Shown in pieces: positions 1-64,000 of a stretch of 64,000 bases of DNA. This DNA comes from Demequina capsici (GTDB taxonomy: Bacteria; Actinomycetota; Actinomycetes; Actinomycetales; Demequinaceae): assembly GCF_032102965.1 (NCBI RefSeq), contig NZ_CP134880.1:620001-684000 (forward strand), in the 5' to 3' direction. The translations under genes were made by a program, and so were the position numbers. Within the stretch, counting starts at the first letter, position 1; the number at the start of each line of letters is the position of its first letter. The notes below the pieces were generated by a model. It searched no databases and was not told the origin of the DNA. It saw nothing but the letters and a program-made list of their open reading frames with translations.

Positions 1-615
1 AGCCTCGACCATCACGAACGACAGGTCGGACGGCGAGAGCTCCGGGTAGTAGCGCAGGGCAGCCTTCGCCATGTCCTCGGTCTCGGCGAACGCCTCGATG
101 CCGGCGAAGCCGCCGCCCACGAACACGAATGTGAGCAGGCGCTTGCGCAGCGCGGGGTCGGACGTGGTCGCGGCGCGAGCGATGCGGCCCAGGATGCGGT
201 TGCGGACCGCCGCGGCCTCCTCCACGAACTTGAAGCCGATCGCGAAGTCCGCGAGCCCGGGGATGGGCAGGGTGCGCGAGACGGATCCCAGTGCGACGAC
301 GAGCTCGTCGTACTCGAGGTTCAGGTCCTCGCCCAGGTCGGTCGTGGCGGTGACCTTGCGCGAGGCGTGGCTGATGCCGGTCACCTTGCCCTGCAGCACG
401 CGCACGCCCTTGAGGGTGCGGCGCAACGGGACCACGGCGTGGCGCGCCTCGATGGAGCCCGCACCCGCCTCGGGCAGGAAGGGCGCGTAGGTCATGTACG
501 GCCGGCGGTCGATGAGCGTGATGTCGACGGCGCCGCGTGCCTTCCGCTTGAGCGTGAGGGCGGTGTAGAGGCCGACGTAGCCGCCTCCGAGGATGAGCAC
601 ACGTGTGCGGGTCAT
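1..615 (-). CDS. ndh: NADH dehydrogenase type II (FAD), C-terminus outside window
   Basis: The N-terminal 205 residues of a flavin-dependent NADH:quinone oxidoreductase of the NDH-2 type, which passes electrons from NADH to membrane quinone without pumping protons. The N-terminus has the FAD-binding Rossmann motif LGGGYVGLYTAL (residues about 8-19), and a second nucleotide-binding motif FVGGGFAGIEAFAE lies near residue 165, the usual two-dinucleotide-fold arrangement. The ATG at 613-615 is preceded on the minus strand by a strong AGGAGG. The gene runs off the window start, so the C-terminal membrane-anchoring part is not seen. Other members of the FAD/NAD(P) disulfide-oxidoreductase superfamily remain possible but fit less well. 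Confidence 0.85.
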   Translation of the reverse strand, partial: MTRTRVLILGGGYVGLYTALTLKRKARGAVDITLIDRRPYMTYAPFLPEAGAGSIEARHAVVPLRRTLKGVRVLQGKVTGISHASRKVTATTDLGEDLNLEYDELVVALGSVSRTLPIPGLADFAIGFKFVEEAAAVRNRILGRIARAATTSDPALRKRLLTFVFVGGGFAGIEAFAETEDMAKAALRYYPELSPSDLSFVMVEA

Positions 616-703
616 GGGGGTACCTCCTGCAGGGTGCAACCAGGGACCCGTGCGCGATTGTTCCCGCTGCGTGAGACCCGCAGCTGCGCGTGGTGATGCT
701 CTG

Positions 704-709
704 ATCCTA
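704..709 (-). promoter_or_regulatory. putative -10 element of the NADH dehydrogenase gene
   Basis: TAGGAT read on the minus strand, about 90 nt upstream of the start codon. It fits the actinobacterial TAnnnT -10 pattern, but no clear -35 is visible. The rest of 616-739 is an untranslated leader with a strong ribosome binding site. Confidence 0.35.
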
Positions 710-739
710 CCCGCGACCGGGACGAAGGTCCCTGCTGCA

Positions 740-759
740 GGTCAGGTCAGCGCCTGACC
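740..759 (-). terminator. hairpin downstream of fumC
   Basis: GGTCAGG and CCTGACC form a perfect 7-bp stem with a 6-nt loop, 15 nt past the fumC stop codon and before the next minus-strand gene. There is no T-tract, which is common for actinobacterial terminators. Confidence 0.5.
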
Positions 760-773
760 AGGAGGTACGCCGC

Positions 774-2171
774 TCAGCGCCCCGTCATGGTCGTGACGTC
801 CAGCAAGGCATCGAGCTGATCAAGCGTGATCTCTCCGCGGTCCACGAACCCCAGGTCGATCGTGGCCTCACGCACCGTCACACCCTGCTTGACCGAGTGC
901 TTCGCGATCTTCGCCGCGTTCTCGTAGCCGATGACCCGGTTCAGGGGAGTCACGATGCTGGGGCTCGCCTCGGCCAGGAAGCGGGCGCGGTCCACGTTCG
1001 CCTCGATGCCGACCACCGTGCGCTCGCGAAGGACCTCGACCGCGTGGGTCAGCAGTCGCATCGACTCGAGCGTGCCGAGCGCCATCACCGGGATCTGCAC
1101 GTTCAGCTCGAACGCGCCTGACGCGCCCGCCCACGCGACGGTCGCGTCGTTCCCGATCACGCGTGCGCACACCATCAGCACGGCCTCGGGGACCACAGGG
1201 TTGACCTTGCCGGGCATGATCGACGAGCCCGGCTGGAGGTCCGGGAGCGCGATCTCCCCGAGCCCCGTGTTCGGGCCGGATCCCATCCACCGCAGGTCGT
1301 TGCAGATCTTCGTGAGGCTCACCGCGATCGTGCGCAGCGCGCCCGACAGCTCGACGAGCGAGTCGCGTGCCGACTGCGCCTCGAAGTGGTTCCGTGCCTC
1401 GGTGATCGGCAGGCCGGTGTCCTCGGCGAGAAGCGCGATCACCCGTTGGGGGAAGCCCGCGGGGGTGTTGATCCCCGTGCCGACGGCCGTCCCGCCCAGC
1501 GGCACCTCCGCCACACGGGGAAGCGCGACGAGCAGCCGCTCCACGCCGAGCCGCATGGCCGCCGCGTAGCCTCCGAACTCCTGACCGAGCGTGACCGGCG
1601 TCGCGTCCATGAGGTGCGTGCGGCCGGACTTCACGACGTCGGCGAACTGCACCGCCTTCGCCTCGAGCGCCTCGGCGAGAGCGCTCAAGGCCGGGACCAG
1701 GTCGTGGACCACGGTCGCCGACGCCGCCACGTGCACCGAGGTGGGGAACACGTCGTTCGACGACTGGGAGGCGTTCACGTGATCGTTCGGATGGACATCC
1801 CGACCGAGAGCGCGCGTCGCCAGGGTGGCGACCACCTCGTTCATGTTCATGTTCGACGACGTGCCCGAGCCGGTCTGGAAGACGTCGACAGGGAAGTGCG
1901 CGTCATGGCGCCCGGCGGCCACCTCGTCCGCGGCGGCGACGATCGCGGCGGCGACCTCTGCCTCCAGGACGCCGAGCTCCGCGTTCGCGAGCGCCGCGGC
2001 CTTCTTCACCCGCGCCAGCGCCTCGATGTGACGCCGTTCGAGCCTCACGCCCGAGATGGGGAAGTTCTCCACGGCCCGCTGCGTCTGTGCACGGTAGAGG
2101 GCGTCGGCGGGGACCCGCACCTCTCCCATCGTGTCGTGCTCGATCCTGAACTCCGTCGTCATGGCGACCAT
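774..2171 (-). CDS. fumC: class II fumarate hydratase
   Basis: Iron-independent fumarase, interconverting fumarate and L-malate in the TCA cycle. The 465 residues match the family length. Visible hallmarks are GSGTSSNMN (101-109), the SSND substrate loop (137-140), GRTHLMDA with the general-base region His (183-190) and the superfamily signature [11 protein letters not shown] (315-325) with its mobile-loop serine. The first ATG is chosen because GAGGG lies 12 nt upstream; a second ATG three codons later is possible. Aspartase and argininosuccinate lyase share the signature, but the overall match is to FumC. A terminator-like hairpin follows the gene. Confidence 0.97.
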
Positions 2172-2266
2172 TGTTGCAGTGGACCCTCACAGAATCACAG
2201 CACCCGCCGATGGTTTCCACGTCATCATGTGCCACGTAAGGTGAAGCCTGAGCAGGAGAGGCGCGC

Positions 2267-2800
2267 GTGGGGGCGGGCACGTTCTTGGTGGAAGGGGGGC
2301 CTGTGGCCCGAGGATGGCGCACGGTACTGCGCCGACGGCTGGCGGAGGACGCCGCGTCGGAGGCCGCACTCACCGCGGAGGAGATGACGGAGCTCGCGCG
2401 TTCGCGCGAGCGGTCGGTGCGTGCAGGGATCGCGGCGAGGGTGGACCTCCCGCTGCCCACGATGCTGAGGCTCGGCACCGACCGCTCACCGCAGGTGCGT
2501 GCGGCGCTCGCGGCGAACCCTGGCGTCGGGCGCTCGCGAGCCCTCATGGACGCGCTCGCTGAGGACACCGATGTCAGCGTCCGGCTCGCGCTCGTCGGCA
2601 ATCCAGCGACCCCGGTCGATGCGCTCCAGCGGCTCGCGCTGCGCTCGCCTGGTCCGGTCTGCGCCGCGGCGGTCGAGCGGATGGATGTCGATCACGCGTA
2701 CGACGCCGCGCAGCCGGTGGTCGCGCTGCGACTCGCCGTCGGGGACGATGCGCGTCCTACCAGGCAGGCGCCGGTGCGAGGTTTCAAGCCGGCCCGCTGA
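2267..2800 (+). CDS. LRV/HEAT-like repeat protein, first paralogue
   Basis: A 177-residue protein of unknown role starting with GTG, with GGAG a suitable distance upstream. Residues about 65-135 hold leucine-rich-repeat-variant-like units of about 24 residues, for example VRAALAANPGVGRSRALM followed by VRLALVGNPATPVDALQRLA. These are helical repeats with the conserved V-R-x-A-x-x-x-N-P core. No signal peptide or catalytic motif is visible. The same architecture recurs in the gene at 4158-4595, so the two are probably paralogues. Such repeats usually bind protein partners. It converges on the sugar kinase gene with a 75-bp gap. Confidence 0.75.
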   Translation: MGAGTFLVEGGPVARGWRTVLRRRLAEDAASEAALTAEEMTELARSRERSVRAGIAARVDLPLPTMLRLGTDRSPQVRAALAANPGVGRSRALMDALAEDTDVSVRLALVGNPATPVDALQRLALRSPGPVCAAAVERMDVDHAYDAAQPVVALRLAVGDDARPTRQAPVRGFKPAR

Positions 2801-2875
2801 CCATCTCTCAGCGCGGCCGACGTCCGTGGCCGGTGATCGGTCGACGCCGGGTCTGCGTGAATCGGCGGCGAGCGG

Positions 2876-3793
2876 TCAGGCGTCCAGCTCGGCCAGCGTC
2901 GGCGGGTTCGCGCCCGCGCGCGAGACGGTGATCGCGGCGATCCGTGCGCAGCGTTCCAGCACTGCCGAGACGGTGTCCAGGTCGAGCGACCGCAGTGCCT
3001 GCCGCTGTGGCGCCCCGAGAACACCCGCGCCCCACAGTCCGTCGATCAGCCCGCCCATGAAGGAGTCGCCCGCACCGACGGTGTCCGCCACGGTGACCTT
3101 CGGTGCCCGCACGTCCACACGGCCCTCAGGGGTCCACGCGGTGGCGCCTTCGCCCCCGCGGGTCACCACGACGATCGCGGGGCCCAGCGCCAGCCAGGCC
3201 TGCGCGACCCGGTCCACGCCCTCGCCGGGCGCGAGCCATTCGATGTCCTCGTCGGAGACCTTCACGACGTCGGCGAGGCGCACCGCGCGCTCCACCGCTG
3301 CGCGCGCCGTCGCCGGCTCGCCCATGAGCGACGGCCTCGCATTCGGGTCGTAGGTGACGGTCGAGGTCTCCCGCGACGACGCCATCAACGTCAGGACGGC
3401 GTCGGCACCAGGCTGCAGCACCGCGGCGATGGACCCGGTGTGCACCACGAGCGGCTCGGGCCGGGTGACCGCGTCAGCGCTCAGGGCCCACTCGAGGGCG
3501 AAGTCGTAGGCAGCGGCCCCGCTCGCGTCGAGCGTCGCGGTCGCGACCGAGGTGGCCGGCGCATCCTGCGAGCCCTCGCACAGCGCGACCCCGGATCCCT
3601 CGAGGTGGTCGACGACCAGTGCGCCGTCGTCGTCCTTGCCCAACCACGTCAGGAGCTCGGCGTCGCGGCCCAGCCGTGCCAGCCCGATCGCCACGTTCGC
3701 AGGGGAGCCGCCGGGGTGTCTCTGCACCGAGCCGTCCGCACGATGGACGGCGTCGATCAGTGCCTCGCCGATCACCAGCGCGTGGCCGCTCAT
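2876..3793 (-). CDS. PfkB-family carbohydrate kinase (fructokinase-like)
   Basis: ATP-dependent sugar kinase of the ribokinase/PfkB superfamily, 305 residues. It has the first family signature around GGSPANVA (28-35) and the second, DTVGAGDSF (237-245), with the catalytic Asp and anion hole. The N-terminal LVIGEALID and DPNARPSL (149-156) resemble bacterial fructokinases, so fructose is the likeliest substrate, but sequence alone does not settle it. Its ATG overlaps the xseB stop codon by four bases (ATGA), so it is probably translationally coupled to xseB, an unusual partner. Confidence 0.85.
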   Translation of the reverse strand: MSGHALVIGEALIDAVHRADGSVQRHPGGSPANVAIGLARLGRDAELLTWLGKDDDGALVVDHLEGSGVALCEGSQDAPATSVATATLDASGAAAYDFALEWALSADAVTRPEPLVVHTGSIAAVLQPGADAVLTLMASSRETSTVTYDPNARPSLMGEPATARAAVERAVRLADVVKVSDEDIEWLAPGEGVDRVAQAWLALGPAIVVVTRGGEGATAWTPEGRVDVRAPKVTVADTVGAGDSFMGGLIDGLWGAGVLGAPQRQALRSLDLDTVSAVLERCARIAAITVSRAGANPPTLAELDA

Positions 3794-4056
3794 TCGTCGT
3801 CCCCGTCGGCAGGGACCACGCCGACGACACCCGCGTCGGCCATGTCGTCGTCCTCGCCGCGGACGGCCGCGATGCGCTCGCCCGCGCCATCCAGGAGCTC
3901 CTGGCAGCGGGCGGCGAGGGCCTCGCCGCGCTCCCAGAGCCCGAGGGACTCATCGAGGGTCGCCTGGCCGGCCTCGAGACGAGCGACGATGGCGATCAGC
4001 TCATCGCGGGCGTCCTCGTATGTCATCCCGGCCACATCGTCGGTATTGTTCGGCAC
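3790..4056 (-). CDS. xseB: exodeoxyribonuclease VII small subunit
   Basis: Small subunit of the nuclease that degrades single-stranded DNA to oligonucleotides. The core TYEDARDELIAIVARLEAG, then LDESLGLWERGEALAARC, is typical of XseB. The GTG at 4054-4056 gives 88 residues; an ATG at 4024-4026 just before TYEDA is the alternative, and an upstream in-frame extension looks non-coding. The C-terminal tail is acidic (GEDDDMADAG and PADGDDE). Its partner xseA is on the same strand but is separated from it by an opposite-strand gene, so the normal xseA-xseB transcript must cross or bypass that gene. Confidence 0.85.
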   Translation of the reverse strand: MPNNTDDVAGMTYEDARDELIAIVARLEAGQATLDESLGLWERGEALAARCQELLDGAGERIAAVRGEDDDMADAGVVGVVPADGDDE

Positions 4057-4157
4057 GAGGCCACCGTAGCGCGTCGACGACGACCGCTGCTGCACCTTGG
4101 AGGAACGTCGATCGCGGAGGGAAGCGGGGACGTACACGACTCACAACGGAGTGAGAG

Positions 4158-4595
4158 ATGTTCAGCGACGGATACACGCAGGAGACCGCGCTCGCGCGGG
4201 TGCGCCAGATGCTCGACGACGGCGTGAGCGACGCCGAGCTGTCGCGTCTGTCGGTGCATGAGGAGGCACTGGTGAGGGCCGCGGTCGCCGCGCATCCCGG
4301 CACGTCGGTGCTTGCTCTGCTTCGACTCGCATCGGACGAGGCGACGACGGTGCGCGCGGGGGTGGCGCGCAATCCGCGGCCCGATATGCCGGAGGACATC
4401 CACGAGCAGCTCGCGCAGGACAAGCGGGTGGAGGTGCGGATGGCCCTCGCGGGCAACCCGTCGCTCGGACGGGAGGTGCTCGGAAAGCTGTCGCGCAGCC
4501 GCGACAAGGATGTGGCGCTCGTGGCGCGTCGGCGTATCGCCGCGGAGGGAGGCGCACGGGGGATGCTCGCGCGCCTCTCCATGCCGCGCGGCTGA
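4158..4595 (+). CDS. LRV-repeat protein, second paralogue, lodged between xseA and xseB
   Basis: A 145-residue soluble protein with GGAG seven bases upstream of the ATG. It consists almost wholly of helical repeats of the LRV/HEAT kind: LVRAAVAAHPGTSVLALLRLA, TVRAGVARNPRPDMPEDI and VEVRMALAGNPSLGREVL, about 24-26 residues each, from residue 30 to 120. Function is unknown; protein-protein contact is the usual role. It resembles the gene at 2267-2800. Its position antisense between the two exonuclease VII subunit genes, 30 bp from the xseA stop, suggests a local duplication and insertion. Confidence 0.75.
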   Translation: MFSDGYTQETALARVRQMLDDGVSDAELSRLSVHEEALVRAAVAAHPGTSVLALLRLASDEATTVRAGVARNPRPDMPEDIHEQLAQDKRVEVRMALAGNPSLGREVLGKLSRSRDKDVALVARRRIAAEGGARGMLARLSMPRG

Positions 4596-4615
4596 GTCCT
4601 GCGCGGCTGAGTCCC
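4586..4615 (+). repeat. 15-bp tandem duplication over a stop codon
   Basis: GCGCGGCTGAGTCCT at 4586-4600 is followed directly by GCGCGGCTGAGTCCC at 4601-4615, 14 of 15 identical. The first unit carries the last codons and TGA of the LRV gene, and the second lies in the short gap before the xseA stop. Confidence 0.8.
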
Positions 4616-4625
4616 GCGCAGAGCT

Positions 4626-5936
4626 TCAGCCGGCGCTGAACGGCTCGAGCGCCTGGTCGTCGAGGTCGACGTCGTCCACCGACGCGACGAACGTTCCGCG
4701 CGCGACCCGTACCAGGAGCTGGTCACCCGGGTCCAGGAGCGCCGCGTCGCGCACCACCGCGCCGTCGGCATCGCGGACCACGGCGTAGCCCCGGTCGAGC
4801 GTGGACTGGGGACTGAGCGCCCGCAGGCTGGCAGCAAGCTCGCGCGTGCGTGCGTCCGCGGTGGACAGGATGTCGACGAGCGCTCGGCCTGACGCGAGAT
4901 GCAGGGCCGCCAGCCGCTCGCGATGCGGGTCGAGCATGCGCCTTGGGTGAGCCATCACGGGACGGGTCCGGAAAGAGGACAGGCCTCGCGCCTCTCGGTC
5001 GAGGCGGGTGGTGACGGCCGCGCGCATGGTGGCGCGCGCGCGGATCACCTCGCGACGCTCGTGCGCCGCGTCGGGAACCACGCGCTTGCCCGCGTCCGTG
5101 GGAGTCGACGCGCGCCAGTCGGCGACGAGGTCCAGGAGCGGCGAGTCCTTCTCATGCCCGATCGCGCTCACCAACGGCGTGACGACGGCCGCGGCGGCGC
5201 GCACCATCGCCTCGTCGCTGAACGCGAGCAGATCCTCCAGCGCCCCGCCCCCGCGGGCGACGACGATCACGTCGACGTCGTCACGCGCGTCGAGCTCACG
5301 CATGGCTGCGACGACCTCGGGCACGGCGCGCGGTCCTTGGACGGTGACGCGGCGGATCTCGAACTGCACGGCGGGCCACCGGCGCTGCGCGTTCTCCACC
5401 ACGTCGTGCTCCGCGTCTCCCTGGGTGGCGCACACCAGGCCCACGACCCTCGGCAGGAACGGCAGCGGCACCTTGCGCTCGGCGGCGAAGAGGCCTTCTT
5501 CAGCGAGCGCGGACTTGAGCATCTCGATCCTGGCGAGAAGGTCGCCGAGGCCGACGGTGCGCACCTCCTTGCCGCGCATCTGAAGGGCGCCGGACTTGGT
5601 CCACCACTGGGGCTTCGCGTGGATCACGATCCGTGCACCGTCCTCGAGCGGCACTCCGAGCGCCTCGACGGCGGCGGCGGGCAGGGTTGCGCCGAGCGAC
5701 ATGTTCTCGTCCGTGTCGCGCAGCGTGAGGAAGACCAGGTCGCGCCATCTCTTGACGCCCAACACCTGCCCCTCGACCCATACCGGCGACATGCGGGCGA
5801 TGTACTCGCCGATCTTGGGGGAGAGGTGCCGCACGGGCCAGGGCCGTTCGGCGCTCGTGTCAGCGGCCGTGTCAGGAAGAGTCGCCCTGGTCTGGTCGTT
5901 GTCCTGGGGGAAGACGTCAGCGCCGCTCACGGCCAC
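4626..5936 (-). CDS. xseA: exodeoxyribonuclease VII large subunit
   Basis: Catalytic subunit of exonuclease VII (436 residues from the chosen start). The order is an N-terminal OB-fold DNA-binding domain ([22 protein letters not shown] region), then the exonuclease domain with [18 protein letters not shown] and [27 protein letters not shown], both family hallmarks, then a long helical region and the C-terminal [10 protein letters not shown] segment. The GTG at 5934-5936 is preferred because a longer reading would run into the ispH start, which is divergent and only 25 bp away. A GTG two codons downstream is also possible. Confidence 0.93.
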
Positions 5937-5961
5937 CAGCCTGCCACGTAGGATGAAGAGC

Positions 5962-6939
5962 ATGCCCGCCACCACAGCGAAGAAGGTCCTGCTTGCCGCG
6001 CCGAGAGGCTACTGCGCGGGAGTGGATCGAGCGGTGATCGCCGTCGAGAAGGCCCTGGAGCTGCATGGCTCGCCGATCTACGTGCGCAAGGAGATCGTCC
6101 ACAACAAGTATGTCGTGGAGACCTTGAGCGAGCGCGGCGCGATCTTCGTGGATGAGACTGACCAGGTGCCCGAGGGCGCTCGCGTGGTGTTCTCGGCGCA
6201 TGGCGTGTCGCCTGCGGTCAGGGACGCGGCCGACGCGCGGAGCCTGCTCACGATCGACGCGACCTGCCCGCTCGTGACGAAGGTGCACAAGGAGGCGGTG
6301 CGCTTCGCGAAGAGCGATCAGACCATCCTGCTGATCGGTCACTCCGGTCACGAGGAGGTCGAGGGCACCGCCGGTGAGGCCCCCGAGCACACGATCGTGG
6401 TGAACTCGCCCGACGACGTGGACGGTCTCGAGGTTCCCGACCCTGACAACGTGGTGTGGCTGTCGCAGACCACTCTGTCGGTGGACGAGACGATGGAGAC
6501 GGTACGGCGGCTGCGCGAGCGGTTCCCGAATCTGCAGGATCCGCCCAGCGACGACATCTGCTACGCGACGCAGAATCGCCAGGTCGCGGTGAAGAAGATC
6601 GCGCCGCAGGCGGACCTTGTGATCGTGGTCGGCTCCGCGAACTCGTCGAACTCGGTCCGGCTGGTGGAGGTCGCGCTGCAGTCGGGCGCGGGGTCGTCGT
6701 ACCGTATCGATCGCGCTACGGAGCTGGAGGACTCCTGGTTCGACGGAGTCTCGACGGTCGGCGTGACGTCGGGTGCCTCGGTCCCCGAGATCCTGGTGCG
6801 CGACGTGCTCGATGCCCTCGCCGGGCGCGGGTACGAGACCGTGGAAGAGGTACGGACGGCGACCGAGGACCTGATGTTCTCGCTGCCGCGCGAGATCCGT
6901 GCCGACCTCAAGGCCAAGGAGGCGGCCTCGCGCGCCTGA
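5962..6939 (+). CDS. ispH: 4-hydroxy-3-methylbut-2-enyl diphosphate reductase
   Basis: Last enzyme of the MEP isoprenoid pathway, reducing HMBPP to IPP and DMAPP with a [4Fe-4S] cluster. The three cluster cysteines are at C18 ([12 protein letters not shown]), C102 ([11 protein letters not shown]) and C200 ([11 protein letters not shown]); substrate-binding histidines appear in VHNKY, SAHG and GHSGHEEV. 325 residues is the normal length. The ATG at 5962 is chosen over an upstream in-frame ATG at 5953 because AGGA overlaps the latter and sits correctly for 5962. It is transcribed divergently from xseA, a common actinobacterial arrangement. Confidence 0.97.
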
Positions 6940-6945
6940 CACCGG

Positions 6946-8229
6946 TCAGTGCGCGTTCTGCGCGTCGAACGTCGGGTCGAGCAGCTCAGGTGCGTTGATG
7001 GCTCGCACGGCGGTCTCGACCTCTCGCGTCTCGAGGTCCGCGTCGATCTGCTGCAGGGCGGCGAAGCGCCGCGCCTGCGGGAGCACCTGGCGCTCCAGCG
7101 AGCCGATCGTCTTGTTGTAGGCGTCGCCCGCCTGGTCGATCGCCTTTCCCACGCGGGCAAGGTGCTCTCCCATGGTGCTCAGCCGCTTGTACAGCTCCTG
7201 GCCCGTCTGCAGCACCTCCTTCGCATTCTTGGCGAGAGCCTCCGCCTTCCAGGTGTGTGCCACGGTGCGGAGCATCGCGACGAGCACTGTGGGCGTCGCG
7301 ATGATGACGCCCGCCTCATAGGCGTCCGTGAGCAGCTGCGGATCCCGCTCCGTCGCCACCTGCAGGAACGACTCCGCCGGCAGGAAGAGCACCGAGAAGT
7401 CGATCTCGCTGCCGAACTGCTCGCGGTACGCCTTCGAGCTGAGCTCCTTCACCCTCAGCCGCACATTGCGCACATGGCGGGCTGCGTGCTCCTCGGCACG
7501 CTCAGGGTCCCCGTCGACGTCGAGCAGGGCGTCCAGCGGTGTCTTGGCGTCCACCACGATCCGCCGGCCGCCCGCGAGCGTGACGATCATGTCGGGCCGC
7601 AGGCGGCTGCCGTCGGGGGCGGTGCCCGACTCCTGCTCGTCGAAGTCGACGCCGTTCACGAGTCCCGCCACCTCCACGACCCTGCGCAGGTGAAGCTCGC
7701 CCCAGCGGCCGCGGACCTCTGGGCGGCGCAGCGCGCTGCGCAGGCTCTCCGTCTGGCGTCCGAGCTGGGCCGACGCATCGAGCATGTGCCTGACCTGTTG
7801 AGCCAGCTGCGCCTGAGCCTCCGCTCGCGCCAGGTCCGCCTCGCTCGTCTGCCGTCTGACGTCGTCCAATGCCTTGGCCATGGGCTCCACGAGCTGGCGC
7901 ACCGCCTGCTCCCTCCGTGCGAGCTCCGCGTCGGCGACAGCCCGATCCCGGCTGAGACGCTCCTGGGCCACTCGGAGCAGCGCCTCCTGGGACGCCTGCA
8001 ACGACTGGGCGGACAGCGCCTGGAACTCCTGCCGCAACGTGTCGTGGTCTCCACGGACCTGCGCCGCATAGGCGTCGTGCGCGCGCTGCTGGTCCGAGAC
8101 GCGGCGCTCGGCGGCGGCGAGCTCCGCCTTGAGCCGCGCCAGGCTCGCCGATCCCGACGCACGGGACGCCAGCCAGCCGATGAGCGCGCCGAACGCGGCG
8201 CCTGCCAGGACCAGGAGAACCTCTGTCAT
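6946..8229 (-). CDS. rmuC: RmuC-family DNA recombination protein
   Basis: 427-residue member of the RmuC family, predicted nucleases thought to limit DNA rearrangement at inverted repeats. An N-terminal membrane anchor (TEVLLVLAGAAFGALIGWLA, residues 2-21) is followed by a long coiled coil rich in Ala, Arg, Gln and Glu (about 30-170). The conserved RmuC core holds RGRWGELHLRRVVE, DMIVTLAGGRRIVVDAKTPLDALL and FLPAESFLQVA. The ATG at 8227-8229 is chosen because it opens directly into the anchor; upstream codons look like promoter sequence. It converges tail to tail with ispH, only 6 bp apart. Confidence 0.92.
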   Translation of the reverse strand: MTEVLLVLAGAAFGALIGWLASRASGSASLARLKAELAAAERRVSDQQRAHDAYAAQVRGDHDTLRQEFQALSAQSLQASQEALLRVAQERLSRDRAVADAELARREQAVRQLVEPMAKALDDVRRQTSEADLARAEAQAQLAQQVRHMLDASAQLGRQTESLRSALRRPEVRGRWGELHLRRVVEVAGLVNGVDFDEQESGTAPDGSRLRPDMIVTLAGGRRIVVDAKTPLDALLDVDGDPERAEEHAARHVRNVRLRVKELSSKAYREQFGSEIDFSVLFLPAESFLQVATERDPQLLTDAYEAGVIIATPTVLVAMLRTVAHTWKAEALAKNAKEVLQTGQELYKRLSTMGEHLARVGKAIDQAGDAYNKTIGSLERQVLPQARRFAALQQIDADLETREVETAVRAINAPELLDPTFDAQNAH

Positions 8230-8507
8230 GCGGTCACTGTGGCACGGAGGGCTGACATCGGCGCAGAAAACCCGAGGTCGGTGCCGATTTCCGGCGCATA
8301 CCGCCGATTCGTCACGGAAACCTGTTCCTTGGGTCACATTTTGGGCACAATCGGTGTGAGCCCCCACCCATGCAACAAGATCGCAACAAACGCGCGCCTA
8401 ACCTTTTGCCACCGCCATGGTCATCGACCGTGGCGAAACAGTGTCCGCGCTGGAACCGTGCGGGCCACCATCCAAGGTCCGGGAGACCGGACGCATAGGA
8501 GGATCCA

Positions 8508-10145
8508 GTGAATTCCAAGAAGGCCGTTCTCGGCAGCATCGCCACCATCGGTGTGGCCATGTTCGCCCTGACCGCCTGCTCGAGCGACGGGGGCGACACG
8601 TCGCCATCCACGTCGGAGACCGCCGGTAGCGGTTCGAGCAGCGCCATCATCATGACCAACGGCTCCGAGCCGGAGAACCCGCTCATCCCGGGCAACACCA
8701 ACGAGACCGGCGGCGGCAAGATCCTGGACTCGATCTTCGCGGGTCTGGTCTACTACGACGCCACCGGCGCCGTCCACAACGAGGTCGCCGAGAGCATCGT
8801 CGTCTCCGACGACGCGATGACGGTTGATGTCACGCTGCAGGACGGCTGGACGTTCACCAACGGCGAGCCGGTCACCGCCTCGTCCTTCGTCGACGCGTGG
8901 AACTACACCGCGCAGGCGTCGAACGCCTACCTGAACTCGTACTACTTCGAGGACATCGACGGCTTCTCGTACGACGAGGACTCGGCGCTGAACATCGATG
9001 TCACCGATGACCTCAACTTCACGATCCACCTGAACAAGCCGGCTGCCGACTTCGCGCAGCGTCTCGGCTACACGGCGTTCATGCCGCTGCCCACGGCGTT
9101 CTACGACGACCCCGAGGCCTACGGCGAGAACCCGATCGGTGACGGACCGTACATGCTCGCTGGCGATGGCGCGTGGCAGCACAACGTCCAGATCGACCTG
9201 GTCACCAACCCTGACTACAAGGGTGGCCGCACCCCGCAGAACGGCGGCGTGACCTTCGTGTTCTACGCCTCCCAGGACGCGGCGTACGCCGACCTGCTGC
9301 AGAACAACGTCGACGTCATCGACGGCATCCCGGACTCGTCGCTCGCGACGTACCAGACCGAGCTCGGCGACCGCGCGGTCAACCAGGCCGCCGCGATCTT
9401 CCAGTCCTTCACGATCCCGGAGTCGCTCCCGCACTTCTCGGGCGAGGAGGGCAAGCTCCGTCGCCAGGCGCTGTCGATGGCCATCGACCGCCCGACGATC
9501 ACGAACGTGATCTTCAACGACACCCGCACCCCGGCGTCCGACTTCACGTCGCCCGTCGTGGACGGCTTCAGCGACACGCTCACCGGCGCCGACGTCCTGT
9601 CCTACAACCCGGACAAGGCTGTCGAGCTCTGGGCCGAGGCTGACGCCATCAGCCCGTGGGACGGCACGTTCGGCATCGCCTACAACTCGGACGGCGGCCA
9701 CCAGGCCTGGGTCGACGCTGTGGCGAACTCGATCAAGAACGTCCTCGGCATCGACGCGGAGGGTGCCCCCTACGCGACGTTCAAGGAGCTGCGTTCGGCC
9801 GTGAACGACCGGACCATCACCACGGCGTTCCGCACCGGCTGGCAGGCGGACTACCCGGGTCTGTACAACTTCCTGGGCCCGCTCTACAAGACGGACGCCG
9901 GCTCGAACGATGGCGACTACTCGAACCCCGAGTTCGACGCCCTCCTCGAGCAGGGCATCTCGACCGCCGACAACGACGCCCGCAACGCGCTGCTTCAGCA
10001 GGCACAGGAGATCCTGCTCCAGGACCTCCCCGCCATCCCGCTGTGGTACTCGAACGTTGACGGTGGCTTCTCCGAGAACGTGTCGAACGTGACGTTCGGC
10101 TGGAACTCGGTGCCGCTGTACTACGAGATCACCAAGTCGGCGTAA
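8508..10145 (+). CDS. oligopeptide/dipeptide ABC transporter substrate-binding lipoprotein
   Basis: Extracellular solute-binding protein of family 5 (OppA/DppA type), 545 residues, which captures peptides for the permeases downstream. A lipoprotein signal with lipobox LTAC (Cys24) is followed by a Ser/Gly/Thr linker. The mature domain has the family features, such as NPLIPGNTNETGGGKILDSIFAGLVYYD near the N-terminus and NDGDYSNPEFDALL toward the end. It starts with GTG after a strong AGGAGG. The 278-bp gap upstream (8230-8507) holds its promoter, though no single hexamer pair stands out. A strong hairpin follows the gene, so it is likely expressed above the rest of the operon. Confidence 0.93.
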   Translation: MNSKKAVLGSIATIGVAMFALTACSSDGGDTSPSTSETAGSGSSSAIIMTNGSEPENPLIPGNTNETGGGKILDSIFAGLVYYDATGAVHNEVAESIVVSDDAMTVDVTLQDGWTFTNGEPVTASSFVDAWNYTAQASNAYLNSYYFEDIDGFSYDEDSALNIDVTDDLNFTIHLNKPAADFAQRLGYTAFMPLPTAFYDDPEAYGENPIGDGPYMLAGDGAWQHNVQIDLVTNPDYKGGRTPQNGGVTFVFYASQDAAYADLLQNNVDVIDGIPDSSLATYQTELGDRAVNQAAAIFQSFTIPESLPHFSGEEGKLRRQALSMAIDRPTITNVIFNDTRTPASDFTSPVVDGFSDTLTGADVLSYNPDKAVELWAEADAISPWDGTFGIAYNSDGGHQAWVDAVANSIKNVLGIDAEGAPYATFKELRSAVNDRTITTAFRTGWQADYPGLYNFLGPLYKTDAGSNDGDYSNPEFDALLEQGISTADNDARNALLQQAQEILLQDLPAIPLWYSNVDGGFSENVSNVTFGWNSVPLYYEITKSA

Positions 10146-10154
10146 CACTCACTG

Positions 10155-10188
10155 GGGGCCCGTCCCGGCTCAGGCCGGGGCGGGCCCC
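10155..10188 (+). terminator. strong hairpin between binding protein and permease genes
   Basis: GGGGCCCG-T-CCCGGC pairs with GCCGGG-G-CGGGCCCC around a TCAG loop, a 15-bp stem with one T-G pair, starting 9 nt after the stop codon. It probably acts as a partial terminator or mRNA-stabilising structure, giving more binding protein than permease. Confidence 0.8.
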
Positions 10189-10266
10189 TCGTGCGTCCGC
10201 ATCGCGAGACGCACGCTGTAACATGGACCCACTTATGCCAACCTCACAGACACGAGCGAGCGGCCG

Positions 10267-11193
10267 ATGACGCGATACATCCTCAGGCGACTGCTCCAGG
10301 CGATCCCCGTCTTCCTGGGAACGACCTTCCTGATCTACTTCCTGGTGTTCGCCATGCCTGGCGATCCCGTCCTGGCGATGTTCGGCGACAAGACGCCCAA
10401 TCCCGCTCAGCTCGAGGCGCTGCGTGCGCAATACCACCTGGACCAGCCCTTCCTGGTGCAGTACCTGCACTACCTGGGCAACGTGCTCACCGGTGACCTG
10501 GGCACGACCTTCTCGGGCCGCAGCGTGAGCGACGTGCTCGCCGCCACGTTCCCCGTCACACTCAAGCTCGTCATCATGGCGGTGCTGATCGAGTTCTTCC
10601 TCTCCGTCGTGATCGGCCTCATCTCGGGCCTCCGCGAGGGCAAGTTCATCGACAACCTGAACGTGATCGTGGCCCTCGTCTTCAACTCGGTGCCCGCGTT
10701 CGTCGCCATGTTCCTGGCGCAGTACTTCTTCGGGATCAAGCTCGGATGGGTGCCCGTCACGGTCGGAGGAAACACGACCTGGGCGGCGATGTTCATGCCG
10801 GCGCTCGTGATCGCACTCACCGTCTATGTGGTGGGCATGAGGCTCATGCGAGGATCCGTGATCGAGGCCAGACGCGAGGACTACGTCCGTACCGCGTACG
10901 CGAAGGGTCTCACCTCGCGTCGCATCATCCCTGTGCACGTGGCGCGCAACTCGCTGATCCCCGTCGTCACGAACACCGCCGCCAGCTTCGGCGCGCTGAT
11001 CGCAGGCACGACGATCACTGAAGGCATCTGGAACATCCCCGGTGTAGGCAACACGCTGTATCAGGCGATCATCCGAGGCGAGACACCCACGGTCGTCTCC
11101 TTCGTGACGGTGCTGACGGTGCTCTATGTGATCGTCAACATCCTCGTCGACCTGCTGTACGCCGTCCTCGACCCCAGGATCCGCTATGTCTGA
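10267..11193 (+). CDS. peptide ABC transporter permease, OppB/DppB type
   Basis: Inner-membrane permease subunit, 308 residues with about six transmembrane helices, starting with the typical MTRYILRRLLQAIPVFLGTTFLIYFLV. The cytoplasmic EAA loop that contacts the ATPase is visible as EARREDYVRTAYAKGL (around 199-214), followed by NSLIPVVTNTAASFGALIAGTTITE, a family hallmark. It overlaps the next permease gene by 8 bp, so the two are co-translated. The ribosome binding site is weak. It works with the lipoprotein at 8508 and the ATPase at 12127. Confidence 0.93.
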   Translation: MTRYILRRLLQAIPVFLGTTFLIYFLVFAMPGDPVLAMFGDKTPNPAQLEALRAQYHLDQPFLVQYLHYLGNVLTGDLGTTFSGRSVSDVLAATFPVTLKLVIMAVLIEFFLSVVIGLISGLREGKFIDNLNVIVALVFNSVPAFVAMFLAQYFFGIKLGWVPVTVGGNTTWAAMFMPALVIALTVYVVGMRLMRGSVIEARREDYVRTAYAKGLTSRRIIPVHVARNSLIPVVTNTAASFGALIAGTTITEGIWNIPGVGNTLYQAIIRGETPTVVSFVTVLTVLYVIVNILVDLLYAVLDPRIRYV

Positions 11194-12130
11194 GTCCCGT
11201 AACGAGCATTACGTCGCCCCTGTCGATGAGAACGAGGTCGTCGAGGTCGACCAGGTGCGCCTGGGTGAGCGCCGGTCGAACCTGTGGCTGGACGCATGGC
11301 GCGACCTGCGTCGTCGTCCGCTCTTCTACATCGCGCTTGCCATGGTGGCCGTGGTCGTGCTCGCATCCCTGTGGCCCACCCTCTTCACTCACGTGCCGCC
11401 GAACAACGGCTGCGAGCTCGCCAACAGCAACGGCGGGCCGACCGAGGGCCACATCCTTGGCTTCACCCGTCAGGGATGCGACGTCTACTCGCGCGTCGTC
11501 TGGGGTGCGCGTACCTCGCTGAGCGTCGGCCTCCTCGTCACGCTCATCACCGCGGTGATCGGCATTCCCATGGGTGCCTTCGCCGGCTTCTACGGCGGCC
11601 GGGTCGACTCGATCCTGTCCCGCATCGGCGATGTCTTCTTCTCGGTCCCCTACTTCCTCGCGGCGATCGTGGTCATGTCCGTGATGTCGGCGCACCGCAA
11701 CGTGCTCACCATCTCCTTCGCGATCGGTGGATTCGCCTGGGCATCCCTGGCGCGCATCGTGCGCGCGGAGGTGCTGAGAGTGAAGAACCTGGAGTACGTC
11801 ACGTCCTCCATCGCGGTGGGCCGGTCCAGGCTCAGCACATTGTTCTCGCACGTGCTTCCGAACTCGCTGACGCCGGTCATCGCGACCCTCACCGTCGGCC
11901 TGGGTGGTGCGATCGTCGCGGAGGCCTCGCTGAGCTTCCTGGGGATCGGCCTCAGCAGCTCCACCATGTCGTGGGGCAATGACATCTCCCAGGCTCAGAC
12001 CACCATCAAGACCGCGCCCATGGCGCTGTTCTGGCCGTCGCTCGCGCTGACCCTGACGGTGCTGGCATTCATCCTGCTGGGCGAGCTGATCCGCGACGCC
12101 CTCGACCCGAAGGCGAGGGCCCGCCGATGA
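11186..12130 (+). CDS. peptide ABC transporter permease, OppC/DppC type
   Basis: Second permease subunit, 314 residues. A soluble N-terminal tail of about 45 residues is followed by the first helix (LFYIALAMVAVVVLASLWPTLF) and a periplasm-facing loop with HILGFTRQGCDVYSRVVWGARTSL, the usual OppC signature. The EAA loop EVLRVKNLEYVTSSIAVG precedes the last helices. It overlaps the preceding permease by 8 bp and the following ATPase by 4 bp (ATGA), a tightly coupled operon. Confidence 0.93.
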   Translation: MSESRNEHYVAPVDENEVVEVDQVRLGERRSNLWLDAWRDLRRRPLFYIALAMVAVVVLASLWPTLFTHVPPNNGCELANSNGGPTEGHILGFTRQGCDVYSRVVWGARTSLSVGLLVTLITAVIGIPMGAFAGFYGGRVDSILSRIGDVFFSVPYFLAAIVVMSVMSAHRNVLTISFAIGGFAWASLARIVRAEVLRVKNLEYVTSSIAVGRSRLSTLFSHVLPNSLTPVIATLTVGLGGAIVAEASLSFLGIGLSSSTMSWGNDISQAQTTIKTAPMALFWPSLALTLTVLAFILLGELIRDALDPKARARR

Positions 12131-13884
12131 GCGACAACGCCAGCTCCACGCTCGACGCCGTGTCGGCCAAGCCGCTCGAGTCCGCGAACAAGCCGCTCGT
12201 CTCCGTCAAGGATCTCGAGGTCGCGTTCCGCACGCAGGGCGGCATGGTCAACGCCGTCCGCGGCATCAGCTTCGACATCTACCCGGGCGAGACCGTCGCG
12301 ATCGTCGGCGAGTCCGGCTCCGGCAAGTCGACCACCGCCACCGCGCTGATCAACCTGCTGCCGGGCAACGGCCTCATCGCGGGCGGCTCGATCAACGTGG
12401 ACGGCCATGAGGTCACCCAGATGACGCAGCGCCAGATGGCGGTCATCCGCGGCGGCATCGTCGGCTATGTGCCGCAGGACCCGATGTCCAACCTGAACCC
12501 GGTGTGGAACGTCGGCTTCCAGGTCGAAGAGGCCGTCAAGGCCAACGGCCTGGCGTCCGAGCGCAAGGCGGTGAAGGCGCGCGCTATCGAGGTTCTCAAG
12601 CAGGCCGGACTGGGCGACGCGGAGCGACGCATGCGGCAGTTCCCGCACCAGTTCTCCGGCGGCATGCGTCAGCGTGTCCTGATCGGCATCGGCCTCGCGG
12701 CGGACCCGAAGCTGCTGATCGCGGACGAGCCCACCTCGGCGCTCGACGTGACGGTGCAGAAGACGATCCTGGACCACATCGAGTCGCTGACCCGCGAGAA
12801 CAACACCGCGGTGCTCTACATCACCCACGACCTGGGCCTCGCCGCTGAGCGGGCGACCAAGCTGCTGGTGATGCACCGCGGCAAGATCGTCGAGGCCGGT
12901 CCGAGCGTCGAGATCCTCAAGAACCCGAAGCACCCGTACACGCAGACCCTGATCGCTGCCGCGCCCTCCCTGGCATCGCAGCGCATCCGCGGCACGGCGC
13001 CCACGGTCGGCTCGGCAGCCCCGGCGCTGGACATGGCCAAGCTGGCGGCTGAGCACGACGAGGCGCACGAGGCGGAGGTCGAGGCGGCACCCGTCACGAT
13101 CGAGGTCAAGGACCTGACCAAGGTCTTCACGATCCGCAAGGGCGGCTTCAAGTCGGAGCCGCTCACCGCGGTCGACGCGATCTCGTTCAAGGTGCACAAG
13201 GGCTCCACTCTTGCGCTGGTGGGTGAGTCGGGCTCCGGCAAGACCACTGCGGCCAAGATGATCCTTGGCCTCGAGCAGCCCACGTCCGGGTCCATCGTCA
13301 TCAGCGGCACCGACATCGCCGGTCTGTCCGGGCGCGGGATGTTCGACCTGCGTCGACGCATGCAGCCGGTGTTCCAGGACCCGTACTCGTCTCTCGACCC
13401 GCAGCGTTCCATCGGCGCGTGCATCGCCGAGCCGATGAGGGTGCACGGAATCAGCGACAGGTCCGCACGCCTCGCACGCGTGAAGGAGCTCCTGGACCAG
13501 GTGTCGCTGCCCGAGAGCATCGCGGCGCGCTACCCGAACGAGCTCTCGGGTGGTCAGCGTCAGCGCGTCGCGATCGCGCGTGCGCTGGCGCTCAAGCCCG
13601 ACGTCGTCGTGCTCGACGAGGCGGTCTCCGCGCTCGACGTGCTCGTGCAGGCGCAGGTGCTGCAGCTGCTCGCGGACCTTCAGGACGAGCTCGGTCTCAC
13701 GTATCTGTTCATCACCCACGACCTCGCCGTCGTGCGCGTGGTGGCGGATGAGATCGCAGTCATGGAGTCCGGCAAGATCGTCGAGACGGGCTCGTCCGAT
13801 GAGATCTTCAGCAACGCGAAGCAGCCGTACACGCGGCGACTGCTCGACGCGATCCCGGGCTCCGGGATCGAGTGGGGCGTCTGA
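12127..13884 (+). CDS. peptide ABC transporter ATPase, fused OppD-OppF type
   Basis: 585-residue protein with two complete ABC domains in one chain, replacing separate OppD and OppF subunits, as is common in actinobacteria. Domain 1 has Walker A GESGSGKST (about 62-70), signature FSGGMRQRV (about 176) and Walker B LLIADEPTSALD. Domain 2 has Walker A GESGSGKTT (about 365), signature LSGGQRQRV (about 473) and VVLDEAVSALD. The linker around 300-325 is Glu/Ala-rich, and each domain ends with an oligopeptide-transporter C-terminal extension of the HPYTQTLIAA or QPYTRRLLDAIP kind. It powers the permeases just upstream. Confidence 0.95.
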   Translation: MSDNASSTLDAVSAKPLESANKPLVSVKDLEVAFRTQGGMVNAVRGISFDIYPGETVAIVGESGSGKSTTATALINLLPGNGLIAGGSINVDGHEVTQMTQRQMAVIRGGIVGYVPQDPMSNLNPVWNVGFQVEEAVKANGLASERKAVKARAIEVLKQAGLGDAERRMRQFPHQFSGGMRQRVLIGIGLAADPKLLIADEPTSALDVTVQKTILDHIESLTRENNTAVLYITHDLGLAAERATKLLVMHRGKIVEAGPSVEILKNPKHPYTQTLIAAAPSLASQRIRGTAPTVGSAAPALDMAKLAAEHDEAHEAEVEAAPVTIEVKDLTKVFTIRKGGFKSEPLTAVDAISFKVHKGSTLALVGESGSGKTTAAKMILGLEQPTSGSIVISGTDIAGLSGRGMFDLRRRMQPVFQDPYSSLDPQRSIGACIAEPMRVHGISDRSARLARVKELLDQVSLPESIAARYPNELSGGQRQRVAIARALALKPDVVVLDEAVSALDVLVQAQVLQLLADLQDELGLTYLFITHDLAVVRVVADEIAVMESGKIVETGSSDEIFSNAKQPYTRRLLDAIPGSGIEWGV

Positions 13885-13898
13885 CACCCTGACGCGTC

Positions 13899-13935
13899 GC
13901 GAGGGCGGGATCGGCTGAGCCGGTCCCGCCCTCGC
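13899..13935 (+). terminator. terminator of the peptide transporter operon
   Basis: GCGAGGGCGGGA pairs perfectly with TCCCGCCCTCGC (12 bp). The loop contains a further CGGCtgaGCCG helix. It begins 15 nt past the stop codon and also lies just past the end of the opposite-strand gene at 13955, so it may serve both. Confidence 0.85.
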
Positions 13936-13954
13936 CGCATCTGCACCGTCGCGC

Positions 13955-14128
13955 TCAGTCCTCCTCGAACGGCGCCAGATCCTCGAGCGACGGGATGGTC
14001 ACGCCGTCGGGCGGCGGTGGAGCGGGCGGCGCCTCGGCGACGTTCTCGGGCGCGGGGAGCAGCCGCTCCCGCTCCATCGCCTGCTTGGCCCTTGCCACGC
14101 CAGGGTCGAAGATCTCCTCGAACGTCAT
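13955..14128 (-). CDS. small DUF6191-like protein
   Basis: A 57-residue acidic protein beginning MTFEEIFDPGVARAKQAMER, with a proline-rich middle (APPAPPPPDG) and an acidic C-terminus. The start resembles the DUF6191 family of small actinobacterial proteins of unknown function. A longer upstream reading is less likely because it would run across the ychF promoter. There is no membrane segment or known motif. Confidence 0.6.
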   Translation of the reverse strand: MTFEEIFDPGVARAKQAMERERLLPAPENVAEAPPAPPPPDGVTIPSLEDLAPFEED

Positions 14129-14214
14129 GCGGCCAGGATAGGTGCGTGCCGAAGGGTGGGCGAGGTGCGCGTCGTCCCGGGACCGCTGTCGAGTGGTGCG
14201 AGTCTGTGCGCCGG

Positions 14215-14220
14215 TAGACT
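14215..14220 (+). promoter_or_regulatory. -10 element of ychF, leaderless type
   Basis: TAGACT ends 8 nt before the GTG start of ychF, and no ribosome binding site lies between them. Transcription would begin at or next to the start codon. Confidence 0.5.
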
Positions 14221-14228
14221 GGCTCCCC

Positions 14229-15314
14229 GTGGCTCTCACTATCGGAATCGTCGGACTGCCCAACGTCGGCAAGTCCACCCTCTTCAATGCACTGACCCGC
14301 GCAGAGGTGCTCGCGGCGAACTACCCGTTCGCGACGATCGAGCCCAACGTCGGCGTCGTCTCGCTGCCGGATGAGCGGCTCGGCAAGCTCGCCGAGATCT
14401 TCCACTCGGAGCGCGAGCTCCCCGCGACGGTGTCGTTCGTCGACATCGCTGGCATCGTGAAGGGGGCATCGGAGGGCGAAGGCCTGGGCAACGCCTTCCT
14501 GGCGAACATCCGTGAGGCCGACGCGATCTGTCAGGTGACCCGCGCATTCGCGGACGTGGATGTCACCCGCGTCGACGGGTCTGTGGACGAGGCGGGCGAT
14601 CTGGAGACGATCTCCACCGAGCTGATCCTCGCGGACCTTCAGACGATCGAGAAGGTGGTGCCGCGTCTCGAGAAGGAGGTGCGCGCGAAGAAGGCGTCGC
14701 CCGACTTCCTCGCGTCGGTGCTGGAGGCCAAGGAGATCCTCGAGGCCGGCCAGACGCTGTTCGCGGGCGGCCCGGTCGCGGGTCTGGACCTGGCGGGCCT
14801 GAAGGAGCTCAACCTCCTCACCACCAAGCCGTTCATCTACGTCTTCAACACGGACGACGCCGGACTGCTGGATGAGGACAAGAAGGCGCAGCTCGAGGCG
14901 CTCGTCGCCCCTGCGAAGGCGATCTTCATGGACGCCAAGTTCGAATCCGAGCTCATCGAGCTCGACGCGGACGAGGCGAAGGAGATGCTCGAGTCCACCG
15001 GACAGACCGAGTCAGGCCTGGACCAGCTGGCCCGCATCGGCTTCGACACGCTTGGCCTGCAGACGTACCTCACCGCCGGCCCCAAGGAGGCTCGCGCGTG
15101 GACCATCCACAAGGGATGGACCGCTCCGCAGGCCGCCGGAGTCATCCACACGGACTTCGAGAAGGGCTTCATCAAGGCCGAGGTCGTGTCGTTCGACCAT
15201 CTGGTCGCGGCAGGCTCCATGGCGGAGGCGAAGGCCAAGGGGTGGGTTCGCATGGAAGGCAAGGACTACGTCATGGTCGACGGCGACGTGGTGGAGTTCC
15301 GCTTTAACGTCTAG
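14229..15314 (+). CDS. ychF: redox-regulated P-loop ATPase YchF
   Basis: Obg-family P-loop protein that binds ATP rather than GTP and associates with ribosomes. 361 residues, normal length. G1 motif GLPNVGKST (9-17), the PFATIEPNVG switch, the DIAGIVKGASEGEGLGNAFLANIREAD block, then a TGS-like C-terminal domain ending DGDVVEFRFNV. The GTG at 14229 is chosen because it opens directly into the nucleotide-binding strand (ALTIGIVGLP). Its last eight codons are repeated twice downstream around two toxin-antitoxin modules, so its 3' end appears to be a target for insertion. Confidence 0.97.
   Translation: MALTIGIVGLPNVGKSTLFNALTRAEVLAANYPFATIEPNVGVVSLPDERLGKLAEIFHSERELPATVSFVDIAGIVKGASEGEGLGNAFLANIREADAICQVTRAFADVDVTRVDGSVDEAGDLETISTELILADLQTIEKVVPRLEKEVRAKKASPDFLASVLEAKEILEAGQTLFAGGPVAGLDLAGLKELNLLTTKPFIYVFNTDDAGLLDEDKKAQLEALVAPAKAIFMDAKFESELIELDADEAKEMLESTGQTESGLDQLARIGFDTLGLQTYLTAGPKEARAWTIHKGWTAPQAAGVIHTDFEKGFIKAEVVSFDHLVAAGSMAEAKAKGWVRMEGKDYVMVDGDVVEFRFNV
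15291..15314 (+). repeat. ychF 3'-end repeat, copy 1 (in the gene)
   Basis: The 24 bp coding V-E-F-R-F-N-V-stop at the end of ychF. Two near-copies occur at 15963-15986 and 17099-17122. Copy 1 differs from copy 2 at two third-codon positions (TTT/TTC and GTC/GTG), both synonymous. Confidence 0.85.
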
Positions 15315-15335
15315 CGTTATTGACGCACTCCGTTA

Positions 15336-15341
15336 TACGAT
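15336..15341 (+). promoter_or_regulatory. -10 of higBA with nearby repeats
   Basis: TACGAT ends 6 nt before the GTG of the toxin gene, so the transcript is probably leaderless. CGTTAT occurs twice upstream (15315-15320 and 15331-15336) and GCGT/ACGC form a small inverted repeat at 15314-15326. Either could bind the HigA antitoxin for autoregulation. Confidence 0.45.
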
Positions 15342-15347
15342 GCTCGT

Positions 15348-15629
15348 GTGATCAGATCCTTCAGCGACAAGAACGCTGAGCGGATCTGGGACGAGCAGTT
15401 CGTGAAGGCGATCGATCGTCGCGTTCAGCGTGCCGCGCTTCGCAAGCTTGAGGCGCTCCACGCTGCGGCTGAGGTGGAAGACCTGCGGATTCCACCAGGA
15501 AACAGGCTTGAACTGCTTAAGGGCGATCGCGTGGGTCAGCACAGCATCCGCGTGAACGACCAATGGAGAATCTGCTTTCGATGGAAGGACGGAGGTGCGG
15601 ATGATGTCGAGCTCGTCGACTACCACTGA
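15348..15629 (+). CDS. higB: HigB-type toxin (RelE/ParE superfamily)
   Basis: A 93-residue ribosome-dependent mRNA interferase toxin of the HigB (plasmid killer) family. Family features are the start MIRSFSDKNAERIWD, the central VEDLRIPPGNRLELLKGDRVGQHSIRVNDQWRI and the end CFRWKDGGADDVELVDYH, close to canonical HigB length and order. The gene lies toxin-first, as in HigBA systems, and overlaps the antitoxin gene by 29 bp. It starts with GTG 33 bp after the ychF stop with a leaderless-type promoter. Confidence 0.9.
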   Translation: MIRSFSDKNAERIWDEQFVKAIDRRVQRAALRKLEALHAAAEVEDLRIPPGNRLELLKGDRVGQHSIRVNDQWRICFRWKDGGADDVELVDYH

Positions 15630-15924
15630 GGACGGCGTGATCCCGCCGATCCATCCGGGTGAGATCCTGATGGAGGACTTCATCGAGGGATTCGGGATCA
15701 CCCAGAACAAGTTGGCTGTCGCGATCGGTGTGCCGCCGCGTCGCATCAACGAGATCGTCCACGGCAAGCGCGGTATCACGGCTGACACTGCAGTGCGCTT
15801 GAGCGCGTACTTCGGGACGACGGCGGAGTTCTGGATGAACCTGCAGTCGCACTACGAGTTGCGGCTTGAGCGTCGCGCGCTTCGTGAGCAGGTCGCGGCG
15901 ATCACGCCGTTGCGGGTTGCCTGA
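15601..15924 (+). CDS. higA: HigA-type antitoxin (XRE helix-turn-helix)
   Basis: 107-residue antitoxin that neutralises HigB and represses its own promoter. It has the HigA/VapI start IPPIHPGEILMEDFIEGFG (about 15-33), the helix-turn-helix TQNKLAVAIGVPPRRINEIVHG, and RGITADTAVRLSAYFGTTAEFWMNLQ, all family hallmarks. The ATG at 15601 has GGAGG six bases upstream inside the toxin gene; an in-frame ATG follows immediately. The stop lies 21 bp before the extended right-end repeat. Confidence 0.9.
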   Translation: MMSSSSTTTEDGVIPPIHPGEILMEDFIEGFGITQNKLAVAIGVPPRRINEIVHGKRGITADTAVRLSAYFGTTAEFWMNLQSHYELRLERRALREQVAAITPLRVA

Positions 15925-15945
15925 CGTTCTCGCTCGCAGACGTTG

Positions 15946-15986
15946 TTCGGCCACGGAATGCGGTGGAGTTCCGCTTCAACGTGTAG
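15946..15986 (+). repeat. ychF 3'-end repeat, copy 2 with 17-bp upstream extension
   Basis: A 41-bp unit. 15963-15986 codes V-E-F-R-F-N-V-stop, as in ychF but with different synonymous codons. The preceding 17 bp (TTCGGCCACGGAATGCG) is absent from ychF but nearly identical (15 of 17) to the block before copy 3. The whole 41 bp matches 17082-17122 at 37 positions. It has no start codon or reading frame of its own. Confidence 0.85.
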
Positions 15987-15995
15987 CGCCCACCC

Positions 15996-16025
15996 TTGAC
16001 ACTTCTCTTAACGAGAAGATATCGT
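15996..16025 (+). promoter_or_regulatory. promoter of the MNT-HEPN pair with an embedded operator
   Basis: -35 TTGACA (15996-16001) and -10 TATCGT (16020-16025) are 18 bp apart. The spacer contains the inverted repeat CTTCTCttaacGAGAAG (16002-16018), which fills it almost exactly. The start codon follows 8 nt after the -10, so the message is probably leaderless. A protein on the inverted repeat would block RNA polymerase. Confidence 0.75.
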
Positions 16026-16033
16026 CACGTTTT

Positions 16034-16627
16034 GTGAAGAATCTGCCGTCGGTGCTCACGCCTTTCGTGAGGTCGGACGTCTCCGGAGCACTGCTCGCGG
16101 AGACGCTCGGTCGCACCGACGAGGAGTTCTCGCTCGCCGAGCTCGGCCGCCGGACCGGCGCGGGGGCAGGCGTGGTGCACAAGGAGGTCGGCCGTCTCGT
16201 CGATGCAGGGGTGCTACGTGACCGCACCGTGGGACGCAATCGCATGGTTCGCGCGAACATCGAGCATCCACTCTTCTCGCTCATGCGAGACCTGATCGCC
16301 GCGACCTACGGGCCCGTGCCGGTCCTGCGGGAGCTGCTCGCTGCGATCGACGGCGTGGAGGCGGCCTTCGTCTACGGCTCGTGGGCCGCGCGGCGGGCGG
16401 GTGAGTCCGGGGAATTCCCCCACGACATCGATGTCCTCGTGATCGGCACGGCATCGCGACGGGTCCTTGCTGAAGCCGCGTCGTCCGCTGCCGCCAGGAT
16501 CGGTGCGGAGGTCAGCATCTCGCGCGTCTCGCGCGAGGAGTGGGAGGCTGCCGAGCCGACGCCCTTCCTCGCGACGGTGAAGAGCCGCCCCATGGTCGAG
16601 CTGCTAAGTGGCGAGGCGCATGACTGA
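16034..16627 (+). CDS. MNT-type nucleotidyltransferase antitoxin with winged helix
   Basis: 197-residue protein joining an N-terminal winged-helix DNA-binding region (about 15-75, with FSLAELGRRTGAGAGVVHKE and LVDAGVLRD) to a minimal nucleotidyltransferase domain. The catalytic pattern is intact: VYGSWAARRAG (Gly-Ser at 115-116) and HDIDVLVIG (Asp131, Asp133). In known MNT-HEPN systems the nucleotidyltransferase inactivates the HEPN toxin by adding nucleotides. The GTG at 16034 is chosen from the leaderless promoter. The stop overlaps the HEPN start by 8 bp. The winged helix could bind the inverted repeat in its own promoter (inference). Confidence 0.85.
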   Translation: MKNLPSVLTPFVRSDVSGALLAETLGRTDEEFSLAELGRRTGAGAGVVHKEVGRLVDAGVLRDRTVGRNRMVRANIEHPLFSLMRDLIAATYGPVPVLRELLAAIDGVEAAFVYGSWAARRAGESGEFPHDIDVLVIGTASRRVLAEAASSAAARIGAEVSISRVSREEWEAAEPTPFLATVKSRPMVELLSGEAHD

Positions 16628-17081
16628 GTTGTCCGAGGATATCTCGCGCATGCTCGCCTCGCGCCGTCTTGAACGAGTGGCAGTGAACGTGGACCATGCG
16701 CGATCGGTGATCGCCACAGCTCAGCGTCACCTCGATACGGCGCGAGTGCTCGCAGGAACGGACGACGTCGCGATGGCCTTCACTGCCGCGTACGACGGCA
16801 CCCGCAAGGCGTTGGCTGCGGTTCTTGCAGTGCATGGGCTGCGAGTACGACCCGTGGGAGGGGCGCACCGCAACACCGGACTCGCTGCGGCCGCGCTGAT
16901 GCCGGACTCGGTCGACGAGATCGCAGAGTTCAACTGGATGCGACAGGTTCGCAACAGCACCGAGTATCCCGAGGACGCACGCCCCGAGGCGACGAGCCAA
17001 GACGTGGAAGACGCGATCGTGGCGGGAATGGCGATCATTCAGGCGTGCGCGCTCATCATCGCAGCAGCCGTCGACAGATGA
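16620..17081 (+). CDS. HEPN-domain protein, putative toxin of the MNT-HEPN pair
   Basis: 153-residue all-helical protein resembling the SAV_6107-like HEPN family: AYDGTRKALAAVLAVHGLRV (about 55-75) and FNWMRQVRNSTEYPEDARPEAT (about 105-125). HEPN RNases carry R-x4-6-H; here the segment reads R-N-S-T-E-Y, so the histidine is absent, as I believe is usual for this subfamily. Its activity is therefore uncertain. The ATG at 16620 overlaps the end of the nucleotidyltransferase gene (ATGACTGA); a GTG at 16608 is an alternative. Its stop lies directly against the extended repeat copy 3. Confidence 0.8.
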   Translation: MTELSEDISRMLASRRLERVAVNVDHARSVIATAQRHLDTARVLAGTDDVAMAFTAAYDGTRKALAAVLAVHGLRVRPVGGAHRNTGLAAAALMPDSVDEIAEFNWMRQVRNSTEYPEDARPEATSQDVEDAIVAGMAIIQACALIIAAAVDR

Positions 17082-17311
17082 TTCGGCTGCGGAATGCGGT
17101 GGAGTTCAGGTTCAACGTGTAGCCGCCGTCCAGCATCTGCGCGCAGACCTGAGGCGTCCTCATCGACCAGCGGCTGCTCGGTCTCGGTGCTGAGGCCTGC
17201 GGGCAGGTTCGCGACGAGCACCACGACGACGCCGACCAGCACGATCGCCGTCACGGCGAGGGGCACCGCCAGCAGACCTTGCTGGGTCCCGCGATGACGG
17301 GCGCGCGGCAT
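17039..17311 (-). CDS. small single-span membrane protein, C-terminus probably rewritten by the cassette
   Basis: 90-residue reading frame with one clear membrane helix (GLLAVPLAVTAIVLVGVVVV and following, about 12-35) after a basic N-terminus. No family is recognised. The C-terminal third is read backwards through repeat copy 3 (17082-17122) and into the 3' end of the HEPN gene. If the cassette model is right, the native C-terminus was lost or changed by insertion. No good ribosome binding site is visible, so the gene may be inactive. Confidence 0.4.
   Translation of the reverse strand: MPRARHRGTQQGLLAVPLAVTAIVLVGVVVVLVANLPAGLSTETEQPLVDEDASGLRADAGRRLHVEPELHRIPQPNHLSTAAAMMSAHA
17082..17122 (+). 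repeat. ychF 3'-end repeat, copy 3 with 17-bp upstream extension
   Basis: Begins at the first base after the HEPN stop codon. 17099-17122 again codes V-E-F-R-F-N-V-stop; it differs from copy 2 at two bases of a single codon (CGC/AGG, both Arg). The 17-bp extension TTCGGCTGCGGAATGCG differs from that of copy 2 at two bases. Confidence 0.85.
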
Positions 17312-17430
17312 GTCTTGGACCGGCTCGGTGGGCGCAGGTCAGCGACACGTCATCACCCGTCACAATGAGTCCCACGAGCGATCGCAGACTGAGCTCGTCC
17401 GGCAGAACCTGGGAGGAGCGTGTCGCGTCG

Positions 17431-18228
17431 ATGAGCACGGCAGATCTGCTTCGCGCGTACGACGAGCAGCTGCGCTCGGACGCTGAGACGCCCAGCGCAG
17501 TCGCGGTCACGAGGATGGGGCCGCTTCGCCTCGTCGAGTTCGCTGCGGGTCGCGGATTCGTGACCTACCGGGACCTCGGTGGGGCCGATGCGGCCGGCAG
17601 CGCTCGGCTTGTCGCGCAGGCTCGCGCCTTCTTCGAGTCGGCACCCTCGGTCACCGAGGTCGAGTGGAAGACGAGGGGCCACGATGATGCGCCCGGGCTC
17701 GCGGCCGCGCTCAGGGCCCACGGGTTCGTTGCCGAGGAGACGGAGTCGATCATGATCGGCGAGGTCGAGCGGCTCGTTCAGAACGTCGATCTGCCGGCCG
17801 GGGTGTCGCTGCGGCGGGTCACCGAGGAGGAGGACGTTCGCGCGATGTGCGCGATGCAGGACCAGGTCTTCGGCGACGACGTCTCGGAGGTCTACGCGAA
17901 CGCCGTCGTCGCGCGCCTGGCGAGGGCCGACGGCATGGAGCTCTGGATCGCGGAGCACGACGGTCGGATCGTGAGCGCCGGGCGGCTCGAGCCCGTGGCA
18001 GGCACGGAGTTCGCCGGGATCTGGGGCGGCGCAACGCTGGAGGAGTGGCGCGGCCGAGGGATCTATCGCGCATTGACTGCGGCGCGGGCCCGTTCGGCGC
18101 GCGTGATGGGCAAGACGCTGATCCACTCCGACTCGACCGAGTTCTCGCGTCCGATCCTTGAACGCTCAGGCCTCGTGCGCGTCTCGACCACCACGCCATA
18201 CGTGTGGCGACGCGCCATCGGGGCCTGA
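17431..18228 (+). CDS. GNAT-family N-acetyltransferase
   Basis: 265-residue protein with a C-terminal GNAT fold that transfers acetyl from acetyl-CoA to an unknown amine. The acetyl-CoA region reads GIWGGATLEEWRGRGIYRALTAARARSARVMG (about 195-226 of this start), with the R-G-x-G-I/Y pyrophosphate-binding loop, after an acceptor-side core MELWIAEHDGRIVSAGRLE. The N-terminal half (about 1-100) is a second, degenerate GNAT-like region. The ATG at 17431 has GGAGG 14 bp upstream; the in-frame ATG at 17365 has none and its extra 22 codons have unusual usage. Confidence 0.85.
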   Translation: MSTADLLRAYDEQLRSDAETPSAVAVTRMGPLRLVEFAAGRGFVTYRDLGGADAAGSARLVAQARAFFESAPSVTEVEWKTRGHDDAPGLAAALRAHGFVAEETESIMIGEVERLVQNVDLPAGVSLRRVTEEEDVRAMCAMQDQVFGDDVSEVYANAVVARLARADGMELWIAEHDGRIVSAGRLEPVAGTEFAGIWGGATLEEWRGRGIYRALTAARARSARVMGKTLIHSDSTEFSRPILERSGLVRVSTTTPYVWRRAIGA

Positions 18229-18267
18229 CGGCAGGCACTCCGCGCGCACGCCGCTCTCCCAATAAAG

Positions 18268-18340
18268 GGGACCAGAGTCCCATGCGTGTTATTCATGTGT
18301 GTTATAAAGACCAGGTCTTTTGTGCCGTCACGTGGTGACG
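18268..18340 (+). promoter_or_regulatory. three successive palindromes upstream of the FG-GAP gene
   Basis: GGGACcagaGTCCC (18268-18281), AAAGACCaGGTCTTT (18306-18320) and CGTCACgtgGTGACG (18326-18340) all lie in the 137-bp gap before the gene. A -10-like TATAAA (18303-18308) overlaps the second, and GTGTTAT occurs twice (18286 and 18299). Operator sites or leader hairpins are both possible; no -35 is clear. Confidence 0.5.
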
Positions 18341-18365
18341 CGAGCTGTACCAGGGGGTAGGGGCG

Positions 18366-20792
18366 ATGTTGACCAGAACAAGACTCGTGTGGGCTGTGAG
18401 CGCCCTGCTGGTGATCGCATTGGGTCTCTGGTGGGCTCTCCGCAGCGGTGCCGACGGCGGCACCGCAGAGAGCGGCGCGGCAGCGGCCAGCGCGGCGGCC
18501 TCGTACAGCGTGGGCGGCAGCGCCTCGGGGATCACTGGCTCGCTGGTGCTCCAGAACAACCTGGGCGACGACCTGAGCCTCACCGCCGACGGCGACTTCG
18601 ACTTCGCGACCGCCCTCGATGAAGGCGGCGCCTTCTCTGTCACCGTGCTCAGCGCCCCCGAGGGTCAGACGTGCACGGTGGACAACGCCCAGGGGACCAT
18701 CCAGGGCGCTGACGTCACCGACGTCGCCGTCCAGTGCGTGACCGACGGGGCCGCGGAGCACACCCTCGGCGGCACCGTGTCCGGTCTCGGTGGAACGCTC
18801 GTGCTCCAGAACAACGGAGGGGACGACGCGATCGTCGAAGCCGACGGCACCTTCGCCTTCGCCGAGACCCTGGAGGACGGCGATCGCTTCCATGTGACGG
18901 TCAAGGAGGAGCCCGCGGGGCAGGTCTGCACGGTCGACGGCGGCCGCGGCGCGATCGACGGAGCGGACGTGACCACAGTCCAGGTGACCTGCGTCGGCAA
19001 CCCGACGACCTCCACCACCGGAGCGTCGATCGCTAAGGGCGGCACCAGCGTGCGGCATGTCAGTGACGAGGGCGGTGCGTCCGACCCGGGCGACGATGGC
19101 TCTGCCGTCCCGGTGGCGCGCTACGGCGTCGGCGGCTCCGTCTCCGGACTCGACGGCACCCTGGTGCTGCTCAACGACGGCACGGACACGCTGACGGTGA
19201 GCACCGACGGGCCGTTCACGTTCGCCACCACGATCGAGGACGGCTCGCGCTACGACATCACCGTGAAGACGCAGCCGGCGGGCGGGCGCTGCACGGTCAC
19301 CGATGGCAGCGGCACCGTCGACGGCGCCGCCGTGACGTCGGTTGCCGTGACCTGCCTCTCGGCACCGGTGCCGGCCCTGAGCTACGGCTTGAAGGCCTTC
19401 TCGTTCACCTGGGCGGCGGTCGGCGGCGCCGACTACTACCAGCTCTACGAGGACCCGGACGGTGCCTCGGGCCTCAGCCTGATCGCCGACCACATCGACG
19501 CGACCAGCTTCGACCTGACGGACGTGGTGCTGTACAACCGCATCAACGCCCAGTACCAGGTGACGGCCTGCAACGCCGACGGCTGCGTCCAGTCGGACAC
19601 GATGACCGTCTCCGACACGCTCGTGGAGGCCGCGGGTCATTTCCGCGAGTCGAGCCCGGCGTCGTACGACTACTTCGGAATCTCGGTCGCGCTGTCCGGT
19701 GACGGCAGGACGATGGTCGTGGGCGCGTACGCGACGAACTCCTACAAGGGCTCCGCCACCGTCTTCGTGAAGGACGACGACGGGACGTGGCGGGAGCAGG
19801 AGCAGCTGTTCCCCGTCACGTCGAGCACCGGGTTCGGCTTCGGCACCGCATTGAACGCGGACGGCACCGTGCTCGTGGTCGGCGGCTATGCGCGGGCTCA
19901 CATCTACCAGCGCAGCGGCGACGTGTGGACGCTCATCACGACGCTGCACCCGACCGGCATCACGAGCACCGACTACTTCGGCTGGAACCTCGGTCTGTCC
20001 GCGGACGGCAAGAACCTGGCGGTGAGCGCGACGGGAGCCAGGACCGTGTATGTGTTCGGCGAATCCGGTGGCATCTGGAGCGAGCTCGCGCAGCTCACCG
20101 GTGACACCAGCGACTGGGGCTACGGCGCGTCGCTCTCCATGGCGGACGACGGCAGCACGCTGGCGGTCGGCAGCGAGGGCGAGGGTCTGGGCTACGTCTA
20201 CCTCTACGACAACGACGGCGGCAGCTGGACCCGGCAGACCAAGCTGCAGGCCACCGGCCTGGACTCGAACGGCGGCTTCGGCTCCGGCGTCGCGCTCGAC
20301 GGCGATGGCAGCACTCTGGCCGTGGGCGCCGCCTACCAGAACGGCTACGCAGGCAAGGCCTACATCTTCACCAAGGACGGCGGCGTCTGGATGCAGCAGG
20401 CCGTGCTCGAGGCGAGCAACGGCGAGCCGTTGGACTACTTCGGTGCGAAGCTCGATCTCACCAAGGACGGCTCGACGTTGGCGGTCACCGCCACCTATGA
20501 GGCCGGAGGCTCCACCGGGCTCAACGGGCCAGACAACAACGATCTGCCAGGTGCCACGAACAACGACGACGGTGGAGCGGCGTACGTCTTCACGCGGTCC
20601 GACGACGGCACCTGGTCGCAGAAGGCCTACGTCAAGGGCGCCAGCCAGTCCTACTACCAGCGTGCCATCTCGCTGGCCTACGACGGCACGCTTGCAGTCG
20701 GCGCGCTGGTGGATCAGAGCGACTCCACCGGAGTGAGCTTCGGCCCAGGCAACCCGGTCGCCAGCGCCTTCGGAGGAGTCTTCCTCTATTGA
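18366..20792 (+). CDS. exported protein with three 78-residue repeats and an FG-GAP-like propeller
   Basis: 808 residues. An uncleaved or Sec signal anchor (TRTRLVWAVSALLVIALGLW, 3-22) places the rest outside. Three beta-rich repeats follow at about 47-124, 132-209 and 253-330, each containing SGLxGTLVLxN and F-x-F-A, and each with two Cys exactly 21 residues apart (103/124, 188/209, 309/330), suggesting a disulfide per repeat. An Fn3-like segment (about 338-420) precedes repeated units of the type YFGxSVALSGDGxTLAVGA, an FG-GAP/integrin-alpha-like beta-propeller (about 430-808). Role unknown; surface adhesion or ligand binding is likely. The composition suggests transfer. Confidence 0.8.
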   Translation: MLTRTRLVWAVSALLVIALGLWWALRSGADGGTAESGAAAASAAASYSVGGSASGITGSLVLQNNLGDDLSLTADGDFDFATALDEGGAFSVTVLSAPEGQTCTVDNAQGTIQGADVTDVAVQCVTDGAAEHTLGGTVSGLGGTLVLQNNGGDDAIVEADGTFAFAETLEDGDRFHVTVKEEPAGQVCTVDGGRGAIDGADVTTVQVTCVGNPTTSTTGASIAKGGTSVRHVSDEGGASDPGDDGSAVPVARYGVGGSVSGLDGTLVLLNDGTDTLTVSTDGPFTFATTIEDGSRYDITVKTQPAGGRCTVTDGSGTVDGAAVTSVAVTCLSAPVPALSYGLKAFSFTWAAVGGADYYQLYEDPDGASGLSLIADHIDATSFDLTDVVLYNRINAQYQVTACNADGCVQSDTMTVSDTLVEAAGHFRESSPASYDYFGISVALSGDGRTMVVGAYATNSYKGSATVFVKDDDGTWREQEQLFPVTSSTGFGFGTALNADGTVLVVGGYARAHIYQRSGDVWTLITTLHPTGITSTDYFGWNLGLSADGKNLAVSATGARTVYVFGESGGIWSELAQLTGDTSDWGYGASLSMADDGSTLAVGSEGEGLGYVYLYDNDGGSWTRQTKLQATGLDSNGGFGSGVALDGDGSTLAVGAAYQNGYAGKAYIFTKDGGVWMQQAVLEASNGEPLDYFGAKLDLTKDGSTLAVTATYEAGGSTGLNGPDNNDLPGATNNDDGGAAYVFTRSDDGTWSQKAYVKGASQSYYQRAISLAYDGTLAVGALVDQSDSTGVSFGPGNPVASAFGGVFLY

Positions 20793-21724
20793 CGATGCGG
20801 CTGGTCGGTCGATTCCGGCCACTTCAACGCACGGTTGCTCGTGTAGTCACGCTCCACGCCGTCCAGGGGGTCGGTGAAGCGCAGCCGGCGGGCGACGAGC
20901 CGTAGCGGCTCGGAGAAGTCCGCCGGGTCGGCGTCGAGGATGTCGGGGTACAGCGTGTCGCCGACGAGAGGCAGGCCGAGGTCGGCCATCTGCAGGCGCA
21001 GCTGGTGCGTCTTGCCGGTGACCGGCGTGAGCCTGTACCGGGCATGGTCGCCGCGGACCTCGAGCAGCTCGACGACGGTCTCAGCGTTCGGCTCGCCCGG
21101 CACGAGCGACGCCTGGAGGCTCCCGCGCCGCTTCTCGATGCGGCCGACCAGGCGAAGAGGGAATCGGCGCGTGGCGTCGAAGGGCGCGATCGCCTCGTAC
21201 TCCTTGACCACCCGGCGCGACTGGAACACGCCCGCGTAGGCACCTCGGCAGGCGCGATGCGTCGTGAGCACGAGCACCCCGGCCGTGAGGCGGTCGAGCC
21301 GATGCGCGGGCGCGAGCTCCGGGAGGTCGAGCGCCACGCGGAGCTTCACCAGCGCGGTCTCCTGGACATGCGCTCCGCGAGGCGTCGTCGCCATGAAAGG
21401 GGGCTTGTCGACCACCACCAGATTGTCGGTCCGGTCCAGGACCTCGATGGGGAACGGTACGGGCGTCTCCGGAGCGAGCGGTCGGTGGAACCATACGAAG
21501 GCCCGAGGCCGGTATGGCTCCTGGCCGGTCCACGGACGCCCGTGCTGGTCCACGAACTCTCCCGCGGCGAGGCGTCGCTGCACCTCCGCGGCGGCGGGCA
21601 GCCGCTCGAGCAGGAACTGTGCCATCGTCGCCCACGCGAGCGAGCCGTCCGGCGACGGGTCGGGCGTGCGCACCCATGCGGCGTCGAGCCCGTGGCGCTG
21701 CGGCAACGGCGAGCGGGGAGGCAT
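20786..21724 (-). CDS. RluA-family RNA pseudouridine synthase
   Basis: 312-residue enzyme converting uridine to pseudouridine in rRNA or tRNA. The RluA signature HRLDRLTAGVLVL is present with the catalytic Asp, after LVVVDKPPFMATTPRG. GKTHQLRLQMADLGLPLVGDTLYP is the other conserved block. The start chosen is the ATG at 21722-21724, opening MPPRSPLPQRHGLDAAWVRTP; a much longer upstream reading is antisense to the VanZ gene and rejected. The target base cannot be told from sequence. It converges on the FG-GAP gene, with the two stops overlapping by 7 bp. Confidence 0.92.
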   Translation of the reverse strand: MPPRSPLPQRHGLDAAWVRTPDPSPDGSLAWATMAQFLLERLPAAAEVQRRLAAGEFVDQHGRPWTGQEPYRPRAFVWFHRPLAPETPVPFPIEVLDRTDNLVVVDKPPFMATTPRGAHVQETALVKLRVALDLPELAPAHRLDRLTAGVLVLTTHRACRGAYAGVFQSRRVVKEYEAIAPFDATRRFPLRLVGRIEKRRGSLQASLVPGEPNAETVVELLEVRGDHARYRLTPVTGKTHQLRLQMADLGLPLVGDTLYPDILDADPADFSEPLRLVARRLRFTDPLDGVERDYTSNRALKWPESTDQPHRQ

Positions 21725-21823
21725 CAGCGGGGCTCGACCGAGCGGGTGGCGTGCACGAGCAGCATGGTACGGATGCCGGGGCCGTGGCGCGCGCCGCCGG
21801 CGCTCTCGGGTTGAATAGGTGCC

Positions 21824-22942
21824 ATGTTCGCCACCTGGGCCTCGCCTGCGTTCGCTGCGGTCGTCGCGGGCGGTGCGCTGTGGGCGCTGTTCCTGGCTCC
21901 GCTGCTGCTGTACCAGGTGCGTGCCTACGGCGGGCTGAGCATCCCCCGGGCGGCGGGATCGGCGGCGGTGTCCATCTACGCGGTGGCACTGGTCGCGTAC
22001 ACGCTTCTCCCTACGCCGGGGGCGTCTTCGTGGTGCGCAAAGAACCACGACGGCGAGATCGAGATCCATGCGTTCCACTCGATCGCCGAGATCCGTCGCC
22101 AGATCGAGCTGCACGGCGTCGTCGGCGCGCTCACCACCTTCACGGTCCTGCAGGTGGTCATGAACGTCGTCCTGTTCATCCCGTGGGGTCTGCTGGCGCG
22201 TCGCTACTTCCACATGCCCTTCGCGCTCGCGGTGCTGTCGGGTGCGTTCGGCTCGTTCATGATCGAGACGCTCCAGTTCGCGGGCGGCTGGACGTTGATC
22301 GGGTGCCAGTACCGCGTGGCCGACATCGACGACCTGATCGCGAACACGCTCGGCACGCTGCTCGGGGCCGTGCTGGCGCCGACGTTCCTGTTCTGGATGC
22401 CCAGGGCGCGTGATCTGGCCCGGCTGCGGCTGGCCCCGCGCCCTGTGACCGGGCTGCGGCGGGCTGCGGCGATGCTCCTCGATCTGGCGCTGCTGTGGCT
22501 CGTCGCGCTGGCGCTCGCGCCCGTGATCGTGCGCGGGCTGAAGGCGGAGGCGCTGGACGGTTCCCTGTGGTCGGGGCATGAGCTCGCGCCCGTGCTTGCG
22601 GCCGTGGTGGTCGTGGTCCCCACGTTGCGCGGCACAGGGGCCACCCCAGGCGAACGGATGCTGTGGCTGCGACCCGCGTGGCCGGTTCCCGTACGCGTCC
22701 GGAGGCTCAAGGCCGCGTTGCGGCCGGCGCTTGCGCTCGGCGTGTATGCCGCGCTCATGGCGATCGCGGGCGCGTGTGCGGACGACGGCGCGCTGGGCAG
22801 CGCGCTGTGGCTGGTCTCGTACGCGTGGATCGCGGTGGTGCTCCTCTGGACGGCGCTGGACCCGCGCGGCGGGCTGCAGGATGCCGCAACGGGGGCGACC
22901 ACTGTCGATGCGCGAGGCTCGTACGAGCAGACGTTCGCCTGA
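21824..22942 (+). CDS. VanZ-RDD fusion membrane protein
   Basis: 372-residue polytopic membrane protein. The N-terminal half (about 10-195) is VanZ-like, with helices around VVMNVVLFIPWGLLARRYF and the conserved ALAVLSGAFGSFMIETLQF, followed by RVADIDDLIANTLGTLLGA. The C-terminal half (about 205-365) resembles an RDD domain, starting RRAAAMLLDLALLWLVALAL and containing GATPGERMLWLR. VanZ proteins are linked to teicoplanin and lipoglycopeptide tolerance in some bacteria; RDD proteins are of mixed function. The actual role here is unknown. Confidence 0.8.
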   Translation: MFATWASPAFAAVVAGGALWALFLAPLLLYQVRAYGGLSIPRAAGSAAVSIYAVALVAYTLLPTPGASSWCAKNHDGEIEIHAFHSIAEIRRQIELHGVVGALTTFTVLQVVMNVVLFIPWGLLARRYFHMPFALAVLSGAFGSFMIETLQFAGGWTLIGCQYRVADIDDLIANTLGTLLGAVLAPTFLFWMPRARDLARLRLAPRPVTGLRRAAAMLLDLALLWLVALALAPVIVRGLKAEALDGSLWSGHELAPVLAAVVVVVPTLRGTGATPGERMLWLRPAWPVPVRVRRLKAALRPALALGVYAALMAIAGACADDGALGSALWLVSYAWIAVVLLWTALDPRGGLQDAATGATTVDARGSYEQTFA

Positions 22943-22978
22943 GACTCCGTGCCGGACGCGCCTGTCAGGGTGCCGTCG

Positions 22979-22984
22979 TAGTGT
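22979..22984 (+). promoter_or_regulatory. -10 element of the VOC gene, leaderless type
   Basis: TAGTGT ends 7 nt before the ATG at 22992 and there is no ribosome binding site between them. Confidence 0.5.
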
Positions 22985-22991
22985 CGACGCC

Positions 22992-23405
22992 ATGGACCCG
23001 AGACTCTCGTTCGTGACCCTTGTCGTGCGTGACCTTGAGGCGAGTCGCGCGTTCTACGTGGACGGGCTCGGCTGGCCGGTGGCACTCGACGCGCCGGGGG
23101 AGGTGCTCATGATCAGGGTGGCCGACCGCGTCGTCCTGTCCCTCTGGTCCGAGGCCTCGGCGCGCGAGGAGATCGGGCCGGTGGCCCGCAGCGAGGGCGC
23201 CCCGCCCTTCACGCTTGCGCACAACGTGCCCGAACCGGACGACGTCGACCGGGTGGTCGCGCTTGCGGTGGCCGCGGGTGCCACCCTCGTGGGTGCACCG
23301 GTCACGCGTGACTGGGGAGGCCGGTCGGGATACGTCGGCGACCCCGACGGGTTCCTGTGGGAGATCGCCTACAACCCTGGACCGGTCGGCCGTTCGGTCC
23401 TGTGA
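22992..23405 (+). CDS. VOC-family (glyoxalase/dioxygenase-like) protein
   Basis: 137-residue protein with the vicinal-oxygen-chelate fold: LSFVTLVVRDLEASRAFYVDGLGWPV at the N-terminus and a second half ending GGRSGYVGDPDGFLWEIAYNPG, the usual paired beta-alpha-beta-beta-beta modules. A final metal-ligand Glu (WEIA) is present, but the first-half His ligand is replaced (FVTLVVRD), so enzymatic activity is uncertain. It may be a binding protein or a divergent enzyme. Confidence 0.85.
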   Translation: MDPRLSFVTLVVRDLEASRAFYVDGLGWPVALDAPGEVLMIRVADRVVLSLWSEASAREEIGPVARSEGAPPFTLAHNVPEPDDVDRVVALAVAAGATLVGAPVTRDWGGRSGYVGDPDGFLWEIAYNPGPVGRSVL

Positions 23406-23412
23406 CGGTGCG

Positions 23413-24093
23413 TCAGGCGCCTTGCTGGCGTCGCACCATCTCCGCGATCCACAGCGGCGCATAGGGCGACGTGCAGTTCGGTGGCGTCGGGTAGTCCTTC
23501 AGCACCTCGAGGCGTTCGCCGATCTCGAGCGCGCGTGGCCTGCGCGGCGCGTCCGTGATGCCGATCTGCGCGAGGGTCGAGTTCATCTCCCACTGCAGTC
23601 GCGACGGCGCCGCCTTCATCTCGCGTTCCACCTGATCGAGCAACGCGTCCTTGTCCAGGCCGTCGGGCCGCTTGGCGACGCGATCCGCGGTCAGCGCCCA
23701 ACCCGCTGCAGCGATCCACGGATCCGCGTCCTCGAACCAGGCCGTGCGCAGCGCCTCGACGTGAGGACTCTTCTTGACCACGTAGTTGATCAGCCAGTCC
23801 TGGATCTTGGGGCGGCGTCCCTCTCGCATCATCGTGTCGAGCTCGTCTTCGCTGAACGCCTTCGGGCGGCATACGAGCAGCGCGAGCAGCCTCGCGTCGG
23901 TGTCGCCCGTGGCCCACAGCGCGTGCGCGAGCTCCTGGTTCGCGCCCACCCTCTTCGCCACGCCGCGCAGCTTGGTGAGGTTCACCGTGTGGTCGTCTCC
24001 GTGCCGCTCGTTGACCGCCTGCATCTTGGCGTCTGTCATCGTGCCGAGCTCGGCGAGCAGCGCGTCCACCGTGGTCGCGATCGTGTCCGTCAT
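23413..24093 (-). CDS. AlkD-like DNA alkylation repair protein
   Basis: 226-residue HEAT-repeat protein of the AlkD-like family, glycosylases that remove bulky or cationic alkylpurines. Visible features are the helical DALLAELGTMTDAKMQAVNERHG start, LRGVAKRVGANQELAHALWATGDTDARLLALLVCRPKAF, and WALTADRVAKRPDGLDKDALLDQ, matching the family core. The C-terminus TPPNCTSPYAPLWIAEMVRRQQ is typical of the actinobacterial branch. It converges with the VOC gene, 7 bp apart. Confidence 0.85.
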   Translation of the reverse strand: MTDTIATTVDALLAELGTMTDAKMQAVNERHGDDHTVNLTKLRGVAKRVGANQELAHALWATGDTDARLLALLVCRPKAFSEDELDTMMREGRRPKIQDWLINYVVKKSPHVEALRTAWFEDADPWIAAAGWALTADRVAKRPDGLDKDALLDQVEREMKAAPSRLQWEMNSTLAQIGITDAPRRPRALEIGERLEVLKDYPTPPNCTSPYAPLWIAEMVRRQQGA

Positions 24094-24182
24094 GCCGTCC
24101 TCCCCGACGTGGATCGTGGGTGCAAGCCTACGTTCCCGTGGCCGACCACGTGCGGGCGGCCGCCTCGTGGGACGATCGGGTC

Positions 24183-24404
24183 ATGCCTGACCCGCTGCTG
24201 ATCGCCGTCCCGGTGCTGATCGTGGCCGCGCTCGTCGTGTGGGTCTATGTGGATGCATCGAGTCGCGCGGGGACCCCCCGTCAGGTCGTCGCTCGGATCG
24301 GCACGTTCAGCATCGAGACACCCCTGCAGTGGCTCGTCTTGTGCGTCGTGCTGATGATCGGCTTCCTGCCGTTGTACCTGGTGGCGAGGCGGGAGTGCGG
24401 CTAG
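24183..24404 (+). CDS. small two-helix membrane protein
   Basis: 73-residue protein with two hydrophobic segments (LLIAVPVLIVAALVVWVYV at about 5-23 and WLVLCVVLMIGFLPLYLVA at about 50-68). It starts at ATG without a visible ribosome binding site. No family is recognised. It overlaps the 3' end of the opposite-strand regulator gene by 4 bp. Confidence 0.6.
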   Translation: MPDPLLIAVPVLIVAALVVWVYVDASSRAGTPRQVVARIGTFSIETPLQWLVLCVVLMIGFLPLYLVARRECG

Positions 24405-25252
24405 CGCGCGTCGCCCGCGGTCATCGACTGGGCGCCCACCACGCGCAGCAGAGCGAGCCTCTCCCCGCTGTCGGTGCCCTCCCGTGCGGTGAACCACAGC
24501 AGGTGCTGGGATCCGTCGTCGGTGTGCAGGTTGTGGCAGAGCAGGTCGAGCGTGCCGATGCTGGGGTGCAGGAAGACCTTGGCGTCCACGCGACGGAGCT
24601 TGACGGTCCGCTCCTCCCAGAGCCGTGTGAACTCATCCGACGCCGCGGTGCACAGCTCCACCAGCTCACGCAGGCGCGCGTCGTCGGGCGCCCGCCGCCC
24701 GGCGGCGAGCCTGAGGTCCGCCACCAGCGACTCGGACAGCCGGGCGTGGTCCTCCGGCGGGTGGATGCCGCGGCTCTCGTCCTCGACGAACCAGCGGTAG
24801 ACCTGGCTGGTGCGTGGCCACGTGAGCCCTCTCCGCTCGCCGAGCAGCGCGCGCGCCATGTCGTTGGCGACCAGGGACTCGGCGAGATCGGACACGATCA
24901 GGGCCGGCGTGTCGTCCAGGCGGTCCAGCAGCGCGAGCATCGCGGGTTCCACGTGCGTGTCGCCCGTGCGTGCAGGCACGGGTCGGCCTGCGAGGCGGTA
25001 CAGGTGGTTCCGCTCGTCGCCGGTGAGCCGGAGCGCGCGTGACAGCGCGGCGAGCATCTGCGGTGACGGCTGCACCTTGGAGCCCTGCTCCAGCTCGATG
25101 TAGTACTCGACGGAGGCGCCCGCCAGCACCGCGACCTCGTCACGCCTCAGTCCCGGCACCCGCCTGCGAGGCCCGGGGACGATGCCCACCTGCTCCGGCG
25201 TGATGCGATCCCTCCGGGAGCGGAGGAAGGCGCCGAGCTCGGGAAGGTCCAT
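24401..25252 (-). CDS. XRE helix-turn-helix regulator with MmyB-type ligand domain
   Basis: 283-residue regulator. The N-terminal HTH (about 4-70) reads LGAFLRSRRDRITPEQVG and RRVPGLRRDEVAVLAGASVEYYIELEQG, and the C-terminal domain (about 100-270) has the MmyB-like pattern LIVSDLAESLVANDMARALLG, characteristic of this large actinobacterial family thought to bind fatty-acid-like ligands. It is divergent from an SDR oxidoreductase across a 123-bp gap, an arrangement repeatedly seen in this family where the regulator represses the enzyme. Autoregulation is therefore likely (inference). Confidence 0.9.
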   Translation of the reverse strand: MDLPELGAFLRSRRDRITPEQVGIVPGPRRRVPGLRRDEVAVLAGASVEYYIELEQGSKVQPSPQMLAALSRALRLTGDERNHLYRLAGRPVPARTGDTHVEPAMLALLDRLDDTPALIVSDLAESLVANDMARALLGERRGLTWPRTSQVYRWFVEDESRGIHPPEDHARLSESLVADLRLAAGRRAPDDARLRELVELCTAASDEFTRLWEERTVKLRRVDAKVFLHPSIGTLDLLCHNLHTDDGSQHLLWFTAREGTDSGERLALLRVVGAQSMTAGDAR

Positions 25253-25375
25253 GCGTCAAGTATGCGCGGCGCCCTGAACGCGAGGGTAGGGGCGTCGACC
25301 CCAGGGTGAGGTCCCTCTTCTCCGCGCATGGCGACCGGCGCAGGGTGGAACCGTCACCGAATCAAGGAGGCTCTC

Positions 25376-26155
25376 ATGAGCGGCATCACCAGCCCCATCG
25401 CCCTGGTCACGGGCGCCAACCGCGGCATCGGCCGCGCGACCGTCGAGGAGCTCGCCAGGCGGGGCCACGACATCGTCCTCACGTACCGCAGCCACGCCGA
25501 CGAGGCGGCGGAGGCGGTACGCGTCGTCGAGGCGGAGGGTCGCAGGGCCGTCGCGCTCCAGCTCGACATCGCCGACGCGGCGGCGATCGAGCCGTTCGTC
25601 GCCGCGCTGCGCGCCGCACTTCACGAGACGTGGGGCGCCACCACGATCGATGCGCTGGTCAACAACGGCGGCATGGGCGCGACCACCACCCTCGGAACCA
25701 CCGGCGTGCAGGTGCTCGACGAGCTGTTCGCCACGCATGTCAGGGGCGTCTACCTGCTGACGCAGGCCCTCGCCACACCGGCCGAGGGCGACCCGCTGCT
25801 CGCGGACGGCGGGAGCATCGTGAACCTGGGCACGGGACTCACGCGCTTCGTGCACGTGGGGCGCGACGCGTATGCGGCCATGAAGGGTGCGGTCGGCGTC
25901 CTCACGGGCTACTGGGCGCAGGAGCTCGGCCCGCGCGGCATCCGTGTCAACACGGTGGCGCCGGGGCCCGTGGAGACGCAGTTCTCCGGCTGGGTGGGGG
26001 ACGACACGCAGCGCAAGGTGTTCGCGGACGCCACCGCGCTCGGCCGCTCCTCGGTCGCCTCGGACATCGCGGGAGTGATCGCGACGCTCGTGGAGCCCGG
26101 CGCGGCCTGGGTCACGGCGCAGCGGATCGAGGCGTCGGGCGGCTACCGGCTCTAG
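25376..26155 (+). CDS. short-chain dehydrogenase/reductase (SDR)
   Basis: 259-residue NAD(P)-dependent oxidoreductase. Cofactor motif TGANRGIG (about 12-19) and NNGG are present, and the active-site YAAMK is intact. The usual catalytic serine position, 13 residues before the Tyr, is a threonine in NLGTGLTRF. The start is set by AAGGAGG just upstream of the ATG; an earlier in-frame start lacks one. Substrate unknown. It is divergent from an MmyB-type regulator that probably controls it. A strong terminator follows. Confidence 0.9.
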   Translation: MSGITSPIALVTGANRGIGRATVEELARRGHDIVLTYRSHADEAAEAVRVVEAEGRRAVALQLDIADAAAIEPFVAALRAALHETWGATTIDALVNNGGMGATTTLGTTGVQVLDELFATHVRGVYLLTQALATPAEGDPLLADGGSIVNLGTGLTRFVHVGRDAYAAMKGAVGVLTGYWAQELGPRGIRVNTVAPGPVETQFSGWVGDDTQRKVFADATALGRSSVASDIAGVIATLVEPGAAWVTAQRIEASGGYRL

Positions 26156-26172
26156 CGGCGCCTGGAGGCATG

Positions 26173-26210
26173 ACGATGCCGGCACCCCTCAAGGAAGGTG
26201 CCGGCATCGT
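26173..26210. terminator. bidirectional terminator between SDR gene and pckG
   Basis: ACGATGCCGGCACC pairs perfectly with GGTGCCGGCATCGT (14 bp) around a 10-nt loop, in the 82-bp gap between convergent stop codons. Its symmetry lets it serve both strands. Confidence 0.9.
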
Positions 26211-26237
26211 CCTCCGCGGCGTGGATCGAACCCAGGA

Positions 26238-28100
26238 CTACGCCGCGAGGCTTCCGTTCGCGAGCCTGCCCCTGAGGCGGTCGCGCAGCGTGTGCAGCTC
26301 GCGCCGGATGGCCTCGGGCACCTTCGCCCCGAAGGTCTCGAGGTAACGTGCCGCGTCATCCGATTCGACCAGGTGCGACCTCGGGTCCACCCGCAGCAGC
26401 TCGGCCCACTGGTCGGGGGTCACGCCTGCGCCGTCCAGGTTGATCGCCCACGGCGCGGGCAGGATGCCCACGGGGGAGTCGACGCCGTCGGCGCGGCCCT
26501 CGAGCCGGCCGAGGATCCAGTCGAGCACGCGGATGTTCTCCCCGAACCCCGGCCACAGGAACCTGCCGTCGGCGTCCTTGCGGAACCAGTTGACCTGGAA
26601 GATCGCGGGCGGGGTGGCGCCGGCGTCGGTCACCGCCTTGCCCACGTCGAGCCAGTGCTGCCAGTAGTCGGCCATGTGGTAGCCGCAGAAGGGGAGCATG
26701 GCGAACGGGTCGCGACGCAGCTCTCCGACGGTGCCCTCGGCGGCCGCCGTCTGCTCGGAGGAGATGGTGGCGCCCATGAAGACGCCGTGCTCCCATGAGC
26801 GGGACTGGGCGACCAGGGGGACGTTGGTGGCGCGTCGGCCGCCGAAGATGATGGCGTCCAGGACCACGCCCGCGGGGTCCTCCCAGTCGTCGGAGATCGT
26901 GGGGCACTGCGCCGCGGCGACCGTGAACCGTGCGTTCGGGTGTGCGGCCTTGCGTCCGGAGTCGGGCGTCCATGACGCGCCGGTCCAGTCGGTGAGGTGG
27001 GCGGGTGCCTCGTCGGTCAGTCCCTCCCACCAGACGTCGCCGTCGTCTGTGAGCGCGACGTTCGTGAAGACGGTGTTGCCCCACATCGTCTCCACCGCCG
27101 TGCGATTGGTGGAGAGCCCCGTGCCCGGCGCGACGCCGAAGAAGCCTGCCTCGGGGTTGATCGCGCGGAGCCGTCCGTCGGGCCCGGGCGCGATCCATGC
27201 GATGTCGTCGCCGATGGTCTCGACGTTCCAGCCCGGCAGGGTGGGCGCGAGCATCGCGAAGTTCGTCTTGCCGCAGGCCGACGGGAACGCGGCGGCCACG
27301 TGGAACACCCGCCCTCGCGGGTTGGTGACCTTGAGGAGCAGCATGTGCTCCGCCAGCCAGCCCTCGTCGCGCGCCTGGACGGACGCGATCCGCAGCGCGA
27401 ACGCCTTCTTCGGAAGGATCGCGTTGCCGCCGTACGCGGAGCCGTACGACCAGATCTCCCGGTCCTCAGGGAAGTGGCAGATGTACTTGGTCTCATTGCA
27501 CGGCCAGGCCACGTCCGCCTGTCCGCGGGCGAGCGGGGCGCCGACGGTGTGCGCGGCGGGCACCCATGCGGTGTCAGGGCCGATCTGCGCGAGCGCGGCG
27601 TCGCCCATGCGGGTCATGGTGCGCATGGAGGCCACCACGTACGGGGAGTCCGTGACCTGGACCCCCAGGCGTGCCATGGGGCTGCCGACCGGTCCCATCG
27701 AGAACGGGACCACATACATGGTGCGGCCCTCCATGGAGCCGCGGAACAGGTCGGTGAGCGTGCGGCGCATTCTCGTGGGCTCGGCCCAGTTGTTCGTGGG
27801 GCCGGCGTCCTCCTCGCGCTCGGAGCAGATGAAGGTGCGGGATTCGACGCGCGCCACGTCCGACGGGTCGGAGCGCACCAGGTAGCTGTCGGGACGCTTC
27901 TTCGGGTCCAGCTTGATCGCGGTGCCGGTGCCTACGAGCTTGTTCATGAGGCCGTGGAGCTCGGCCTCGGAGCCGTCGCACCACACCACACGGTTGGGTC
28001 GGGTGAGGTCGGCCATCTCCTGGACCCAGGCGATGACCTTCGCGTCGGCCTTCGGGGGCGCGGAGAGCGCGGCGCTGGTGCGCTGAGGGGTGACGGTCAT
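26238..28100 (-). CDS. pckG: phosphoenolpyruvate carboxykinase (GTP)
   Basis: 620-residue GTP-dependent PEPCK, making PEP from oxaloacetate for gluconeogenesis. The P-loop-like [13 protein letters not shown] lies around residues 270-282 with the active-site Cys, and [23 protein letters not shown] and GDDIAWI are further family blocks. Length is normal. The ATG has AGGAGG just upstream. It is divergent from a RamB-like regulator gene across a 118-bp gap with a palindrome, so acetate or fatty-acid-responsive control is plausible. Confidence 0.97.
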
Positions 28101-28183
28101 CGTTCCTCCTTGAACGTGGGCAAGATTTTCCTCATATCACCGACGCTAGGGCTCCTGGTGGCCAATCACGGGTGTTCTGTCGA

Positions 28184-28212
28184 CGAATATTCGCCAGATC
28201 TTCCGTTAGAGT
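28184..28212 (+). promoter_or_regulatory. promoter and palindrome of the RamB-like gene
   Basis: CGAATATTCG (28184-28193), a perfect 10-bp palindrome, overlaps the expected -35 position; -10 TAGAGT (28207-28212) ends 6 nt before the ATG, so the message is probably leaderless. The palindrome lies in the gap shared with pckG. Confidence 0.55.
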
Positions 28213-28218
28213 GAATTC

Positions 28219-29649
28219 ATGGCCGATCTCTCCACGCTTGGGCGGCGCATCCGGCACTTCCGCACCGCGGCCGGGCTCACGCTCGAGCAGCTGGGTGCTG
28301 ACGTCGGCGTCGCCACCAGCCAGCTGTCGCTCATGGAGAACGGCCGACGCGAGCCCCGGCTCTCCCAGCTCGCGGACCTTGCTGCCAGGTTGGGCGTCAC
28401 GGTGCAGGACCTCCTGGACGAGTCGCCCCCGGACGAGCGCGCAGGGCTCGAGATCGAGCTGGAACGGGCGCAGGCGAGCCCCGCCTACCGTGAGCTCGGG
28501 CTGCCCGACCTTCGGCCCACACGGGCGATGTCCGACGAGACCCTGCGCACGCTCGTCGGCATGCACCGCGAGCTCGACAGGCGCGCACGCCAGGCGGTCG
28601 CCACGCCGGAGGAGGCCCGGCGCGCCAACACCCGGCAGCGGCGCCGGATGCGCGAGCGCGACAACTACCTTCCGGAGATCGAGCTGCTCGCCGCGGACGC
28701 GGTCGCCGCGGTGGGTCACAGGGCCGGAGCCCTCACCCATCGGTCGGTCGCGGAGATGGCCGAGCGGCTCGGGCTCACGATCGTCCATGTGGACGACCTG
28801 CCGCATTCGGCGCGCTCCGTGCTCGATCCTGAGCGCGGTCGCATCTACATCCCGCCTGCCTCCATCCCTGGCGGTCACGGGCTGCGCTCGCTCGCGCTCC
28901 AGGCGATGGCGCATGTGGTGCTCGAGCACAGGCCGCCGCGGGACTACGCGGAGTTCCTGAGCCAGCGGCTCGAGGCGAGCTACTACGCGGCGGCGTGCCT
29001 CATGCCTCGCGACGTGTCCGTCGACTTCCTCCAGCGCGCGAAGCAGGAGCGGCGCATCGCGATCGAGGACTTCAGGGATGCGTTCGGCGTCACCCATGAG
29101 GCCGCCGCCCTGCGGTTCACGAATCTCGCCACCTCGCATCTGGGCATCCGTCTCCACTTCCTGCGCGTGACCGGCGACGGCGCGGTGGAGAAGGCGTACG
29201 AGAATGACGGGCTGCCGCTGCCGGTGGACGTCACGGGGTCCACCGAGGGCGAGATCGTGTGCCGCCATTGGAGCGCCAGGGAGGCGTTCACCAGGACGAC
29301 GCGCACCACCGAGTACTACCAGTACACGGACACTCCGGCCGGCACCTTCTTCGAGGCGACGCAGACCGGCGCAGGGGCGCCGGGGGAGTACTCGATCACG
29401 CTCGGCGTGCCCTACGCCGAGTCCAAGTGGTTCCGCGGGCGCGAGACCGTCCAGCGCGCCACGTCCACCTGCCCGGACCTCAGCTGCTGCCGGGCGCCGG
29501 ACGCGGATCTCGCCACCCGCTGGGGCGGACGTGCGTGGGCGAGCGCGCGGGTGCACACGCACACGTTCTCGCCGCTGCCGCACGGCACGTACCCCGGCGT
29601 CGACGATCGCGAGCTGTACGAGTTCCTCGCGTCGCACGTCGACGACTGA
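28219..29649 (+). CDS. RamB/ScfR-type short-chain fatty-acyl regulator
   Basis: 476-residue regulator: N-terminal XRE helix-turn-helix (about 6-60, LEQLGADVGVATSQLSLMENGRREP), a middle ImmA/IrrE-like region (about 150-290, with LRSLALQAMAHVVLEH, lacking an intact HExxH zinc site) and a C-terminal Cys-rich ScfR domain (RATSTCPDLSCCRAPD). This matches RamB of Corynebacterium, a regulator of acetate and glyoxylate metabolism. Being divergent from pckG suggests it controls gluconeogenesis when acetate or fatty acids are used. The specific target is inference. Confidence 0.9.
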   Translation: MADLSTLGRRIRHFRTAAGLTLEQLGADVGVATSQLSLMENGRREPRLSQLADLAARLGVTVQDLLDESPPDERAGLEIELERAQASPAYRELGLPDLRPTRAMSDETLRTLVGMHRELDRRARQAVATPEEARRANTRQRRRMRERDNYLPEIELLAADAVAAVGHRAGALTHRSVAEMAERLGLTIVHVDDLPHSARSVLDPERGRIYIPPASIPGGHGLRSLALQAMAHVVLEHRPPRDYAEFLSQRLEASYYAAACLMPRDVSVDFLQRAKQERRIAIEDFRDAFGVTHEAAALRFTNLATSHLGIRLHFLRVTGDGAVEKAYENDGLPLPVDVTGSTEGEIVCRHWSAREAFTRTTRTTEYYQYTDTPAGTFFEATQTGAGAPGEYSITLGVPYAESKWFRGRETVQRATSTCPDLSCCRAPDADLATRWGGRAWASARVHTHTFSPLPHGTYPGVDDRELYEFLASHVDD

Positions 29650-29662
29650 ACGGCCGCTCGGG

Positions 29663-30202
29663 CTACTCGCCGTCGGCCGCCTGGCGCGCGCGGAAGGCAG
29701 CCTGGGCGGCGCGGTTGGTGCACGTGACCGAGCAGTATTTGCGGGAGCGGTTGCGGGACAGGTCGAACACGACGCCTTCGCAGTCATCCATGGCGCAGCG
29801 GTCGAAGCGGCGCATCTCGTCCTCGCGGATCACGTCGATCATGCCCATGGCGGTCTCGACGAGCACCCTCTCGGTGAAGGGCCTGTCGTCGGCGACCGCG
29901 TGGATGTGCCAGTCCGAGTCCCCGTGGCGCACCAACTGGGGGACGGCCTTCGCGTCTTCCAGGATCGCGTTGACCAGTGGCACGGCCTCGTCGCGGCTGG
30001 CGGTGAAGAGCCTTCGGAGCGGCGTGCGGATCGCGCGAACCTCGTCGAGGTCCTTCTGGGTGGGCTCGGGTCCCGTGTATCCGTACTCGCGGAAGAACGT
30101 GAGGAGCTGGTCGAGCGTGGTGAGCGTGTCGGGCTCGAGTTCCGTGTTGGACAGGCGTACGCCCGATTCGAGCGCCATCGCGGTGTCATCGGTGAAAGCC
30201 AT
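29663..30202 (-). CDS. CGNR zinc-finger protein, putative regulator
   Basis: 179 residues. The N-terminal ABATE-like stress-domain region (about 10-120) precedes the C-terminal CGNR zinc finger, RFDRCAMDDCEGVVFDLSRN and RKYCSVTCTNRAAQAAFRARQ, with the four Cys expected to bind zinc and the conserved NR. Such proteins are presumed DNA-binding regulators. It is divergent from an EamA exporter, with a shared 38-bp promoter gap carrying an inverted repeat, so it probably controls that exporter and itself. Confidence 0.85.
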   Translation of the reverse strand: MAFTDDTAMALESGVRLSNTELEPDTLTTLDQLLTFFREYGYTGPEPTQKDLDEVRAIRTPLRRLFTASRDEAVPLVNAILEDAKAVPQLVRHGDSDWHIHAVADDRPFTERVLVETAMGMIDVIREDEMRRFDRCAMDDCEGVVFDLSRNRSRKYCSVTCTNRAAQAAFRARQAADGE

Positions 30203-30240
30203 GTTGACACATTACCATCCGACGTCTAGTGTCAGGTGCC
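30203..30240. promoter_or_regulatory. overlapping divergent promoter with inverted repeat
   Basis: Plus strand: -35 TTGACA (30204-30209), 17-bp spacer, -10 TAGTGT (30227-30232), ATG 8 nt later. Minus strand: -10 TAATGT (30214-30209) with the CGNR start 6 nt later. TGACAC (30205-30210) and GTGTCA (30229-30234) form an inverted repeat over both promoters. Both transcripts look leaderless. Confidence 0.75.
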
Positions 30241-31254
30241 ATGGCGACTTTGACTCATGACGCACCTGCGGGGCGTCTCACCTCCGGCATCGGCATCGCG
30301 CTCGTGTCGGCAGGCTCGTTCGGCCTGTCCGGAAGCCTCGCGCGCGGCCTCCTCGACCTCGGCTGGACCGCAGGTGCGGCCACGCTCGCACGAGTCGCCA
30401 TCGCCGCCCTCGCGCTGCTGATCCCCGGCCTCATGGCCCTCCGTGGCGACTGGTCCCTGCTGCGACGCGGCGCGGGCACCATCGTCACCTACGGCCTGTT
30501 CGCCGTCGTCGGAGCACAGCTGTGCTACTTCATGGCGGTCGGCACCTTGGACGTCAGCGTCGCGCTTCTCATCGAGTACCTGTCGCCCGTCGTCGTCGTC
30601 GCATGGCTCTGGCTGCGCCACGGCCACCGCCCTGCACGCGCCACCTTCGTCGGCGCGGGCTTCGCCGCGGTAGGCCTGGTCCTCCTGCTGGACGTGATCG
30701 GCGGCGGCCCGCTGTCCACCACGGGCGTCGCGTGGGCGCTCGGCGCCATGGTCGGCGCCGCCGTGTACTTCCTCATCTCCGGCGACGATCGCACAGGGCT
30801 GCCCCCGATCACCCTCGCCGCAGGAGGCCTCGCGGTCGCGCTCGTCGGGCTCATCGTGGTCGCCGCGCTCGGCATCCTCCCCGTGACGTTCGTGGCAGGC
30901 ACCGTCCACTTCGTGCCGTTCGACGCGCCCGTCTGGGCGGTGCTCGCGGCGCTCGGAGTGATCACCGGTGGCGTCTCCTACGTCACCGGCATCGCCGCCA
31001 CTCGACGGCTCGGCGCCCGGCTCGCCTCGTTCGTCGGCCTGTTCGAGGTCGTGGCCGCCACCCTGCTCGCCTGGTTCCTGCTGGGTCAGACGCCCGGCGC
31101 GACGCAGTTCGCCGGCGCCGCCCTCGTGCTGCTCGGAGTGATCGTCGTGAAGCTGGGGGAGAAGGACGACGTGGCGGTCGCCGACGCTCCGGTCCTCGCC
31201 GTGCCGCCGACCATGCCGCCCACGGTGGAGCCGCCGACCGTCGTCGCCGCCTGA
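30241..31254 (+). CDS. EamA/DMT-family exporter
   Basis: 337-residue membrane protein with about ten transmembrane helices in two EamA halves (about 15-145 and 155-295), as in RhtA/YdcZ-like metabolite exporters. Recognisable elements are SAGSFGLSGSLARGLLDLGW at the start and VALLIEYLSPVVVVAWLWLRHG before helix five. The substrate, often an amino acid or drug, is unknown. The start is the ATG 8 nt after a -10 hexamer. It is divergent from the CGNR regulator. Confidence 0.88.
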   Translation: MATLTHDAPAGRLTSGIGIALVSAGSFGLSGSLARGLLDLGWTAGAATLARVAIAALALLIPGLMALRGDWSLLRRGAGTIVTYGLFAVVGAQLCYFMAVGTLDVSVALLIEYLSPVVVVAWLWLRHGHRPARATFVGAGFAAVGLVLLLDVIGGGPLSTTGVAWALGAMVGAAVYFLISGDDRTGLPPITLAAGGLAVALVGLIVVAALGILPVTFVAGTVHFVPFDAPVWAVLAALGVITGGVSYVTGIAATRRLGARLASFVGLFEVVAATLLAWFLLGQTPGATQFAGAALVLLGVIVVKLGEKDDVAVADAPVLAVPPTMPPTVEPPTVVAA

Positions 31255-31257
31255 GCG

Positions 31258-31599
31258 CTACCGCTCGACGGACAGCCAGCCCTTGTCGATGCTCGCCCGC
31301 CTCGGCGTCACCCAGGCTGGATCGATCGGGCCGTAGATGTGCGGGAACAGGTCCACGTCGCCCTCGTACCGGACCTCGGTGCCCGCAGCGCGGACCACGT
31401 CCTCGTCCATCACCAGCGCGACCAGGGGCTCCGTGAGATCCGCATAGAAGCGCTTGGCGGTGCGCGGCAGCTGCAGCCACGTCGAGCAATGGATGAAGCC
31501 CTCGCCCTCGAGGGTCATCCCACGGCCTGAGATCCGGTACTCCCCGGCGGCTACGGCCGCGTCCCAGTCCGTCGCCAGGGCAAGGTGCACGATCTCCAT
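31258..31599 (-). CDS. DUF952-family protein
   Basis: 113-residue protein, MEIVHLALATDWDAAVAAGEY and GRGMTLEGEGFIHCSTWLQL, matching DUF952, a small family of unknown function. FIHCS and DLFPHIYGPI are its conserved marks. The ATG at 31597-31599 is favoured over an upstream in-frame ATG. It converges on the EamA gene with 3 bp between stops. Confidence 0.88.
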   Translation of the reverse strand: MEIVHLALATDWDAAVAAGEYRISGRGMTLEGEGFIHCSTWLQLPRTAKRFYADLTEPLVALVMDEDVVRAAGTEVRYEGDVDLFPHIYGPIDPAWVTPRRASIDKGWLSVER

Positions 31600-31628
31600 G
31601 CCGCCAAGCGTCCCATGCGCGGGCATGG

Positions 31629-32726
31629 TCAGGCGATAGTGCTGAGCTCCTCGAGGCGCTGCGAGGCCTCGCTCGCCTGCGTCACCTTCTCCCAGATCGT
31701 CGCGACGTCGGCGAGCGTCGCCTGCGCCGTGCCCGCCACCTCGCTCACCGACCGCGAGATCTCGTTGGTCGTGGCCGACTGCTCCTCCACCGCGCCGGCG
31801 ATCGAGGTCTGCGCAGCGGAGATCTGGTCGATCAGCTCCGTGATCGCCGTCAGCGCGGTCGTCACGTGCGTGCTGTCATCCTGCAGCGTCGAGATCATCG
31901 CGGTGATGCGGTTGGTCGCCTCGGCGGTCTCCCGCGCCAGCTCCTTCACCTCCGACGCGACGACCGCGAAGCCCCGGCCCGCATCGCCCGCGCGCGCCGC
32001 CTCGATGGTGGCGTTGAGGGCCAGCAGGTTCGTCTGCTCCGCGATCTGGGTGATCAGCTTCACGACCACACCGATCTCCTGGCTCGACGAGTCGAGCTTC
32101 GTCACCCGCTCCGAGGCCTCACCCGCAGCGCCGACGGCCTCGTTCGCGATCGACACCGCCTTGGTGGTGGAGTTCGCGATCTCTTGGACCGACGCGCTCA
32201 TCTGCTCGATCGCCGCCGCCGCGGTCTGGGCGCCGTCGGACGTCACCTGGGCCTGATCGGCCAGCTGGACCGTCACCTCCTGCATGGCGACGCCGACGCT
32301 CACGATCTCCTGCGCGGTGTCGTGCGAGGCCTGGCGGATCCGCTCGGACTCCGTCATGTCCTGCCAGGAGTACGCGAAGCCCAGCGCCTCGCCGCGGTCA
32401 TCGACCAGCAGGTTGAGCGACGTCGACAGCAGGATGCCCTGGAACTCGTAGCTGGAGTGGCGCGGGTAGTCCGCCGGGTTCTTCGACACGCGGCCTGCAC
32501 CGCTGAAGTCGTGGAGCTGATGGCCCAGAAGCGACTCGGGCGTCAGGGTGCCGATGCCGTCGATCATCGTGCGCGAGGTCGCGTTGAGGTAGGCGATGCG
32601 ACCGTCGAGCCCCACGAACATCAGCGGGATCGCGAAGGAGTCCAGCATCCTGGCGAAGCCCAGGTGCCTCGCGCTCGGGATGGTGCCGATGCCCTGCTCG
32701 GCGGAGGTGAGGGGCGAGGTGGCCAT
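31629..32726 (-). CDS. soluble PAS-domain methyl-accepting chemotaxis protein
   Basis: 365 residues, no transmembrane segment. N-terminal PAS domain (about 20-135, [23 protein letters not shown] and [16 protein letters not shown]), then a coiled MCP signalling domain (about 140-365) with the highly conserved hairpin tip, [20 protein letters not shown] and [18 protein letters not shown]. It should sense a cytoplasmic signal, such as redox or ligand, and control a CheA kinase. No other chemotaxis gene is in the window. The ATG at 32726 has AAAGG upstream; one five codons earlier is possible. Confidence 0.92.
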
Positions 32727-32905
32727 GCGCGTGCCTTTCATGACGGTCGTTGTCGTTCTCCCCGTCCGTCACATCGGTCACACCTGGGACATCGTGAGGG
32801 TTCTCCGGGCGGTGTTCCGCGGTGTCCTTGTCCCGGTTCGGCGCTGGCGAAGCCCTGCCGGACACCACGGTCGATCCAGCGCCGGATAGACTGGAGCGTC
32901 GGCCC

Positions 32906-32928
32906 AGGGAGGGACCGGCTCCCTCCCT
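32906..32928 (+). promoter_or_regulatory. typA leader hairpin and upstream -10
   Basis: AGGGAGGGA pairs perfectly with TCCCTCCCT around CCGGC, ending 18 nt before the ATG. The purine-rich arm resembles a ribosome binding site that the hairpin would bury. A TAGACT -10 lies at 32887-32892, so the hairpin is within the predicted leader. Confidence 0.6.
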
Positions 32929-32946
32929 TACGAAACGAGTACCCGC

Positions 32947-34848
<1,902 letters not shown>

Positions 34849-34887
34849 CCCGCCGCGGCGGTGCATTTCGTCCCGATTCGCGGAACG

Positions 34888-34893
34888 TAGAGT
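34888..34893 (+). promoter_or_regulatory. -10 element of the DUF6113 gene, leaderless type
   Basis: TAGAGT ends 6 nt before the ATG at 34900; a TTTCGT -35-like sequence lies 16 bp upstream. Confidence 0.5.
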
Positions 34894-34899
34894 GGTCGC

Positions 34900-35253
34900 A
34901 TGCTGAAGCGGTTCCTGGGTCTCGCTGCGCTCTTCGCCGTCGGTGCGGCGATCGCGACGGTCGGCGCGCTGTCACATCGCGCCTTCCCGTACATCGGTGT
35001 GGCCCTGGTCATCCTCGTCACGTTCACGGGCGCCGTGTTCTCTCGTGCCTGGAAGGACTGGGGCGGGCTGGCCCTGTACTCGTCCGGCTGGGCGGTGACG
35101 GTCTTCCTGCTCGCGCAGCGGGGGCCTGGGGGGTCGGTCCTGATCGTCGAGGACGCGCTCGGCCTGGTGTTCCTGCTCGGATCCACGGCGATGATCGTCC
35201 TCGTCGCGCTGATCCCGAGCTTCCTCCTGAAGGGGCGTGAGGATGTCGCGTAG
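34900..35253 (+). CDS. DUF6113-like four-helix membrane protein
   Basis: 117-residue integral membrane protein with about four helices (FLGLAALFAVGAAIATVGAL, YIGVALVILVTFTGAVF, LALYSSGWAVTVFLLA and LVFLLGSTAMIVLVALIP). It resembles DUF6113 proteins common in actinobacteria, function unknown. Its last codons overlap the VanW gene start by 11 bp, so the two are probably co-translated. Confidence 0.7.
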   Translation: MLKRFLGLAALFAVGAAIATVGALSHRAFPYIGVALVILVTFTGAVFSRAWKDWGGLALYSSGWAVTVFLLAQRGPGGSVLIVEDALGLVFLLGSTAMIVLVALIPSFLLKGREDVA

Positions 35254-37528
35254 GCGTCGTCTGCAGAACGAGCAGCAGAGACGGGCCGTCGAGGCGCGCC
35301 GCCGATCGGTCGCAGGACGGCGTCTTCGGGCGTCCGCCGCCCAGCATCCCGGTGCCCGGCCCGACGCCGCTGCGACCTCCGTAGACGCGGCGGCCGGGTC
35401 GCTTCCCGACGACGACGCGCTCACCGTGGACGCGGCGGTCACCATGGACGCCGCGGTCACCGCTCCGCGGATGGTCAGCCCCTATCTGCAGCCCGCGTCC
35501 GCGGCGGCAGCCGCCTCGACCGCCGAGCCTGAGGCCGAGGCGCAGCCCGAGGTGGCGCAGGAACCGGACGCAGCCACCGAGTTCGACCCCGAGCCCGACC
35601 ATGCGGCGGAACCGGAGCCTGAGCCTGAGGCGGAGCCTGAGCCAGAAGCTGCCGCAGAGTTCGACCCCGAGCCCGAGGTGGAGCCGGCGCCGCAGTCCGA
35701 GCCCGCGCCGGACGCTGCCGCAGAGTTCGACCCCGAGCCCGCCGCGGAGCCTGAGCGCGAGAGCCTCTACGCCGAGCTCGCCGCGCCTGACGAGGAGCCG
35801 CTTCCGGAGTTCCTCACGCGCGAGCCCGAGCCGCCGCGCCCGCCGCGCCGCTGGCCCCGCGCGGTGGGTCTCGCCATCGTCGTCCTGGCGCTGCTGTACG
35901 TGATCGCGCAGGCCGCGGTCGCCGACCGCATCCCCCGTGGTGCGGAGGCGCTCGGCGTGCAGATCGGCGGCATGAGCGCCGACGAGGCCACGACAGCGCT
36001 CACACCCGCTGCTGACTCGGCGAACGCGGCCGCGGTGTCGCTGACGGTGGGCAACGCCTCCTACGTCACGTTCCCGACCAGGCTCGGAGTCTCGGTCGAT
36101 GCGACCGCGACGGTGTCCGCGTACACCGGCTTCACGCTGTCTCCCGCACGCCTGTGGGAGCATGTCGCCGGCGTCGGCGAGCTGTCGCCCGTGCTCGCCG
36201 TCGACGACCAGAGCATGGGCACGGAGTCGACCGCGGCGGCATCGGTGCTCGCGTCGGACGCGCGCGATGCGCAGGTGACGATCGTCGACGGAGTGGCCCA
36301 GGCGATCGCAGGCACCCAGCAGGTGACGGTTGCGGCCGGGGACGTGCGCGACGCCGTCCTCGGGCAGTGGCCCGCGTCGTCGGTCACGGTGCCGGCGACC
36401 TTCGCGGACCCGGAGCTCGGCATCGACGACGCGACGGCGTACGCGACGGCGTTGAACTCCGGCCCGCTCGCTACGGACGTGTCGCTGACGTGGGACGGCG
36501 GCGAGGCGACCGTCCCCGCGCAGGAGGTGGCTGACAACGCCAGCGTCGACGTGGTGGACGGCGCCTACCAGCTGGAGGTCGACGGCAGGTCGATCGCACC
36601 CGCGCTGATCAAGGAGCACCCGGAGCTGGAGATCGATCCGGTCGATGCGTCGGTGTCCTTCGACTCCTCGCATCAGATCGTGGTCGACGAGGGCGCGCCG
36701 GGGCTCACGGTGGACGGCGGTGCGCTCGGCGACGTGATCGTCTCCGCCGTCAGCGGCGGTGGCGGCACGGGTGAGATGCCCTTCGTCGCCACGCAGGCGC
36801 AGCGGAACGCGGACTCGCTCCACGTGGCGGACCTCGCGCAGATCGTGTCGTCCTTCGACACCCCGCTCACGAACGAGCCGGTGCGCACGCAGAACCTGGT
36901 GGTCGCGGCAGCGCACGTGGCAGACACGATCATCGAGCCGGGCGAGCAGTTCAACCTGCATGACGTCCTGTCCCCGATCACGGCCGAGGAGGGCTATCAG
37001 GACGCGCACGTGATCGTGAACGGCATCCTGACGGAGGGCATCGGCGGTGGTCTGTCGCAGATGGCCACGACCTCGTACAACGCCGCGTACCTGGCCGGCT
37101 ACCAGATCGACGCGCACCGGCCGCACAGCGTGTGGTTCACGCGCTACCCGGCCGGGCGCGAATCGACCATCTACGGCACCCAGATCAACATGGTGTTCAC
37201 GAACGACACCCCGTACGCCCTGGTCATGAACAGCTACGTCGAAGGCGGCCGCCTGCATGTCGACATCTGGTCGACGCCGTACTACACGGTGCAGACCCAG
37301 GCGTCCGACAAGACCAACGTCGTCCAGCCCGGGGTGAAGAAGCTGACGTCGTCGAGCTGCTCGCCCAAGAGCGCAGGCCAGGCCGGCTTCACCATCACCA
37401 ACTACCGGCAGGTCTTCCTGAACGGTGACCAGGTCAAGGATGAGAGCTACACCTGGACCTACGCGCCGGACGATGCGATCGAGTGCACGTCGTCGTCGGC
37501 GTCCACGAACGCCGGAACAGCGGACTGA
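35243..37528 (+). CDS. VanW-family cell-wall-associated protein with acidic N-terminal tail
   Basis: 761 residues. A basic N-terminus is followed by an Ala-rich and then very acidic Glu/Pro tail (about 95-175), with EFDPEP repeated three times, then a transmembrane helix near 205-225 (AVGLAIVVLALLYVIAQA). Outside it lie peptidoglycan-binding-4-like domains (about 230-490) and a VanW domain (about 530-680, NLVVAAAHVADTIIEPGEQF and GGGLSQMATTSYNAAYLAGY). VanW proteins are associated with the wall and vancomycin-type loci, but no function is proven. The ATG at 35243 has a close upstream purine tract; a GTG at 35237 is the alternative. Confidence 0.85.
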   Translation: MSRRRRLQNEQQRRAVEARRRSVAGRRLRASAAQHPGARPDAAATSVDAAAGSLPDDDALTVDAAVTMDAAVTAPRMVSPYLQPASAAAAASTAEPEAEAQPEVAQEPDAATEFDPEPDHAAEPEPEPEAEPEPEAAAEFDPEPEVEPAPQSEPAPDAAAEFDPEPAAEPERESLYAELAAPDEEPLPEFLTREPEPPRPPRRWPRAVGLAIVVLALLYVIAQAAVADRIPRGAEALGVQIGGMSADEATTALTPAADSANAAAVSLTVGNASYVTFPTRLGVSVDATATVSAYTGFTLSPARLWEHVAGVGELSPVLAVDDQSMGTESTAAASVLASDARDAQVTIVDGVAQAIAGTQQVTVAAGDVRDAVLGQWPASSVTVPATFADPELGIDDATAYATALNSGPLATDVSLTWDGGEATVPAQEVADNASVDVVDGAYQLEVDGRSIAPALIKEHPELEIDPVDASVSFDSSHQIVVDEGAPGLTVDGGALGDVIVSAVSGGGGTGEMPFVATQAQRNADSLHVADLAQIVSSFDTPLTNEPVRTQNLVVAAAHVADTIIEPGEQFNLHDVLSPITAEEGYQDAHVIVNGILTEGIGGGLSQMATTSYNAAYLAGYQIDAHRPHSVWFTRYPAGRESTIYGTQINMVFTNDTPYALVMNSYVEGGRLHVDIWSTPYYTVQTQASDKTNVVQPGVKKLTSSSCSPKSAGQAGFTITNYRQVFLNGDQVKDESYTWTYAPDDAIECTSSSASTNAGTAD

Positions 37529-37535
37529 TACGACC

Positions 37536-37584
37536 CATACCGGCGGGGGTACCAGCGCGTTTCCGACGCGTTCCCGGCGGTATG
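37536..37584 (+). terminator. long hairpin after the VanW gene
   Basis: CATACCG (37536-37542) pairs with CGGTATG (37578-37584), enclosing an inner AGCGCGT/ACGCGTT helix (one G-T pair) and a GGG/CCC match. It begins 7 nt after the VanW stop. The fdxA -10 TATGAT (37581-37586) overlaps its last bases. Confidence 0.6.
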
Positions 37585-37586
37585 AT
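37581..37586 (+). promoter_or_regulatory. -10 element of fdxA
   Basis: TATGAT, five of six to consensus, 35 nt before the GTG start. Ribosome binding site GGGAGG lies between. The -35 is not clear. Confidence 0.5.
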
Positions 37587-37621
37587 GCGAGGGTTCCAGA
37601 GACCCTAGGGAGGGAGTCGCC

Positions 37622-37939
37622 GTGACGTACGTCATCGCCTTGCCGTGTGTGGATGTCAAGGACAAGGCCTGCATCGACGAGTGTCCGGTGGACTGCATCT
37701 ACGAGGGCGAGCGTTCGCTCTACATCCACCCCGACGAGTGCGTCGACTGTGGTGCATGCGAGCCGGTCTGCCCGGTCGAGGCCATCTACTACGAGGACGA
37801 CCTCCCGGACAAGTGGAGCGACTTCTACAAGGCGAACGTGGAGTTCTTCTCCGAGATCGGCTCGCCTGGTGGCGCCGCGAAGATGGGCCAGATCGCCCAT
37901 GACCACGACGTCATCAAGGCCTTCCCGCCTCAGAACTGA
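37622..37939 (+). CDS. fdxA: ferredoxin, 3Fe-4S/4Fe-4S type
   Basis: 105-residue seven-iron-type electron carrier. The first cluster motif ACIDECPVDCIYEGER lacks the fourth Cys of a plain 4Fe-4S centre, as in 7Fe ferredoxins; the second is CVDCGACEPVCPVEAIYYED. The C-terminal FFSEIGSPGGAAKMGQIAHD tail is typical of actinobacterial FdxA. It starts with GTG after GGGAGG. It sits 12 bp before dapC, a conserved neighbourhood in this phylum. Confidence 0.95.
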   Translation: MTYVIALPCVDVKDKACIDECPVDCIYEGERSLYIHPDECVDCGACEPVCPVEAIYYEDDLPDKWSDFYKANVEFFSEIGSPGGAAKMGQIAHDHDVIKAFPPQN

Positions 37940-37951
37940 CGCAGGTCCGTC

Positions 37952-39073
37952 GTGGCACTGCATCCGTCCGCGCTCCCGGACTTCCCGTGGGACTCGCTCA
38001 CGCCCTACCGCGAGCGCGCCCTTCAGCACCCCGGCGGGCTCGTGGACCTATCGGTCGGCACCCCGGTGGATCCCACCCCGCAGGTGGTGCGGGATGCGCT
38101 GATCGCTGCGGCCGACGCGCCGGGCTATCCGCAGACGTACGGGACCCCTGAGCTGCGCGAGACCGTCGCTGCGTGGTTCGCGCGCCGTCGTGGCGTCCCC
38201 GACGTGGACCCGGCGGGCGTGCTTCCCACGGTGGGCTCCAAGGAGATGGTGGCGCTCCTTCCGGCGCTGCTCGGCATCGGCGAGGGGCACACGGTGGTCC
38301 ATCCCACGGCCGCCTACCCCACGTACGACGTCGGCGCGCGTCTCGCAGGGGCCACGCCTCGACCGGCCGACGAGGTCGACGAGTGGGCGGGCGACCGATC
38401 GGTCCGTCTCGTGTGGGTCAACTCGCCGTCGAACCCCACCGGTGCGGTGCTGTCGCGCGAGGAGCTCAAGGAGGTCGTCGACGCGGCGCGGGAGATCGGC
38501 GCCGTCGTCGCCTCGGACGAATGCTACGCGGAGCTCCCCTGGGAGGAGCCGTGGGCGTCGGAGGGAGTGCCCTCGATCCTCGACCCCGCGGTGGCGGGCG
38601 GAAGCCACCAGGGCCTGCTCTCGGTCTACTCGTTGTCCAAGCAGTCGAACCTCGCCGGCTACCGCGCGGCGTTCGTGGCCGGCGACCCCGCGATCGTCGG
38701 CCGTCTCCTCGAGGTCCGCAAGCACGCTGGCTTCATCATGCCTGCTCCGGTGCAGGCTGCGATGGCCGCGGCGCTCGCGGACGACTCTCACGTGGAGGCG
38801 CAGCGGGAGGTGTATCGGGGGCGTCGGGAGCTGCTGAAGCCGGCGCTCGAGTCGGCGGGGTTCCGGGTGGAGCAGTCGCTGGCGGGCCTGTACCTGTGGT
38901 CTACCCGGGACGAGGACTGCTGGGATACCCTGGGCGAACTGGCCGACCGGGGCATCATCGTCGCTCCGGGGGCGTTCTACGGGGAGGCCGCGCGTCGGCA
39001 TGTTCGCGTAGCGCTCACGGCGACGGATGAACGGATCGAGGAGGCGGCCCGCCGTCTCGCAAAATCTGAGTAA
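37952..39073 (+). CDS. dapC: succinyldiaminopimelate transaminase
   Basis: 373-residue fold-type I PLP aminotransferase of the lysine/DAP succinylase branch. It opens with GTG, ALHPSALPDFPWDSLTPYRERA, as in actinobacterial DapC, and has VNSPSNPTGAVLS, ASDECYAELPW and the PLP Lys in SVYSLSKQSNLAGYR (about K230). C-terminal REST-like RHVRVALTATDERIEEAARRL is normal. It supplies meso-DAP for peptidoglycan together with dapD and dapE nearby. Its stop TAA is part of a possible -10 (TAAACT) for gltA. Confidence 0.92.
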   Translation: MALHPSALPDFPWDSLTPYRERALQHPGGLVDLSVGTPVDPTPQVVRDALIAAADAPGYPQTYGTPELRETVAAWFARRRGVPDVDPAGVLPTVGSKEMVALLPALLGIGEGHTVVHPTAAYPTYDVGARLAGATPRPADEVDEWAGDRSVRLVWVNSPSNPTGAVLSREELKEVVDAAREIGAVVASDECYAELPWEEPWASEGVPSILDPAVAGGSHQGLLSVYSLSKQSNLAGYRAAFVAGDPAIVGRLLEVRKHAGFIMPAPVQAAMAAALADDSHVEAQREVYRGRRELLKPALESAGFRVEQSLAGLYLWSTRDEDCWDTLGELADRGIIVAPGAFYGEAARRHVRVALTATDERIEEAARRLAKSE

Positions 39074-39150
39074 ACTGGCGGCCAAGCAATCACCGGGGCA
39101 GTGTCGCCCCAGCCACCGAAGGCGTTCGCGCGTCGTCTGGAAGGAGCCGC

Positions 39151-40442
<1,292 letters not shown>

Positions 40443-40446
<4 letters not shown>

Positions 40447-41327
40447 CTGCTCTGAGGCGCGGTGCGGATGTCGATCCGCACGGCGTCGCCCACGGAGTCA
40501 TCCCCGGTGGCAGTCATGCCGTCCTGCACGGTCCACGTGCTCGTCGAGGTGGTGACGGCGGTGGCCCCGGTCGTGCTCGCGGTGGCGACCGCCCATGCGG
40601 CGAGCTGATCCCTCGTGGTGGCGGAGCCATCGTCCGCCGTGACGTCCACCGACGTCGCATCGCCGATGCCCGTCACGAGCACGGTGTACATGCCGTCGCC
40701 GAAGTCGGCAGCGATCCTGTCCGCATAGGCGGCGGCGGTCGAGGCGTCGGGGGTCGAGATGTCGCAGGTCACAGCTGCGGGGCCGCCGTAGCCGCGCAGG
40801 GCCGTCGCCCACAGGCGCGCCTCGGGCTCATGATCCGCGTACGCGTTCGGGAAGGCGCTGCGCTGCACCGCCTGCGCTGCCACCGTGATCTCGAGGTCCT
40901 CCCACCCGGACACCTTCTGGAGCGCGGTGTAGAACGCGTCGGCCGCATACCGGACGTCGAGGATCTCCTCCTCGGTGCCCCAGCCCTGCGAGGGGCGTTG
41001 CTGGAAGAGGCCCAACGAGTCGCGATCCCCGTAGGAGATGTTGCGCAGCCCCGACTCCTGCACCGCGGTGGCGAGCGCGATCGTGGCGGCGCGGGCACGC
41101 AGCCCCGCCGCCGCGGACCGCGCGGCGATGATCGCGGCGTTGTCCGCCTGCTCCGCGGTGAGGGTGTGGGAGGTGCCTTCGACGGTCACGGTGCATCGTT
41201 CGCTCGAGAACCGGTCACCGTGCCGCTCCCACCAGGCGGGACCCCAGATGACGCCCGCGGTCGCGACGGCGGCGAAGGTCAGGAACGCGATCGCCCTTGC
41301 CCCTCGGCGGCGCGGGCGTCCTGCCAT
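40443..41327 (-). CDS. secreted lytic-transglycosylase-like protein
   Basis: 294 residues. A membrane helix or signal anchor (AIAFLTFAAVATAGVIWGPAW, about 12-32) leads an extracellular domain in which AVQESGLRNISYGDRDSLGLFQQRPSQGWGTEEEI shows the catalytic-Glu and GLFQ pattern of the lysozyme-like superfamily, as seen in NlpC-adjacent actinobacterial proteins. The C-terminal domain is Thr/Ser-rich. Its ATG overlaps the dapD stop (TGATG), so it is co-transcribed with dapD, tying it to wall synthesis. Confidence 0.75.
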
Positions 41328-42274
41328 CAGTTGGTGTGCAGCGCGGCGTTGAGCTCGATGCCCTTGCCCTGGCGCTGGACTGCCTCGAGCGCGCCGGTGA
41401 GGGAGTTCCGGCGGAACAGGATGCCGTCCTGGCCCGCGAGATCGCGAGCCTTGGCCGTGACAGGGTTGCCGTCGTCGTCGGTCTGGCCCACGAGGACCAC
41501 CTTCGAGCCGGCGGTGACGTACAGGCCGGCCTCGACGATGCAGTCGTCGCCCAGGGGGATGCCCAGGCCGGAGTTCGCGCCCAGCAGCGAGCGCTCGCCG
41601 AGCGAGATGACGTGCTTGCCGCCGCCGGACAGGGTGCCCATGATGGAGGCCCCGCCGCCCACGTCGGAGCCGTTGCCGACGACGACGCCCGCCGAGATGC
41701 GGCCCTCGACCATCGAGACGCCCAGGGTGCCGGCGTTGAAGTTGACGAAGCCCTCGTGCATGATCGTCGTCCCCGGTGCCAGGTGGGCGCCCAGACGCAC
41801 CCTGTCGGCGTCGGCGATCCGCACGCCGGAGGGCACCACGTAGTCGACCATGCGCGGGAACTTGTCGACGCCGAAGACGGTGAGGTGCCGGCCGAAGGCG
41901 CGCATGCGGGCGCGCACCGCCTCGAAGCCTTCGACAGCGCACGGGCCCTCCGACGTCCACACCACGTTGGTAAGAACGCCGAAGACCCCGTCAAGGTTCA
42001 CGCCGTGCGGCTGCACCAGGCGGTGCGACAGCAGGTGGAGGCGCAGATAGGCGTCGGGGACGTCGGCGGGAGCCTCATCCAGGTCGATCGCCTTGAAGAC
42101 GACCTCGACGCTTACGCCGCGCAGGTCGTCGTGCCGTTCCGCGGCCTTGAGCTGCTCGGGCGCACGGTGCTTGTCGGGCGCCTCGCCGAGCACGGGGGAG
42201 GGGTACCAGGTGTCGAGCACCGTGCCCGTCGCGTCGATCGTGGCAAGTCCGTATGCGTGCGCCGTGCGAGTCAT
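41327..42274 (-). CDS. dapD: tetrahydrodipicolinate N-succinyltransferase
   Basis: 315-residue left-handed beta-helix acyltransferase of the actinobacterial DapD type, succinylating tetrahydrodipicolinate. It starts [20 protein letters not shown] and includes the hexapeptide-repeat region [26 protein letters not shown] and [20 protein letters not shown]. It works before DapC and DapE in the lysine/DAP pathway. It is encoded opposite to gltA and divergent from the small membrane protein gene at 42318. Confidence 0.95.
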
Positions 42275-42305
42275 GGCTCCAAGGGTAGTTGAGCGCGCCG
42301 GTCGC

Positions 42306-42311
42306 TAGGCT
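42306..42311 (+). promoter_or_regulatory. -10 element, leaderless type, of the gene at 42318
   Basis: TAGGCT ends 6 nt before the ATG, with no ribosome binding site between. Confidence 0.45.
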
Positions 42312-42317
42312 CGGGGC

Positions 42318-42722
42318 ATGAGCGAGGGGGACGGCGCGGAGTCGGACGAGGAGCCGATGCGGCACCGCGAGCCGGATCATGCGGCGGACGGGTGGGCGCC
42401 GAGCGCGATCCCGCGGCGTGGCATCGAGTGGAGGTCGGAGTTCCTCCCGCCGGACCCGGTCGTGACGCAGGCCGAGAACGCCAGGTTCCTTCCTGCGCGC
42501 TCTCCGAGACGCCGCGTCGTGGCGCTGCTGGTGACCGTGCTCGCGCTGCTGTGGATCGGGGACGCGGTGCGCGACGTCGTCCTGTTCACGCAGGACGCGG
42601 GTGACGACCCTGCCCGCGCACTGGGAGTCGTCGGGGTGGTGCCTGTCGGCTTCCGGATGCTCGTCGGGGGCGTCTCCACATGGCTCGCGTGGCGGTGGGC
42701 GGGCCGTCCGGTCGTCCCGTGA
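42318..42722 (+). CDS. uncharacterised membrane protein between dapD and dapE
   Basis: 134 residues. A charged, acidic N-terminal half (about 1-65) precedes two membrane helices (VVALLVTVLALLWIGDAVRDVV and VVGVVPVGFRMLVGGVSTWLA). No family is recognised. It lies head to head with dapD and 20 bp before dapE. It may be a wall-related accessory, but nothing in the sequence proves that. Confidence 0.65.
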   Translation: MSEGDGAESDEEPMRHREPDHAADGWAPSAIPRRGIEWRSEFLPPDPVVTQAENARFLPARSPRRRVVALLVTVLALLWIGDAVRDVVLFTQDAGDDPARALGVVGVVPVGFRMLVGGVSTWLAWRWAGRPVVP

Positions 42723-42730
42723 CGCGGCGA

Positions 42731-42736
42731 TAGTCT
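42731..42736 (+). promoter_or_regulatory. -10 element of dapE, leaderless type
   Basis: TAGTCT ends 6 nt before the ATG at 42743, and no ribosome binding site intervenes. Confidence 0.5.
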
Positions 42737-42742
42737 GACGGC

Positions 42743-43885
42743 ATGACGCTCGATCTCGCCGCCCCCGTGGAGGTGCTGGCCAAGGCCCTCATCGACCTTC
42801 CGTCCGTGTCGGGCGACGAGCGCGAGATCGCTGACCAGGTCGAGGCCGCGCTGCGGGCGTGCGCGCACCTCGAGGTCACGCGGCTGGGGAACAACGTCGT
42901 CGCCAGGACGACGCTGGGGCGCGCGGAGCGCGTGGTCGTGGCCGGGCACCTGGACACGGTGCCGATCGCCTCCAACGTGCCGGGTCGCTGGGCCGATGAC
43001 GGTGCGACCTTGTGGGGTCGCGGCGCCGTGGACATGAAGGCCGGTGTGGCCGTGCAGCTCTCGCTCGCGGCCGCGCTCACGGAGCCGACGCGCGACGTGA
43101 CGTGGGTGCTCTACGACCAGGAGGAGGTCGAGGAGACCCGCAACGGTCTGGGGCGCGTGTCGCGCGAACGCCCCGACCTGCTGCAGGCGGACTTCGCGGT
43201 GCTCGGCGAGCCGACCGGTGGGGTGATCGAGGGCGGGTGCAACGGCACGTTGCGCGTGGACGTGACGGTGCAGGGCAAGGCCGCGCATTCGGCACGCTCC
43301 TGGAAGGGCGTCAACGCCATCCACCATGCGGCTCCTCTGCTGCAGGCGCTCGAGGAGTACGAGGCGGAGACGATCGAGGTCGATGGCCTGAAGTACCGCG
43401 AGGGCCTCAACGCCGTCGGGATCTCGGGGGGGATCGCGGGCAACGTGATCCCCGACTCCGTGACCGTGACGCTCAACTACCGGTTCAGCCCCGCATGGCC
43501 GCTCGAGGAGGCGAAGGAGCGGGTCGAGAAGTTCGTCCAGGCGGCCTTCACGGCGCATCCCGAGACTCTGGAGCGTTGGCAGGCGGCCCCGGACGAGCTG
43601 GCGCTCGTCTACTCCCTCGTGTGGACAGATGAGGCGCAGGCGTGCAGGCCGGGCCTCGACGCCCCGCTCGCGCGCTCCTTCGCGGCCGCCGTGGAGGCGA
43701 CGGGCGCGGAGCCGCCCCGTGCCAAGCTCGGTTGGACCGACGTGGCACGCTTCGGCGCGCTCGGCATCCCTGCGGTGAACTACGGTCCCGGCGACCCTGA
43801 GCTCGCGCACGCCGACGACGAGCGCTGCGCCGTCAGCCAGATCCGCGAGGTGCGCGCGGGCCTGGAGGCCTGGCTCACGAGCTGA
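42743..43885 (+). CDS. dapE: succinyl-diaminopimelate desuccinylase
   Basis: 380-residue M20-family zinc hydrolase removing succinate from N-succinyl-LL-DAP. Metal and catalytic motifs are VVAGHLDTVP (His-x-Asp), GRGAVDMKAG, YDQEEVEE, and LGEPTGGVIEGGCNGTLRVD, with the lid/dimer domain between (about 185-300). The C-terminal NYGPGDPELAHADDER holds the final His ligand. It completes, with dapC and dapD, the succinylase branch in one neighbourhood. Confidence 0.95.
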   Translation: MTLDLAAPVEVLAKALIDLPSVSGDEREIADQVEAALRACAHLEVTRLGNNVVARTTLGRAERVVVAGHLDTVPIASNVPGRWADDGATLWGRGAVDMKAGVAVQLSLAAALTEPTRDVTWVLYDQEEVEETRNGLGRVSRERPDLLQADFAVLGEPTGGVIEGGCNGTLRVDVTVQGKAAHSARSWKGVNAIHHAAPLLQALEEYEAETIEVDGLKYREGLNAVGISGGIAGNVIPDSVTVTLNYRFSPAWPLEEAKERVEKFVQAAFTAHPETLERWQAAPDELALVYSLVWTDEAQACRPGLDAPLARSFAAAVEATGAEPPRAKLGWTDVARFGALGIPAVNYGPGDPELAHADDERCAVSQIREVRAGLEAWLTS

Positions 43886-43931
43886 GCCGCATCACCCGAG
43901 ACCGTCCGCACGGAGGAGACACGGAGGCATC

Positions 43932-44663
43932 ATGAACGACTACCGCAAGGGCCCGGTCCTGCTGCGTGGACGCAACGTTCCCGACGTCTCGACGTCCGGA
44001 CGCCTGCTGGGCGAGCAGGACAGCCCCCACTGGCTCCATGAGGATCCGTGGCGGGTGCTCCGCATCCAGTCCGAGTTCGTGGAAGGCTTCGGCGCGCTCG
44101 CCGAGCTGGGCCCCGCGATCACCGTCTTCGGCTCGGCGCGCTCGCAGGTGGACGCGCACGACTATGCGCAGGGCGTCCAGATCGGCGGCCTGCTCGCCGA
44201 GCGCGGCTACGCCGTCATCACCGGTGGCGGGCCCGGCATCATGGAGGCCGCGAACAAGGGTGCGCATGAGGCCGGCGGAGTGTCGGTGGGGCTCGGGATC
44301 GAGCTGCCGCACGAGCAGGACATGAATCCGTACGTGAACCTGGGCATCAACTTCCGGTACTTCTTCGCCCGCAAGACGATGTTCGTGAAGTATGCGCAGG
44401 GGTTCATCGCGCTGCCTGGCGGCTTCGGCACCATGGACGAGCTGTTCGAGGCGCTCACGCTGGTGCAGACGGGCACCATCCAGAAGTTCCCGATCGCGCT
44501 CGTCGGGCACTCGTACTGGGACGGGCTCATGGGATGGCTGCGCGAATCGATGGCGGCCGACGGGAAGATCGCACCCACCGACATCGACCTGATGCACGTG
44601 ACGGACGACCCGATCGTGGCGGTCGCGCACGTCACGCAGGACCTCGCGGTCGCCGTCGACTGA
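43932..44663 (+). CDS. LOG-family (TIGR00730) nucleotide phosphoribohydrolase
   Basis: 243-residue Rossmann-fold protein with the LOG signature PGGFGTMDELFE and the preceding RKTMFVKYAQG, plus GGGPGIMEAANKGAHEAGG. The family hydrolyses cytokinin ribotides and other N6-modified or plain AMP-type nucleotides; old annotation as lysine decarboxylase is not supported. The ATG follows AGGAG at good distance. It is 46 bp after dapE, likely the same transcript. Confidence 0.93.
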   Translation: MNDYRKGPVLLRGRNVPDVSTSGRLLGEQDSPHWLHEDPWRVLRIQSEFVEGFGALAELGPAITVFGSARSQVDAHDYAQGVQIGGLLAERGYAVITGGGPGIMEAANKGAHEAGGVSVGLGIELPHEQDMNPYVNLGINFRYFFARKTMFVKYAQGFIALPGGFGTMDELFEALTLVQTGTIQKFPIALVGHSYWDGLMGWLRESMAADGKIAPTDIDLMHVTDDPIVAVAHVTQDLAVAVD

Positions 44664-44719
44664 CCTGCGTCCCCAGGTCCCGCTGCGCCGGCGGCCGGGC
44701 CGCGCCGCTGGGAAGGGAT

Positions 44720-44749
44720 TTGGGGCGTGTCTGCGGCTCCGCGTAGAAT
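44720..44749 (+). promoter_or_regulatory. promoter of the DUF3117 gene
   Basis: -35 TTGGGG (44720-44725) and -10 TAGAAT (44744-44749), 18 bp apart. The leader of about 47 nt ends in AAGGAG. Confidence 0.65.
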
Positions 44750-44802
44750 GGCCGGAGCGTCGCGCGCCGCGTGACCGCCTGGTTCACAAGGAGTTGCACA
44801 CG

Positions 44803-44970
44803 ATGGCCGCTATGAAGCCTCGTACCGGTGACGGCCCTATGGAGGTCGTGAAGGAGGGCCGCAGCTACGTGCTGCGCATGCCTCTCGAGGGCGGCGGGCG
44901 CCTGGTCGTGGAGATCAACGCCGACGAGGTGAGGGAGCTCGGCAACGCGCTCCAGTCGGCTCTCCAGTAA
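44803..44970 (+). CDS. DUF3117 small protein
   Basis: 55 residues, MAAMKPRTGDGPMEVVKEGR, then SYVLRMPLEGGGRLVVEIN and DEVRELGNALQSALQ. This is the DUF3117 family, present in nearly all actinobacteria, function unknown. Own promoter upstream and terminator downstream make it a single-gene unit. Confidence 0.95.
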   Translation: MAAMKPRTGDGPMEVVKEGRSYVLRMPLEGGGRLVVEINADEVRELGNALQSALQ

Positions 44971-44985
44971 TCCCCTGAAGCGGTG

Positions 44986-45011
44986 AAGCGCCTGGCCTCG
45001 GCCAGGCGCTT
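44986..45011. terminator. terminator after the DUF3117 gene
   Basis: AAGCGCCTGGC and GCCAGGCGCTT form a perfect 11-bp stem with a CTCG loop, 15 nt past the stop codon. It also ends the convergent methyltransferase gene. Confidence 0.92.
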
Positions 45012-45019
45012 GCCGTATC

Positions 45020-45661
45020 TCAGCCGATCGCCGCGTCCTTCAGCGCCACCAGCAGCCCGTCGCCCGCTGTCAACAGCACAGGCGTGAGCGATTCGTTCTC
45101 GCGCACGGCCTTGAGCGTCACCCGCACGGCGGTGGTCTCCTCATCGCGCTGCGCGGGGTCTGCCACGCGCCCGTGCCACAGCGCGTTGTCGATCACGACC
45201 ATGCCGCCCACTCGGAGCAGCCTCAGCGCATGGTCCAGGTACATCGGGTACTCCACCTTGCGCGCGTCGATCAGGACCATGTCGTAGCCGCCGTCGGTCA
45301 GACGCGGAAGCACCTCGAGCGCACGCCCGGTGATCATGCGGGCCCGCTCAGGCGCGAAGCCCGCGGCGGTCAGGGTCCGCCTCGCGGCCTTGTGATGCTC
45401 CGCCTCACGATCGATCGTGGTCAGCACGCCCGCCGGGTCCATGCCGCGCAGCAGGTACACGGACGAGACTCCGGTGCCGGTGCCGATCTCCACCACCGAC
45501 CGCGCGCCCATCGCACGGGCGAGCACCTGCAGCGTCCTGCCCGCCGCAGGGAGGACAGGCACGCATCCCAGCTCGTCCGCGGCGTCGCGAGCAGCGAGCA
45601 CCACACGGTCCTCCGCCAGGAAATCCTCGGCATATGCCCAGTTCGCGGCCTCGCTCGTCAT
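45020..45661 (-). CDS. O-methyltransferase (SAM-dependent, class I)
   Basis: 213-residue methyltransferase of the family-3 O-methyltransferase kind. SAM motif VVEIGTGTGVSSVYLLRG (about 60-77), TTIDREAEHHKAARR, YDMVLIDARKVEYPMYLDHAL and GGMVVIDNALWHGRV are visible. The ATG at 45661 is preceded by GGAGGAGG. Substrate unknown. It is divergent from sigE, a conserved actinobacterial neighbour pair. Confidence 0.92.
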   Translation of the reverse strand: MTSEAANWAYAEDFLAEDRVVLAARDAADELGCVPVLPAAGRTLQVLARAMGARSVVEIGTGTGVSSVYLLRGMDPAGVLTTIDREAEHHKAARRTLTAAGFAPERARMITGRALEVLPRLTDGGYDMVLIDARKVEYPMYLDHALRLLRVGGMVVIDNALWHGRVADPAQRDEETTAVRVTLKAVRENESLTPVLLTAGDGLLVALKDAAIG

Positions 45662-45750
45662 GACACCTCCTCCGCGCATCGTATCCGCACCGGTCCCTCA
45701 GAGTTGCCGCAGAGCGGCGGCCTCACGCTGGTTCGCCCGATCCAGGCATG

Positions 45751-45776
45751 GGAACATGGAGAGGAATTCGGACGTT
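45751..45776 (+). promoter_or_regulatory. ECF-type autoregulatory promoter of sigE
   Basis: GGAACA (45751-45756) and CGTT (45773-45776) are 16 bp apart, the -35/-10 pattern of actinobacterial SigE/ECF promoters, 25 nt before the start codon. Autoregulation is typical. Confidence 0.7.
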
Positions 45777-45801
45777 CACCCGATGTGAAGGAGGAGAGGC
45801 G

Positions 45802-46392
45802 ATGACCACGGCCACCACCCCTGCCTCGATCGACGATGTCCAGACGCTCCCTGCGGAGCTCACCTGGGAACGGATCGTCGAGGAGCACTCGGGCCGGGTG
45901 TACCGCCTGGCCTACCACTTGACCGGCAACCAGCACGACGCCGAGGACCTCACGCAGGACGTCTTCGTCCGCGTCTTCAACTCCCTTTCCCAGTACAAGC
46001 CCGGCACGTTCGAGGGCTGGCTGCACCGCATCACCACCAACCTCTTCCTCGACCGCATGCGCCGCAAGAAGCGCATCCGCTTCGACTTCATGGCGGACGA
46101 CGACTCGTCGGTCGCGACCTCCGACAGCTTCGACAGGCACGAGCGCTCGGGCCAGCCTGAGGACGCCTTCGACATGACGAACCTCGGCGACGACATCGTC
46201 GCGGCTCTGGCCGAGCTGCAGCCCGAGTACAGGGCGGCCGTCGTGCTGTCCGACATCGAAGGCCTGTCCTACGAGGAGATCGCCGCCACGCTCGGCATCA
46301 AGATGGGAACCGTGCGCTCCCGCCTGTCCCGCGCACGTGCGAAGCTGCGCGAGTCGCTCGCGCATCGCGCCCCAGTCCGAGGCGACGAATGA
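45802..46392 (+). CDS. sigE: ECF RNA polymerase sigma factor, SigE type
   Basis: 196-residue group IV sigma factor for envelope stress. Region 2 contains [31 protein letters not shown] and [24 protein letters not shown], and region 4 contains [20 protein letters not shown] plus [15 protein letters not shown]. The ATG follows AGGAGAGG. It overlaps the anti-sigma gene by 4 bp (ATGA). With the downstream htrA and tatB it forms the classic actinobacterial SigE operon. Confidence 0.95.
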
Positions 46393-47240
46393 CCTCGAGG
46401 CACCTCGGACGATCGATCCACGATCTGCTCGACGGTCGCCTCGACGCCAAGGCCACCGCCGAGGCCATGACGCACCTCGCCGAGTGCGGCGAGTGCGCGA
46501 CCCGCTACGCGGAGCTCAACGAGGCGCGGGAACGTCTCCACAGCTCCTCGGCGGGAATCGACATCTCCTTCGCGCAGCAGCTGCTCGACCGTCAACGGAT
46601 GGCGCAGATCGCCGCGCAGGAGGACCCTCATCGTGCTCGAGCAGTCCGGCCGCCTGACCGCAGGCCCGCACTGCTCGTGCTGGGAGCACTGGTCGCGATC
46701 GTCGGCGGAGTCGGCGCCGCGTACGTGGCCGGAGCCCCCCAGACGCTGTCCGTCGAGGCTGCGTCGTCCGGCACCGCCGGCGACTCCGCGTCGACGGTGG
46801 CGTACCTCCAGTCGCAGGATCTGCAGCAGGAGGACGACCTCTCCGGGTGGGCCGACCCCTTCACGTCGGGCAGCGCGCTGCTGCCGATCGACGCGTCGGT
46901 GGTCTCGCTCACGGATGGGACGGAAGGTCTGATCATGACGCTCGTCGCGCACACGGACTCGGTGGTCGTGACGGAGCAGCACGGGCGCCTCGCGTCCGGC
47001 TACTCCGAGCTCCCGACCATCGCGCTCGACGGCGTCACGCTTTACGTGGTCTACGGGACCCCCACCCTCCTCGTGTGGGAGACGGGCGGTCTGGTGATCA
47101 CGGCGTCCTGCGCCGCTTGCGAGGTGTCCACCCTCGTCGACGTCGCGCAGGCGTTCCCGGTCGCCGAGGAGCCAGGGCTCGTCGATCGGATCACTGCAGG
47201 CCTTGGCGAGCTCGCCGGTGCGGTCATCGGCTCCGACTGA
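46389..47240 (+). CDS. zinc-binding anti-sigma factor (RseA-like)
   Basis: 283 residues. N-terminal ZAS domain with HLAECGEC, that is His29-x3-Cys33-x2-Cys36, holds SigE inactive. One membrane helix ([20 protein letters not shown], about 96-115) and an extracellular C-terminal domain follow. The overlap with sigE couples the two. It is larger than mycobacterial RseA because of the outer domain. Confidence 0.9.
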
Positions 47241-47257
47241 AAGTGGACTGAAACACC

Positions 47258-48745
47258 ATGAACGACTCCCAGACTCCTGGCGACGGCGTGCCCTCGCAGG
47301 ACTCTCAGCCGACGTCGCCGTTCGCCTCGCCCTCACCGGCGGGGTCGCAGGACTCGACGCCCGCGGCGCAGACGGAACGCAGCACGGAGCTGCCGACGGC
47401 AGATCCCACGGCGCCGCTGCCCACCGCGCCGGAGCCCGCCGCTGCCACGGCTCCTGCCGCAGCGCCGGCACCGGCGCCCTCGATCCCGCCCCTGCCCCCG
47501 GCTGCGCAGTCCACGCCGTACGCCGCCTCGGCTGAGCCGGCGCCCGTCGCCACCGCCACCGAGCCGCCCGTCGGCAAGGTGCGGGGCCGCACCATCGCTG
47601 CGATCGCCGTCGGCGCGCTCGTCATCGGCGGCGCCGCCGGCTTCGGAGGCGCGGCCCTGCACGACGCCACCTCGAGCGAGAACGGCAGCACGGCCGCTGC
47701 GACGCTGCCCGCGTCGACCACCAACACCACCAGCGGCGGGTCCGGCACCCCGACCGCGGACGGCATCGACGTCGTGTCGATCGCGGCGGCGGTGACGCCG
47801 TCGGTCGTGTCGATCGAGGTGATCCAGAACGGACAGGTCGCCTCCACCGGCTCCGGCTTCGTCATCCGGGAGGACGGCTACCTCGAGACCAACGCGCACG
47901 TCGTCGCCGACTCCGGTGGCACCGTCACCGTGGTCATGTCGGACGGCACGGAGCTCGACGGCACCGTCGTCGGCTCGTCCTCGGAGTACGACCTCGCGGT
48001 GGTGCACATCGACAAGACCGGCCTGACCCCGCTGGTGCTCGCGGACTCCGACCAGGTCCAGGTGGGGGAGCCGGTCGTCGCCGTCGGCTCGCCGCTCGGC
48101 CTCGAGTCGACCGTGACCACGGGCATCGTGTCCGCGCTCCACCGGCCCGTCACCACGTCGGAGAGCGCGTCGACGGCCTTCGTCGACGCGATCCAGACCG
48201 ACGCCGCGATCAACCCCGGGAACTCGGGCGGCCCGCTCATCAACGCCGCGGGCGAGGTGATCGGCATCAACTCCGCCATCGCCACCCTGTCCACCACGTC
48301 GAGCAGCTCCGGCTCCATCGGCCTGGGCTTCTCCATCACGTCCAACCAGGCGCGACGCACCGCCGAGGAGCTGATCTCCACCGGAGTGGCCACGTATCCG
48401 GTCATCGGCGTCATGCTCGACGGCACGTACACCGGTGAGGGCGTGCAGGTGGCGAACACGGCTGACGGCGTGGTCTCCGGAAGCCCGGCGGACCAGGCCG
48501 GCATCAAGCCCGGCGACGTGATCACAGCGATCGACGGTCGACCCGTGACGCAGTCCGACGAGCTGGTCGTCGCGATCCGCGCCAAGGCCCCTGGCGACGA
48601 GGTGACGCTCACCATCCAGTCAGGCGACTCGACCAAGGACGTCGTGGTGACCCTCGCGGCGAACGACGCCGTCGTCTTCAGCGACAACGGCTCCTCCTCC
48701 GGTTCGGGAGGCTCGCTGCCTGAGCCGTCCTCGCCGAGCAACTGA
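47258..48745 (+). CDS. HtrA/DegP-like serine protease
   Basis: 495 residues. A long Pro/Ala-rich cytoplasmic tail (about 1-108), one membrane helix (TIAAIAVGALVIGGAAGFGG), then a trypsin-like domain with His near 213 (TNAHVV), Asp near 244 (SEYDLAVV) and Ser near 323 (NPGNSGGPL), and a C-terminal PDZ domain (about 390-475, SPADQAGIKPGDVITAIDG). It degrades or refolds damaged envelope proteins; its place after sigE and the anti-sigma gene fits the envelope-stress circuit. Confidence 0.95.
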   Translation: MNDSQTPGDGVPSQDSQPTSPFASPSPAGSQDSTPAAQTERSTELPTADPTAPLPTAPEPAAATAPAAAPAPAPSIPPLPPAAQSTPYAASAEPAPVATATEPPVGKVRGRTIAAIAVGALVIGGAAGFGGAALHDATSSENGSTAAATLPASTTNTTSGGSGTPTADGIDVVSIAAAVTPSVVSIEVIQNGQVASTGSGFVIREDGYLETNAHVVADSGGTVTVVMSDGTELDGTVVGSSSEYDLAVVHIDKTGLTPLVLADSDQVQVGEPVVAVGSPLGLESTVTTGIVSALHRPVTTSESASTAFVDAIQTDAAINPGNSGGPLINAAGEVIGINSAIATLSTTSSSSGSIGLGFSITSNQARRTAEELISTGVATYPVIGVMLDGTYTGEGVQVANTADGVVSGSPADQAGIKPGDVITAIDGRPVTQSDELVVAIRAKAPGDEVTLTIQSGDSTKDVVVTLAANDAVVFSDNGSSSGSGGSLPEPSSPSN

Positions 48746-48765
48746 CAAGGGGCACAATAGGGACC

Positions 48766-49116
48766 GTGTTCGACATCAACGGGAGCGAGTTCCTCAACAT
48801 CGTGGTGCTCGCGATGATCGTGGTGGGTCCCCAACGCCTCCCCGAGTATGCGCAGCAGCTGCGCAGGCTCGCGAAGCAGGCGCGCGACCTCCTGCGTCAG
48901 GGTCAGCAGACCTTGACGCAGGAGGTCGGCACCGATGTCGACTGGACGCAGTACGACCCGCGGCAGTACGACCCGCGGCGCATCGTGCGCGAGGCGCTCA
49001 CCGACGATGCACCGTCGCCCGGCGCTGCGACCACGACGGCGCCCTCGGTGCCCCGTAAGCGTCATCCGCTCGCGCAGCGCAGCGCGTCGGCCCCCTACGA
49101 CCCTGAGGCGACCTGA
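48766..49116 (+). CDS. tatB: Sec-independent translocase subunit TatB
   Basis: 116 residues: an N-terminal helix (NIVVLAMIVVGPQRLPEYAQQL) containing the TatA/B-type GPxxLP turn, an amphipathic helix, and a flexible C-terminus. It starts with GTG. A CACAAT -10-like sequence ends 7 nt before the start, so it may have its own leaderless promoter as well as read-through from htrA. Position after htrA is conserved in the phylum. Confidence 0.9.
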   Translation: MFDINGSEFLNIVVLAMIVVGPQRLPEYAQQLRRLAKQARDLLRQGQQTLTQEVGTDVDWTQYDPRQYDPRRIVREALTDDAPSPGAATTTAPSVPRKRHPLAQRSASAPYDPEAT

Positions 49117-49161
49117 CGGCGACGTACCGATCACGGTCGGGGCTTTGACACAATGGCCTGC

Positions 49162-50172
49162 ATGAAGCCTCGCGTGTTCTCGGCAATGCAGCCCACCTCG
49201 GAGTCCCTCCATCTCGGCAACTACCTTGGCGCGCTGCTGCAGTGGGTGCGGCTGCAGGACACGCACGACGCCATCTACTCCGTCGTGGACCTGCACGCGC
49301 TGACCGTCGCACCCGACCCGTCGGTCCTTCGTGACAGGACCCGCCGTACGGCGGCGCAGTACCTGGCCGCAGGCGTGGACCCCGAGCGCTCGCTGCTGTT
49401 CGTGCAGTCGCACGTGCCGCAGCACGTCGAGCTGATGTGGATCCTGTCGACGTTCACGGGCATGGGTGAGGCCGGCCGCATGACCCAGTTCAAGGACAAG
49501 TCCGCGAAGGTCGGAGAGTCGGGCACCAACGTCGGCCTGTTCACCTACCCCGTCCTCATGGCCGCCGACATCCTCCTGTACGACACGAACGTGGTGCCCG
49601 TCGGCGAGGACCAGCGCCAGCATCTTGAGCTCTCCCGCGACCTCGCGCAGCGGCTCAACACGCGCCTGGGCGAAGGCACCGCCGTGATCCCGGAGCCGCA
49701 CATCGTCAAGGAGGTCGCCAAGATCCAGGACCTCCAGGATCCGACCAAGAAGATGTCCAAGTCGGCCTCGAGCCCCAAGGGCCTCATCGAGATCCTCCAG
49801 GAACCCAAGGCGATCGCGAAGAACATCAAGTCGGCGACCACCGACACCGAGACCGTGATCCGCTACGACGAGGACGCGAAGCCGGGCGTCTCCAACCTGC
49901 TGCGCATCTACTCCGCGTTCACCGGGCGTGCCGTCGACGCGATCGTCGCCGACTACGAGGGCAAGATGTACGGCCACCTCAAGTCCGACCTGGCCGACGT
50001 GGTCGTGGAGGCGCTCACGCCCGTGCACGACTCCGCCATGGAATGGATCGAGTCGCCCGAGCGGTTGGACTCCGTGCTGGCAGACGGCGCCGCCAAGGCG
50101 TCGGCCGTCGCGCAGGTCACGCTCGACCGCATCTACGATCGAGTGGGGCTGCTGCCCGCGCTGCATCGCTGA
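49162..50172 (+). CDS. trpS: tryptophanyl-tRNA synthetase
   Basis: 336-residue class Ic synthetase charging tRNA-Trp. HIGH-type motif appears as [14 protein letters not shown], the KMSKS loop as [12 protein letters not shown] (about 195-206), and [19 protein letters not shown] is typical. The ATG at 49162 is chosen over one at 49153 because it opens the normal [12 protein letters not shown]-terminus and sits 7 nt after a CACAAT -10-like sequence. Length is normal. Confidence 0.96.
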
Positions 50173-50207
50173 CCGCCGCACCAGAGCCGAGGGGGGAGGG
50201 AGCCGTC

Positions 50208-51278
50208 ATGGCCCACGAACCTGAGCCCGACGAGCCGGAGGTCGACACCTCCACGCTCGCACTTCGCAAGGGCGAGGTGATGGCACAGGCCAAGGACGCC
50301 GCCGCGCGCGGCAGACGTATCAAGGCGTGGTGGGACGGCACGTCCTGGGCCAAGGGCCTCAGGCGGTTCTCGCTCCAGAACGGCGTGGTCCTCTCCGGCG
50401 GAATCGCCTACTTCACCCTCGCCTCGGTCGCCGCGGGCGTCGTCGTGGCGACCACGCTCGCCACCGTGTTCCTCGCGGGCAACACGGAGCTGCGCAGCTC
50501 GCTCGTCGACTATCTGGCGGGCGCCGTGCCCGGACTCATCGACACGGGTGGCACGGCCGGCCTGATCACCGCCGACGACCTCGGCTCGGGCAGCGCGACC
50601 ACCATCGCGGGCGTGGTCGGCCTCATCTCCTTCTTCATCCTGATCAACACGGCCACGCGCTTCATCAGAGGCCTGCGCACGAGCATCAGGACCATGCTCG
50701 GCGAGGAGTACGCGTCGCCTGTGGTCGGCAAGCTCAAGGACCTCGCCGCGCTCGTGGGACTGCTGCTCATCGCGCTCGTCGGGCTCACCATCCAGGTGGT
50801 GGCGACGACCGCCGCCCAGTGGTTCGCCGGGCTGATCGATGTCGCGATGCCGTGGTGGGGGGTGCGCCTCATCGGCGTCGGCGCCGGCGTGATCGCGGAC
50901 ATGCTCTACGTCGCGCTCGCACTGATGGTGCTGGGAGGCGCGCGGTGGTCGCTCCGGCTCGTGTGGATCATCCTGGTGGCGGCGCTGTCGATCGGCGTGC
51001 TGCGCATCGGCGTCAGCTACGTGGTGAGCGGCGCGACCGAGAGCGCGGTCCTCGTGCCGTTCGCTGCCGCGATCACGCTCCTGGTGTTCGTCGACTACGT
51101 GAACAGGATCATCCTGATGTGCGCTGCCTGGCTCGGCGCGCATCACGTGGAGTCCGAGGTGGGGCAGGCCCACCATGCGGATATGGAGGACGATGCATGG
51201 GAGGTTGTCGAGGGGCGACGCGCGGGTCGGATCGGCGTCACGACGGCTCGGGCGGCCGTGAAGCGCCCGGTGTCGTAG
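50208..51278 (+). CDS. YihY/YhjD/BrkB-family membrane protein
   Basis: 356-residue protein with about six transmembrane helices. A charged N-terminal tail (about 1-60) precedes FSLQNGVVLSGGIAYFTLAS, the family hallmark, and the C-terminus is again cytoplasmic and charged. Members are linked to lipid or lipopolysaccharide export (YhjD) but the function is not established here. Strong GGGGGGAGGG lies before the ATG. Confidence 0.88.
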   Translation: MAHEPEPDEPEVDTSTLALRKGEVMAQAKDAAARGRRIKAWWDGTSWAKGLRRFSLQNGVVLSGGIAYFTLASVAAGVVVATTLATVFLAGNTELRSSLVDYLAGAVPGLIDTGGTAGLITADDLGSGSATTIAGVVGLISFFILINTATRFIRGLRTSIRTMLGEEYASPVVGKLKDLAALVGLLLIALVGLTIQVVATTAAQWFAGLIDVAMPWWGVRLIGVGAGVIADMLYVALALMVLGGARWSLRLVWIILVAALSIGVLRIGVSYVVSGATESAVLVPFAAAITLLVFVDYVNRIILMCAAWLGAHHVESEVGQAHHADMEDDAWEVVEGRRAGRIGVTTARAAVKRPVS

Positions 51279-51291
51279 GCGCGCCCGCCCC

Positions 51292-51426
51292 TCCGGGTGA
51301 ACCAGTGTCGGTTCTGGCGGCTCGCCGCTTGCGAGGGGTGGCTCAGTGACGCGGCAGAGCGCCGGGCGGCACACGGTCACCCGTCAGATGCAGTGACCTC
51401 TCAGAACCGACACTGGTTCACCCGGA
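51292..51426. repeat. 135-bp element with perfect 25-bp terminal inverted repeats
   Basis: The left end begins TCCGGGTGAACCAGTGTCGG (51292-51316) and its exact reverse complement is at 51402-51426, separated by 85 bp of non-coding sequence. It fills the gap between the convergent YihY-like and sdhB genes. It could be a MITE-like or intergenic repeat element, or a large bidirectional terminator. No clear target-site duplication flanks it. Confidence 0.85.
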
Positions 51427-51455
51427 TCGGGGACGGGTGCGGGTGAGGGTGACGG

Positions 51456-52223
51456 TCAGATCTCGCCGGTGTTGAGAGCCTTCTTCACCTCGGAGATCGC
51501 CTTTGTCACCTCGATGCCGCGCGGGCACGCCTCGGTGCAGTTGAACGCCGTGCGGCACTTCCACACGCCGGCCTTGTCGTTGAGGATCTCCAGGCGATCC
51601 CACTGGCCCTCGTCGCGCGAGTCGAAGATGAACCGGTGCGCGCCCACGATCGCCTGGGGGCCGAAGAACTGGCCGTCGGTCCAGAACACCGGGCACGCGG
51701 AGGTGCAGGCCGCGCACATGATGCACTTGGTCGTGTCGTCGTAGCGCTCGCGCTCCGCGGGGGTCTGCAGGCGCTCGCGCTCCGGCGCGGGGCCGCTCGT
51801 CATGAGGAACGGCATGATCTCGCGGTAGGAGGCGAAGAACGGCTCCATGTCCACGATCAGGTCCTTCTCCACCGGCAACCCCTTGATCGGCTCGATCAGG
51901 ATCGGCTTCGCCGGGTTGAGGTCCTTGAGCAGCGTCTTGCAGGCCAGACGGTTGCGGGCGTTGATCCGCATCGCGTCTGATCCGCACACGCCGTGCGCGC
52001 AGGAGCGACGGAACGCGAGCGAGCCGTCCACGTCCCACTTGACCTTGTGCAGGGCGTCGAGCACACGGTCGGTGGCGTGGGCCTGGATCCGGAACTCCTC
52101 CCAGTACTCCTCGCCTGCGCCGTGCTCGGAGGTGCCCTCCGGGTTCATGCGGCGGATGCGCAGCGTCACCTCGAAGGAGGGGACCTCGCCTGCGGGCGTC
52201 GATGCTTCGGCGGTCGCGGTCAT
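51456..52223 (-). CDS. sdhB: succinate dehydrogenase iron-sulfur subunit
   Basis: 255-residue subunit carrying [2Fe-2S], [4Fe-4S] and [3Fe-4S] centres from flavin to quinone. CAHGVCGSDAMRIN with following C (2Fe-2S), CIMCAACTSACPVFW (4Fe-4S) and CTEACPRGIEV (3Fe-4S) are intact. The ATG at 52223 is preceded by AGGAGGAAG. It lies 13 bp after sdhA in the sdhCDAB operon. Confidence 0.96.
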   Translation of the reverse strand: MTATAEASTPAGEVPSFEVTLRIRRMNPEGTSEHGAGEEYWEEFRIQAHATDRVLDALHKVKWDVDGSLAFRRSCAHGVCGSDAMRINARNRLACKTLLKDLNPAKPILIEPIKGLPVEKDLIVDMEPFFASYREIMPFLMTSGPAPERERLQTPAERERYDDTTKCIMCAACTSACPVFWTDGQFFGPQAIVGAHRFIFDSRDEGQWDRLEILNDKAGVWKCRTAFNCTEACPRGIEVTKAISEVKKALNTGEI

Positions 52224-52236
52224 GTCTTCCTCCTTC

Positions 52237-54003
52237 TCAGTACTTTCGTTCCATCGGCTCGTACTTCGTGACCACGACGGGCTTGTAGTCGAGCCGGAGC
52301 TCCTCACCGCCGTAGACCATGGTGTGGACCATGAACCTCTCGTCGTCGCGGGTGGGGAAGTCCTCGCGGTAGTGGCCGCCTCGTGACTCCTCGCGGTTGA
52401 GGGCGCCGAGCGTGACCACCTCGGCCAGCTCGAGCAGGAAGCTCAGCTCCAGTGCCTCCAGCAGGTCCGTGTTGTAGCGCTTGCCGCGGTCATGGATCGC
52501 GATTCCTGCGTACCGCTGCTTCAATGCTGCGATGTCGTCACGCGCGGTGGTCAGGGACTCCGCATCGCGGAACACCTGGACGTTGCGGTCCATCGTGGCC
52601 TGCAGCTCGCGTCGCAGCTGCGCCACAGACTCCGCGTCGGAGGAGCCCACGGTGCTGCGCAGACGCTCGACTGTCTCGAGGAGCGGCGCGGCGGCGGACT
52701 CGTCCAGCGGTGCCGCCTCGGCGGTCGCGAGCGCGTGCTCCGCCGCGGCGATGCCCGCTCGGCGGCCGAACACGTTGATGTCAAGCAGCGAGTTGGTGCC
52801 CAGACGGTTCGCGCCGTGCACGGAGACACAGGCGCACTCGCCGGCCGCGTAGAGGCCCTTCACCTTGTCGGTGTTGTTGCGCAGCACCTCGCCGTGGACG
52901 TTGGTGGGGATGCCGCCCATCGCGTAGTGCGCCGTCGGGTAGACGGGCACCGGCTCCGTGTAGGGCTCGACGCCCAGGTAGGTGCGAGCGAACTCGGTGA
53001 TGTCAGGCAGCTTCGCGTCGATGTGCGCGGGCTCCAGATGCGTGAGGTCCAGCAGCACGTAGTCCTTGTGGGGACCGCAGCCACGTCCCTCGCGCACCTC
53101 GTTGGCCATGGCGCGGGCCACCATGTCGCGCGGCGCCAGGTCCTTGATGGTAGGCGCGTATCGCTCCATGAAGCGCTCGCCCTCGCTGTTGCGCAGGATG
53201 CCGCCCTCACCACGCGCGGCCTCCGACAGCAGGATGCCCAGGCCCGCGAGGCCTGTCGGGTGGAACTGGAAGAACTCCATGTCCTCGAGCGGCAGGCCCG
53301 CGTTGAACGCGATCGCCATGCCGTCGCCGGTGAGCGTGTGTGCGTTGGAGGTGGTCTTGAAGACCTTCCCGGCGCCCCCCGTCGCGAAGATCACGGACTT
53401 CCCGCGGAACGTGTGGATCTCCCCGGTCGCGAGCTCGTAGGCGACGACGCCGGCGACCGACACGTCGTCACCGCTCGGGGTCGACTGCGGGTCCTTGTCG
53501 AGGATCAGGTCGAGCACGTAGAACTCGTTGAAGAACTCGACCTCCTGCTTCACGCACTGCTGGTACAGCGTCTGCAGGATCATGTGCCCGGTGCGGTCTG
53601 CCGAGTAGCAGGCACGACGCACGGCGGCCTCGCCGTGGTTGCGGGTGTGGCCGCCGAATCGGCGCTGATCCACGTGGCCGTCCTCGGTGCGGTTGAACGG
53701 CAGCCCCATGTTCTCGAGGTCAAGCACGGCCTGGATGGCCTCGTTGCACAGGATCTCCGCGGCGTCCTGGTCCACCAGGTAGTCGCCGCCCTTGATCGTG
53801 TCGAATGTGTGCCACTCGGCGTTGTCGTCCTCGACGTTGCTGAGCGCCGCCGCGATGCCGCCCTGGGCGGCGCCCGTGTGCGAGCGGGTCGGGTAGAGCT
53901 TCGAGATCACCGCGGTGCGCGCCCGCGTGGAGCTCTCGAGGGCGGCACGCATGCCGGCGCCACCGGCGCCGACGATGACGACGTCGTACTCGTGAAGGGT
54001 CAT
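52237..54003 (-). CDS. sdhA: succinate dehydrogenase flavoprotein subunit
   Basis: 588-residue catalytic subunit oxidising succinate to fumarate with covalent FAD. Rossmann [17 protein letters not shown] (about 8-24), the flavinylation His in [17 protein letters not shown], active-site [20 protein letters not shown], and [21 protein letters not shown] are present. The ATG is preceded by GAGGAAAT, a purine-rich but weak ribosome binding site. Works with SdhB and the two membrane anchors in the respiratory chain. Confidence 0.97.
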
Positions 54004-54020
54004 CGAATTTCCTCGCAAGA

Positions 54021-54479
54021 TCAGCCAGCGACGCTGGCGCAGAAGCCGGGCAGCAGGGACGGGTCGGCGTCGACGGGACACGGGTCGAAGGTCCAGATCA
54101 CCAGCGAGCCGAGGACGATGACGGCCACCACCGCCACGCCCAGCACGCTGTGCAGCACCTTGCGCGTGGTCGTCCTGTGAGCGTAGTCGTTGATCAGCAG
54201 CCGCATCCCGTTGCCGCCGTGGATCAGCGCGAGCACCAGCATCAGGAAGTCCGCGACCTGCCAGTACCAGGCCGCCCACTTGCCGGCGACGAAGGCGAAG
54301 TCGATCTGGCTGACGCCCTCGCCGAGCACCAGGTTGACGATGAGGTGCGTGAAGATCAGCAGCATCAGGATCGCGCCGGAGATGCGCATGAACATCCACG
54401 ACCACCGCTCAGCGTTGTGGCGCATGCGACCGGTGCGGATCCGCTCGTGAGGGGCGGAGAGCTGGGGGGCGGTCATCAT
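54021..54479 (-). CDS. sdhD: succinate dehydrogenase membrane anchor subunit
   Basis: 152 residues with three membrane helices ([58 protein letters not shown]). The His in helix one (FTHLIVN) and in ALIHGGNG are heme/quinone ligand candidates. The first of two adjacent ATGs overlaps the sdhC stop (ATGA). It anchors SdhAB to the membrane. Confidence 0.92.
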
Positions 54480-54856
54480 GCACCTCCGAAGACGCTCATG
54501 AGGTGGCGCGGCAGGAATCCTGCCATCAGCACGACGAAGATGATCCAGACCGCCCACGCGAGCTTCTTCTGATGGCGCAGGGCCCACGTGGAGTTGTCCA
54601 CCGCGATGATGCGCAGCCCGTTGAAGGCGTGCAGGACGATCGCGGCGACGAGCCCCGCCTCGACAAGCCCGTACAGCGGGGTCTTGTAGCTTCCGATCAC
54701 CTCGTTGTACGCCTCCGGCGACACCCTCACGAGCGCCGTGTCGGTCACGTGGATGAGCAGGAAGAAGAAGATGGCCACGCCGGTGGATCTGTGGATGAGC
54801 CACATCCACATGCCTTCGTGACCGCGGTAGAGCGTCGGTGCGGGGGACACTGCCAT
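54476..54856 (-). CDS. sdhC: succinate dehydrogenase cytochrome b556 subunit
   Basis: 126 residues with three helices (VAIFFFLLIHVTDTALVRV, LVEAGLVAAIVLHAFNGLRII, AVWIIFVVLMAGFLP), and IHRSTGVAIFFFLLIH typical of SdhC. Start choice: an ATG at 54856 has GAAGGG directly against it; a GTG at 54850 has the same site at ideal spacing and may be the true start; an ATG at 54889 lies inside the predicted -10. First gene of sdhCDAB. Confidence 0.88.
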   Translation of the reverse strand: MAVSPAPTLYRGHEGMWMWLIHRSTGVAIFFFLLIHVTDTALVRVSPEAYNEVIGSYKTPLYGLVEAGLVAAIVLHAFNGLRIIAVDNSTWALRHQKKLAWAVWIIFVVLMAGFLPRHLMSVFGGA

Positions 54857-54887
54857 CCCTTCGTCGTTGATGGATGAACTGATTTTC

Positions 54888-54897
54888 ATCCTAGTCT
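54888..54897. promoter_or_regulatory. overlapping divergent -10 elements of sdhC and the guanylyltransferase gene
   Basis: ATCCTAGTCT reads TAGGAT on the minus strand (toward sdhC) and TAGTCT on the plus strand (toward 54905), sharing the central TA. The plus-strand start codon is 7 nt away (leaderless). A TTGATG sits 19 bp upstream on the plus strand. Confidence 0.55.
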
Positions 54898-54904
54898 GGG
54901 ACCT

Positions 54905-56002
54905 GTGACCCAAGCGACACCCCGATCACGCGCCATCGACGACCTCGTGGCCATCGTTCCTGCGGGAGGCGTCGGCTCGCGCCTGTGGCCTCTGTCGCAG
55001 CCTCATCGGCCCAAGTTCCTCCTGGACCTGCTCGGCACGGGGAGCACCCTGATCCAGGACACGGTGACGCGGCTTTCGGAGCTCACCGACGAGGTCTACA
55101 TCGTCACCGGCGCCAGGCACGCCGACGCGGTCGCGGAGCAGGTGCCGACGGTGCCCGCGGAGCGGCTCATCGCTGAGCCGAGCCCACGCGACTCGATGGC
55201 GGCCATCGCGCTCGCCGCGGCGGTCGTCGAGCACCGCCGCGGTCCGTCCGTGGTCGGCTCCTTCGCTGCCGACCACGTCATCACCGAGGCCGAGGCGTTC
55301 GCCGAGGCCGTCGCGACCGCGGTCGAGGCCGCGCGCACGGGCATGATCGTCACCATCGGCATCGAGCCGACCGAGCCGTCGAGCGCGTTCGGCTACATCC
55401 GCCAGGGCGAGCCGCTCGCCGGTGTGGAGGGGGCGCTTCAGGTGGTCGCCTTCACCGAGAAGCCCGACGCTGAGACCGCCCAGACCATGCTCGCGGACGG
55501 CGGCTACGTGTGGAACGCCGGCATGTTCGTGGTGCGCACCGACGTGCTGCTGGGGCACCTGGAACGGCTCCAGCCCGCGATCGCCGCGGGGGCGCGCGCG
55601 CTCGCGGCCGCATGGGACGGTCCCGACCGTGCGGAGGCGCTCGAGCGGATCTGGCCCACGCTGACGCGGATCGCGATCGACCACGCCATCGCCGAGCCGG
55701 TGGCGCTCGAGGGCGGCGTGGCGGTGGTTCCCGCGTCGCTCGGCTGGCACGACATCGGCGACTACGACTCGCTCGCCTCGATGCTCACGCCCTCGGACGA
55801 CGGCGTCATCGCGATCGGGTGCGCGGCTCCCGTCGGCCTGGTGAGGTCGACAGGCGCGCTCGTGGTCGGGGGGACCAGGCCCGTCGCGATCGTGGGGCTG
55901 GACGACGCGGTGGTCGTGGAGACGGACGAGGCCCTGCTCGTCACCACCAGGCAGGCGGCGCAGGCCGTCAAGGATGCGGGCGCGGCCGTCGCACGCGACT
56001 GA
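54905..56002 (+). CDS. manC: mannose-1-phosphate guanylyltransferase
   Basis: 365-residue nucleotidyltransferase making GDP-mannose from mannose-1-phosphate and GTP, for glycolipids or mannoproteins. AIVPAGGVGSRLWPLSQPHRPKFLLDL is the pyrophosphorylase signature; FTEKPDAETA and YVWNAGMFVVRTDVLL follow, with SLGWHDIGDYDSLASML as in GDP-mannose enzymes. It starts with GTG. The C-terminal isomerase domain of bifunctional ManC is absent, so it is the monofunctional type. Confidence 0.9.
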   Translation: MTQATPRSRAIDDLVAIVPAGGVGSRLWPLSQPHRPKFLLDLLGTGSTLIQDTVTRLSELTDEVYIVTGARHADAVAEQVPTVPAERLIAEPSPRDSMAAIALAAAVVEHRRGPSVVGSFAADHVITEAEAFAEAVATAVEAARTGMIVTIGIEPTEPSSAFGYIRQGEPLAGVEGALQVVAFTEKPDAETAQTMLADGGYVWNAGMFVVRTDVLLGHLERLQPAIAAGARALAAAWDGPDRAEALERIWPTLTRIAIDHAIAEPVALEGGVAVVPASLGWHDIGDYDSLASMLTPSDDGVIAIGCAAPVGLVRSTGALVVGGTRPVAIVGLDDAVVVETDEALLVTTRQAAQAVKDAGAAVARD

Positions 56003-56145
56003 TCTGCGTCCCGGTGCCGGATCGTGACCGATTCGTTGCACAAGGCGCTCTTCCTGGCAGGTTCCTGAAACAATTCGCGCGTAGGGTGTTTGGCGACGCT
56101 CAGCCTGGCGTCACTCTGGCCAGACACAGTGAGGAACCACCACTC

Positions 56146-57213
56146 ATGAAGAACACCCTGCGCTTCGGCGCGGTCGCCGCGGTTGGCGCTCTTGCGCTCG
56201 TGGCCTGCTCGTCGGCTCCCGAGGAGACCGGCGCGACCGCCTCCGATTCCGCCGCTGCCACCGCCTCGTACAAGGCGTGCATGGTCTCCGACGCCGGCGG
56301 CTTCGACGACGCCTCGTTCAACCAGGCCGGTTACGAGGGACTGCAGACCGTCGCCGCCGACCTCGGCATCCAGTACAACTCGGCGCAGTCGACCTCGGAC
56401 GCCGACTACGCGCCCAACATCGCCGCGATGATCGCCGACGGCTGCGACCTCACCATCACCGTGGGCTTCCTGCTTGCCGACGCGACGGCTGAGGCCGCCG
56501 CCGCGAACCCCGACTCGGACTTCGCGATCATCGACAACACGTACGAGACCCCGATCGACAACGTGAAGCCGCTGACCTTCGAGACGGACGAGGCTGCGTT
56601 CCTCGCGGGCTACGGCGCCGCAGCCGCCACCAAGACCGGCATCGTCGCCACCTTCGGCGGCATGCAGATCCCGACCGTCACCATCTTCATGGACGGCTTC
56701 CTGGACGGCGTGAACTACTACAACGAGCAGAAGGGCACCAGCGTCAAGGTCCTGGGCTGGGACGGCACGAACGGCTCGTTCGCCGACAGCTTCGACGACA
56801 CGACCAAGGGCCAGTCGCTCTCGCAGGGCTTCATCGACCAGGGTGCGGACATCATCATGCCCGTCGCCGGTCCGGTGGGTCAGGGCACCCTCGCCGCAGC
56901 GAAGGCCGCAGGTGCGCCCGGCAACATCTGGGTCATCGGCGTCGACTCCGACTGGACGCTTACGCAGGGCGCCGTGGACCCCGACTACCCCAGCTACGTC
57001 CTGACCTCGGTCATGAAGCAGATGGGACCGGCCGTGTACCAGGTCGTCTCCGAGGCCGCGGCTGGCAACTACTCCGCTGACCCGTACGTCGGCACGCTCG
57101 AGAACGACGGCGTCGGCCTCCCGGGCTGGGCCGCGGGCACGCTCGACGACGCCACCCTGGCCGAGATCGACACGATCAAGGCAGGCATCATCGACGGCTC
57201 CATCGCGCCGTAA
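56146..57213 (+). CDS. BMP-family ABC transporter lipoprotein, nucleoside-type
   Basis: 355-residue substrate-binding protein of the BMP/Med (PnrA-like) family, which binds purine or pyrimidine nucleosides. The lipobox ends at LVAC (Cys20 region) and the mature N-terminus is Thr/Ser/Ala-rich. Family blocks include VSDAGGFDDASFNQAGYEGL, ADGCDLTITVGFLLADAT, AAFLAGYGAAAATKTG and VIGVDSDW. It heads the transporter with the genes at 57345, 58856 and 60073, separated from them by two hairpins. A possible -10, TAGGGT, lies at 56082-56087. Confidence 0.92.
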   Translation: MKNTLRFGAVAAVGALALVACSSAPEETGATASDSAAATASYKACMVSDAGGFDDASFNQAGYEGLQTVAADLGIQYNSAQSTSDADYAPNIAAMIADGCDLTITVGFLLADATAEAAAANPDSDFAIIDNTYETPIDNVKPLTFETDEAAFLAGYGAAAATKTGIVATFGGMQIPTVTIFMDGFLDGVNYYNEQKGTSVKVLGWDGTNGSFADSFDDTTKGQSLSQGFIDQGADIIMPVAGPVGQGTLAAAKAAGAPGNIWVIGVDSDWTLTQGAVDPDYPSYVLTSVMKQMGPAVYQVVSEAAAGNYSADPYVGTLENDGVGLPGWAAGTLDDATLAEIDTIKAGIIDGSIAP

Positions 57214-57221
57214 CAAACCCT

Positions 57222-57275
57222 GTCGGACCAGGTCCGACGCGAGGGGCGCGCTGCTTGGACGCGGCGCGCCCCTCG
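57222..57275 (+). terminator. two hairpins between nucleoside-binding protein and ATPase genes
   Basis: GTCGGACCaGGTCCGAC (57222-57238) is a perfect palindrome with a one-base centre, followed by CGAGGGGCGCG pairing with CGCGCCCCTCG (57240-57275, 14-nt loop). Together they probably limit read-through, giving excess binding protein. Confidence 0.8.
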
Positions 57276-57344
57276 TGCTTGACTGACCCTGTGCGCGGCC
57301 CCGGCGCGGGGCGTGCGCGGGACACCTTCGAAAGGCAGTGACGA

Positions 57345-58855
57345 GTGAGACTCGAACTGAAGGGGATCACCAAGCGCTTCGGCACCTTCACCGCGAACGA
57401 CGCCATCGACCTGGTCGTCGAGTCCGGGACGGTGCATGCGCTCCTTGGAGAGAACGGCGCCGGCAAGTCGACGCTGATGAATGTGCTGTTCGGGCTCTAC
57501 GACGCGGACGAGGGGCAGATCCTGCTCGACGGCGCGCCCGCGGACTTCGACGGCCCTGGCGATGCGATGGCCGCAGGCATCGGCATGGTGCACCAGCACT
57601 TCATGCTCGTGCCGCCCTTCAGCGTCGCTGAGAACGTCATGCTCGGCCACGAGCAGGTGACCGGGCCTGCGAAGCTGCTCGACATCGACGCGGCCAGGGC
57701 CAAGGTCAAGGAGATCTCCGACCGTTTCAAGTTCGACGTGGACCCTGACGCGATCATCGAGGATCTGCCCGTCGGAGCCCAGCAGCGGGTCGAGATCATC
57801 AAGGCGCTGTCGCGCGACGCGAAGGTCCTGATCCTCGACGAGCCCACCGCCGTGCTCACCCCGCAGGAGACGGACGAGCTCCTCGCGATCGTCAAGGACC
57901 TGCGCGACTCCGGCACCGCCGTGGTGCTGATCACCCACAAGCTCCGCGAGGTCCAGGCCGTCGCCGACACCATCACCGTCATCCGCCGCGGCAAGGTCGT
58001 CGGCACGGCCGCGCCCACAGCCTCGCAGGAGGAGCTCGCGTCCCTGATGGTCGGCCGCGATGTCTCCATGACCGTGGACAAGACGCCGGCCAAGCCTGGC
58101 AAGGTCGTGCTGCGCGTCGACGACATGTCGGTCGTCGACCCTGAGGGCATCGCACGTCTCAAGCACGTGTCCTTCGACGTGCGCGCGGGAGAGATCCTCG
58201 CGATCGCCGGAGTCCAGGGCAACGGCCAGACCGAGCTCACCGAGGCTCTGCTCGGCGTCATCCCCACCACGAGCGGCATCGCGCTGCTCGACAACGAGAT
58301 CATCACCGGCATGTCGATCAAGGACGTGCTGATGTCCGGCATGGGCTTCGTCCCTGAGGACCGGACCGAGGACGGGCTCGTCGCGGACTTCACCATCGCG
58401 AACAACCTGATCCTCGACCTGCACGACAAGGAGCCTTACTCGAAGGGCCTCGCCCTGCGGCCCAAGGTCATCGAGGAGCAGGCGGTCAGGCACGTCGAGC
58501 AGTTCGACATCCGCACCACCTCGGTGGAGGCGACCGCAGGATCGCTCTCGGGCGGCAATCAGCAGAAGGTGGTGCTCGCACGCGAGCTGTCACGGTCGCT
58601 GAAGCTGCTCATCGCGTCCCAGCCGACACGTGGACTCGACGTCGGCTCGATCGAGTTCGTCCACAAGCGCATCATCGCCGAGCGCGATGCGGGCGCGGCC
58701 GTCATCATCGTCAGCTCTGAGCTTGACGAGGTCCTGGCCCTCGCCGACCGCATCGCGGTCATGTATCACGGTCAGATCGTGGGCATCGTGCCCCCCGACA
58801 CGGATCGCGACACCCTCGGCCTCATGATGGCCGGAGCCCACACGGAGGAGGCGGC

Positions 58856-58859
<4 letters not shown>
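57345..58859 (+). CDS. nucleoside ABC transporter ATPase, tandem ABC
   Basis: 504-residue protein with two ABC modules of the sugar/nucleoside (YufO, RbsA-like) kind. Module 1 has Walker A GENGAGKST, the atypical signature LPVGAQQRVEI and Walker B LILDEPTAVL. Module 2 has a degenerate Walker A (GVQGNGQTE), signature LSGGNQQKVV and LLIASQPTRGLD, where the usual Glu is replaced, typical of this family. It starts with GTG. It overlaps the permease by 4 bp. Confidence 0.93.
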
Positions 58860-60072
<1,213 letters not shown>

Positions 60073-60076
<4 letters not shown>

Positions 60077-61386
60077 CCGCAACACTTGAGACCCCGCAGA
60101 CCCGGCAGCCCGAGCCGGAGATCGAGGCGGCGCCCAGCTGGCGCATGCCGATCGGTCTGGGCGTCGTCGGGCTGATCGCGTTCATCATCTTCGGGCTCGG
60201 CACGCCGGGCGGCACCTCCACGACCTTCGTGGTCTCGCGCACGCAGGACGCGATCCAGATCCCGTCGTGGACCCTGCCCGCGCAGCCGTTCGCCATCCTC
60301 TTCACCATCTGCGCCCTGCTGCTCGCAGGCGTGTCCGCATGGGGTGTCGCCACGCGACGCAAGCTCGGCACCTGGCTGCCGATCCTGTACGGCCTGGCTG
60401 TCATCGCCGCGGTCCTCGTATGGGCCGGCGCGGGGAAGTCCAGCACCTCGATCCAGGTGACGGGCCTGCTCATCGGGGCTCTGGTCCTCGCGACGCCGCT
60501 CGTGTTCGGCGCGCTCGCCGGCGTGGTCTGCGAGCGCTCCGGCATCGTGAACATCGCCATCGAGGGCCAGCTGCTCGCGGGGGCGTTCATGGCGGCGCTC
60601 GTCGCCGGAGCCGCGACCTCCATGACCGGCTCGGCGACCGTCGGCGCGTATGCGGGCCTGATCGCCGCGCCCGTCGCGGGTGCGTTCCTCGGCGTGCTGC
60701 TGAGCCTGTTCGCGGTCCGGTACTGGGTGGACCAGATCGTCGTCGGCGTGGTCCTCAACGTGCTCGCCGTCGGCCTCACGAACTTCTTCTACGGCACCGT
60801 CATGAAGACGAACCCGGACCTCAACCGAGCCATCGGCCTTCCCGACCTGCCGATCCCGCTGCTGTCCGACATCCCCGTCGTCGGCCCGGTCCTGTTCGAC
60901 CAGAACCTGCTCGTGTACCTCATGTACGGGCTCGTCGTCGTGCTCAACGTCATGCTGTTCAAGTCCCGCTGGGGCCTTCGCGTGCGGGCGGTCGGCGAGC
61001 ACCCCAAGGCCGCCGACACCGTCGGCATCAAGGTCAACCGGACCCGCGTGCGCAACACGATCCTCGGCGGCGCGATCGCCGGTCTGGGCGGCGCGTTCTT
61101 CACGGTCGCCTCCGGTCTCGCGTTCAACAAGGAGATGACGGGTGGCAAGGGCTACATCGCGCTCGCCGCGATGATCCTGGGCCGGTGGAGCCCCAAGGGT
61201 GCGCTCGCCGCGGCGGTGCTCTTCGGATTCGCCGACTCGCTGCGCGAGCAGTTCGGGATCATCGGCACGTCGATCCCCTCCCAGTTCCTGGCGATGCTGC
61301 CGTACCTCGCGACGATCTTCGCCGTCGCCGGGCTCGTGGGCCACGTGCGCCCGCCGGCCGCCGAGAACATCCCCTACAAGAAGTAG
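60073..61386 (+). CDS. nucleoside ABC transporter permease, YufQ type
   Basis: 437-residue second permease. A Pro/Glu tail (about 1-25) precedes about eleven helices. GVVCERSGIVNIAIEGQLLAGAF, WVDQIVVGVVLNVLAVGLTN and RVRAVGEHPKAADTVGIKVN are family blocks, as is GGKGYIALAAMILGRWSPKG. It starts with GTG at 60073 (overlap 4 bp); a longer in-frame reading through the first permease is a shadow. Followed 5 bp later by cytidine deaminase. Confidence 0.92.
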
Positions 61387-61391
61387 AGCTC

Positions 61392-61790
61392 ATGCCTGAC
61401 ATCGATTGGGAGGCGCTTCGCGAGGCAGCGCGCGACGCGTCCACCCGGGCCTACGTGCCGTACTCGAAGTACCCGGTCGGCGCCGCCGCGCTGACCGACA
61501 CCGGCAACATCGTGACCGGCGCGAACGTCGAGAACGCCAGCTACGGGCTGACCCTGTGCGCCGAGTGCGCGCTCGTGTCCAAGCTGCACACCGACGCGCT
61601 CGGCAAGCGCCTCGTCGCGTTCGCCTGCGTGGATGCGGCTGGCTCGGTGCTGCAGCCGTGCGGCCGATGCCGCCAGCTGCTGTACGAGTTCGGCGGCGAG
61701 ACCCTGCTCATCGACGGCCCCGAGGGCACGCTCACGATGACCGACATCCTTCCCTGGGCCTTCGGCCCGCAGCACCTCGAGGAGACCTGA
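61392..61790 (+). CDS. cdd: cytidine deaminase
   Basis: 132-residue zinc enzyme converting cytidine or deoxycytidine to uridine or deoxyuridine. Zinc motif LCAECALV (Cys56 and catalytic Glu58) and PCGRCRQLL (Cys90, Cys93), with NVENASYGLT before them. Normal small tetrameric-type length. Its place 5 bp after the permease links it to imported nucleosides. Confidence 0.95.
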   Translation: MPDIDWEALREAARDASTRAYVPYSKYPVGAAALTDTGNIVTGANVENASYGLTLCAECALVSKLHTDALGKRLVAFACVDAAGSVLQPCGRCRQLLYEFGGETLLIDGPEGTLTMTDILPWAFGPQHLEET

Positions 61791-61794
61791 TCCC

Positions 61795-63105
61795 ATGGCC
61801 GAGCGCCACGACGCCGTCGACGTCATCATCACCAAGCGTGACGGCGGCACCCTGACCGACGACCAGATCGACTGGGTCGTCGACGCCTACACGAGGGGAG
61901 TCGTCGCCGACGAGCAGATGAGCTCCCTCGCGATGGCGATCCTCCAACGAGGCATGACCCGTGCCGAGATCGCTCGCTGGACCCAGGCGATGATCAACAC
62001 CGGTGAACGGCTCGACTTCTCGTCGCTGAGCCGCCCCACAGCCGACAAGCACTCCACCGGCGGCGTGGGCGACAAGATCACGCTCCCGCTCGCCCCGCTC
62101 GTCGCCGCCTGCGGCGTCGCGGTGCCGCAGCTGTCGGGCCGCGGCCTCGGCCACACCGGAGGCACCCTCGACAAGCTCGAGTCGATCCCCGGCTGGAACG
62201 CCGCGATGTCGAACGAGCAGATGCTCCAGCAGCTCGAGAGCGTGGGCGCCGTGATCTGCGCAGCCGGCTCGGGGCTGGCCCCCGCCGACAAGAAGCTCTA
62301 CGCGTTGCGGGACGTCACCGGCACCGTCGAGGCGATCCCCCTGATCGCGACGTCCATCATGTCCAAGAAGATCGCCGAGGGCACGGGCGTGCTCGTGCTC
62401 GACGTGAAGGTCGGATCCGGCGCCTTCATGAAGGACATCGACTCGGCACGCGAGCTCGCACGCACCATGGTGGATCTCGGGACCGACGCGGGCGTGCGCA
62501 CGTCCGCGCTGCTCACGGACATGAGCACGCCGCTCGGACGCGGCATCGGGAACGCGCTCGAGGTCGAGGAGTCGCTCGAGGTGCTCGCCGGTGGCGGTCC
62601 CGCCGACGTCGTCGAGCTCACGGTCGCGCTCGCGCGCGAGATGCTCGCGGGCGCGGGCGTCACCGACGTGGACCCGGCGGACGCGCTCAAGGACGGTCGC
62701 GCCATGGACGCCTGGAACGCGATGATCCGTGCGCAGGGCGGAGACCCCACTGCACCGCTCGCCCAGGCGGAGCACGTGCATGAGATCCGCGCCGACCGCG
62801 ACGGTGTCATCACCAGGATGGACGCGCTGGGAGTCGGCGTCGCCGCGTGGCGGCTCGGCGCCGGCCGTGCTCGCAAGGAGGACCCTGTCCAGGCCGGCGC
62901 AGGACTGTACCTGCACCGGACGCTGGGCGAGCCCGTCAAGGCCGGCGACGTGATCGCGACCCTGCACACCGACACCGAGGACCGCATGCCGCGTGGCATG
63001 CAGGCGCTCCAGGAGGCATGCGGCGGTGAGGGCGCGATCGAGATCGGCGACTCCGCCCCCGACCGTGTGATCGTGATGGACCGGATCGGCACCGCCACCC
63101 ACTGA
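61795..63105 (+). CDS. deoA: thymidine phosphorylase
   Basis: 436-residue pyrimidine-nucleoside phosphorylase, cleaving thymidine or deoxyuridine with phosphate. The signature SRPTADKHSTGGVGDKITLPL, SGRGLGHTGGTLDKLESI and SIMSKKIAEGTG are intact. It is 4 bp downstream of cdd. The ribosome binding site is poor, so coupling with cdd is likely. Its stop overlaps the next gene's ATG (TGATG). Confidence 0.96.
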   Translation: MAERHDAVDVIITKRDGGTLTDDQIDWVVDAYTRGVVADEQMSSLAMAILQRGMTRAEIARWTQAMINTGERLDFSSLSRPTADKHSTGGVGDKITLPLAPLVAACGVAVPQLSGRGLGHTGGTLDKLESIPGWNAAMSNEQMLQQLESVGAVICAAGSGLAPADKKLYALRDVTGTVEAIPLIATSIMSKKIAEGTGVLVLDVKVGSGAFMKDIDSARELARTMVDLGTDAGVRTSALLTDMSTPLGRGIGNALEVEESLEVLAGGGPADVVELTVALAREMLAGAGVTDVDPADALKDGRAMDAWNAMIRAQGGDPTAPLAQAEHVHEIRADRDGVITRMDALGVGVAAWRLGAGRARKEDPVQAGAGLYLHRTLGEPVKAGDVIATLHTDTEDRMPRGMQALQEACGGEGAIEIGDSAPDRVIVMDRIGTATH

Positions 63106-64000
63106 TGGGCTGGACGCTGACGTCGGTCGTCGCCCGGACGCTTCGGCCGTTCGGGTGGGGCCGACGCTGGCTCGCCCAGCCCGCCGTCGAGCACGCTCAG
63201 CACCTTGCGGAGGCCGGCGCGCGTGAACGCGACGCGGCCGCGCGCGCCTGGGAGCGCCGGCTCGAAGGCTCCTCGCTCGCCGACCGTCGGGCGCTCGAGA
63301 CCGCGCACGCCGAGCTCGACGCCGACAGCGACGTGATCCGGCGTGCCGGGGCGGCAGGTGCGCCCGTGGACTCGATCGCGGCGCTCGCCTCAGGGTGGCG
63401 GCGGCTCAACGATGACGCGAAGGCGGCGGCGCGCGATCCCTTCGCCGCGACGGTGGGGGTGCGGCGCGAAGGCCCCGTGGCGTTCGGCGTCGTCACGGCG
63501 CGGCAGGTGGATCAGACCACGTGCGGTGCCGCGGTCCTCGGCCTGATGCATGCGGCGACGGACCCCTTCGTCGCCATCTGGGTGGTGACCGGGCGGCTCT
63601 TCGCGGGCTACACGCCGGAGGCGGTCGCGGCTGCGATCATCGCCGGAGGAGCGGCCGCGGATGGGATCGAGGGCCGGTGGACGGCCGTGCAGCGTGGCCA
63701 GCACGCCGCGACCACGCGTCGCGCGCTCGGGCCGTTCGGCTGGCCACGGTCGCTGGGCACACCCCCGTGGAGGCTCGCGGACCTGACCCGGCCCTACGGC
63801 GTCAGGTATCGCTCGGCCGTGCTCGACGACCGGTCACAGGGCGCGGTACAGGCGATGGTGGCTCACGCGTCGGCCGCGCTCGCCGACGGACTGCTGGTGC
63901 CGCTGTACTCGGCCGGCGACTCGGACCTGGGGATCGACACGGTGGTGCCGCGGCATGTCGTCCTGCTCGTCGCAGCGACGGACGACGGGTTCCTTGCCTA
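63105..64000 (+). CDS. papain/C39-like cysteine protein, 3' end outside window
   Basis: The first 298 residues of a protein starting MGWTLTSVVARTLRPFGWGR. No signal peptide. An N-terminal helical region (about 25-120, Ala/Glu/Arg-rich) leads a domain with QVDQTTCGAAVLGLMHAATDPF, whose Gln and Cys-Gly resemble the oxyanion Gln and catalytic Cys of C39/papain-like peptidases, and RHVVLLVAATDDGFLAY near the cut end, matching a catalytic-His strand. The reading frame stays open to the window edge. Substrate unknown. It overlaps the deoA stop. Confidence 0.6.
   Translation, partial: MGWTLTSVVARTLRPFGWGRRWLAQPAVEHAQHLAEAGARERDAAARAWERRLEGSSLADRRALETAHAELDADSDVIRRAGAAGAPVDSIAALASGWRRLNDDAKAAARDPFAATVGVRREGPVAFGVVTARQVDQTTCGAAVLGLMHAATDPFVAIWVVTGRLFAGYTPEAVAAAIIAGGAAADGIEGRWTAVQRGQHAATTRRALGPFGWPRSLGTPPWRLADLTRPYGVRYRSAVLDDRSQGAVQAMVAHASAALADGLLVPLYSAGDSDLGIDTVVPRHVVLLVAATDDGFLA

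Follow-up and report, generated by a model that had tools for sequence, protein, structure and literature searches.

MIRU are intergenic tandem direct repeats of tens of base pairs that lie near stop codons and vary in copy number. By description only, they resemble the Demequina arrays reported here, although MIRU units are longer than the Demequina unit and occur mainly between co-directional genes. In eukaryotes, roadblock terminators of the TTF-I and Reb1 type consist of repeated, oriented boxes 3' of genes which, bound by protein, stop the polymerase; as these belong to another domain of life, the likeness is an analogy only. Rho-dependent terminators with rut sites share with the Demequina arrays a C-rich, G-poor transcript past the stop codon, and we know of no rut site with a phased direct-repeat array downstream.

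REP and BIME sequences are described, in the accessible parts of two reports (PMC2817692, PMC3733652), as intergenic repeats near gene ends that are found singly or as dimers, most of these head-to-head, and chiefly where genes are unidirectional or convergent, that bind IHF, gyrase and Pol I and are said to aid Rho-dependent termination; REP prediction is treated in PMC12306157. As portrayed there, the GTAG and CGTC families are, like the Demequina arrays, dispersed, intergenic, near 3' ends and found as head-to-head dimers. REPs are, however, small palindromic hairpins, the GTAG types being linked to RAYT, whereas the Demequina unit consists of two direct 17-bp boxes and is non-palindromic. 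Marine Beggiatoaceae carry many intergenic sets of the 7-bp direct repeat TAACTGA, for which the available text proposes a regulatory, post-transcriptional role (PMC4679880); the comparison with our arrays is by description only. A literature search, covering titles and the beginnings of abstracts and with subscription papers mostly beyond reach, did not find the family named; the one paper retrieved on Demequina itself was on ecology.

The element between yihY and sdhB

The window analyzed here is a stretch of 64,000 nucleotides from Demequina capsici, and its genome, designated G000, is one contig of 3.08 Mb. Between two convergent genes of the window, yihY/BrkB on the plus strand (stop codon ending at 51278) and sdhB on the minus strand (stop codon 51456-51458), lies an element of 135 bp (51292-51426) which, by direct reading, starts with TCCGGGTGAACCAGTGTCGGTTCTG and closes with its exact 25-bp reverse complement. 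Perfect 25-bp terminal inverted repeats had been reported in the first-pass annotation, and both arms are confirmed at their positions (Table 1); a repeat search extended the inverted repeat to 61-nt arms that are 75% complementary with 13 nt between them. The only exact copies of the 12-mer TCCGGGTGAACC in the window are the two ends of the element. sdhB was matched in all 44 searched genomes of the genus.

The element resolves into two head-to-head units of the family described below, and its perfect 25-bp inverted repeat probably arises because one box is present twice in opposite orientation, not from transposon ends. Among 40 pairs examined, the outer boxes are identical over 17 of 17 positions in the window pair alone, an exact arm match being unusual in the family. 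The reading that we favor, with a little less than even confidence, is that a phased array for a putative DNA-binding protein, together with a rut-like tract, constitutes a non-hairpin terminator or insulator, of which two head-to-head modules would be present here.

Table 1. Features of the element and its flanking genes, in window positions
Feature	Positions	Strand	Basis or remark
yihY/BrkB-family membrane protein gene, 3' end toward left unit	50208-51278	+	PF03631, E 3e-17
C-rich stretch, yihY stop codon to left unit	51279-51293	+	15 nt, C 0.67, G 0.27
Left 25-bp arm, perfect inverted repeat	51292-51316		exact reverse complement of 51402-51426
Left 58-bp unit	51294-51351	-	box/spacing scan; model R1, E 3.9e-12
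Left unit outer box	51294-51310	-	exact match to CGACACTNNNTNACCCG
Left unit spacer	51311-51334	-	box/spacing scan
Left unit inner box, degenerate	51335-51351	-	three mismatches
Gap separating both head-to-head units, 15 bp	51352-51366
Right 58-bp unit	51367-51424	+	box/spacing scan; model R1, E 5.7e-16
Right unit inner box	51367-51383	+	two mismatches
Right unit spacer	51384-51407	+	box/spacing scan
Right 25-bp arm, perfect inverted repeat	51402-51426		exact reverse complement of 51292-51316
Right unit outer box	51408-51424	+	exact match to CGACACTNNNTNACCCG
C-rich, G-poor, rut-like stretch, sdhB stop codon to right unit	51425-51455	-	31 nt, C 0.61, G 0.13
sdhB (succinate dehydrogenase iron-sulfur subunit), 3' end toward right unit	51456-52223	-	Fer2_3 + Fer4 domains

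Phased boxes and their occurrence in Demequina

The unit measures 58 bp and comprises a 17-bp box, a 24-bp spacer and a second 17-bp box in direct orientation, giving a box period of 41 bp, approximately four turns of DNA; in the loci examined, arrays contain two to seven boxes. In G000 the box is CGACACTNNNTNACCCG and the spacer is near TCAGATGCAGCGACCTCTCAGAAC, and other Demequina species retain the 17-24-17 frame with different box letters, e.g. CGACAACCATCTACCCATTC. For the analysis, genomes were assigned to clade 1 (G000, G027, G003, G063, G011 and G028) and clade 2 (G021, G019, G030, G061, G022, G005, G010 and G025, with G016 and G028 added later). Same-strand spacings in fetched loci, many of which had been selected by the 41-bp pattern, were 41 bp in 39 cases and 39 bp in one in G000, 41 bp in 48 cases and 40 and 42 bp in one each in G027, and 41 bp in 16 cases and 42 bp in one in the other genomes; further spacings were multiples of 41 (82 and 123) plus scattered single values. 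In clade 2, for which an ungapped 58-position model had supplied the units, 41 bp accounted for 25 of the 29 spacings of up to 130 bp and four other values occurred once each, and all nine spacings of a fourth box type (CGTCGCTSAGCTCCCCG and variants) were 41 bp. When boxes were sought in G000 irrespective of spacing, two mismatches being tolerated, 124 matches were obtained, compared to 53 for the reversed control, and the same arrays were recovered. Each of the 18 exact boxes in G000 has a mate 41 bp away, with two of the mates carrying three mismatches.

Boxes within one unit resemble each other more than boxes of different units. For the middle five variable letters, agreement in G000 was 3.33 of 5 within units versus 2.39 between units, a difference reached in none of 2000 shuffles, and in 61 of 2000 when two-box arrays were taken alone; in G027 the effect was slight (17 of 2000 shuffles, and 318 of 2000 for two-box arrays alone). 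Higher within-unit agreement fits local copying. Most G027 arrays carry a different, CGACGSTGAGTGACCCG-like box (L157-L168), and some mix CGACGSTGAGTGACCCG-like and CGACACT-type boxes in one 41-bp frame, e.g. G027:C16:168388-168527. The unrelated spacers typical of CRISPR were not observed, the mean shared information being 0.95 bits per position in G000 and 0.59 in G027, and a CRISPR-like array was rejected because the spacers share sequence within a genome and are not unique.

Copy counting showed that each half of the window element belongs to a genome-wide family with 37 units in G000, in line with the intergenic repeat family, often between convergent genes, that had been suspected at the outset. 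A search of G000 returned 66 matches at E<=10, of which the strong ones fell at about a dozen places, and wider searches of this genome yielded 27 arrays at about 21 places. Allowing one mismatch, the box-N24-box pattern occurred 37 times in G000, 45 in G027, seven in G003, five in G063, three in G011 and once in G028, 98 in total, with no match in the remaining 38 of the 44 genus genomes; the reversed pattern, used as control, matched twice over all 44. A sequence-only model of the G000 units was positive in 25 of the 44 genomes at E<=0.05. The genus-wide model, built from 38 rows of which one was out of register, was positive in 23 at E<=1e-4, with a maximum of 62 matches in G019, and the 21 of 44 Demequina genomes that gave no match at this threshold count against the favored reading. 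Outside Demequina, the GTDB pattern search and a sample of the order revealed isolated single matches only: the exact pattern was present in 21 stretches of the GTDB collection, of which two Demequina species contributed 13 and other organisms eight isolated ones, and among 297 genomes of the order, with only 18 candidates scored per genome, 14 Demequina were positive at E<=0.001 and two other genomes had one weak match each.

The 37 units of G000 found with the one-mismatch pattern all lie within 0.43-2.40 Mb. The 1.1 Mb surrounding dnaA (at 2,974,953), i.e. 2.40-3.08 Mb and 0-0.43 Mb, holds none of them.

Gene context, outer flank and position between species

Gene context was taken from our own gene predictions, which are uncertain in the 4-kb pieces used for clade 2. 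A first count in clade 1 placed 62 of 69 arrays toward a gene 3' end, including 29 of 36 among co-directional genes. Because arrays between convergent genes face 3' ends by definition, only co-directional arrays are informative on orientation. Solo arrays of this kind pointed toward the gene 3' end in 27 of 33 cases in clade 1 and 20 of 30 in clade 2, summing to 47 of 63, with a pair definition that differs slightly between the clades; the other 16 of 63 pointed toward a gene start, which indicates a bias rather than an absolute rule and counts against the favored reading. For the 151 clade 2 arrays with genes on both sides, the neighboring genes were convergent in 77 cases, co-directional in 64 and divergent in 10. 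The 10 divergent cases also count against the favored reading, as do the clade 2 paired arrays between co-directional genes, 17 each way. The genes facing arrays in G000 include SdhB and, by the look of their translations, ValS, ClpX, PcrA, ArgG, GatB and MnmA, which are ordinary genes. One array common to two species, at 1950817 in G000 (L039:9777-9875) and 322404 in G003 (L177), has an unusual orientation: in G000 the TAG stop of the preceding gene is immediately followed by the inner box, and the outer end of the array points toward the start of a small gene, presumably redox-like.

The segment between the stop codon and the outer box contained more C than G in 48 of 60 cases in clade 1, compared to 195 of 331 control gene ends (rank test, P 8e-8), and in 77 of 83 cases in clade 2, compared to 32 of 56 control ends (P 3e-12), the segments being 10-50 nt long at arrays and 35-50 nt in controls. 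Arrays facing gene starts are also C-rich at the flank (11 of 12 and 5 of 5 in clade 2, 5 of 7 in clade 1), and the tract may therefore belong to the module, not to the transcript end, a point against the favored reading. The outer tract is C-rich, G-poor and rut-like, a feature of Rho-dependent terminators, though one that gene-start arrays share. The module as observed consists of phased 17-bp boxes in intergenic position with a C-rich tract on the outside.

Opposed pairs separated by less than 400 bp were head-to-head in 49 cases (7 + 33 + 9 new) and tail-to-tail in none. The commonest gap, 14-16 bp, was found in eleven of 40 pairs and one of the nine new ones, and flanking-protein comparison assigned these twelve to ten independent gene pairs; the gap sequences of pairs look unrelated. 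Gap lengths follow a period of approximately 10 bp (P = 0.003, 27 unique values, after scanning periods), and the gap phase of nine held-out pairs agrees weakly with it (p about 0.08), a weakness that counts against the favored reading. Arm matching in the 40 pairs was no better than with arms shuffled within genomes, a comparison to which genomes with a single pair contribute nothing. Most clade 1 arrays, 55 of 69, are not in a close opposed pair. In two places of G000, opposed arrays flank genes in a cargo-like manner, one a single GNAT acetyltransferase gene at 608626-609144 (L031:8627-9145) and the other a DUF559-type endonuclease-like gene at about 1969484-1970440 (L033:9484-10439), where DUF559 scored above and the MTES_1575 endonuclease just under the Pfam cut-off. 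Three enclosed genes were scanned in all: one GNAT, one DUF559-type and one without a Pfam match.

Arrays tend to recur at the same positions in different species. By our count, 15 of 27 G000 arrays adjoin a gene whose homologue adjoins an array in another species, and an argG-like gene has an array alongside in five species. At yihY-sdhB, arrays are present at both ends in G000 and G027, both G027 units having a different box, and at yihY in G063; no unit was seen at this locus in G003 and G011. We further compared one convergent gene pair of G025 with ten relatives, of which eight were alignable; in the other two, G022 and G061, the two sides of the locus could not be connected. G010, G016 and G019 contain a unit of the same type as G025, and G005, G024 and G030 one of the fourth box type at the same place; G033 had no recognisable unit, visual inspection of G001 suggested a degenerate one at best, and no clean junction was readable in either. 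Between G024 and G025, the flanks are 93-97% identical while the boxes differ in the same 41-bp frame and at the same place. Box letters change between species, and the layout and often the genomic position persist.

Transcript folding and alternative readings

The strongest structural rival is a degenerate transposon family, in which the arrays would derive from a MITE-like, non-autonomous element with two transposase-binding boxes per end, head-to-head pairs representing whole copies, solo arrays broken ones, and some copies carrying cargo. Some transposons do have multi-site ends, and this reading, which we consider unlikely, accounts for the dispersal of copies, for the exclusively head-to-head arrangement of close pairs (49 to 0), seen also between co-directional genes, and for the GNAT and DUF559-type genes enclosed by opposed arrays in G000; the window also contains the terminal inverted repeat expected of a MITE, perfect over 25 bp. 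However, a check of the flanks for target duplication, which should accompany the mobile MITE considered in the first-pass annotation, detected none around 48 of the 49 head-to-head pairs (one lacked a flank), as the mean best flanking direct repeat scored 0.25 compared to 0.29 after shuffling, based on exact 4-12-bp repeats offset symmetrically by 0-8. Most clade 1 arrays (55 of 69) are outside close opposed pairs. Across several species, many arrays adjoin homologous genes. At the one locus compared in detail, a unit occupies the same place in six of eight alignable relatives, in three of them with another box type, and no clean junction could be read in the two without a recognisable unit (G001 and G033). 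A search for the Y1/REP-type transposase family (PF01797) found no member in the 44 Demequina genomes, the control being positive in 5 of 14 known genomes. A MITE with terminal inverted repeats is disfavored by the lack of target duplication, the solo arrays and the positions shared between species, and the mobile part of the earlier proposal is not supported, whereas its idea of a shared terminator is still plausible. Its premise that a single copy would denote a terminator and multiple copies a mobile element proved a false choice, since the family is multi-copy yet looks largely position-bound.

A still less probable reading, to which we attach little weight, is an RNA element or intrinsic terminator in which the inverted pair forms a hairpin in both convergent transcripts. 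Positions 51280-51440 fold as RNA with -116.1 kcal/mol (z = -9.6, none of 200 shuffles as low), and other pairs are low in raw folding energy too, as expected of any opposed copies. In contrast, 51 solo arrays folded in the sense direction had a mean z of -0.22, with three below -2, which is at chance as a group, and adding the C-rich tract took the values only slightly below chance: segments joining 45 nt of flank to 22 nt of array had a mean z of -0.53 in a set of 69 arrays (7% below -2) and of -0.44 in a set of 151 (9%). A large hairpin requires an opposed pair, the pair in the window has no U-run beside either arm, arms matched no better than shuffled ones, and the exact 41-nt period has no reason in RNA. 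On the solo arrays, the U-run and the arms, an intrinsic terminator is disfavored. The strongest functional rival, also improbable in our estimate, holds that the arrays are sites for a chromosome-organizing or supercoiling protein (cf. BIME-2 with gyrase) that are intergenic where tolerated. Helical phasing and bidirectional pairs suit such a role, as do the many arrays between convergent genes (77 of 151 in clade 2), where positive supercoils meet, and the confinement of the G000 units to a region distant from dnaA. It leaves unexplained the 3'-end bias in co-directional regions (47 of 63) and the C-rich outer flank.

Two further candidates were rejected or disfavored. Rfam returned no family above the gathering cut-off, the best overlap with the element scoring 27.7 bits where 124 were required. 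REP/RAYT fits poorly, as the unit is not a palindromic stem-loop, judged by the solo arrays, and the 44 genomes have no Y1 member.

Termination at protein-bound arrays, the favored reading, draws on two lines of argument. The strict period, the helical gaps, the orientation and the lack of a fold point to a protein on double-stranded DNA. Termination, most simply of the Rho type with a roadblock, is suggested by the C-rich tract together with the 3'-end bias and, in clade 2, the scarcity of hairpins. In clade 2, strong hairpins occurred at 15% of 107 array-bearing ends versus 34% of 91 other ends (P = 0.007). In clade 1 the proportions were similar (34% of 53 versus 29% of 285 elsewhere, P = 0.13), and the outer flank alone (80 nt) had a mean z of -1.08, with 20% below -2; this parity, the arrays located beyond hairpins and the three folded solo arrays count against the favored reading. 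Some gene ends have both an array and a hairpin, as at about 832700-832780 in G000 (L032:10700-10780), where a GC-rich hairpin is located between stop codon and array.

In the proposed sequence of events, a putative sequence-specific protein would bind the boxes from a single face of the DNA duplex, turning the array into a roadblock or insulator where the transcription unit ends. The C-rich, G-poor tract past the stop codon, once transcribed, could serve as a rut-like loading site, and Rho would be the likeliest factor to release RNA polymerase halted at the array. Where two arrays oppose each other, as in the window, transcription from each of the convergent genes would end ahead of a collision. 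Extended to the genus, a more doubtful proposal is that Demequina ends many transcription units not by a hairpin but by roadblock at phased 17-24-17 arrays bound by a fast-evolving putative protein or its paralogues, such that sites at fixed gene ends are rewritten among close relatives at constant geometry and binding specificity co-evolves with dozens of sites in each genome.

If termination at such arrays is correct, about half of the sampled Demequina species would mark gene ends by phased protein-binding arrays and not by hairpins, a way of ending or insulating transcripts without apparent description in the literature searched. Protein-DNA co-evolution could then be tested directly, as geometry and position stay fixed and the sequence shifts. 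Finding a perfect inverted repeat where two genes converge does not by itself imply a mobile element or a hairpin terminator.

A second intergenic repeat of about 78 bp, with ends GCAACCGGCGTAC and GTACGCCGGTTGC and often an internal GCATCGTSCCTGGT motif, was observed in the same genus (L185-L187, L190-L214). Its exact ends, for which the other 39 of the 44 genus genomes gave no match, occur 27 times in G030, ten times in G022, nine times in G005 and once each in G016 and G020.
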